NCBI GenBank assembly: GCA_020434205.1 | Contig: JAGRBF010000143.1 | Coordinates: forward strand, 348 to 34,980 | Direction: 5' to 3' | From: Calditrichota bacterium | GTDB taxonomy: Bacteria > Calditrichota > Calditrichia > RBG-13-44-9 > J075 | DNA length: 34,633 nucleotides | Shown here: positions 1-34,633 of the stretch, one piece after another | Position numbering within the stretch: the first letter of the stretch is position 1 | Layout: each line of letters begins with the position of its first letter | The notes under the pieces: model-generated | What the model was told of the DNA's origin: nothing | Database searches by the model: none | Seen by the model: only the letters and a program-made list of their open reading frames with translations | Program-made: the position numbers and the translations under genes

Positions 1-44
1 ACGGATTACGGATTACGGCTCACGGCTCACGGCTCACGGCCCAC
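1..44. repeat. Heptanucleotide tandem array, ACGGNNN, about six copies
   Basis: Two ACGGATT units are followed by three ACGGCTC units and one ACGGCCC unit, all in register with a 7-bp period. The array ends 39 bases before the ATG at 84, so it lies in the leader of the first gene. It may continue upstream of the window. Its ACGG core and period match the arrays near 33.3 and 33.75 kb. Confidence 0.9.
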
Positions 45-83
45 ATGTTACCCATAAAAATTAGCTCAAGATCGGAGGCTCAA

Positions 84-1220
84 ATGTCCAGCGTAGCTCA
101 ACAGAATATCCAATTTATCGATCTCGGCGCCCAGCAGGCCCGTATCAGAGAACGTATCGAAACCCGGATCAAAGCGGTTTTGGATCACGGCAGTTACATC
201 ATGGGCCCGGAAGTCCGGGAGTTGGAAGCGGCTCTGGCGGCCTTCGTCGGGGTTAAGCACGCTATCAGTTGCTCCAGTGGCACCGATGCTTTGCTGATGG
301 CCCTCATGGCCAAAGGGGTAGGTGCCGGGGACGTCATTTTTACCACGCCTTTTACCTTTATTGCCACCGCTGAAGTAATTGCCCTTCTGGGTGCCCACAC
401 CGTATTTGTTGATATCGATGCCGACACCTACAACATGAGTGCGGCTGCTCTGGAAACCACCATTGCCGACTACGTTAAAAAACACGGTTCGGACAAGTTG
501 AAGGGGGTTATTCCGGTGGATTTGTTCGGTCAACCGGCCGATTACGACGAAATCGAGGCCGTTGCCACCCGTTACGGGATGGCGGTTTGGGAAGATGCCG
601 CCCAGTCTTTCGGGGCCACTTACAAGGGCAAACGCTCCTGCAGTATCGGGGAAATGGGCTGCACCTCCTTTTTCCCGGCCAAACCCCTGGGTTGCTACGG
701 GGACGGCGGGGCGGTATTCACCAACGACGACCAACTGGCCGAAAAGCTGGTTTCCATCCGGGTTCACGGCAAGGGCGGTCATAAATACGACAACGTGCGC
801 ATCGGGATTAACGGTCGTTTGGATACCCTGCAGGCCGCCATTCTCCTGGAAAAACTGGCTGTTTTCGAAGAAGAAATTGAGCTTCGCGATCAGGTGGCCG
901 CCCGCTACAGCGCCGCCCTGGCCGGACGTTTTGTGGTGCCGGCGGTGCGGGAAGACCGCACCAGCGTTTGGGCGCAGTACAGCATCCTCAGCGAAAACCG
1001 CGAAGCCGATATGGCCCGCCTGAAAGCCAAGGGGATTCCCACCGCGGTGTACTATCCCAAACCGCTCCATTTGCAGGACGCTTTTGCCGATCTGGGGTAT
1101 ATAATGGGGGATTTCCCGGTCACCGAAAAAATGATGACCCGCATTTTCAGTTTGCCCATGCACCCGTATTTGTCCACGGATGAGCAGGATTACATCATCC
1201 GCATGGCCATTGAGGGGTAA
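84..1220 (+). CDS. DegT/DnrJ/EryC1-family (WbpE-like) sugar aminotransferase
   Basis: This is a PLP-dependent aminotransferase of the DegT/DnrJ/EryC1 family, which transfers an amino group from glutamate to a keto-sugar nucleotide in the cytoplasm. About 378 residues is the normal family length. The Schiff-base lysine is K200 in a FFPAKPLG motif followed by GDGGAV. The cofactor-pyridine aspartate is D171 in WEDAAQS, and the SSGTDAL phosphate-binding segment lies near residue 65. An in-frame ATG exists at 45, but the ATG at 84 has GGAGG five bases upstream and begins where family homology begins, so I chose 84. It resembles the product at 32134-33237 (same domain order, similar start) and is closest in style to WbpE/PorR enzymes that aminate C3 of a UDP-uronic acid. 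The exact substrate is not provable from sequence. Confidence 0.93.
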   Translation: MSSVAQQNIQFIDLGAQQARIRERIETRIKAVLDHGSYIMGPEVRELEAALAAFVGVKHAISCSSGTDALLMALMAKGVGAGDVIFTTPFTFIATAEVIALLGAHTVFVDIDADTYNMSAAALETTIADYVKKHGSDKLKGVIPVDLFGQPADYDEIEAVATRYGMAVWEDAAQSFGATYKGKRSCSIGEMGCTSFFPAKPLGCYGDGGAVFTNDDQLAEKLVSIRVHGKGGHKYDNVRIGINGRLDTLQAAILLEKLAVFEEEIELRDQVAARYSAALAGRFVVPAVREDRTSVWAQYSILSENREADMARLKAKGIPTAVYYPKPLHLQDAFADLGYIMGDFPVTEKMMTRIFSLPMHPYLSTDEQDYIIRMAIEG

Positions 1221-1264
1221 GCGGGTTTTTGGCGCAACAGTTTGAAACAACCGAAAGGAATGCC

Positions 1265-2641
1265 ATGCGAGGTACGTGCATATCTTTTATTTTGATGCTC
1301 TTTTTTTTGGCGCTGTCCTGCAGTGATGATGGCACCGGGCCGGAAGGGGGCAGTTTGGTCTCTGGAACGGTAACCATTAACGGCAGTACCGACCATAGCG
1401 GGGTTACCGTTTCCTTCTTTCCGGTGAATGAGCAGGATAGTATTTTAAGCAATTACTATTCTAAACATCCCCAAGTCGGTGTCGATCCAGAATCAGCCGT
1501 TTTGTTCGACCATACCATTGCGCAAGCAGCAGTATCCGCGACCACGGATTCGGACGGAAACTGGAAAGTCGAGCTTTCCCAGAACCAACCCTATCACATA
1601 GTATTTCAAAAAGATGGTCTAGGTTGGCGATATTTTCTGAATCAACAGGATTTTTCATCCAAAATAAACGTATCGATGTCTCCTGCTGTGCGGATAACGA
1701 GTGGGACTATTAGCGATGCCAGGGTGTTTAGTGGAGATTTTATTTCGCTGGAGGGGAATGTGCTGGTCGAATCCGGCGGTTCTTTAACCTTTGACGGGAT
1801 TAACTACCTTAGCTTCAATGGGAACAATCAGCTCATTGTCCAGGGAACCATTACCATGAACAATGGCGCCGAATTACGGATTTTTAACGCTTCAACAGTC
1901 TCGAATGTCAGTGGAAAATTCAGTATTGAAAATAATAACGCTTTAAACCTAAACAACATCTTCTCATTCGACAATACGGAAGTGAGAATCAGCAATTCTG
2001 AGGGAACGATCGCTAATTCCGTTTTCAAAAATGCCAATGGTGCCTCGCTTCGCCTGAGGGCTTTTTCCGGAATTCTGCGGAACTCGCTGCTTTTTGATTC
2101 CCAGCGGGGAACCGTAATTGACCAGAGCTCGGGAGTAACGTTAAGGGCATGTGTGTTTTATTCCAATGAATCGGATGTCGAGGCCATTACCGCTGGCTCG
2201 ATAAATGTGGTTGGCAATATCTTCCGCAATTCGGATGTTAACGTCGATTTTATTTCGGTCGGCGGTCTGATCAAAAACAATGAGTTTAATAATGCCACAC
2301 TAAATATCTCAATTGCTGATATCAGTTCTGTCAGGGTTTTGAGTAATAATTTCCTGAACAGCCAGAAGAATATTGAAAATTTTCAAATTTCCCACCAGGG
2401 AAACGATACGGAAATTATTGCTCATACCAACAATTTCCTCAATACCGATCAATTTGTAATCGATATTACCCTTGGCATAAAGGACTCTCTTTTGGCTTCG
2501 CAGAATTATTGGAATGCCGCCAATATTTTCGAAATTGAAAACCTTATCCAGGATGGAAGGGATTTCCCCGGTTCTAACATCAAACTGGTCTCTTACGTTC
2601 CTTTCGAGACCAGTCGGATTGACACGGTCGGTGTCCAATAG
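1265..2641 (+). CDS. Surface lipoprotein with a right-handed parallel beta-helix
   Basis: The protein has about 458 residues. A hydrophobic signal segment (residues about 6-18) ends in ALSC, a somewhat relaxed lipobox with Cys19. Cys19 is followed by Ser-Asp-Asp, which resembles the Bacteroidota signal that sends lipoproteins to the cell surface. From about residue 150 on there are many short Asn-rich strands (NNEFNNA, NNFLN, NIFRN) and a late SQNYWN motif. These are typical of parallel beta-helix proteins such as pectate lyases, alginate epimerases and periplasmic NosD-like proteins. The N-terminal part (about 25-130) looks like a carboxypeptidase-regulatory-type beta-sandwich (SGTVTINGS). 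I chose the ATG at 1265 because AAGGA lies five bases upstream; an alternative start at 1229 would bury the signal peptide. It could be a polysaccharide lyase or epimerase or a structural protein; no catalytic residues were recognised. The gene is clearly more A/T-rich than its upstream neighbour. Confidence 0.8.
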   Translation: MRGTCISFILMLFFLALSCSDDGTGPEGGSLVSGTVTINGSTDHSGVTVSFFPVNEQDSILSNYYSKHPQVGVDPESAVLFDHTIAQAAVSATTDSDGNWKVELSQNQPYHIVFQKDGLGWRYFLNQQDFSSKINVSMSPAVRITSGTISDARVFSGDFISLEGNVLVESGGSLTFDGINYLSFNGNNQLIVQGTITMNNGAELRIFNASTVSNVSGKFSIENNNALNLNNIFSFDNTEVRISNSEGTIANSVFKNANGASLRLRAFSGILRNSLLFDSQRGTVIDQSSGVTLRACVFYSNESDVEAITAGSINVVGNIFRNSDVNVDFISVGGLIKNNEFNNATLNISIADISSVRVLSNNFLNSQKNIENFQISHQGNDTEIIAHTNNFLNTDQFVIDITLGIKDSLLASQNYWNAANIFEIENLIQDGRDFPGSNIKLVSYVPFETSRIDTVGVQ

Positions 2642-2678
2642 TTACACAGAACTCCAACTTCTTACTGCTTATTAACCT

Positions 2679-3314
2679 ATGCCAGAATCCAGACTATTCA
2701 TTTTCGGACAATCCAGCACAGCCTTGGAGATGGCGGAATGTGCAAGGCTTGTTTTCGGTGAGGAGCTTGATATTGTAAAAGTTGCCGGGGATGCCGAAAG
2801 TAAACTTGAGGGGGCAATCCGGGAGAGGGAATTAAAGGAATTTCTGGGGGATGGGAACGTCTCAAATTATTTCCTGATCAGTATGAGTCAACCGGTTTTG
2901 CGGGAAAAATGCCGCCAGCTGGCCAAGGAGTTATCCCTGGCTCCCATGAACCTTATCCACCCTTTGGCATTTGTTTCCCGTTCGGCTACTCTGGGAAAAG
3001 GGATATACATTGCCGCCCAAGCCGTGGTTTCCAGTAATGCTGTACTTGCTGACCATTGCATCATTAATTTTCAGGGACTGGTAGGTCATGACAGCCAGAT
3101 TGGTCAGGACTGCATTATTAATCCCGGCGCAAAAATCAGCGGGCAGGTAAAAATAGGGGAAAGAACGTTGATTGGAGCGAATGCTTTTATTTTTCAGGGC
3201 AAGAAAATTGGCGATGAGGTATTGATTGACGCGATGACCTACATCGACAGGGATATTGAGGCCAGATCGATCTGCTCCAGTAAAAATTTGAAAGTTTTTA
3301 AGCGAATTGTTTGA
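2679..3314 (+). CDS. NeuD/PglD-like sugar acyltransferase (left-handed beta-helix)
   Basis: The product has 211 residues with the two-part layout of NeuD/PglD/LegH-type enzymes. A small N-terminal nucleotide-sugar-binding half (FIFGQSSTALEMAE near residue 7) is followed by hexapeptide repeats (about 90-195) such as ATLGKGIYIAAQAV, SQIGQDCIINPGAKISG and VKIGERTLIGANAFI. Such enzymes move an acetyl or other acyl group from a thioester donor to a sugar amine or hydroxyl. The histidine in GLVGHDSQIG fits the usual catalytic base. It directly precedes an acyl carrier protein and a ligase, so its donor may be an acyl-ACP instead of acetyl-CoA; that is inference. It is also the best candidate in the window for the LegH N-acetylation step. 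There is no clear Shine-Dalgarno site before its ATG. Confidence 0.82.
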   Translation: MPESRLFIFGQSSTALEMAECARLVFGEELDIVKVAGDAESKLEGAIRERELKEFLGDGNVSNYFLISMSQPVLREKCRQLAKELSLAPMNLIHPLAFVSRSATLGKGIYIAAQAVVSSNAVLADHCIINFQGLVGHDSQIGQDCIINPGAKISGQVKIGERTLIGANAFIFQGKKIGDEVLIDAMTYIDRDIEARSICSSKNLKVFKRIV

Positions 3315-3324
3315 GGAAATACCC

Positions 3325-3549
3325 GTGAAAGAAAAACTGCTGGAAATCGTAAACATTATCCGGGACAACAAACAGCTTGCCCGGTTAGAAAACCTGAATC
3401 CCAAGGACGATCTTCGCACTGATTTAGGTTTGGATTCCCTCGATTTAGCTGAGTTTACCGTTAGAGTGGAAAGTGAATTTGGGGTAGATGTGTTCTCTGA
3501 CGGTTTGGTTAACAGCATTGACGAAGTCCTTTTTAAGCTTGAGAAATAA
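3325..3549 (+). CDS. Acyl carrier protein
   Basis: This small acidic protein of 74 residues has the carrier-protein signature DLGLDSLDLAEF. Ser38 is the expected 4'-phosphopantetheine attachment site. It would hold an activated acyl or amino-acyl group as a thioester. I chose the GTG at 3325, which has GAGGA seven bases upstream. A TTG at 3307 would overlap the previous gene and add six residues that do not look like an ACP start. It sits one base before the AMP-ligase gene, which should load it, and after the NeuD-like acyltransferase, which may unload it. This is unlikely to be the housekeeping fatty-acid ACP, because no fab genes are nearby. Confidence 0.9.
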   Translation: MKEKLLEIVNIIRDNKQLARLENLNPKDDLRTDLGLDSLDLAEFTVRVESEFGVDVFSDGLVNSIDEVLFKLEK

Positions 3550-3550
3550 T

Positions 3551-4789
3551 ATGGGGCCATTTCTGGTAGAGCCGTCCCCGGGCAAAGTGACCACTTATTC
3601 GGATCTGGTAAAGTGGTTGAATGCCCCCGGTCAGTTCTTTAGCCCGTTTGTTAAAACCGAGAGTGTTTTTCTGCTATTTGCCAATGTGATCGCCTCTTTG
3701 GTTAGTGACTATCCGGTCACAATTTTGGATACCGACTTCTCCCCTGCAGAAATAAAAGCCTGTCTGGGGGAACCGTCTGCGCTGGACGTAAAAGTAAAAC
3801 TCAGGCTGTCCCGGCCTATTTCCACCTTCGAAGATCTGATCGAAAGTTGCCGTGCAAAACAAAACTGGCGCATAACCCTTTTCACATCTGGAACCGCCGG
3901 AATACCCAAAAAGGTCGAACACACGTTTGCTTCCCTGACCCGGGAAGTTAGGACCGGAGCGAAATATGAAGGGGCGGTTTGGGGATCCGGTTATAACCCT
4001 ACTCATATAGCCGGACTCCAGGTCTTTTTCCAGGCATTAATGAATCATAATTGTTACGTCAACCTTTTTGGGGAAGATCGGGAAGTGATTTTTGACGCGC
4101 TGGAACGATATCAAATAACCCATTTGTCCGCGACCCCATCCTTTTATCGGCTGTTAATTCCCTTTAACCGGGTTTACTCCCATTTGCAACGCCTGAGTTC
4201 GGGGGGCGAGAAATTCTCCCTGGCCATTAAAAACCATCTTCATGAAGCCTTTCCAAATGCAAAAATTTTAAATATTTATGCCTCGACGGAGGCGGGAACT
4301 CTCTTTGCCGCAAGGGGAGAAGTTTTTGAAGTGAAATCCCGCTTTCGGAATCTGGTCAAAATTGAGAACGGCAGACTTCTTCTGGCTGACAGCCTGCTGG
4401 CGTCCTCATCGGAGATTGTCCTGGCAGACGGATGGTATGATACCGGGGACGTTGTGGAGGTGGTGAGCGAGGATCCGCTTTCCTTTAAATTTGTTAGGCG
4501 TGAAAGCGAACTGATTAATGTCGGCGGCAATCGGGTTGATCCGAATGAGGTGGAAGCGATCCTGAGAAACCATCCGCAGGTCCGGAATGCCAGAGTTTTT
4601 CCAAAAGCAAATTCAGTTTTAGGCAATATCCTCTGTTGCGAGATTCTGAAATCGGACGAGCATCTCACCGAAAAAGACCTGCGGGAGCATCTGTCAAAAT
4701 CGTTGCAGAACTTCAAAGTGCCGCGAATTTATACCTTTGTAGACCAAATTTCGTCCAGCAGGACCGGAAAGATAAGCCGCAGTAAATGA
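3551..4789 (+). CDS. Short class I adenylate-forming acyl/aminoacyl ligase
   Basis: This enzyme of about 412 residues should activate a carboxylic acid (fatty, hydroxy or amino acid) with ATP and load it on the neighbouring carrier protein. Core motifs are all visible: TSGTAGIPK at 112-120, a YASTEAG motif in the middle, YDTGD, the hinge region with NVGGNRVDPNEVE, and the C-terminal catalytic lysine K407 in RTGKISR. It is roughly 100 residues shorter than ordinary acyl-CoA synthetases because the N-terminal subdomain is reduced, a form seen in small ACP-coupled ligases of glycan clusters. I placed the start at the ATG 3551, just after the ACP stop; the upstream in-frame ATG at 3488 would lie inside the ACP gene. 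Its stop overlaps the next start by four bases. The substrate is unknown. Confidence 0.88.
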   Translation: MGPFLVEPSPGKVTTYSDLVKWLNAPGQFFSPFVKTESVFLLFANVIASLVSDYPVTILDTDFSPAEIKACLGEPSALDVKVKLRLSRPISTFEDLIESCRAKQNWRITLFTSGTAGIPKKVEHTFASLTREVRTGAKYEGAVWGSGYNPTHIAGLQVFFQALMNHNCYVNLFGEDREVIFDALERYQITHLSATPSFYRLLIPFNRVYSHLQRLSSGGEKFSLAIKNHLHEAFPNAKILNIYASTEAGTLFAARGEVFEVKSRFRNLVKIENGRLLLADSLLASSSEIVLADGWYDTGDVVEVVSEDPLSFKFVRRESELINVGGNRVDPNEVEAILRNHPQVRNARVFPKANSVLGNILCCEILKSDEHLTEKDLREHLSKSLQNFKVPRIYTFVDQISSSRTGKISRSK

Positions 4790-5511
4790 AAAATTATCTG
4801 ATTACAGGAATTTCCCGGGGGGTGGGATTCGCGATCGCCGAGGCGTTGTTGGAAAAAGGGCATGCCGTTTACGGCATCTCCAGAACGATGTCTGGGGAAA
4901 TCGAATCGCTTAAGAATAAGTTTAGCCAGCGCTTGAATTTTAAGAGCTTTGACCTTATGGAAGCGGAGAACATCAGGCCGGACTTATTCCCCCAGTGGCT
5001 GACCCTGGAAACCCCAATCCATGGATTTGTCAACAATGCCGCCATGGCATATGATGATTTGTTAACCAATCTGAACCTAAAAATGTTAGAAAAGATGTAT
5101 CGTGTTAATGTTTTTGCGCCCATGGAGATTACCAAATATGTCATCCGGCAAATGCTTTTGCATCGCACCGCCGGTTCAATCGTTCACATCTCCTCCATCA
5201 GCGTACATACCGGTTACAAAGGGCTCTCAATGTATGCCTCAACCAAAGGGGCTCTGGAAGCTTATTCAAAAAATACCGCCAGGGAATGGGGACAACGAGG
5301 TATAAGATCAAATTGTCTTGTGGCCGGATTTATGGATACAGACATGAGTGCATCTTTGGATGTGGAGCAAAAGAAACGTATATATCAACGGACTGCTCTT
5401 AAGCAGGAAACCAGCATCTCCAGCGTCGCGGAGACAACCGCCTTTCTACTTTCCGAAAATGCGGCCTCCATAACCGGTCAGAATATTTTCGTGGATTCCG
5501 GCACTATTTAA
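4786..5511 (+). CDS. Short-chain dehydrogenase/reductase (FabG/PtmA-like)
   Basis: This is a 241-residue classical SDR. The cofactor motif TGISRGVG is at 7-14, the structural NNAA is near 83, the catalytic serine is S137 in HISSISV, and the catalytic pair is Y150/K154 in YASTK. The C-terminal ITGQNIFVDSG is typical of FabG-like ketoreductases. The ATG shares four bases (ATGA) with the stop of the ligase gene, so the two are very likely translationally coupled. It could reduce a carrier-bound keto-acyl group made by the cassette, or it could be a PtmA-like oxidoreductase as found in Campylobacter legionaminic-acid loci. Sequence alone does not decide between them. Confidence 0.9.
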   Translation: MKNYLITGISRGVGFAIAEALLEKGHAVYGISRTMSGEIESLKNKFSQRLNFKSFDLMEAENIRPDLFPQWLTLETPIHGFVNNAAMAYDDLLTNLNLKMLEKMYRVNVFAPMEITKYVIRQMLLHRTAGSIVHISSISVHTGYKGLSMYASTKGALEAYSKNTAREWGQRGIRSNCLVAGFMDTDMSASLDVEQKKRIYQRTALKQETSISSVAETTAFLLSENAASITGQNIFVDSGTI

Positions 5512-5536
5512 TCACCCTTTAATAACAGATACCTAT

Positions 5537-7027
5537 ATGATTTCCGTAAACCCAATGACCGGGGAAAAGGTCGTTATTCCTGATGGCCGGGAGGAACAGG
5601 AGCGTTTAGAGGCTTTTGTGGCATCTCACCCGAAAAAACCAGTGGTGGTTGTACAAGGGCTGGGATTCGTCGGGTCGGTGATGGCGGTGGTCATCGCCAA
5701 TGCCTTGCATCGCGATTACGCAGTTATCGGCATCGATTTACCCAGCCCCGCTTCCTACTGGAAAATCGACGCCATTAACCAGGGGCAAATGCCGGTTAGT
5801 TCGGACGACCCCAAGATTGATCATTTTTTTAAACAGGCCAAATTGAAAGAGAATTTCATTGCCACCCATGATGCCCATGCCTATGCATTGGCGGATGTAG
5901 TGGTGGTGGATATCAATCTTGATGTTCAAAAAGACAGCGATGAACAGCGGAACCTGAGAGGCTATGAGGTCGATTTGAGTGGTTTTAAAAAGGCCATGCG
6001 AAGCATTGCGGCTGCCTGTAAACCGTCGGCATTGGTTCTGGTGGAATCCACCGTTCCACCCGGGACATGCGAAAAAATCATCCGCCCGATTTTCCAGGAT
6101 GAATTTGAAAAGCGGGGAATTGCCGGAAGTGTTAAGCTCGGACACTCTTATGAAAGGGTCATGCCCGGTCCCGGTTATATTGATTCTATTCAAAGTTTCT
6201 ATCGGGTATACGCCGGTATTAATGAGGACAGTGCCGACGCGGTGGAAGATTTTCTGAAAACGATTATCCGGGTTGATGAATACCCCTTAACCCGGCTTCA
6301 ATCGACAACCGCGACCGAAATGTCCAAGGTCCTGGAAAATTCATACAGGGCCATGAATATCGCCTTCGTTCAGGAGTGGACGGAATTTGCGGAAAATGCC
6401 GGGGTCAATCTGTTTGAAGTGGTGGATGCCATCAGAATGCGCCCCACCCACAAAAATTTAATGCGCCCGGGGCTGGGAGTCGGTGGTTATTGCCTCACCA
6501 AGGATCCACTTTTGGCTTCCTGGGCCAGCCGACAACTTTTTGACGGTGATCCTTTGCCGCAAAGCGAGGCGGCGGTTAAGATAAATGATCGCATGCCCCT
6601 TCATACCTTCCGGGTTATCCGGCAAAAGATAAAAAGCCCCTTAAAGGGAAAACGTTTTCTGTTGCTGGGTGTTTCTTACCTCAATGATGTAGGCGATACC
6701 CGCTACACACCGGTCGAGCTCCTGTATGACCAACTCCTCGCCGAGGGGTGTGAGATAACCCTTCAGGATCCCTACGTGGCTTTTTGGGAAGAGAAACAGC
6801 TTCAGATTGAAACCAACCTGGAAAGCGTGTTAACCACCAATTATGAAGCCTTGGTTTTGACCACCGCCCACCGGGAATATCGGGAAAACCCGGCGCTGAG
6901 GGAATGGCTGAGAGAATTTCCCGGGCGCCTTTGGGTGTTTGATGCCGTCTCCGGATTGACGCGGGAAATAATTCATGACATCAAAACAAAGCATCAGATG
7001 GCTGTTATTGGCCGGGGAGATTTTTAG
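5537..7027 (+). CDS. UDP-glucose/GDP-mannose-type nucleotide-sugar 6-dehydrogenase
   Basis: The product (496 residues) should oxidise C6 of a nucleotide sugar to a uronic acid with two NAD+. The NAD-binding motif GLGFVG is at 41-46, followed by ESTVPPGTCEK near 170. The active-site lysine is K264 in EMSKVLENSYRA and the thioester-forming cysteine is C319 in GVGGYCLTKD. The C-terminal UDP-binding part has GVSYLNDVGDTRYTP, where the usual lysine after GVSY is replaced. It has about 35 extra N-terminal residues and is longer than most WbpA/WecC enzymes (about 420-440). It is the only nucleotide-sugar dehydrogenase in the window, so it may supply the uronic acid for the Wbp-like genes at 30-33 kb, or feed the next gene. 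The substrate is not determined. Confidence 0.9.
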   Translation: MISVNPMTGEKVVIPDGREEQERLEAFVASHPKKPVVVVQGLGFVGSVMAVVIANALHRDYAVIGIDLPSPASYWKIDAINQGQMPVSSDDPKIDHFFKQAKLKENFIATHDAHAYALADVVVVDINLDVQKDSDEQRNLRGYEVDLSGFKKAMRSIAAACKPSALVLVESTVPPGTCEKIIRPIFQDEFEKRGIAGSVKLGHSYERVMPGPGYIDSIQSFYRVYAGINEDSADAVEDFLKTIIRVDEYPLTRLQSTTATEMSKVLENSYRAMNIAFVQEWTEFAENAGVNLFEVVDAIRMRPTHKNLMRPGLGVGGYCLTKDPLLASWASRQLFDGDPLPQSEAAVKINDRMPLHTFRVIRQKIKSPLKGKRFLLLGVSYLNDVGDTRYTPVELLYDQLLAEGCEITLQDPYVAFWEEKQLQIETNLESVLTTNYEALVLTTAHREYRENPALREWLREFPGRLWVFDAVSGLTREIIHDIKTKHQMAVIGRGDF

Positions 7028-7030
7028 TTC

Positions 7031-8026
7031 ATGACCAAAATACTTGTTCTGGGCGGAGCCGGTTTTATCGGCCTTAACCTTTGTCGTGAGTTGCTAAAAA
7101 AGGATAATTGCCGGATCACCATTGGCGATAACTTTTTCCGAGGGAAAATGGACCAGGCCCTGCTTGAAATCGCGAAAGATCCGCGCGTGAAAATTGTGGA
7201 AGGCGATTTTACCCATCCGGCGGCATTTGAGGATCTGAATGAGCGCTTTGACCAGGTTTACATGCTGGCTTCGGTGGTTGGGGTAAAATATACCGAGGAA
7301 ATTCCCAATGAGCTGATTCGCATCAACGGATCATTAATCCTGAATACTTTGGAATGGCTGAAAAGGGTTGGATGCGGGAAAGTGCTGTTCACGTCCACCA
7401 GCGAATGTTATGCCGGCGCCATTGAGGCCTTTGATTATCTGGTTCCCACCCCGGAGGAGGTGCCTCTGTGTATTGAGGACATCGGGCACCCCAGGTTCAC
7501 TTATGCGGTGACCAAAATGCTAGGCGAATCGGGTTTCCTGAACTACGCCCGGGTTTTCGGATTTGAGTGCTCCATTGTCCGATACCATAATGTCTATGGC
7601 CCCAGAATGGGTTTCAAACACGTAATCCCCCAGGTGGTTCAGCGTTTTTTGCAAAAAGAAAACCCCTTCAGGATTTACTCCTATAACCACACCAGAGCTT
7701 TCAACTATATCGATGATGCGGTCCGGGGAACAATCCTGGCCATGGATTCCCCTAGGGCCAACGGTCAGATTTATCATATCGGTGATATGAATGCGGAAAT
7801 AAGCATTGAGCAGTTGGTGCGTTTAATTGGGGAAATAATGGGATACAATGGCGAATTCCATCAAGTTGAAGCCATTTCCGGTTCTGTCTCACGTCGTTGC
7901 CCGGATACCCGGAAGGCTGAGCGGGAATTGGGTTACCTACCGGCGGTATCCTGGCAGGAGGGAATCCAACAAACGGTCGAATGGTATCGTCGTTACCTGG
8001 ATGAAGGAGGTCATGTCTTTGAGTGA
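7031..8026 (+). CDS. Extended SDR: nucleotide-sugar dehydratase, decarboxylase or epimerase
   Basis: This NAD-dependent enzyme has 331 residues. GGAGFIG is at 8-14, the active-site segment TSTSE at 121-125, and the catalytic pair Y158/K162 in YAVTK. TSTSE is shared by LegB-type 4,6-dehydratases and by UDP-glucuronate decarboxylases (UXS, ArnA C-terminal domain). The following HPRFTYAVTK is reminiscent of the PRWIYSVSK of ArnA. Two roles are therefore open. It could be the LegB dehydratase that feeds the LegC aminotransferase directly downstream. It could instead be a decarboxylase or epimerase acting on the product of the dehydrogenase just upstream, whose stop is three bases before its start. 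The legC start overlaps its end by 14 bases. The family call is firm and the reaction is not. Confidence 0.88.
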   Translation: MTKILVLGGAGFIGLNLCRELLKKDNCRITIGDNFFRGKMDQALLEIAKDPRVKIVEGDFTHPAAFEDLNERFDQVYMLASVVGVKYTEEIPNELIRINGSLILNTLEWLKRVGCGKVLFTSTSECYAGAIEAFDYLVPTPEEVPLCIEDIGHPRFTYAVTKMLGESGFLNYARVFGFECSIVRYHNVYGPRMGFKHVIPQVVQRFLQKENPFRIYSYNHTRAFNYIDDAVRGTILAMDSPRANGQIYHIGDMNAEISIEQLVRLIGEIMGYNGEFHQVEAISGSVSRRCPDTRKAERELGYLPAVSWQEGIQQTVEWYRRYLDEGGHVFE

Positions 8027-9179
8027 TTTTATTCCGCTGAGCATTCCCAATTTATCGGGCAACGAGTTAGCTTATGTAACGGAAGCGGTGCGGGACGGCT
8101 GGGTTTCCTCGGTGGGGCCGCATGTCCAAAAATTTGAAAAAGAGATGGCAGACTATCTGGGGCTACCGTTTGCGATCGCCTGCATGAATGGAACGGCCGC
8201 TCTGCACGTTTCCCTTTTGCTGGTCGGTGTCCAACCGGATGATGAAGTTTTGGCTCCTAACCTTACCTTTGTTGCCACCCTGAATGCCATTCGCTATTGT
8301 TTTGCCCACCCGGTTTTAATGGATTCCGAATGGCGAACCATGGGAATGGATGTCGATAAATTAAAGGATTTTCTGGATAGGGAAACCAAATTCATCAAGG
8401 GGAACACCGTTAACCAAAAAACGGGAAGGGTAATCAGAGCAATACTCCCCATGCATACCCTTGGTTGCCCGGTTGATATGGATCCCCTTTTGGAACTGTG
8501 CAAGAACCGCAATATTAGGGTCATTGAGGATGCCACCGAAAGCCTGGGAAGTTCATACAGGGGACGGAAGGCCGGAACTCTTGCGGAAGTGGGGTGCCTG
8601 AGTTTTAATGGCAACAAAATTATTACCACCGGTGGCGGGGGTATGATTTTAACAGCGGACCCCGAACTGGCCAGGCGGGCAAAACATCTTACCACTACGG
8701 CTAAGACGGATCCGGTAGAGTATCTCCATGACGAGGTGGGTTATAATTACCGGATGGTAAATGTTCTTGCTGCCCTGGGACTTGGCCAACTTGAGCAATT
8801 GCCGGATTTCGTTAACAAAAAACGCACGAATCTAAAACATTATGCCCGATTGGTGGAGCCCCTGCCGGGTTTGACCATGTTTGTTGAGCCGGACTTTGCC
8901 GAATCAAATTACTGGCTTTATTCCCTTATTCTGGACCGCAATTTCCCTTTTTCGATTCGCGATCTGGTCCAGCAATTTTCTGCAGCCCGGATTCAGGTAA
9001 GGCCGATTTGGGCATTAATGAATAGCCTGCCAATGTATAAAGATTGTCAGGCGTATTATTGTGATACGAGTTTGGATATTTATCGCCGGACCTTAAATGT
9101 CCCTTGTTCGACTCATATTACGGAACAGGAAATCGATCGCGTCGTCAGCGTTTTGCAACGTCTCACCCGGGGTTTGTAA
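8013..9179 (+). CDS. legC: LegC-type PLP aminotransferase of nonulosonic acid synthesis
   Basis: This aminotransferase has about 388 residues and belongs to the LegC/PseC-like branch of the DegT family. It should aminate the 4-keto-6-deoxy nucleotide sugar in legionaminic (or related) acid synthesis. The opening IPLSIPNLSGNE and VSSVGPHV are characteristic of the LegC branch. The PLP lysine is K202 in FNGNKIITTGGGG, and the cofactor aspartate is D173 in IEDATESLGS. A long open frame extends upstream to 7848, but that part is a shadow of the SDR gene. AAGGAGG at 8004-8010 is only two bases from the ATG at 8013, so TTG 8019 (spacing eight) is a real alternative. LegI follows three bases after the stop. 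Confidence 0.9.
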   Translation: MSLSDFIPLSIPNLSGNELAYVTEAVRDGWVSSVGPHVQKFEKEMADYLGLPFAIACMNGTAALHVSLLLVGVQPDDEVLAPNLTFVATLNAIRYCFAHPVLMDSEWRTMGMDVDKLKDFLDRETKFIKGNTVNQKTGRVIRAILPMHTLGCPVDMDPLLELCKNRNIRVIEDATESLGSSYRGRKAGTLAEVGCLSFNGNKIITTGGGGMILTADPELARRAKHLTTTAKTDPVEYLHDEVGYNYRMVNVLAALGLGQLEQLPDFVNKKRTNLKHYARLVEPLPGLTMFVEPDFAESNYWLYSLILDRNFPFSIRDLVQQFSAARIQVRPIWALMNSLPMYKDCQAYYCDTSLDIYRRTLNVPCSTHITEQEIDRVVSVLQRLTRGL

Positions 9180-9182
9180 GTT

Positions 9183-10211
9183 ATGGTGTTCAATAATAAT
9201 ACCGTTCAAATTATTGCGGAAGCTGGCGTCAATCACAATGGAGATTTGAAGGTCGCTTTGAAAATGGTCGAGGTTGCCGCAAAGAGCGGAGCGGATTTCA
9301 TTAAATTCCAAACCTTCAAGGTTGAGGATTCGGTTAGCCGGAACAGTGAAAAAGCCGCTTATCAGGTAAGAAACACGGGTAAAGATGAATCTCAGTTTGA
9401 GATGTTGAAAAAGCTGGAAATAGACCATGAGGCACATCGCCTTATTATGAACCACTGTGCCGAACACAAAATTGGTTTTTTGTCCACCCCGTTCGATCTG
9501 GGCAGCATTCATTTATTGCATCAGCTTGGCCTGAAAACCGTGAAAATTCCCTCCGGGGAAATCATTAATCTTCCTTACCTTCGCAAAATAGGGAGACTGG
9601 ATTGGGACATCATTTTATCAACCGGGATGGCCAGTCTTGGTGAGATTGAACGCGCCCTGGAAATCCTGGCTGAAGCCGGCAAACCGAAAGAGAAAATAAC
9701 CGTTTTGCATTGTAACACCGAATATCCGACCCCCTATGAGGATGTAAACCTCCGCGCCATGAAAACCATTGGAAGGGCATTTGGGGTAAAAACGGGATAT
9801 TCGGATCATACCCCGGGCATAGTGGTGCCTATAGCAGCGGTAGCCCTTGGCGCCTGTGTGATAGAGAAACATTTTACCCTGGATCGAAATATGGACGGAC
9901 CGGACCACGTTGCCTCTCTCGAGCCGGGTGAACTGGAGGAGATGGTGGTGGCGATTCGACGTACTGAGCAAGCCCTGGGCAGCGCGATCAAACAACCTTC
10001 CCCATCGGAAAGAAAAAACATCGCCATTGCCCGGAAAAGCGTCCATACCGCCCGCCCCCTAAGCAAAAATGCCGTTATCAGCGAATCGGATTTGATTTGC
10101 AAACGGCCGGGAAATGGCATCAGCCCAATGGCTTTTGACGATCTCGTCGGAAAGCGGCTGAAAAGTGACCTTCCCGGGGATTACATGTTACGTTATGAGG
10201 ATTTGTTGTGA
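9183..10211 (+). CDS. legI: Nonulosonic acid (legionaminic/sialic acid) synthase, NeuB family
   Basis: This 342-residue NeuB-family synthase condenses phosphoenolpyruvate with a 2,4-diacetamido-hexose (or ManNAc) to give a nine-carbon sugar acid. The N-terminal barrel starts with IIAEAGVNHNGD and has KFQTFK near residue 42. Further family marks are STGMAS, HCNTEYP, GYSDHTPG and the metal-site region EKHFTLD. The C-terminal antifreeze-like SAF domain (about 285-342) ends with KRPGNGISP and DDLVGK. Length is exactly normal. Gene context (LegC, LegG, PtmE, LegF) favours legionaminic-type over sialic acid; the exact product stereochemistry is not visible. Its stop overlaps the GTG start of the next gene. 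Confidence 0.95.
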   Translation: MVFNNNTVQIIAEAGVNHNGDLKVALKMVEVAAKSGADFIKFQTFKVEDSVSRNSEKAAYQVRNTGKDESQFEMLKKLEIDHEAHRLIMNHCAEHKIGFLSTPFDLGSIHLLHQLGLKTVKIPSGEIINLPYLRKIGRLDWDIILSTGMASLGEIERALEILAEAGKPKEKITVLHCNTEYPTPYEDVNLRAMKTIGRAFGVKTGYSDHTPGIVVPIAAVALGACVIEKHFTLDRNMDGPDHVASLEPGELEEMVVAIRRTEQALGSAIKQPSPSERKNIAIARKSVHTARPLSKNAVISESDLICKRPGNGISPMAFDDLVGKRLKSDLPGDYMLRYEDLL

Positions 10212-11314
10212 AAATAGGCCTTATTAGTGCCGGGCGAATGGATTATAGCGCCTACTTGCCCCTGATGAAAAAAATCCGCGAAGACGGACAATTCTCCCTG
10301 GAAATCCTGGCTTGCGGAACCCACCTCTCCAATTTCCATGGATACACGGTTGAGCTGATTAAAAAGGACGGATTTGTGGTCGCCTATGAGGTGGAATCCC
10401 TGATCCTTGGCGATTCCCCGGAGGCTATTTCAAGCGCAATGGGATTGACCATGATTAAGTTTTCTCAAATTTGGCAACAGGAGAATTACGACCTGATTAT
10501 CTGCCTCGGGGACCGATACGAAATGTTCGCAGCCGTGGCTTCCAGTGTTCCGTTTAACATCCCCATCGCCCATTTGCATGGTGGAGAAACCACCCTGGGC
10601 GCCATTGATGATAAATTCCGCCATTGTATAACGCAAATGTCCCAATACCACTTTACCAGTACCGCTGGCCATGCCCAAAAGGTGACTAGCCTTATCGGAA
10701 CGCGGGAAGGGGTCCACAATGTCGGGGCTATCGGGTTGGATAACCTCAACGATTTGACCCTGCTGAATAAACCCCAATTTTTTGACCGCTATGGGATTGA
10801 TTTAAATCAGCCAACTATTTTGAGTACTTTTCATCCGGAAACGGTTTCCGCAGATCTGAATATTCACTTTGTCCAGGAAATGATCCTGGCCATGGAAAAC
10901 CTCGATTACCAAATCGTGATTACCATGCCCAATGCCGATACGCGTGGAAACCGTATTCGCGATATTCTGAATACCTTTATTTCCCAAAATAGCCGGGTAT
11001 TTGGGATTGAGAGTTTTGGACCGGTAGGATATTACTCTTGTATGAAATATTGCGCTTTTTTGCTGGGAAACACCTCAAGCGGGATTATTGAAGCGGCTTC
11101 CTTTGGCAAATACACAATAAATTTAGGCGATCGGCAAAAAGGCCGGGAACATGGGGACAACGTGATTCACTGTCCAGTGTTGTCCTCAGAGATCCTCAAA
11201 GCGGTTCAACGGGTTGAAAACGCCCCGCAACTTGAGGGAAGAAATATTTATGGAACCGGGGACACCGCGGACAAAATTATGGCTGTTTTGAGAAAAATGA
11301 ATGACAAACCATAG
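10208..11314 (+). CDS. legG: Hydrolysing nucleotide-sugar 2-epimerase (NeuC/LegG family)
   Basis: This 368-residue enzyme of the NeuC/LegG family inverts C2 of an N-acetyl sugar nucleotide and releases the nucleotide, giving the free manno-configured sugar used by LegI. The family motifs are LGDRYEMFA near 96, HLHGGETT near 120, STFHPET near 205, MPNADTRG in the centre and GNTSSGIIEAA near 284. It starts with GTG, sharing GTGA with the stop of legI, a classic coupled start. It differs from the non-hydrolysing WecB-type gene at 23655. In Campylobacter the LegG step uses a GDP-linked substrate, which fits the PtmE gene next door. Confidence 0.93.
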   Translation: MKIGLISAGRMDYSAYLPLMKKIREDGQFSLEILACGTHLSNFHGYTVELIKKDGFVVAYEVESLILGDSPEAISSAMGLTMIKFSQIWQQENYDLIICLGDRYEMFAAVASSVPFNIPIAHLHGGETTLGAIDDKFRHCITQMSQYHFTSTAGHAQKVTSLIGTREGVHNVGAIGLDNLNDLTLLNKPQFFDRYGIDLNQPTILSTFHPETVSADLNIHFVQEMILAMENLDYQIVITMPNADTRGNRIRDILNTFISQNSRVFGIESFGPVGYYSCMKYCAFLLGNTSSGIIEAASFGKYTINLGDRQKGREHGDNVIHCPVLSSEILKAVQRVENAPQLEGRNIYGTGDTADKIMAVLRKMNDKP

Positions 11315-12407
11315 CTCAAACCCTTCCAAAATAATGACAAAAAAAATCTCCCCTTTTTTAATTCACCCGGACACCACGGTAAAAATTGCTATGAAGCAAT
11401 TGGACCAAACGGCAGAAAAGATCCTGTTTGTCGTTGATGACCAGGAAAAGCTGGTGGGCTCTTTATCCGACGGTGATATCCGGCGTTGGATCCTCGCCGA
11501 TGGTGGTCTGGAGAAAAACATCACAGAAGTTTGTAACCGAAATCCGGTTTTTTTTCATCAGGATTTCGAAATCGAAGATGTTAAAACGGAAATGATCTCC
11601 CGCAGAATCGAATGTGTCCCTGTCGTCGGGAAGGGACGAAAAGTCACCGAGCTGCTTTTCTGGGAGGAGGTCTTTGGGGGAAGATCGCGCCAGGTCTCCG
11701 TCCAAAAAACACCTTTGTCTTGTCCGGTGGTCATCATGGCGGGTGGAAAGGGAACCCGTTTGGATCCTTTTACCAGGATTTTGCCCAAACCGCTGATCCC
11801 TATTGGCAACAAACCTATCATCGAAATCATTATCGATAAATTTCGTCCCTATGGGATCGACCGGTTTTTTGTTTCGGTTAATCACAAGTCCCGAATTATT
11901 AAATCCTATTTTGAAGAAGAAGGACCGGATTATCATCTCAATTATCTGGAAGAAACAAAACCCCTGGGGACCGGTGGCGCTTTAAAATTTTTGGAAGGAA
12001 GCGTCTCGGGTTCTTTTTTCGTTACCAATTGCGATATCATCATTGAAGCGGATTATTCTGATATTTGGCAATTTCATCAGGATAACAAAAATGCCATAAC
12101 CATTGTTGCTTCCATGAAACATTTCAACATCCCTTACGGCGTTTGTGAAATCAAAAACGGCGGCACTTTAAAAGAGATTCGTGAAAAGCCTGAATTTAGT
12201 TTTCTGGTGAATACAGGTATGTATCTGGTCGACAGTAAGGTTCTTCCCCTGATTCCGGAAGATAGTTTTTTTCACCTGACCCACCTCATCGAAAAAGCTC
12301 AGGAGGCCAAACTTAAGGTTAAAGTTTTCCCGATTTCGGAAAAAGCCTGGATTGATACCGGGGAGTGGAGCGAGTATCGTAAAGCCCTTGAGCTGATTAA
12401 ACTATGA
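11301..12407 (+). CDS. ptmE: CBS-domain nucleotidyltransferase (PtmE-like GlcN-1-P guanylyltransferase)
   Basis: The protein has 368 residues. A pair of CBS domains (about 15-128) is followed by a sugar-phosphate nucleotidyltransferase domain (about 140-368). The nucleotide-binding signature GGKGTRL is at 148-154, followed by LPKPLIPIGNKP; ETKPLGTGGAL and the metal-binding NCDIIIEAD lie further on. This architecture is that of PtmE, which makes GDP-glucosamine from glucosamine-1-phosphate and GTP and so opens the GDP-linked legionaminic pathway. The ATG at 11301 overlaps legG by 14 bases. An internal ATG at 11334 (residue 12) is almost equally good, since the CBS homology begins just after it. 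The CBS pair may sense nucleotides. Confidence 0.87.
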   Translation: MTNHSSNPSKIMTKKISPFLIHPDTTVKIAMKQLDQTAEKILFVVDDQEKLVGSLSDGDIRRWILADGGLEKNITEVCNRNPVFFHQDFEIEDVKTEMISRRIECVPVVGKGRKVTELLFWEEVFGGRSRQVSVQKTPLSCPVVIMAGGKGTRLDPFTRILPKPLIPIGNKPIIEIIIDKFRPYGIDRFFVSVNHKSRIIKSYFEEEGPDYHLNYLEETKPLGTGGALKFLEGSVSGSFFVTNCDIIIEADYSDIWQFHQDNKNAITIVASMKHFNIPYGVCEIKNGGTLKEIREKPEFSFLVNTGMYLVDSKVLPLIPEDSFFHLTHLIEKAQEAKLKVKVFPISEKAWIDTGEWSEYRKALELIKL

Positions 12408-13102
12408 TACGCAACAAGTCCGTTTTGGCGGTAATCCCCGCAAGGGGGGGATCCAAGGGAATTCCTGGAAAAAACATAAAACCCATTGCGGGCAAACCGT
12501 TGATTGCCTGGAGCATCGAGGCAGCCCGGGAATCGCGCTACATCGACCGGCTGATCCTGTCTTCAGATGATCCTGAGATTGTCCGCGTAGCAAAAGAATG
12601 GGGGTGTGAAGTCCCTTTCCTCCGCCCCGAAGAACTGGCCCGTGATGATACGCCGGGATTTGCCACGGTATTACATGCCTTACAAACGCTTCCTGAAAAT
12701 TACGATTTTCTGATTCTGCTTCAGCCCACCTCCCCGCTGCGCTCAACGGCTAACCTTGATGGGTTTATTGAAAAGCTTGTTGGCGAAGATGCCCCGGCAA
12801 TGCTGAGTGTTTCCCAGGTAAAAAAGCCGCCATATTGGACCTTTACCATGGAACCCCGGAAGAACCTTCTGAGGCGGTTCCTGGCGGAAGGACAAATTCC
12901 CAGCAGAAGGCAGGATATTCCGGATTTGTACGAAATCAATGGGGCTTTGTACGGTGGCAAAACCGAATGGTTGCTTCGACAAACGTCCTTCCTATCGGAG
13001 CAAACCGCCGGATTTATTATGGATACCGAAAATTCCGTTGATATTGATGGACCACTCGATTTTGAAATCTGCGAGTTTCTCCTGAATAAGAGACAAAAAT
13101 GA
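12404..13102 (+). CDS. legF: CMP-nonulosonic acid synthetase (NeuA/LegF family)
   Basis: This is a 232-residue cytidylyltransferase that activates the finished nonulosonic acid as its CMP sugar for glycosyl transfer. The N-terminal signature is ARGGSKGIPGKN at 13-24, then LQPTSPLR near 106 and ENSVDIDGPLDFEICE near the C-terminus with the metal-binding acidic pair. Length is typical. The start ATG shares ATGA with the ptmE stop, and its own stop shares ATGA with the next gene, so translation of the three is probably coupled. Confidence 0.94.
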   Translation: MIRNKSVLAVIPARGGSKGIPGKNIKPIAGKPLIAWSIEAARESRYIDRLILSSDDPEIVRVAKEWGCEVPFLRPEELARDDTPGFATVLHALQTLPENYDFLILLQPTSPLRSTANLDGFIEKLVGEDAPAMLSVSQVKKPPYWTFTMEPRKNLLRRFLAEGQIPSRRQDIPDLYEINGALYGGKTEWLLRQTSFLSEQTAGFIMDTENSVDIDGPLDFEICEFLLNKRQK

Positions 13103-14073
13103 AAAAATTTGTATTAATCGGCGCCGGTCAGATTGGCAGTCGCCACTTGCAGTCGCTGGTCAAATACCCCGAAGCAGCTGTTATCACCGTGATTGATCCC
13201 TCAGAGGAGGCCCTGAAAACTGCCGAAGCCCGCAGCCGGGAAATTGCGCCCGCAGCGCAGCATCGCATTGAATTTGAATCCGATCTGGATGCTTTGAAGG
13301 AAACTCAGGATGTCGGTATTATTGCAACAAACGCCAAAATTCGTTATCACATTCTGGAAAACCTGTTGAATCAGGCCGGTGTCCAAAACCTGATTTTAGA
13401 AAAGGTCCTTTTCACCCGTCCGCAAGATTATGAGAAGGCCATAAATATCCTTGAAAAACATCGCGTACCGGCCTGGGTTAATTGTTCCCGACGGGTTTAT
13501 CCTGCCTATCAGGCTCTGAGGGAAAGGTTAAGCACGGAAGAAATCCTCCATTTCACGGCCATTGGGGCGGATTGGGGAATGGGCAGCAACGGCATTCATA
13601 TGCTGGACCTGCTGGCCTTTTTGGGAGGGTCTTCGGAATTCAGTTTTGCTGAGAGAGGCCTGGATCCCGTTTTACACAAAAGCAAACGGGAGGGCTATTG
13701 GGAATTCACGGGGTTTCTGAACGGCTTGAACGGGAATAATTCCCGATTCTCCCTTGGGTCCCTGGCTACCCCGAACATACCCTTTTCCCTGGAAATCCTG
13801 ACCGACCGGGGCAAATACATCATTCATGAATTTCAACAAAAAATGTTTAAGTGGGAATCGGATTATCGCTCCGGGGTCAGTATTGAGCCTTTTCCCGTGG
13901 TTTACCAGAGCGATCTCACCCACCGGGTCGTAAAGGAGATTTTGGACTCCGGTAGTTGTGGGCTGTCTACTCTTCGCGAATCAGCGACCATTCATCTCCA
14001 ATTGATTGATTGGCTGATGCGTTTCGCTAAATCAGTAACTGGAAAGCAACTTCAAGAATGCCTGATCAGTTGA
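13099..14073 (+). CDS. Gfo/Idh/MocA-family oxidoreductase, first of a pair
   Basis: This is a 324-residue NAD(P)-dependent oxidoreductase. The Rossmann motif GAGQIGSRH begins at residue 8, and the acidic cofactor residue lies in TVIDPSEE. At the usual EKP position the sequence is LEKVLF (E101, K102, V103), so the proline is lost while the catalytic-type lysine remains. NCSRRVYPAY corresponds to the usual NRRF segment. Members of this family next to NeuB and NeuA homologues are common in nonulosonic loci of Campylobacter and Leptospira, but their reaction is poorly defined. A sugar epimerisation or keto-reduction is the reasonable guess. It is coupled by four bases to legF and overlaps the next Gfo/Idh gene by 16 bases. 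Confidence 0.85.
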   Translation: MKKFVLIGAGQIGSRHLQSLVKYPEAAVITVIDPSEEALKTAEARSREIAPAAQHRIEFESDLDALKETQDVGIIATNAKIRYHILENLLNQAGVQNLILEKVLFTRPQDYEKAINILEKHRVPAWVNCSRRVYPAYQALRERLSTEEILHFTAIGADWGMGSNGIHMLDLLAFLGGSSEFSFAERGLDPVLHKSKREGYWEFTGFLNGLNGNNSRFSLGSLATPNIPFSLEILTDRGKYIIHEFQQKMFKWESDYRSGVSIEPFPVVYQSDLTHRVVKEILDSGSCGLSTLRESATIHLQLIDWLMRFAKSVTGKQLQECLIS

Positions 14074-15041
14074 AACACCACGACCTGGTTCTTGTCGGCA
14101 CAGGACCCATGGCCGTCGAGTATGCCAGGGTCTTGCAAGCACTGGGCAAGATTACGCTCGTTATTGGCCGTAGTGAAGGTTCGGCAGCAACTTTTGAAGC
14201 AAAGACCGGCCTGGCGCCATTTACCGGAGGACTTGCGCGTTACCTGTCCCAATACAACGCTCTGCCACCCAGGGCGATTGTTGCGGTGGGAGTGCCCGAA
14301 CTTGCGGAGGTAACCGCTACCCTGCTGGATGCTTCCGTCACCGATATTCTTGTGGAAAAGCCGGCCGGGTTGAATCCTCGTGAAATCCGGCAACTCGGCG
14401 AAAAATGCAAGCAGGCCGATGCCCGGGTCTATATTGCCTACAACCGTCGTTTTTACGCCTCGGTCCAAAAGCTTATGAAGTTGGTTGAGCAGGACGGTGG
14501 AGCGCAGTCATTTTTCTTTGACTTTACCGAATGGGGACATGTAATTGAAAAAAGTCCTCAAAGAGATATTGTTAAAGCGAACTGGCTGATTGCAAATTCT
14601 TCCCACGTTATTGATCTCGCGTTTTATCTGGCAGGATATCCAACCCGTCTTTACGCACAGGTTGCCGGCAGTCTCGGCTGGCATCCAGGCGGGGCGGTGT
14701 ATACAGGGGCGGGAAAAACAAATCGCGGTATACCATTCTCCTATCACGCTAATTGGGCAGGGCCCGGGCGGTGGGGGGTTGAAGTTATTACCCGCACCAA
14801 CCGATATTTCTTGAGGCCGCTGGAGAAATTGGCCCGTCAACCCTTGGGAACAGTAGACTTGGAAAAAGTTGACCTCGATGATGAACTGGACCAGCGATTT
14901 AAACCGGGGTTGTACCTTCAGACGGAGGCTTTTCTCAAGGGGCATTCCGATGTCTTTCCTTCCATTGCCGAACATGTTGAAAATATGGCCGTTTATCTCC
15001 AGATTCTCGAAGGAAATGGCTTGCGGATCTTCACCGAATAG
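14058..15041 (+). CDS. Gfo/Idh/MocA-family oxidoreductase, second of a pair
   Basis: The product has 327 residues and the two-domain Gfo/Idh layout. GTGPMAVEYARVL (residues 14-26) is the cofactor loop, VEKPAG (E100, K101, P102) the canonical catalytic-lysine motif, and YNRRFYASV near 140 the substrate-side segment. A SSHVIDLAFYLAG stretch near 190 matches the usual catalytic histidine region. It is not a close copy of the preceding gene, so the pair may form a heteromer or act in sequence. The start lies inside the end of the upstream gene, indicating coupling. Substrate unknown, most likely a precursor or derivative of the nonulosonic acid or another sugar in the repeat unit. Confidence 0.85.
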   Translation: MPDQLKHHDLVLVGTGPMAVEYARVLQALGKITLVIGRSEGSAATFEAKTGLAPFTGGLARYLSQYNALPPRAIVAVGVPELAEVTATLLDASVTDILVEKPAGLNPREIRQLGEKCKQADARVYIAYNRRFYASVQKLMKLVEQDGGAQSFFFDFTEWGHVIEKSPQRDIVKANWLIANSSHVIDLAFYLAGYPTRLYAQVAGSLGWHPGGAVYTGAGKTNRGIPFSYHANWAGPGRWGVEVITRTNRYFLRPLEKLARQPLGTVDLEKVDLDDELDQRFKPGLYLQTEAFLKGHSDVFPSIAEHVENMAVYLQILEGNGLRIFTE

Positions 15042-15059
15042 AGCGGTAGGAGAGCCTCT

Positions 15060-16544
15060 TTGTCCCAGTTAAAAGATTCAGCTATTCTTGTCCTCAGCAA
15101 TCTCGCCAACAAGTTCTTCCGGTTTTCCCGCCAACTTATTCTGGCCTTTTTCTTGGGGGTTTCGGGCGAAGTCGATTTGCTTCTCGTAGCCCAGATCCTG
15201 CCTACCATTTTCCTTTCAATTGTAGGTGGCGCCGGTGGCGAAACGTTGGTTACCCTAATCAAAAATGATAAGGTCGACCTCCGTGTTGCCGGCCTGTTTA
15301 TGGCTTTCCTGCAATTGGTTAGCCTTCTTTTTTTGGCCACCTTTTTTGGCCTTTTCCATTTTCTCACGGACATCTTTGCTCTTGAACCGGGCCAGTCTCG
15401 CCAATACGCGGAGTTAAGCTGGATCCTTTTGTTCAACGTTTTCCCGGGGGTAATTGTCTCGGTGGCAACTCCCCTGCTTTACCTGAATAAAAATTACAAG
15501 TATTATGCAATAACAACCATCGTCAGCGAAGTCGTCGGGTTGGGCGCTATATTCTTGCTGGTTCCCTTAAAGGGGATATTAGCGTTCCCGTTGGGGACGC
15601 TGGTAACTTCTCTGCTCAACATGTTCCTTTTCCTCGGACGTTTGCAGTTGGATTTCAAAATCTTTCTTCGTCCGGGTGAATGGCGGGAATTGGGGGGGCA
15701 ACTAAAATCGATTTTTACCAGAATGGGGATTGTTTCAGGACAAACTCTGGTTAACTACCTTGGCACCTTCTGGGACAGATCCTTTGGCGTACGGTTTTTG
15801 CATGAGGGGTATCTAAGCGCTTTGAACTATGCCACAACGCTGTTCGAGCTGCCTAATCTGGTCTACAATAAGTCGATCGGCACCACTACCTATATCAATC
15901 AGCTTAAATACAGCCAGGACTCGAAATCGAAATTTGAAGATTACAGCCGAAAGATTTTTAAGCTAACCGCAGTAACGGCTATGGTTGGGCAATTACTTTT
16001 TGTGGTGTTGGCCCCGGCCTTTATCATCATTCTTTATCGCAGGGGGAAATTTGATAATGACAGTGTTGCCGGCACCCTGGTCATTTTAGAAATCCTGGCA
16101 ATGGGGCTGGCGCCGACGGTGCTCCTGTTATTTGGGTCCAGAATGTTGTATGCGCTCCAAAGTTTTAAGCAGGTGTTCGGTGCCGTATTTTTTAGGATCC
16201 TGATCAAAATTTCTCTGATAACCACCCTGATCTCGGTGGTGCCTAATATTCTGCCGATTTCCACCACCTTAACGGCTTATTTCGCTTTTATTTACGTTTT
16301 TGTAGTCGTTGCCCGGATTACCGGGATCAGATTTCTTTCGCCTGGATTTTTATTGGCGTTTGCGGCTTTATTGTTGCTGAACTTGTTGGCCGTTTTCCTG
16401 AATTCCCATTACTTCGAATACTATCTTGATGCCCCCATCGCTCTGATTGTGATATTCGCGGCATTGGTGGCGCTTCTGGGCGGCCTGGGTCTTTGGATTT
16501 TTGCAAGTAAAAGTGGATTTCTTGCCATACTTAAGAAAAACTGA
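15060..16544 (+). CDS. MOP-superfamily lipid-linked glycan flippase (MurJ/Wzx-like)
   Basis: This 494-residue integral membrane protein has about 12-14 hydrophobic helices along its whole length. The opening resembles MurJ/MviN members of the MOP exporter superfamily (LVLSNLANKFFRFSRQLILAFFLGVSGEVD, read as two adjoining segments). A PTIFLSIVGGAGGETLV stretch and a central GTFWDRSFGV loop follow. It should move the undecaprenyl-linked oligosaccharide across the inner membrane. It starts with TTG; AGGAG at 15048-15052 sits seven bases upstream, which supports this unusual start. Location between sugar-synthesis and glycosyltransferase genes makes a Wzx role more likely than a housekeeping lipid II flippase. 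Confidence 0.85.
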   Translation: MSQLKDSAILVLSNLANKFFRFSRQLILAFFLGVSGEVDLLLVAQILPTIFLSIVGGAGGETLVTLIKNDKVDLRVAGLFMAFLQLVSLLFLATFFGLFHFLTDIFALEPGQSRQYAELSWILLFNVFPGVIVSVATPLLYLNKNYKYYAITTIVSEVVGLGAIFLLVPLKGILAFPLGTLVTSLLNMFLFLGRLQLDFKIFLRPGEWRELGGQLKSIFTRMGIVSGQTLVNYLGTFWDRSFGVRFLHEGYLSALNYATTLFELPNLVYNKSIGTTTYINQLKYSQDSKSKFEDYSRKIFKLTAVTAMVGQLLFVVLAPAFIIILYRRGKFDNDSVAGTLVILEILAMGLAPTVLLLFGSRMLYALQSFKQVFGAVFFRILIKISLITTLISVVPNILPISTTLTAYFAFIYVFVVVARITGIRFLSPGFLLAFAALLLLNLLAVFLNSHYFEYYLDAPIALIVIFAALVALLGGLGLWIFASKSGFLAILKKN

Positions 16545-16545
16545 T

Positions 16546-18243
16546 ATGAAAATTCCCTACTACAAAAAGCTCCTGATCTTAAAGCGATTTTTAAATCCGC
16601 TGGTGGTCATTCTGGATAAAATGCGGCTATTGCCGTTGATGGTTCCGTTCGCCAATTCAATTCTAAGGCTGGGCGGAATGGAAAAACGATTCAACCACAA
16701 ACTTGACTATCGGATTTTCGCCGATATTTTTCAGGGTCAGTTTGGGGAGCCTGTCCAGGGTGCTCGAAAGATCGTCTTTTTGTTTATGGCTGGCGCCAAA
16801 AGCCGTCACAATCTGCGCAACATGATGATCGCGAGATTCTTGCAGGATAAAGGGTTTTCACCCCTTTTTTTGGTCTGTGACGGGGTATTCACCATTTGTA
16901 ACCGGGATCGGGTTAACCGGGATCGGAATAAAATTCCCCTCTTCTGTTACGAATGCCATGATGGGTATCGACACATGGCCTCAAAAACGGGGATGCCCAC
17001 TCTCTATTTAAGTAACTACTTCGATTCGGGAAATCAGCAGCTTTTTCAACAAATGGCGGATCGCATCGATGCACTAAACTCCCTTGAGGCCTGCGAAAGT
17101 TTTTCTTTTGAGGAGGTGCCGTTCGGCAAGATGACCCGTAAGAGTGTCCTCTATTATTTAACCCAGGGCGAATTTGAAGGCCGGCGGGAAGAGATATTGG
17201 TTTATCACCAGTACTTGAAATCGGTAACCAAATTTTATCTGATGTTTAAAAATTTCCTTAACCGGGAACCCTTGGCCTCACACCTGATATTAAACAATGG
17301 CGAGCTGGCTTTCGACAACCTTGCCGCCAATATGTTTTTGGAACAAGGTAAAACCTATGTTACCCAGGAGAGTTTCGAAGCACCCAATAGTTGGATTTAT
17401 AAGAAGAATGGAATTGCCATCCGCCTTCGGTGGGAGAGCGAAATGGCGCGTTTCCTGGAGCATGAAATCATTAGACCCGAGGAGCTCAATCTTATCCGCG
17501 AAATGATGAGCAAGCGAAAATCCGGTCAAAATATGGTCTATACTTTTAACAATCCCGAAAACGAGGGAAAAATTGACTTTGACAACCATCGCTACGTCGG
17601 GCTGTTTACCAATTTTATGTGGGACACCACGATCCTGGAACGAAATACTTTTTTTGACTCGATGCGGGAATGGATCCAGGAAACGGTCCGCTTTTGGCAG
17701 GAAAACGGAAGTAATATACGCCTTATTATTCGGGCGCACCCTGCCGAAGTAAAGCTGAAAACCGCTCCCAGCGCCAGATATGTTCGCGACCTTATCAAGG
17801 ATCTGGATCTGGGTGATAATATTATTTTCTTCGACTCCACCGATGAAGTCAATTCATACGAGATTATTTCAAATATTGAATACGGCATTGTTTACGCCAG
17901 TTCAATCGGCCTGGAAATTCCCTATCACGGCAAGCCCTGCGTTGTAGCTGGCGATCCTCATTATCTGGGTCAGGATTTTGTTTTGAGTCCTGAATCCAAA
18001 AACCACTATTTCGAAACCCTAAAATCCCTGAATGAAAAAAGCCTGTCTTTTACGCCCCCGGTGGAAACCTTGTTGAAATATCTTTATTTTATTTATCATC
18101 GACAGGTCAAATACCTGCATGGATTCCAGTCGGGAGGGCTTTCCGCAAGAACCCTTTTCGACATCGAAAGTGCTATGGAATTAGTGGAGGCGAACAAGCC
18201 CATATTGGAAGAGTTCTTTCAGACCTGTATAATATCGACCTGA
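16546..18243 (+). CDS. Capsule-synthase-like protein, possible glycosyltransferase
   Basis: The protein has about 565 residues and no predicted membrane span. Its C-terminal third carries LIIRAHPAE near 394-402, then a FDSTDEVNSYEII stretch and GIVYASSIGLEIPYHGKPCVV. These resemble the donor-binding half of Capsule_synth/KpsS-KpsC and CDP-glycerol-transferase-like enzymes (GT-B fold, acidic residue after a glycine-serine turn). The N-terminal half (KIVFLFMAGAKSRHN near 75) looks like the acceptor-side Rossmann domain. The ATG at 16546 is one base after the flippase stop; an upstream in-frame start at 16501 lies within the flippase. It could transfer the nonulosonic acid or a related sugar, but no close family is recognised. 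A 15-bp in-frame tandem duplication is present at residues about 119-128. Confidence 0.62.
   Translation: MKIPYYKKLLILKRFLNPLVVILDKMRLLPLMVPFANSILRLGGMEKRFNHKLDYRIFADIFQGQFGEPVQGARKIVFLFMAGAKSRHNLRNMMIARFLQDKGFSPLFLVCDGVFTICNRDRVNRDRNKIPLFCYECHDGYRHMASKTGMPTLYLSNYFDSGNQQLFQQMADRIDALNSLEACESFSFEEVPFGKMTRKSVLYYLTQGEFEGRREEILVYHQYLKSVTKFYLMFKNFLNREPLASHLILNNGELAFDNLAANMFLEQGKTYVTQESFEAPNSWIYKKNGIAIRLRWESEMARFLEHEIIRPEELNLIREMMSKRKSGQNMVYTFNNPENEGKIDFDNHRYVGLFTNFMWDTTILERNTFFDSMREWIQETVRFWQENGSNIRLIIRAHPAEVKLKTAPSARYVRDLIKDLDLGDNIIFFDSTDEVNSYEIISNIEYGIVYASSIGLEIPYHGKPCVVAGDPHYLGQDFVLSPESKNHYFETLKSLNEKSLSFTPPVETLLKYLYFIYHRQVKYLHGFQSGGLSARTLFDIESAMELVEANKPILEEFFQTCIIST
16900..16926 (+). repeat. 15-bp in-frame tandem duplication
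   Basis: The 12-mer AACCGGGATCGG occurs at 16900-16911 and again at 16915-16926, encoding NRDRV then NRDRN. It looks like a recent small duplication inside the capsule-synthase-like gene and keeps the reading frame. Confidence 0.85.
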
Positions 18244-18377
18244 CAAAACCGGATTTTCCGATTGCCCAGCCCCCGCTTTCTGTCGGATTTATAAAAAAAT
18301 ATGTGTTATAAAAGATATACGTCAAGGAATTCCCCAATCCTTTTACTTACCATTCGCATCCATTACCCCACTTGATT
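18244..18377 (+). promoter_or_regulatory. Intergenic gap with possible promoter
   Basis: This 134-base gap is the largest in the first 23 kb. It contains a very A/T-rich stretch at 18287-18320 with a TATAAA hexamer at 18307-18312. A fresh promoter for the genes from 18378 on is possible. There is no convincing -35 element at standard spacing, and no terminator hairpin with a T-tract was seen. Confidence 0.3.
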
Positions 18378-19664
18378 ATGATCAGTCAACGCGTTTTGAA
18401 CATCATTTGTGCGCTCCCAATTATCAACATCGTTCTGGATGTTTTCGTATTGGCTAACCTGGATGAAGGGTCGCTATTTCCCCAATTGAGAGCGCTGTTC
18501 CTGATCCTGCTGGCTATTTACGTTTTCCAAAAGCGATTCAAGCTGGATTATGCCGGCTTTCCAATTATCCTGTTTCTGCTTTACATCGCAGTCCTAATAC
18601 CTTTTTCATCAAAAATGGGGTATTCGTTCAGAATTTATTCCAAAGTTTTTATTACCCTGATGATGTTTTTTGTGGGCTATTATACGATTACCAATGTACA
18701 GGCTTTCAAAAAGCTGAATCAATCCATGGTTTACCTGATGGTTTTTGTTATTGGGTATACGATATACTCCACAATTGCCGGGGTAGGGTTGGGTTGGTAT
18801 CTTCAGGATGAACAGTTCTCTACCGGTTATATCGTTGGCTCCGGTCTTTACCCTGTTTCTTTTGCTATAATCCTCTTCCCTTTTATAATCCTTTTTTATC
18901 AGAAGAAAAATCACCGGCTAATCGTGGCAGGTATAACCATTGTCTCCATGGTCATTCTTTTACTTTCGCTACGCCGGACCACCGTATTGTCTGTTGTGGT
19001 GGGGTATGCGACCTTTTTTATCTTTACCACGCGCCGGGGACAATTTGTAAAGGTCGCCGTTTTTGCCGGAATTATCCTGACGGCCCTTTTCCCTTACTAC
19101 CAGGATGTTCTGTGGCATCGTTTCGAATCGCGCTTTGGGGAATACGAAAGTACCGCAGAGGCATTCCGGCCGGAAGAACAGGCCCGCTATCTCGAAACCC
19201 TCGTGGTATACGAAGAAGTTTTGTCTTTCCGCAATCCGGCCAAAAGTATCTTTGGCAAGGAGATCTTCAACTCTCCGGGAAACTACGGGGTAGGAATTTT
19301 CAGTCGTTTCCGACAACTGCACATTGATTACAATATTATTTTGCATGGTTCTGGTCTGGTGGGGTTATTACTGTATCTTTTTATTTTTTATCGCCTGTAC
19401 AAGACTGAAATCCGGGTGCGTAAAAAAGTCCCGCAAAATGTTTTTAACACCACCGTGCATGCGGTTTTTATGTCCCTGCTATTCTCCACCATGTTCATCT
19501 CCATGGTTGGGGGAATGCACATTATTACCTTTCGCTCAATAAGCTTCTTATACCTGGGAGGCTTTCTTGGTATGTATCGTGAGCAACTGCGTTATCTCCG
19601 CCGAAAACGTCAGGAAAGCGAATCTGAACCCCCCAAAGCACTCGAGGTATCCCTTCCCGCCTAA
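18378..19664 (+). CDS. O-antigen polymerase/ligase-like membrane protein (Wzy/WaaL type)
   Basis: The product has about 428 residues with roughly ten to twelve hydrophobic helices and a large polar loop (about residues 245-315). That loop contains YESTAEAFRPEEQARYLE, FSRFRQLHIDYN and a final LHGSGLVGLLLY. This layout is that of Wzy polymerases and O-antigen ligases, where the loop lies in the periplasm and holds the arginine and histidine needed for transfer. LRRTTVLSVVVGYATFF is also typical. I chose ATG 18378; a TTG two codons earlier is possible, and neither has a good Shine-Dalgarno site. Polymerase and ligase cannot be separated by sequence alone. The last 25 residues are charged and cytoplasmic. 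Confidence 0.8.
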   Translation: MISQRVLNIICALPIINIVLDVFVLANLDEGSLFPQLRALFLILLAIYVFQKRFKLDYAGFPIILFLLYIAVLIPFSSKMGYSFRIYSKVFITLMMFFVGYYTITNVQAFKKLNQSMVYLMVFVIGYTIYSTIAGVGLGWYLQDEQFSTGYIVGSGLYPVSFAIILFPFIILFYQKKNHRLIVAGITIVSMVILLLSLRRTTVLSVVVGYATFFIFTTRRGQFVKVAVFAGIILTALFPYYQDVLWHRFESRFGEYESTAEAFRPEEQARYLETLVVYEEVLSFRNPAKSIFGKEIFNSPGNYGVGIFSRFRQLHIDYNIILHGSGLVGLLLYLFIFYRLYKTEIRVRKKVPQNVFNTTVHAVFMSLLFSTMFISMVGGMHIITFRSISFLYLGGFLGMYREQLRYLRRKRQESESEPPKALEVSLPA

Positions 19665-19688
19665 AGGCCAGAGTTTGAATTTATCCTC

Positions 19689-20642
19689 ATGAAAGTTCTT
19701 TTTGTTTACAGCGGAAACACCAACAGCCCTTTTACCAGATCGCAAATGCACTCCCTGGAAAATGTTGGGGTGGAGGTGGCGGGTTTCCCCCTTCAGGGGA
19801 GGGGGAAAAAAAGTTATCTCCACAATGCCATGCGGCTCAGAAAGCGGCTTCGGGAAAACCCGGTAGACATTATCCATGCTCACTATGGCTATTGCGGCTG
19901 GGTCAGTTTGTTGGCCCGCAGAAGAGAAAAGATCGTTATGTCCTTTATGGGAAACGATCTCCTGGGCAGTGTCGGGGAGGACGGCAAATATCGCCTGGCC
20001 AGCCGCCTGGAAAGCGCCATCAATATTTTTTTCGCCAGGTGGTTTTATGATCACTGTATCGTCAAATCCCCCAACTTGCGACAGAAGATTAAAAATCTCT
20101 CCCATGTTTCGATTCTTCCCAATGGGGTTAACTTAGCCATTTTTGTCCCGCAAGAGCGCCAGGTCGCCAGGGAAAAACTCGGTCTGGCCGAAGACGGGCG
20201 ATATGTTCTTTTTCCTTACCCGCCGGATTATTATGAAAAAAACTACCCTCTTGCTGAGAAGGCGGTGAATAAACTCAATGATGTACATTTGTTGTCCGTC
20301 TCAGGACTTTCCCAGGGTCAACTCAGCGATTATTACAATGGCGCAGATTTGCTGATTATGACTTCCTTCCACGAAGGTTCTCCCAATGTGGTTAAAGAAG
20401 CCATGGCCTGCAATTGTCCGGTAGTCAGTGTGGATGTCGGGGATGTGGCGACCATCGTCGAAGGGACCAAAAACTGTTATATCACCGGGTATGAGGCCGG
20501 GGAGCTCGCCGCAAAAATTTCCCTGGTGCTCGAAAATGGGAAACGCAGCGACGGCAGGAACCACATAGGACATCTGGCGGTTGGCCATGTCGCGGAGAAA
20601 CTGAAAATGATCTATTTAGCGTTAGTGGAAGGAAATCAGTAA
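19689..20642 (+). CDS. GT4-family glycosyltransferase
   Basis: This 317-residue GT-B enzyme retains the anomeric configuration of a nucleotide-sugar donor. The N-terminal domain has DIIHAHYGYCG near 59-69 and MSFMGNDL near 84-91. The C-terminal donor domain has the EX7E motif with E229 and E237 in HEGSPNVVKEAMACNCPVV, followed by SVDVGD. This is a compact member; many GT4 enzymes have 350-400 residues, and the linker between domains seems short. It ends two bases before the amidotransferase gene. The donor and acceptor are unknown. Confidence 0.88.
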   Translation: MKVLFVYSGNTNSPFTRSQMHSLENVGVEVAGFPLQGRGKKSYLHNAMRLRKRLRENPVDIIHAHYGYCGWVSLLARRREKIVMSFMGNDLLGSVGEDGKYRLASRLESAINIFFARWFYDHCIVKSPNLRQKIKNLSHVSILPNGVNLAIFVPQERQVAREKLGLAEDGRYVLFPYPPDYYEKNYPLAEKAVNKLNDVHLLSVSGLSQGQLSDYYNGADLLIMTSFHEGSPNVVKEAMACNCPVVSVDVGDVATIVEGTKNCYITGYEAGELAAKISLVLENGKRSDGRNHIGHLAVGHVAEKLKMIYLALVEGNQ

Positions 20643-20644
20643 CT

Positions 20645-22474
20645 ATGTGTGGAATTTCCGGAATGGTTAATTTGAATGGACAGGCGACTCAGCAAGACCA
20701 GATTATAGCAATGATGCGGGAGATGAAGCACCGGGGACCCAATGATGAGGGCTTTTTTATCGAGGGAAACACCGGGCTGGGGTTTGTTCGCCTGAGTATC
20801 CTGGACCTTTCGGCTGCGGGGCATCAACCGATGTTTAGCCGCGATGAGCGATACGTCATTATCTTTAATGGCGAAATCTACAATTACATCGAACTTAGGG
20901 AAGAACTGGCCGGTGAATATTCTTTCAAATCCAATACGGATACCGAGGTACTTCTCGCCGGTTACCTGAAATGGGGTGAGGCCCTACAGGATCGCCTAAA
21001 TGGGATGTGGGCCCTGGCGATTTACGATCGAAGGGAAAAATCACTTTTCATTTCCAGAGATCGCTTTGGCATCAAGCCGCTATACTACTTCCTGGACTCG
21101 CAACAGCTAATCTTTGCCTCCGAGTTCTCTTCTATTCTGAAAGTTCTGCCGCACAAACCCGGAGCCAATGATCAGATCATTTTTGATTATCTGACCTTTA
21201 ATCGGACCAACCACACTGAGAACACCTTTTTCGACGGTATCAAAAAACTCCAGCACGGCCACTGCATGAACGTCCGGAACGGCCAGGTTGCCATTCGCCG
21301 GTGGTATGATCTGACCTCCCGGATTGGCAAGCCGTTCACCACAACCGAAGACTTCCGGGAAACGCTTGAGGCGGCTATTCAAATCCGGATGCGCAGCGAT
21401 GTGCCGGTCGGCGCCTGTCTGAGCGGGGGGCTCGATTCGGCCACGATTGTTTCGCTAATCCAGCAAATGCCGCAATTCAAAAATGTACATTCTTTCTCCG
21501 CCGTTTACGGCGCGGGTCAACAGGGGGACGAATCCGATTTTATTAATGAATTCCGCGACAGCCTGGAAAATATGCACTTTATTAACCCAACCGCGGCGTC
21601 CCTGTTCAACGACCTGGATGCATTTGTGCGTGCACTGGAAGAACCGGTCCCCAGCACTTCTATATATGCCCTCTTCCGGGTCATGGAACTCGCCAAAGAT
21701 ACGGTTACGGTGCTGCAAAACGGCCAGGGAGCAGATGAGTTACTGGCCGGGTACGATTACTTTTTTGGCTTTTTTTTCAAGGAGCTTCTTCTGAGCATGC
21801 GCTGGATGCACCTGGCCAAAGAGCTGAAGCATTATAGCGCCAAACACCGCTCTGCCTTCGCTCTGAAATACCTGGCTTTTCTTCTTTTGCCCACCGCCCT
21901 GCGCCTCAAAGGCCGGGTGGCCTCGAAGAACTTTGTGAATGAGGATTTCAGCCGGCGTTTTGACGGGGATACCCGCAATGTCCTGGCCGACAAACTTTAT
22001 GGATCCACCTCGCTGAGGGATGCTTTGGTCAACCATTTCGAATACAAATTTGAGCATATGCTCATCTGGGGAGACCATTGTTCCATGTGGTATTCTCTGG
22101 AACTGCGCTTCCCCTTTCTCGACTATCGCTTGGTCGAGCGGGCTCTGGCCCTGCCGCTGGAGCAGGTGATGAATCAGGGGATGACAAAATACATCCTACG
22201 GGAGGCCATGAAGGGGGTTATCCCGGAGAAGATCCGGACCCGACGAGATAAAATGGGGTTCTCGACTCCGGAAGCTCAGTGGTTTCGCGAACAACCCTTC
22301 CGGGGTATGATTGAAGAAATTCTCAACTCAAACCGCTTGCGGGAGCGGGGTTACATCGATCCCCGGAAAGCCGGCAACCTCTACCAACGCCATTTGAAAG
22401 GAGAAGTCGATATCTCCCGGGATATTTGGAAATGGATTCACCTGGAAAAATGGTTCGAGAAGTTCATCGACTAA
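20645..22474 (+). CDS. asnB: Asparagine-synthase-like glutamine amidotransferase
   Basis: The protein has 609 residues. The N-terminal class II glutaminase domain begins MCGISG, with Cys2 as nucleophile after Met removal, and has RLSILDLS, NGEIYNY and the RDRFGIKPLYY segment. The C-terminal synthetase domain has the PP-loop SGGLDS at 260-265 and QGADELLAGY further on. Both active sites look intact. Housekeeping AsnB makes asparagine. Within glycan loci homologues (WbpS, PseA-like) amidate sugar carboxylates or make acetamidino groups. Here, amidation of a diamino-uronic acid is plausible because wbpB/D/E-like genes are in the same locus; that is inference. Confidence 0.9.
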   Translation: MCGISGMVNLNGQATQQDQIIAMMREMKHRGPNDEGFFIEGNTGLGFVRLSILDLSAAGHQPMFSRDERYVIIFNGEIYNYIELREELAGEYSFKSNTDTEVLLAGYLKWGEALQDRLNGMWALAIYDRREKSLFISRDRFGIKPLYYFLDSQQLIFASEFSSILKVLPHKPGANDQIIFDYLTFNRTNHTENTFFDGIKKLQHGHCMNVRNGQVAIRRWYDLTSRIGKPFTTTEDFRETLEAAIQIRMRSDVPVGACLSGGLDSATIVSLIQQMPQFKNVHSFSAVYGAGQQGDESDFINEFRDSLENMHFINPTAASLFNDLDAFVRALEEPVPSTSIYALFRVMELAKDTVTVLQNGQGADELLAGYDYFFGFFFKELLLSMRWMHLAKELKHYSAKHRSAFALKYLAFLLLPTALRLKGRVASKNFVNEDFSRRFDGDTRNVLADKLYGSTSLRDALVNHFEYKFEHMLIWGDHCSMWYSLELRFPFLDYRLVERALALPLEQVMNQGMTKYILREAMKGVIPEKIRTRRDKMGFSTPEAQWFREQPFRGMIEEILNSNRLRERGYIDPRKAGNLYQRHLKGEVDISRDIWKWIHLEKWFEKFID

Positions 22475-22483
22475 GGACAAAAT

Positions 22484-23578
22484 ATGCGTATCCTCGCCTA
22501 TATGGGCCATCCTGCTCATTTTCATCTGTTGAAAAATGCCATTCTGAACCTGCAGAAAAAGGGGCATGAAACGTTAGTCCTCATCCAAACCAAGGATATT
22601 CTGGAACGCCTGCTTAAAGGAGCCGGAATTGAATACCAGAATGTTTTGGTCGAACGCCGCAAGGACCATCCGGTGTCGATTGCTTTAAGTCTGCTTAGCA
22701 AAGATTGGCACATGATCAAGCTGGCCAAAAAGTTTAAGCCGGATCTCCTGGTGGGGACTTCGGTGGAGATCACCCATGTCGGCAAATTTATCGGTAGGCC
22801 TTCAGTGGTGGTCAATGAGGACGACTGGGATTATATCCCGCGTTTTGCCAATATGGGCTACCCTTTTGCCAGCACCATTTTATTGCCGGATAACTGCCGG
22901 GCCGGAAAGTGGCAGCATAAGGTGGTTAACTATCGTAGTTACCACGAATTAGCTTATTTACATCCCAATCATTTTGTACCGGACAAAACCATTGCCCAGC
23001 CGCTGTACGGGGATCGCGATCGCTACTACATTCTGCGTTTCGTGCATTTGGGAGGACATCATGATGAGGGCAAGCAGGGTATTCACAAAGAGTTGGGCCT
23101 CAGAATAGTCAATCGCCTCGAGGAATACGGCAAAGTGCACATCACTTCCGAGCGGGAACTGGAACCGGAGTTCGAGCCCTATCGCATTTCCATCAACCCG
23201 CTGGATATTCACCACGCCATGTATTTTGCCGACATGTATATCGGCGACAGCCAGTCTATGGCCATGGAAGCGTCCGTCCTGGGAACCCCTTCCATACGGT
23301 TCAACGATTTTGCCGGCGATATTTCGGTTCTGGAGGAGCTGGAACACACGTATCATCTGGCGGTCGGCATCCGGACTGCTTATCCGGACAAGCTTTTCGC
23401 AAAATTAGAAGAATATTTAACCACCCCGGATATCGTTCCGCAATTCAAGCAGCGCCGCGAGCGGTTGGTAAAAGAGAAAATTGACTATGCCGCTTTTTTG
23501 ACTTGGTTTCTGGAAAACTATCCGGAAAGCGAACGACAGATGCGGGAGAAGCCGGAATTGCAGAACCGGTTTGCCTGA
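22484..23578 (+). CDS. DUF354-family protein, GT-B-like
   Basis: This 364-residue soluble protein resembles the DUF354 family, which has a two-domain glycosyltransferase-B-like fold and is common in archaea and in bacterial polysaccharide loci. Visible family marks are the opening MRILAYMGHPAHFHLLKN, DLLVGTSVEITHVGKFIGRPSVVVNEDD in the centre (two adjoining segments), and YIGDSQSMAMEASVLGTPSIRFNDF (two segments) in the C-terminal half, equivalent to a nucleotide-sugar-binding site. AAGGA precedes the ATG. No reaction has been firmly assigned to the family that I know of. Here it probably acts as a glycosyltransferase or as a nucleotide-sugar-processing enzyme. Confidence 0.8.
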   Translation: MRILAYMGHPAHFHLLKNAILNLQKKGHETLVLIQTKDILERLLKGAGIEYQNVLVERRKDHPVSIALSLLSKDWHMIKLAKKFKPDLLVGTSVEITHVGKFIGRPSVVVNEDDWDYIPRFANMGYPFASTILLPDNCRAGKWQHKVVNYRSYHELAYLHPNHFVPDKTIAQPLYGDRDRYYILRFVHLGGHHDEGKQGIHKELGLRIVNRLEEYGKVHITSERELEPEFEPYRISINPLDIHHAMYFADMYIGDSQSMAMEASVLGTPSIRFNDFAGDISVLEELEHTYHLAVGIRTAYPDKLFAKLEEYLTTPDIVPQFKQRRERLVKEKIDYAAFLTWFLENYPESERQMREKPELQNRFA

Positions 23579-23654
23579 TCTTCCCCGTATCACAAAAAAA
23601 TTAATCCCCGCAATTGATGAAAGACCTATCTAAACTCAACCTAGTCGACCAACT

Positions 23655-24719
23655 ATGAAAATCATTTCCGTCGTCGGGGCGCGTCCCCAGTTTGTGAAAT
23701 TGGCGCCCCTCTCGCGCCGCCTTCGTAAAGTGGCCGATGAAGTGATCGTCCATACCGGCCAGCATTACGATGCCAATATGTCCGACTCCTTTTTTGAGGA
23801 CATGAATATTGCCCGGCCCGATTATTCCCTGAATGTCGGCAGTGGCCGGCACGGTGAACAGACCGGTCGCATGCTTATCGAGCTGGAGAAGGTCATGATG
23901 GCCGAAAAACCGGATGCGGTGGTGGTTTTTGGAGACACCAATTCCACCCTGGCAGCAGCCCTGGCAGCGGTAAAACTGCACATCAAAACGGTCCATGTCG
24001 AGGCCGGATTGCGCAGTTTCAACCGGGAAATGCCCGAAGAGATCAACCGAATCATGACCGACCACTGCTCGGACTATCTCTTTGCGCCGACCCCAATTGC
24101 CATGGATAACCTCAGGAAAGAGAATCTGGGGCCGAAGAGCTACCTGTTCGGGGATATCATGGTGGATGCTCTGCTGGACAATCTGGACCGGGCCGAAAGC
24201 CAGTCAAAGATCGTCGAGCGCCTGGAATTGGCGAAGCGCGATTACGTGCTGGTTACCCTGCACCGCCCCTACAATGTCGACGATCCCGCCCGACTCACCC
24301 AGATCTTCAAAAATCTGGCCGATCTTCCCCATACCGTGGTATTTCCCATTCACCCCCGCACCCGGGCCATTGTGGCCAAATACGATATCCCTATTCCCGA
24401 ACAATTTGTGCTGATCGACCCGGTGGGTTACCTCGATTTTCTGAAGTTACAGAAACATTGCGAGCGTATTCTCACCGATTCCGGGGGAATCCAAAAGGAA
24501 GCTTATATTCAGGAAAAACCGTGTATTACCCTTCGCTCGGAAACCGAATGGCTGGAGACCCTGGAAGTGGGCTGGAATATCCTGATGGATCCCGCTAATC
24601 CCAATTTGGCTGCCGAGGTGGCCGGATTCTCCCCCCCCGCGGCCCATCCCGCCGTTTTTGGTGAGCAAGTTGCTCAGAAGATGGTTGATTTCCTGGTTGA
24701 TCTTGATGGATGCGATTAG
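23655..24719 (+). CDS. wecB: Non-hydrolysing UDP-GlcNAc 2-epimerase (WecB/WbpI family)
   Basis: The product has 354 residues, normal for this family, and should interconvert UDP-N-acetyl-gluco and -manno sugars. Motifs include VVGARPQFVKLAPL at the N-terminus, HTGQHYD near 36, GDTNSTLAAALAA near 94, HVEAGLRSFNREMPEEINR near 115, LVTLHRP near 198, HPRTR, and TDSGGIQKEA near 275. With wbpB/D/E-like genes in the same locus it may act as WbpI on UDP-GlcNAc(3NAc)A to give the mannuronic form; with the dehydrogenase at 5.5 kb it could make ManNAcA. It has no clear Shine-Dalgarno site. By eye its G+C content is higher than that of the central genes. Confidence 0.92.
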   Translation: MKIISVVGARPQFVKLAPLSRRLRKVADEVIVHTGQHYDANMSDSFFEDMNIARPDYSLNVGSGRHGEQTGRMLIELEKVMMAEKPDAVVVFGDTNSTLAAALAAVKLHIKTVHVEAGLRSFNREMPEEINRIMTDHCSDYLFAPTPIAMDNLRKENLGPKSYLFGDIMVDALLDNLDRAESQSKIVERLELAKRDYVLVTLHRPYNVDDPARLTQIFKNLADLPHTVVFPIHPRTRAIVAKYDIPIPEQFVLIDPVGYLDFLKLQKHCERILTDSGGIQKEAYIQEKPCITLRSETEWLETLEVGWNILMDPANPNLAAEVAGFSPPAAHPAVFGEQVAQKMVDFLVDLDGCD

Positions 24720-24756
24720 TATGTTATGATCAGGAGCTGAGAAGAAACTCTTTTCA

Positions 24757-24762
24757 AGGAGG
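24757..24762 (+). promoter_or_regulatory. Strong ribosome binding site AGGAGG
   Basis: AGGAGG lies five bases before the ATG at 24768. This is the strongest Shine-Dalgarno match at good spacing in the window, while many neighbouring genes have none. It suggests efficient, independent translation of the secreted protein. Confidence 0.8.
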
Positions 24763-24767
24763 GAGCT

Positions 24768-27700
24768 ATGACGTTTTACCGCTTTTATATCCTGCTTATC
24801 GGTATTTTACCCCAAATATTGATCTCCCAAACTATTTTTGACCGGGTTGTTACCAGTGAATTAATCAGCACCCCGGACAACTACCGAAGCCCTTCCTGGG
24901 TAGATTACGATCGGGATGGCGATCCGGATCTTTTTATTACCAATTATAATCAACCAAGTTACTTGTATGCCAATGATGGCAACGGCGATTTTTCAAGAAT
25001 TGTCGGCAATGCACTGACCGATTTTGCCATTTCCGCCCAAACCGGAACCTGGGCCGATTACAATCATGATGGCTTTTTGGATGTCTTTCTGCCAAATACC
25101 GATGGCCCAAACGCTTTTTTTGCAAATCTCGGCAACGGACAGTTTGAACAAAAGACGGATATCGGTCTCGTTTCTCATTGGCAAAATTCCCGGGATGCTA
25201 CCTGGGGAGACCTGGACGGTGATGGTTGGATGGATCTGGTGGTTACCAATGCTATTGAAGATAGTAAGATAAGCTTCTACCGAAATGTTCTTGGGGACCA
25301 TTTCGAATTAATGCCAATTAATTTTGGGATGGGGTTTCCGACCAACATCACTCTGGTGGATTATGATCAAAACGGTTTTCCGGACCTTTATGTAGCGAAT
25401 GCGGGTAATCCGAATTACCTCTTTCGAAATGACGGTGGTTGGCAGTTTACTCAGATTACTTCCGGTCCTCATGTCATGGATTCGGATCTCTCCCGTGGGG
25501 CAATCTGGGGCGATTATGACAATGATGGTGATTTTGATCTCTACGTTGTCAACGGGTCAAATTCTACCCCAGAGCGAAATCGCCTATACCGAAACGACGG
25601 TAATGAAGTATTTACCAGGGTTGATAATAGTGGGTTAACCGCGTTAAGAAAATATTCTACCGATGCCTCCTGGGCCGATTTCGACCGGGATGGAGATCTG
25701 GATATAATGATTGTCAATTCGGATTGGGAAAACGACCTTTATCAAAACAATGGTAATGGTACCTTTAGCAGAATGGACACTGAACTGCCGTCATTTGATA
25801 TCGGTTCCTCTAAAAGTGTAACCTGGATTGACTATGATCGGGATGATGACCTCGATTTATTTGTTACCAATGGTTCGTCCGGTCTGGAAAACAACTTTCT
25901 GTATCAGAACACCGGTGTTTCGGGCAATTGGCTGAATTTAAAAATTGAGGGCGGACCTCTTGGGGATTTTGGTGCTGATGGGGTCGTTGCCAGGGTTAAG
26001 GCAGTTATTCAGGGGGATACTGTCTGGCAAATGAAAAGAATTAGTGCCAAGGCCGGACGCGGGCACCAGGAATTCCCCGAGTTATTTTTTGGCCTTGGAG
26101 ATGCCGCCCTGGTTGATAGCCTTCACGTTTTTTGGCCCTGGCTACCGGAAACGCCTACCCTGTTAACGAATATTACCGTAAACCAACGCTTGGTTGTTAA
26201 TGAACCAGGTATTCCAACCCTATTTGAAATTCAACCCGATAGCCAATATACTGGTTTAAGTCAGACCATTACTATTGATGCTTTTAATGTTGATTTTCTT
26301 GCTGTACCCATAGATTCAGTTGCCATAGAAAATTCTCAGGGACGGTTAATTACGACTATCGTTACCGGTGTAACGCCTACCCGGGCCAGAACTACCCTTG
26401 TTTTGCCGACGCTTTTTCCAACAGGGATATACGATTTTATAGTATTCTGGAATAATGAGGAAATTATACTCCCGGAAAGTTTCAGAGTATTGGAGCCCGC
26501 TCCGATCACCACCGTCTCCGGCGATTCCTTCGGGGTAGCAGTGAGAGATGGGGATAGCCTTGAGGTTGAGTTGACCCTGTTCAACAATGCTGAGATTGGC
26601 GGTGGGGATTTGGAATTTCGGGCTTTTATAACAACCGATCCCGTTCTTTTGAGCGCCAATAAAAGAACCGGGAGCAATGCATCCTACACCCCGACCCAAT
26701 CTCCAAACGGGGTAGATCATCGCAAGGTTTTCGCGGATGCCGGCCGCAATTACGGCTATTACTTCTGGGATGATCTGACCCAATTTGTCCCAATGGGAGG
26801 ATTACAAGATATGGTCGCGGGTGACCTTGGTCCCGACGGCCGATTCTATATGGCGCATTATGATATTCAAAGCCGCTTTCGCATTGCCGCTATTGATACG
26901 CTCACGGGCGCCGATACCCTACAGGCATTTTTCGGATTGGGGAATTTCTATTACATCGAAGATCTGGACTACAGCCAGGAACTGGACAAATGGTTCATTT
27001 CCAGCAGCTATGAAGATTTATCGCGCCCCGGACAGGTTCACGAAATTGATGTTCTGACTGGCGTAACAAATCTGATTGCATCAATGCCAGAGCTACCGCA
27101 ACCCCGGGCAATTGTCGCCACACCGGAGGGTAAGATTCTCGTTATGGATGGTGGAACAAACTCCCTGAATTCTCTGGATCCGGTTTCAGGTGAGGTTACC
27201 CGGCTTGGACCCAGCTCGCGTTATTATTCAATGGAATTTGACCCGGAAACCGGGAATCTTTATGGTGCGCAAAGTCTGCGGATAAAAATTGTCAACCCCA
27301 ATACCGGAGCGTCTTTTTTATCCCGGGATGGTTTGGCGGAAGGACCTACCTCTTTTGGCCTTTCAGGAGATCCGTCCCAAAGGATTTTTACCATCTTGAA
27401 CTATCATTCCGGTTTAGTCCCCCCGCAAAGTGATATCACTATCGAAATTCTGGTAAAAGCAACCTCGCGGCTGGATTCCCTTGCCCGCGGTTGGCTGATT
27501 GTCAATACCAATGACCCCGAAAATCCCCTGTTCGAAATCCCACTTACGGTAACTGAGGATAATGCTGTCGGGAATCCGGAAAACCTTCCGGGGATTCCAG
27601 CCCAGTTTGCCCTGGAGCCGGCCTATCCCAATCCCTTTAATCCGGAAACACATATTCACTTTTCTATGGCAAATTCCGGAGATGTTCGCCTGGAGATTTT

Positions 27701-27881
27701 TAATGCCCTGGGACAAAAGGTAAGGACCCTTGTGGAAGGGAGAATGCCGGCTGGTCGCCATGCCGTCCTTTGGAATGGCCGCAACGATGCTGGAGGAGCG
27801 CTGGCGTCCGGTATTTATTTCTTACATCTGAAGGTCCTCGGGTTCTATCAGGGAAACCTGAAGCTGGTTCTGCTTCGATAG
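24768..27881 (+). CDS. Secreted FG-GAP/ASPIC protein with T9SS-like C-terminal sorting domain
   Basis: This 1037-residue protein starts with a signal peptide (about 1-20). Residues about 30-380 hold seven FG-GAP/VCBS-type repeats with calcium-binding-like loops (DYDRDGDPDLF, DYNHDGFLDVF, DLDGDGWMDLV, DYDNDGDFDLY, DFDRDGDLDIM), which should fold as a beta-propeller. An ASPIC/UnbV domain follows (about 385-475: NWLNLKIEGG, SAKAGRGHQE), then an Ig/IPT-like segment (about 480-590). A second propeller-like region spans about 600-920, and the end (about 943-1037) is a sorting domain with YPNPFNPET, IFNALGQKVRTL and ASGIYFLHL. Such C-terminal domains are used for T9SS export in Bacteroidota and are common in FCB phyla. 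The function is probably adhesion or a surface structure. Its place inside a glycan locus is unusual and could mean its surface attachment needs the glycan. Confidence 0.9.
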   Translation: MTFYRFYILLIGILPQILISQTIFDRVVTSELISTPDNYRSPSWVDYDRDGDPDLFITNYNQPSYLYANDGNGDFSRIVGNALTDFAISAQTGTWADYNHDGFLDVFLPNTDGPNAFFANLGNGQFEQKTDIGLVSHWQNSRDATWGDLDGDGWMDLVVTNAIEDSKISFYRNVLGDHFELMPINFGMGFPTNITLVDYDQNGFPDLYVANAGNPNYLFRNDGGWQFTQITSGPHVMDSDLSRGAIWGDYDNDGDFDLYVVNGSNSTPERNRLYRNDGNEVFTRVDNSGLTALRKYSTDASWADFDRDGDLDIMIVNSDWENDLYQNNGNGTFSRMDTELPSFDIGSSKSVTWIDYDRDDDLDLFVTNGSSGLENNFLYQNTGVSGNWLNLKIEGGPLGDFGADGVVARVKAVIQGDTVWQMKRISAKAGRGHQEFPELFFGLGDAALVDSLHVFWPWLPETPTLLTNITVNQRLVVNEPGIPTLFEIQPDSQYTGLSQTITIDAFNVDFLAVPIDSVAIENSQGRLITTIVTGVTPTRARTTLVLPTLFPTGIYDFIVFWNNEEIILPESFRVLEPAPITTVSGDSFGVAVRDGDSLEVELTLFNNAEIGGGDLEFRAFITTDPVLLSANKRTGSNASYTPTQSPNGVDHRKVFADAGRNYGYYFWDDLTQFVPMGGLQDMVAGDLGPDGRFYMAHYDIQSRFRIAAIDTLTGADTLQAFFGLGNFYYIEDLDYSQELDKWFISSSYEDLSRPGQVHEIDVLTGVTNLIASMPELPQPRAIVATPEGKILVMDGGTNSLNSLDPVSGEVTRLGPSSRYYSMEFDPETGNLYGAQSLRIKIVNPNTGASFLSRDGLAEGPTSFGLSGDPSQRIFTILNYHSGLVPPQSDITIEILVKATSRLDSLARGWLIVNTNDPENPLFEIPLTVTEDNAVGNPENLPGIPAQFALEPAYPNPFNPETHIHFSMANSGDVRLEIFNALGQKVRTLVEGRMPAGRHAVLWNGRNDAGGALASGIYFLHLKVLGFYQGNLKLVLLR

Positions 27882-28151
27882 GTGTTTCTGGGTTCGGTTT
27901 TGACGTCTATCACCGGTTTTCTGCTGCCCCTCCCTTAAAATGCCGGCACATTTTTTTAATTTTCTCTAAACCCCGGCCATTCAGGTCGATTCTTTATTCA
28001 AAATTGCGAAACTTTCATCAGTTTCAGCCATCACAATACAACCTGATTTTTGAATCAAATTGATTTTAAAGCCTCTCCGCAATAAGTTTGCGATCGCTCC
28101 GAAAGAGCAAAATTGATCTAAGTTAACGTTTTACCACGAGTTCGGTCCGTT
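27882..28151. other. Intergenic region before the initiating transferase
   Basis: This 270-base, A/T-rich non-coding stretch lies between the secreted protein and the sugar transferase. A weak hairpin with T-run is at 27937-27957. The rest may hold the promoter of the 660-aa gene, but no clear promoter boxes, riboswitch or small gene were recognised. Confidence 0.6.
27937..27957 (+). terminator. Weak possible intrinsic terminator
   Basis: AAAATG and CATTTT can pair around a CCGGCA loop and are followed by a run of T. The stem is only six base pairs and mostly A-T, so this is a tentative terminator for the secreted-protein gene. Confidence 0.3.
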
Positions 28152-30134
28152 ATGCCGCTGCAATTCAAGTCCAAACGACTCTCTTTTTTCTCTAATCTGC
28201 TCCTGGATTTTTCCCTGCTGAGCGTGGCATTCCTGGTGGTGTACTACTTCAAACGCCGCCATATCTACGTCGAAAAGACCATCCTGCTGTATTTGCCGGT
28301 CTATTTTGTGACCTGGTTGGGGGCCACTCTGCTGACCCGCAAGTTCCGGCATTACGATCAGGAAGACTACCTGCAGCGTCTGCGGCCCTATTTGATGGCC
28401 ATTTTGTTGCAGATCGGCAGCATGTCCATCTTGCTGTTCGCCTTCAATTGGCTCGATCTTTCCCGCTTTATTGTTTTTGGCTCGGTGGGGCTCTTTTTTC
28501 TGATGGAGATGATGTTTATTGCCGGGGCCTTTTTTCTGCCCATTGTCGCTAAAAGAAAGTCTTTTTCCGGTTATTCCTATTCGGTAACTTTCTTTTTCCT
28601 TGAGTTTGCTTTGATCTCCGGGATTTTCCTGGCCATTTACTTTTACAAACGCGGGCACCTGGTTCTCACCGACGAGTATAAGTCGATTTTCCTGGTGATC
28701 TTCTTCTCCTGGATGTTCATCAGCCTGTTTACCCACCGCTTCCGGATTCCCGAAGACCGCAATTATCTGAAGGTGCTGCGCCCCTTCATCCGCTCCTCGC
28801 TGTTGACCATCGGGCTGGTTTCTTTCTTTGTCTTTACCTTCCGCATCCTCGAATACTCGCGGCTGATCCTGTTTGGCTCCCTGGGGTTGTTTATGGTCTT
28901 CGAGGTAATGATGGTGACCATTTATTACCTCTATCACAAACCGCAGGAAACCGACGAACCGGTCCCCAATATTTTCAGCGCCACCCTGCTGGAAGAGCCG
29001 GAACCCATCCTTGAAGACACCACGGTTCGCTTGCACGAGGGCAAATACCGGGTTCCCGAGGAGGCCGAGGGCGGCATCAGCATCCGGCGCAAGCTGTGCA
29101 ACGTCTATTTGCGACACCTGCCCGAGGTCTATCAGTTCCTCGACGAGGTGGTGGATCTGGAATCGGTAGATTACATGACCGCCGAAAGCATCCACGCTTC
29201 TCACCCCTACAATGTGGAGGTGCTGCCGGACAATACCCTGCATTTTTTTATGAACCTCCATGAGATCAACGATATCCGGCGCATTAACCGCTATTTTATT
29301 GAGGTGAACAAAAAGCTGCGCGACGGGGCCATTTTTGTGGGGCGCTTCGAACCTTACGGCAAACGCCGCCAGCGTTTCCTGAAAAACTATTCCTATCGCC
29401 TGGGCAATATTCTCTACGTTTTCGATTTTATCTGGAAACGGGTTTTTCCCAAGCTGCCCTTCCTGCAGAAAATTTATTTCGGGGTGAGCAAAGGCAAGGG
29501 ACGGGTACTTTCCCGCGCGGAAGGATTGGGACGCCTGTATTACTGCGGTTTTGAAGTGATCGCCAATCGGGAAATCGACAATTACACCTATTTTGTGGTG
29601 CGCAAGGCCAAAGAACCTTCCAACGACGAAAATCCCTCCTATTCCCCGGTGTTTAAGATGAAACGTTCCGGGAAGGGCGGCAAGCCGATTTACGTCTATA
29701 AATTTCGCACCATGCATCCCTATTCGGAATACCTGCAGGACTACGTTCTGCGCATCAACGGCTATTCCAGCATCGGCAAACCCAAGGACGATTTCCGGGT
29801 AACCGCCTGGGGCAAGGTGATGCGAAAATACTGGTTGGATGAATTGCCGCAATTGCTTAATCTTTTCAAAGGCGAAATGACCCTGGTGGGGGTTCGCCCC
29901 ATTAGCCAGCGCTTTTTGAATGAGTTCCCGGAAGATATCAGAGAGCTTCGCAAAAAATACAAGCCCAGCTGTATTCCCGCTTATGTCTCGCTGCTCAAAC
30001 AATCCAAGGACGGCTTTATCGAAGCTGAAACGGCCTATATTCTGGAAAAGGAAAAACATCCTTTTACCACGGATCTGAAATATTTGTGGCTGGCCCTATA
30101 CAACATTGCCACCAACAAGATTCGCAGCGCCTAA
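28152..30134 (+). CDS. Initiating sugar-phosphate transferase with duplicated membrane module and inserted domain
   Basis: The protein has 660 residues. The C-terminal part (about 498-660) is a polyprenyl-phosphate sugar-1-phosphate transferase domain: KFRTM at 517-521, the Asp-Glu dyad in LDELPQL at 562-568, and VGVRPI at 579-584 (VGPRP in most relatives). It should start the lipid-linked glycan at the inner membrane. The N-terminal part is membrane-embedded and contains two similar units (about 12-130 and 145-262); compare YLQRLRPYLMAILLQIG with YLKVLRPFIRSSLLTIG, each followed by SR-(F/L)-I-x-FGS-x-GLF. Between them and the catalytic domain is a soluble region (about 300-490) with NLHEINDIRRINRYF, reminiscent of a degenerate class I methyltransferase. 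The membrane helix that normally leads into the catalytic domain is not evident. Start ATG 28152 has no strong Shine-Dalgarno site. Confidence 0.87.
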   Translation: MPLQFKSKRLSFFSNLLLDFSLLSVAFLVVYYFKRRHIYVEKTILLYLPVYFVTWLGATLLTRKFRHYDQEDYLQRLRPYLMAILLQIGSMSILLFAFNWLDLSRFIVFGSVGLFFLMEMMFIAGAFFLPIVAKRKSFSGYSYSVTFFFLEFALISGIFLAIYFYKRGHLVLTDEYKSIFLVIFFSWMFISLFTHRFRIPEDRNYLKVLRPFIRSSLLTIGLVSFFVFTFRILEYSRLILFGSLGLFMVFEVMMVTIYYLYHKPQETDEPVPNIFSATLLEEPEPILEDTTVRLHEGKYRVPEEAEGGISIRRKLCNVYLRHLPEVYQFLDEVVDLESVDYMTAESIHASHPYNVEVLPDNTLHFFMNLHEINDIRRINRYFIEVNKKLRDGAIFVGRFEPYGKRRQRFLKNYSYRLGNILYVFDFIWKRVFPKLPFLQKIYFGVSKGKGRVLSRAEGLGRLYYCGFEVIANREIDNYTYFVVRKAKEPSNDENPSYSPVFKMKRSGKGGKPIYVYKFRTMHPYSEYLQDYVLRINGYSSIGKPKDDFRVTAWGKVMRKYWLDELPQLLNLFKGEMTLVGVRPISQRFLNEFPEDIRELRKKYKPSCIPAYVSLLKQSKDGFIEAETAYILEKEKHPFTTDLKYLWLALYNIATNKIRSA

Positions 30135-30150
30135 ACCGGTGCGACCGGTT
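30134..30150 (+). other. Perfect hairpin at the stop codon of the transferase gene
   Basis: AACCGGT and ACCGGTT form a seven-base-pair stem around GCG, starting in the stop codon. There is no T-tract, so it is not a standard intrinsic terminator, but it could stabilise the 3' end. Confidence 0.5.
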
Positions 30151-30152
30151 GA

Positions 30153-30263
30153 GGCGCCGTAGGGGTCGGTCTTGACCGACCCTTCATGGATCCAGATCGG
30201 GTTTAGGCGCCGTAGGGGTCTTGACCGACCCCTCATGGATCCGGATCGGGTTTAGACGCCGTG
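30153..30263. repeat. Tandem pair of ~50-bp palindromic intergenic repeats
   Basis: Two near-identical units, 30153-30205 and 30206-30254, start GGCGCCGTAGGGGTC and end GATCGGGTTTA. The second lacks four bases (GGTC). A third partial unit (GACGCCGT) follows. The first unit contains a nine-base-pair hairpin at 30163-30182 (GGGTCGGTC, TT, GACCGACCC). This looks like a REP-type extragenic palindromic repeat. Confidence 0.85.
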
Positions 30264-30312
30264 AATCAATCCTTTTGATTGAACATCCCTTACCATAATC
30301 GCAGGATTTAAC

Positions 30313-31389
30313 ATGAAAACACCTTTTGCCATTGTCGGCTGCGGACGGATTGGCTCCCGGCACGCCGAACATATCGATAATTTTGCCACCCTGAAGGCGG
30401 TCTGCGATATCGATCCCCTCAAAGCCAAAGAACTGGGCGAAAAATATCAGGTTCCTTACTTCACCGATATGGATGAGATGTTGACCAGCATCCCGGATGT
30501 GGAGGTGGTTTCCATTTGCACCCCCAACGGTTTGCACGCCGACCACACCGTGTCCACCCTGCGCGCCGGAAAAAACGTGGTCTGTGAAAAACCGATGGCT
30601 TTGAGCGTCAGCGACTGCTGGCGCATGATCGGCGAGGCCGAAAAAATGGACAAGCACCTCTTTATCGTTAAACAAAACCGCTTTAACCCGCCGGTTCAAA
30701 AGCTCAAATCCGTGATAGACCAGGGCATTCTCGGTAAGGTTTATTCCATGCAGCTGAACTGCTTCTGGAACCGCAATCCCCAGTATTATCAGGAGTCGGA
30801 CTGGAAAGGCAGCATTGCCCTGGACGGCGGGATTCTCTACACCCAGTTTTCCCACTTTATCGACCTGATGTACTGGTTCCTGGGGGATGTGGTGAAGGTC
30901 TCCGCCACCGCGGCCAACTACTGCCACCAGGGTATGATCGAGTTTGAAGATACCCTGGTCGCCTCCATGGAATTTGCCAGCGGCGCTCTGGGCACCATGA
31001 ACTGCACCATCAACAGCTACAAAAAGAACATGGAAGGCTCCATCTCCATTTTCGCCGAAAAGGGCACCGTGAAAATCGGCGGGCAATACCTCAACGTGCT
31101 GGAATATCAGAATATTGAAGATCACGTTATCGAAGATATCGAAGCCCATCGCCCGGCCAACGACTACGGCTATTATCAGGGATCGATGTCCAACCACGAC
31201 AGCGTTATCAAGAACGTGATCGACGTGCTGCACCACGGCGGACAGATCGCCACCAATGGCTACGAAGGCATGAAAACCGTGGAGATCATCGAAAAAATTT
31301 ACGCCCGGGTGGATCAGGCTTCCCGGCTGAGCACCGCCACCGGTATCGGCAACGGGGTTGCCCGCCAGGATAACCGGTCCGATGGCTGA
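30313..31389 (+). CDS. wbpB: WbpB/WlbA-like UDP-GlcNAcA 3-dehydrogenase (Gfo/Idh family)
   Basis: This 358-residue Gfo/Idh-family enzyme has GCGRIGSRH at 9-17, CEKPMAL at 91-97 (catalytic-type K93), NRFNPPVQKLK near 120, and DGGILYTQFSHFIDLMYW (about 175-192) containing the expected active-site histidine. These fit WbpB/WlbA, which oxidises C3 of UDP-N-acetylglucosaminuronic acid to a 3-keto sugar for amination. Two genes below (31382, 32134) fit the next steps, N-acetylation and amination, which strengthens the call. AGGA is six bases before the ATG. Its last eight bases overlap the start of the acetyltransferase gene. Confidence 0.86.
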   Translation: MKTPFAIVGCGRIGSRHAEHIDNFATLKAVCDIDPLKAKELGEKYQVPYFTDMDEMLTSIPDVEVVSICTPNGLHADHTVSTLRAGKNVVCEKPMALSVSDCWRMIGEAEKMDKHLFIVKQNRFNPPVQKLKSVIDQGILGKVYSMQLNCFWNRNPQYYQESDWKGSIALDGGILYTQFSHFIDLMYWFLGDVVKVSATAANYCHQGMIEFEDTLVASMEFASGALGTMNCTINSYKKNMEGSISIFAEKGTVKIGGQYLNVLEYQNIEDHVIEDIEAHRPANDYGYYQGSMSNHDSVIKNVIDVLHHGGQIATNGYEGMKTVEIIEKIYARVDQASRLSTATGIGNGVARQDNRSDG

Positions 31390-31840
31390 TCCGCGCCTGC
31401 TGCAGATTGCCATCCGCGATGTCGAATTCGGCGAAAACGTAACCGTGGTCGAGCCGGTAAACCTCTACGGATGCCGGATCGGGGAGGGCAGCTTTATCGG
31501 CCCCTTCGTGGAAATCCAAAAAGATGTGGTAATCGGCCGCAACACCCGGATCCAGTCCCACGCTTTTATCTGCGAACTGGTCACCATCGGGGACAATTGT
31601 TTTGTCTCTCATGGGGCCATGTTCATCAACGACCTCTTCGACGGTGGTGGTCCGGCCGGCGGGGACAAAAGCAAGTGGTCCTCCACCCACATCGGCAACC
31701 GGGTCTCCATCGGCACCAACGCCACCATTCTGCCGGTGCGCATCTGCGACAACGTGGTCATCGGTGCCGGGTCGGTGGTTACCCGGGATATTACCGAACC
31801 GGGTATTTACGCCGGCAATCCGGCGCGCAAGATCCGCTAA
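31382..31840 (+). CDS. wbpD: WbpD/WlbB-like N-acetyltransferase (left-handed beta-helix)
   Basis: The product has about 152 residues, almost entirely hexapeptide repeats: GCRIGEGSFIGPFVEIQ, VVIGRNTRIQSHAFI, HIGNRVSIGTNATILPV, NVVIGAGSVVTRDI. The Asn-rich loop with VSHGAMFIND is typical of WbpD/WlbB/PglD-like CoA-dependent acetyltransferases. It would acetylate the 3-amino group made by the DegT aminotransferase. I chose ATG 31382, overlapping the wbpB stop by eight bases (AGGA eleven bases upstream); a TTG at 31358 is the alternative. It is shorter than Pseudomonas WbpD (about 190 residues). The gene is followed by a palindrome and a terminator. Confidence 0.87.
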   Translation: MADPRLLQIAIRDVEFGENVTVVEPVNLYGCRIGEGSFIGPFVEIQKDVVIGRNTRIQSHAFICELVTIGDNCFVSHGAMFINDLFDGGGPAGGDKSKWSSTHIGNRVSIGTNATILPVRICDNVVIGAGSVVTRDITEPGIYAGNPARKIR

Positions 31841-31871
31841 CGTAAGGGCGGGTTTGAAACCCGCCCTTACG
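31841..31871. repeat. Perfect 15-bp palindrome directly after the wbpD stop
   Basis: CGTAAGGGCGGGTTT is followed by one base and its exact reverse complement, beginning right after the TAA. It is G/C-rich and could fold into a very stable hairpin in RNA. No T-tract follows directly. Confidence 0.9.
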
Positions 31872-31902
31872 TTAGGCCATCAAACCCGCCCTTACATTAG
31901 GC
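31857..31902. repeat. Direct repeat of the palindrome's right arm
   Basis: A 21-base unit (AAACCCGCCCTTACGTTAGGC) at 31857-31877 recurs at 31882-31902 with one difference, at a 25-base period. With the palindrome before it, this looks like a composite extragenic repeat. Confidence 0.85.
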
Positions 31903-31932
31903 GGCCCCGGGGCGCCAAAATTTTCCAGGAAT

Positions 31933-31973
31933 AAAACCGGCCTTGCGTCAAACTGGGCCGGTTTTTCTTTTTT
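31933..31973 (+). terminator. Intrinsic (rho-independent) terminator
   Basis: AAAACCGGCC (31933-31942) pairs with GGCCGGTTTT (31956-31965) around a 13-base loop, and the stem runs into TTTTTCTTTTTT. This is the best terminator in the window. It would end transcription after the wbpB-wbpD pair and leave the next aminotransferase to its own promoter in 31974-32133. Confidence 0.85.
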
Positions 31974-32133
31974 AGATTGGCGGCGCATTTCGCCCTTTTT
32001 TGTTTTATTTTTGAGGTAATTATTGCGGAATTCGGGTGAGGTGTCGTTAATCTCCACAAGCCAAAGTTGGAATATCCGGCGCCCTTTTGAGTGCCTTCCA
32101 ATGTCCAAAATCATCTCAGAAAAGGATTCGCCA

Positions 32134-33237
32134 ATGCAGGTACCCTTCGTCGATCTCAAAAGCCAGTATCAATCTTTCAAACCCGAAATGGATGCCGCCA
32201 TCCAGAATATTATCGACCATACCGCCTTTATCGGTGGCAAGGCGGTAAAGGATTTTGAGGAGGCTTACCGGAAGGAATACGGCGCGCCCTTTTTCCAGAG
32301 CTGCGCCAACGGTACCGACGCCATTTACATCACCCTGAAGATGATGGGTATCGGGGCCGGAGATGAAGTGATTACCCAGCCCAATACCTGGATTTCCACC
32401 GCCGAAACCATTTCCCAGACCGGTGCCAAGCCGGTTTTCGTCGATTTTGAGCCGGATTATTACACCCTGGATCCCGCCGGACTGGAAGCCAAAATTACCC
32501 CCCGTACCAAAGCGATTATCCCGGTACACCTTTACGGTCAGCCTGCCGAAATGGACGCCATTATGGAAATCGCCAATCGCCACGGGATTCCGGTGGTCGA
32601 AGACTGCGCCCAGGCCCATTTTGCCGAATACAAAGGCAAGCGGGTGGGGACTTTCGGGGTGGCGGCAACCTTCAGTTTTTATCCTGGGAAGAACCTGGGG
32701 GCTTACGGGGACGCCGGCGGGATTATCATCCACGATGCCGACCTGGCCCGCAAAATCGCCCTCTATGCCAATCACGGCGCCCTGAAAAAACACGACCACG
32801 AGATTGAAGGCATCAACAGTCGCCTGGACGGCGTTCAGGCCGCGGTCCTCTCCGTAAAACTACCCCATATCCACAAGTGGAATGAGCAGCGCCTGGAAAA
32901 CGCCAAATACTACAATGAAGTCCTCAACGGGGTAGGGGATCTGGTGCTTCCCAGGATCAAAAAACATGTGAAGCATATTTTCCACCTCTATGTGGTGCGG
33001 ACCGCACGCCGCGACGAGCTGCAGGATTACCTCTCCCAAAACGGTATCGGGGTGGGAATTCACTACCCGGTTGCCCTTCCTTTTATGCCGGCTTACAGCT
33101 ACCTCGGGCACAGTGAAGCGGATTTCCCGATCGTTGCGAAATTCCAGCATCAGATTCTTTCCCTGCCCATGTTCCCGGAACTGACCACCGATCAGATGGA
33201 CTATGTGGCCGAAAAAATCCGGGCCTTTTTTGCCTGA
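32134..33237 (+). CDS. wbpE: WbpE-like DegT-family sugar aminotransferase
   Basis: This PLP aminotransferase has about 367 residues. The Schiff-base lysine is K186 in FYPGKNLGAYGDAG and the cofactor aspartate is D157 in VVEDCAQAHFA; CANGTDAIY near 57 binds the phosphate. It should aminate C3 of the UDP-3-keto-uronic acid made by the WbpB-like enzyme. The homologous PorR of Porphyromonas has this role in anionic-LPS synthesis. I chose ATG 32134, with AAAGGA seven bases upstream; the open frame continues to 32023 but that part has no family homology and crosses the likely promoter region. It is a paralogue of the gene at 84-1220, and which one does the WbpE step is not certain. Confidence 0.92.
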   Translation: MQVPFVDLKSQYQSFKPEMDAAIQNIIDHTAFIGGKAVKDFEEAYRKEYGAPFFQSCANGTDAIYITLKMMGIGAGDEVITQPNTWISTAETISQTGAKPVFVDFEPDYYTLDPAGLEAKITPRTKAIIPVHLYGQPAEMDAIMEIANRHGIPVVEDCAQAHFAEYKGKRVGTFGVAATFSFYPGKNLGAYGDAGGIIIHDADLARKIALYANHGALKKHDHEIEGINSRLDGVQAAVLSVKLPHIHKWNEQRLENAKYYNEVLNGVGDLVLPRIKKHVKHIFHLYVVRTARRDELQDYLSQNGIGVGIHYPVALPFMPAYSYLGHSEADFPIVAKFQHQILSLPMFPELTTDQMDYVAEKIRAFFA

Positions 33238-33267
33238 GGCAGATTCTTACCAAGGAAGCACCAATTG

Positions 33268-33298
33268 TTGGCCGTCGGCCGCTTGCCGTCGGCCGTTT
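33268..33298. repeat. Left inverted heptad repeat of the four-helix-bundle element
   Basis: Four 7-bp units, GCCGTCG, GCCGCTT, GCCGTCG and GCCGTTT, lie at 33271-33298. The stretch from 33268 matches the reverse complement of the right array (33754-33794) at about 26 of 30 positions by hand alignment, so the two form imperfect terminal inverted repeats. Confidence 0.8.
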
Positions 33299-33308
33299 TC
33301 TGAGAGCA

Positions 33309-33674
33309 TCACTTGGGAAAAAATTTCCGCGGATTCTGCATCATCATACCGAGCATTTGCCCAAGACGTTGGTAATCCGCCATTAAGGTCTTGTGAGAGT
33401 CCTCATTCAGATAGCCACAGTCCCTGGCAAAATCTAAAAAAACAAGCACCTCACTTGCTTCCGCATCCGCATTGCTCAGTTTAGAAAGAAAATGTTTGGG
33501 ATATTGCCGCTTGCGATAACCTTCTGCCAGATTTGCACAGACAGACCTGGAAGCGCGCCTGATTTGATCTGTCATAGAAAAAGCTTCTGCTCTTGGAAAG
33601 GCCTTGCTTTTTTCGAAGACGTCCATCGCTAGCCTGTAGGCAAGTTGATATGCCATCAATGACTGAAAACCCAT
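33309..33674 (-). CDS. Four-helix-bundle protein (23S rRNA intervening-sequence family)
   Basis: This small protein of 121 residues matches the four helix bundle family first found in intervening sequences of 23S rRNA genes (TIGR02436-like). The hallmarks are the early YQLAYRLAMDVFEKSKAFPR, then DQIRRASRSVCANLAEGYRKRQ and SNADAEASEVLVFLDFARDCGYL (each read as adjoining short segments), and a final helix. Related Avd proteins bind nucleic acid in diversity-generating retroelements, but no reverse transcriptase or template repeat is visible here. It is the only minus-strand gene in the window and is enclosed by inverted heptad repeats. Its cellular role is unknown. It is probably unrelated to glycan synthesis. 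Confidence 0.9.
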   Translation of the reverse strand: MGFQSLMAYQLAYRLAMDVFEKSKAFPRAEAFSMTDQIRRASRSVCANLAEGYRKRQYPKHFLSKLSNADAEASEVLVFLDFARDCGYLNEDSHKTLMADYQRLGQMLGMMMQNPRKFFPK

Positions 33675-33753
33675 GTTTCTATCTCTATTTTGTGATGGAA
33701 TTTTCTTTATAGATTCAAAAAACTGAAAAATTGCATAATTTTTATTTAATTCT

Positions 33754-33794
33754 CAACGGCCAACGGCCAACGGCCAACGGCCAACGGCCAACGG
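33754..33794. repeat. Right heptad array, CAACGGC, 5.9 copies
   Basis: Five exact CAACGGC units plus CAACGG run from 33754 to 33794. The array ends nine bases before the first possible ATG of the wzi-like gene, so it lies within that gene's translation-initiation region and is also the right boundary of the four-helix-bundle element. Confidence 0.95.
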
Positions 33795-33803
33795 AAAACC
33801 GGA

Positions 33804-34633
33804 ATGATACTTATGATCAAAATCTCTCCTGCAATTCTCCTGTCCATCTTCCTTTGTTTGCCTGCTTTCGCCCAGATCCACGATGGCAATATCCTGCTGG
33901 AAATGGCCCTGGACAGACAATCCTACCGCTTCGACAACCTGTATTCCCGGACCACCGAGGACTCGCTGGTGCTTCCGGACGCGCTGAAAAGAGGGTGGGG
34001 CGTGGACATCGCCGGCGGGTATCAGAATGGCGCACCCGACCCCTACACCTTTACTGCAAACAAGGGCAAATACTGGGTATCCCCCTTTTATTACGGACAA
34101 CTTCATCCCCTGATAAAGGTCAAATACCGGCTGCGGGCGACCAACAAACGCGAGGACTACATCGATCCCAACCGCACCTACTGGTCGGATGAATTCAGCG
34201 GAATCCGCGGGGACATCGAGCTGGGAGCCCTTACCTTCGACCACCCCAATTTCCGGGTGAAATTCGGGCGGGATTACCTGCTCCCGGCGGTCACCCTCAG
34301 CGAAAATCTACTGCACTCGCTCTATACCTACCCCTACGATCAACTGCAGCTGGGCTATCGCAACCGGTATCTGGAGCTGAGCAGCTATTACCTGCAGTTG
34401 AACGCCACCCGGGATTCCACCGCCATCAACCGGCGGCACCTCAACGGGCATCGCCTGCGGGTGCGCCTGGGGGAGCGCGGTTTTGCGGCGGTCAACGAAA
34501 TCGTGATTTACGGCGGAGGGGAGCGCAGCGCCAACTGGATGTTCCTCAACCCCTTCCTGGGCTATTACGTCTATCAGAAAAACGCCCGGAACTTTACCTC
34601 CAACACCATCATCACCGGGGAAATTTTTCTGAA
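33804..34633 (+). CDS. Wzi-like capsule-assembly outer-membrane protein, 3' end outside window
   Basis: An uninterrupted frame of about 276 codons runs to the window edge, so the gene is partial. A signal peptide (about 1-24, ending LPAFA before QIHD) is followed by aromatic-rich alternating strands such as YWVSPFYYGQLHPLIKVKYRL, a GDIELGALTFDHPNFRVKFGRDYL stretch (two segments), LSSYYLQLNATRD, and WMFLNPFLGYYVYQKN. This looks like a Wzi/capsule-assembly beta-barrel, which helps hold or display surface polysaccharide at the outer membrane. An in-frame ATG at 33813 is an alternative start. A heptad repeat sits immediately upstream and no good Shine-Dalgarno site is visible, so initiation may depend on repeat length. 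Confidence 0.78.
   Translation, partial: MILMIKISPAILLSIFLCLPAFAQIHDGNILLEMALDRQSYRFDNLYSRTTEDSLVLPDALKRGWGVDIAGGYQNGAPDPYTFTANKGKYWVSPFYYGQLHPLIKVKYRLRATNKREDYIDPNRTYWSDEFSGIRGDIELGALTFDHPNFRVKFGRDYLLPAVTLSENLLHSLYTYPYDQLQLGYRNRYLELSSYYLQLNATRDSTAINRRHLNGHRLRVRLGERGFAAVNEIVIYGGGERSANWMFLNPFLGYYVYQKNARNFTSNTIITGEIFL

Follow-up and report, generated by a model that had tools for sequence, protein, structure and literature searches.

S23/IVP proteins ('four helix bundle protein') are, to our knowledge, a widespread bacterial family without an assigned function. Known 23S rRNA intervening sequences (IVSs) place an S23 open reading frame within a terminal-inverted-repeat stem that is cut by RNase III (PMC4990558). 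These sequences, such as the one encoding S23p in Coxiella burnetii, measure about 0.4-0.5 kb, and their mobility has long been suspected (PMC4990558). The RAYT genes of REPIN/RAYT systems are single-copy, distinct genes that lie in inverted repeats within small intergenic elements; gene-less inverted doublets occur elsewhere in the genome (PMC3116915). RAYT is an HUH/Y1 transposase, and the REP repeat is a conserved palindrome.

The Avd protein of diversity-generating retroelements (DGRs) adopts a homologous four-helix-bundle fold. MITEs are short, have inverted ends, give rise to internal-deletion derivatives, and duplicate their target. Cyanobacterial STRR and TAACTGA repeats form intergenic heptamer arrays; TAACTGA arrays are present in Cyanobacteria, Beggiatoaceae, and Bacteroidetes, and were described with no mechanism and no mention of S23 (PMC4679880).

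In the open-access literature that was searched (subscription journals lay outside the search), no account was found of arrays flanking S23 genes. The gene at the locus analysed here is flanked in this way. The locus is probably one instance of a miniature mobile element that is widespread and consists only of an S23 gene and two inverted arrays of 7- or 8-nt units, the unit being private to each copy. The best reading of our analysis is a transposase-less miniature element that would resemble REPIN/RAYT or rRNA-IVS elements.

The S23 gene and its inverted heptad arrays

The window, which is the whole stretch of 34,633 nucleotides that was analysed, corresponds to positions 348-34980 of contig C588 in a 5.6-Mb genome of 710 contigs (G000). 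It contains:

33267-33794, no strand: whole S23 element (arm, gene, arm), 528 bp; its basis includes filled and empty sites elsewhere
33309-33674, minus strand: S23 / 23S-rRNA-IVP four-helix-bundle gene, 121 aa; PF05635, TIGR02436
33754-33794, no strand: 5' arm, upstream of the S23 gene; perfect CAACGGC x5.9, TRF score 82
33267-33297, no strand: 3' arm, past the S23 stop codon; heptads again, degenerate and inversely complementary to the 5' arm
1-44, no strand: solo heptad array ACGGATT/ACGGCTC, sharing its core with the arms; no S23 gene seen, and an N gap precedes it

The gene is a member of the S23 / 23S rRNA-IVP family: in a profile search, its protein exceeded the curated cut-offs over the full domain for both PF05635 (102.9 bits; cut-off 33.8) and TIGR02436 (93.8 bits; cut-off 24). 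The nearest solved structure is PDB 2gsc (XCC0516). Scores for the Avd profiles fell below both cut-offs (NF033474, 34.3 bits against 80; bAvd PF22296, 31.2 against 40), and the gene, unlike the Avd gene of DGRs, has no reverse transcriptase beside it. Only S23/Avd-type families match the gene, and no HUH/Y1 transposase lies between the repeats. The element matched no PADLOC defence model, and neither Rfam nor rRNA matches were found in the window.

Read toward the gene, the 5' arm is made of CCGTTGG units; TRF reports the left array (33270-33296) as degenerate GGCCGTC. In inverted alignment, 33267-33297 and 33755-33785 (31 nt) are complementary at 27 positions (87%). This bears out the earlier note, which had counted inverted copies matching at about 26 of 30 positions around a minus-strand gene, and the measured span agrees with its compact unit of about 0.53 kb. 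ACGGNNNACGGNNNACGG occurs eight times in the window against 0.01 expected, so the arrays are not due to chance. An inverted-flank score of at least 22, the level of this arm pair, is reached by 1.6% of 485 control genes. The inverted heptad arrays around the gene are thereby confirmed as a real observation.

The element is situated not inside a 23S rRNA gene but between two protein-coding genes of a polysaccharide cluster, where it appears to have inserted; the copy looks intact and not recently moved. Glycan neighbours, wbpE and wzi, had been proposed. The upstream (5') neighbour encodes a DegT-type aminotransferase (PF01041); the name wzi is unconfirmed because the first 276 residues of the downstream (3') neighbour have no Pfam match. 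(Elsewhere in the window, a near-perfect 49-bp tandem duplication with a TRF score of 169 lies between two polysaccharide-cluster genes, at 30168-30262.)

The opposite orientation noted for the gene holds, in that it is antisense to both neighbours, but is atypical for the family. Between co-directional neighbours, 94 of 97 S23 genes are sense and 3 antisense, and control genes are sense in 114 of 132 cases; the window gene belongs to the small antisense minority. A bias of 94:3 is stronger than random insertion would produce; S23 may depend on transcription by the host, or antisense copies may be selected against.

Like the rRNA IVSs, the window element has terminal inverted repeats that enclose an S23 frame. 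Unlike them, S23 elements lie outside rRNA, at intergenic or intercistronic sites, and their arms are tandem arrays of 7 or 8 nt with an element-specific unit. RNase III processing belongs to the IVSs; for S23 elements, several filled and empty sites were observed. RAYT is an enzyme, whereas S23 has no known catalytic fold; and where REP is conserved, the S23 arm is a tandem array whose unit changes between elements. Compared with MITEs, the S23 element has no identified parent transposase, and its ends are tandem arrays.

Arms matched in period and complementarity

S23 was found in 44 of 60 relatives. Among 79 S23 genes with full flanks in related genomes, 58% had an inverted-flank score of at least 20, against 2.1% of the 485 control genes (other genes on the same stretches) and 0.5% of mispaired flanks (swapped between genes); a direct-repeat score of at least 20 was reached by 14%. 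A domain-wide collection of 86 genes at 80 named loci gave 45% with inverted flanks against 0.8% for mispaired flanks, although this set leans to one S23 subfamily because it was retrieved with that narrower subfamily. It covers Bacteroidota, Cloacimonadota, Nitrospirota, Proteobacteria, Desulfobacterota, Acidobacteria, Planctomycetes, Cyanobacteria, Clostridia, candidate phyla, and Methanophagales. One third or more of S23 genes score below the threshold. A search for S23 in phages found none.

The arms share a rhythm as well as a sequence. The best period among 198 strongly periodic flanks was 7 for 88, 14 for 31, and 8 for 57, leaving 22 for all others; none of 340 shuffled flanks reached the periodicity threshold. 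The two arms of one element are equal in period, and the 7-family and 8 are almost never mixed. Read toward the gene, arms are poor in C (about 10% C, 32% G). A fixed contiguous core in each unit, 4+3 or 5+3, was considered and rejected, circular autocorrelation being close to random.

Orthologous loci reveal that a change in one arm is matched in the other. At seven Flavobacteriia-type loci, among them those of Flavobacterium and Aquimarina, S23 is enclosed by one and the same gene pair (…EENWN, S23, MINLFN…). Two of the loci have the unit CTGAGTAG, two have one that resembles CAAAGGTT, and the rest have yet other units (those at this locus include CTAAGAAT), but every locus has complementary arms. 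In Winogradskyella, Lacinutrix, and Capnocytophaga, a second set of orthologues, with TAGCGAA/TAGCATA heptads, has likewise changed with its arms complementary. Because the unit has changed and the arms match nonetheless, complementarity is maintained and is not the fossil of one insertion. At one Flavobacteriia locus the position of S23 is constant across genera; movement is therefore rare, or those copies are domesticated.

The protein does not appear to dictate the unit, an idea that was rejected because the units of different elements are alike only when the proteins exceed 60% identity. Purifying selection acts on the S23 protein, with dN/dS at 0.05-0.14 in the five pairs that are sufficiently diverged.

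Repeat arrays in draft genomes may be misassembled, and N gaps lie near some of these arrays. An identical S23 pair in genome G008 was rejected as a recent transposition: one copy (L070 8295-10216) lies between two exact 100-N gaps, a scaffolding artefact. In genome G047, S23-like genes occur in divergent pairs, each pair almost a self-inverted repeat (L129 3954-4566), with 19 partial matches in that one genome.

Private units, empty sites, and arrays without the gene

The host genome has five S23 genes, four complete and one cut by a contig end. The earlier note had asked whether ACGG heptads flank the other copies, and they flank none. The other three complete copies instead have inverted period-8 arrays, each different: GGGGGACC..AAAGGACT / AGTCCTGAAGTCTT; GTGTCGGG / CACTCCGA; and GAGGGGACGAGGATACGA / TCGTACCCTCCTACCCTC. 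The array unit is private to each S23 gene, even within one genome. Nor are ACGG heptads tied to the gene: they occur without S23 at window positions 1-44 and in at least 20 other places in the genome, mostly as single arrays and seldom as inverted pairs. The ACGG heptad was therefore rejected as a diagnostic signature.

Taken to the letter, both observations named in advance as telling against an element (copies lacking the heptads, and heptads without the gene) were made. The element idea survives because each S23 copy has its own unit, and arrays without S23 are expected derivatives. What stands of the proposal that S23 genes spread as miniature elements with terminal heptads is the inverted arrays and their joint gain and loss; what falls is the ACGG heptad as a general signature.

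The host genome also has intergenic mosaics in which different 7- and 8-mer units lie end to end (C14 at about 835-930, C18 at about 5746, and C588 at 165-390). Their units include GCGAAAA running into ACGGCCA, as well as GGGTACGA, GAGAAGCG, CCGTTGG, and ATCATCA.

Array, gene, and array come and go as one unit. In the sister species G004 and G006, two S23 sites filled in one species are empty in the other, where arrays are missing as well; in one counterpart S23 is internally deleted and both arms are kept, and one intergenic site carries two different S23 elements with different periods. Site T, on a cyanobacterial plasmid, has the empty form AAAAAGTAATTAACAAAT and the filled form AAAAAGTAAT-( AAATCAGAATTCAG…S23…CTCCTGAGTTCTTCTTT )-GTAATTAACAAAT. 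This is a precise insertion of array, S23, and array, with flanks 97.8% identical and a 5-bp GTAAT duplication. Nostoc sp. ATCC 53789 has two plasmids reciprocally filled and empty at neighbouring gaps; its site 1 has a probable TTCTA duplication, of which the right copy could be a terminal repeat unit resembling the target. In Nostoc edaphicum an element lies antisense between nrdB and nrdA, two genes that are adjacent in Calothrix. Target duplication is clean at one site only and probable at a second; at least four other sites have ambiguous junctions, and those at the integrase, TraM, and Aulosira plasmid sites were too imprecise for a target duplication to be called. These empty and filled plasmid sites provide a working set for S23 movement.

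Gene-less inverted doublets of the same repeat, as in REPIN/RAYT systems, are present in other genomes and on two Nostoc plasmids (L277/L278), where the S23-less array pairs have an identical 40-nt 5' end. Adjacent solo array pairs in relatives, where orientation is readable, number 10 inverted against 4 direct. Solo arrays and S23 arms of the same genome have 9-mers in common in 22% against a null of 9%, a difference that base composition may inflate.

Other S23-less inverted octad pairs have spacers of 3-100 nt and look like hairpins (L117 4841-5885, L092 7541-7675, L098 6497-6652); in some of this group the unit is that of a nearby S23 element.

S23 arms include TAACTGA-type units (L086), and some STRRs may be the arms or relics of S23 elements. 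Such elements could offer an origin for abundant intergenic heptamer arrays (TAACTGA, STRR).

Possible routes of movement

If the S23 element is a miniature mobile unit, the arms would be its DNA ends, forming a hairpin or cruciform when single-stranded, for example during replication. An S23 oligomer would bind the arms, and a putative nuclease or replication/repair activity would excise the unit or copy it into intergenic and intercistronic sites. Hairpin-templated repair and slippage could keep the two arms matched as their unit drifts; S23-less arms might be propagated or maintained in trans, in the manner of REPINs and their RAYTs. Against a purely DNA-based model, the sense bias points to transcription mattering, which such a model does not need. 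A catalytic motif or partner of S23 was looked for and not found, and no mobilising enzyme was identified.

The sense bias would suit an RNA-level element like the 23S rRNA IVS, in which the arms form an mRNA stem (an RNase III substrate) with the S23 frame in its loop, complementarity serves processing, and mobility proceeds via RNA. Known IVSs have this layout (PMC4990558), and the window element folds well as RNA (z = -4.6), although the fold is not independent support because any perfect inverted repeat folds well. This alternative is nevertheless unlikely. Arm mismatches comprise 184 G-U and 187 A-C, so the transcribed strand shows no trace of selection, and an RNA stem selected on the sense strand was rejected for want of a G-U excess. 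The window copy, moreover, is antisense, and it has no Rfam match. Reverse transcriptase (PF00078, RVT_1) is absent from the complete genome G017, where S23 genes number 9, as well as from G034, G021, and G055 (7-12 each), which led us to reject a reverse transcriptase in trans as a general requirement; the host genome has a single RVT_1, on contig C40. RNA-based mobilisation, as the earlier note had suggested, is not supported by these comparisons of sequence.

Alternatively, S23 could be passive cargo, a resident with another role, while an unrelated transposase acting in trans (e.g. Y1/IS200-type) moves the unit or the arrays. Y1_Tnp is present in 47 of 60 relatives, a RAYT-like Y1 gene occurs among the inverted-flank controls, and hairpin-like ends fit Y1 enzymes, judging from IS200 and REP (PMC3116915). 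However, the ends used by Y1 enzymes are sequence-specific, whereas S23 arm units vary from gene to gene; S23 itself is the constant part, and is under purifying selection. G018 and G001, with 6 and 2 S23 genes, have no Y1_Tnp, though both genomes are incomplete. Passive carriage is, on this showing, quite improbable.

It is scarcely credible that S23 genes lie by chance among background arrays, abundant as these are (about 1 solo period-7/8 array per 10 kb in related genomes, and the 20 or more S23-less ACGG arrays of the host), since such arrays are found in 39 of 324 S23-free intergenic regions against 42 of 63 S23 genes, arrays adjacent by chance would not be inverted, would not agree in unit and period, and would not be missing along with the gene from empty sites, and the mispairing and control-gene tests contradict it.

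Control genes with inverted flanks include GxxExxY (PDDEXK_3), DUF559, and Y1 transposase genes; these families were assigned by eye, and PDDEXK_3 and DUF559 were then searched as Pfam families. Half of 28 PDDEXK_3/GxxExxY genes (50%; L279-L308) were inverted-flanked against 1.4% of mispaired flanks, as were 48% of 25 DUF559 genes (L309-L338) against 2.8%; direct-repeat scores in both sets are often high too. Their flanks have units that are typical of the family and shared within it, not private: CACRGAG/TTCGTG and AGGGGGA, with a period of about 8-10. GxxExxY and DUF559, nuclease-like by name, could be a source of the missing activity.

More tentatively, transposable elements without a transposase domain might form a domain-wide class with S23 as their protein, their ends being element-specific, self-complementary 7/8-mer arrays that are rewritten over time but remain matched between arms; GxxExxY and DUF559 would be parallel classes with their own ends, and many STRR-like heptad arrays would be relics. 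If movement truly occurs without a transposase, it would represent an undescribed route of mobilisation. Element-specific inverted arrays and their joint gain and loss make S23 function testable: does the protein bind the arms, and does it move them?

S23, GxxExxY, and DUF559 genes are often separated by no more than a few kb, as if sharing insertion regions (G035:C204 32661-36392; G012:C123; G033:C14; G030:C209).
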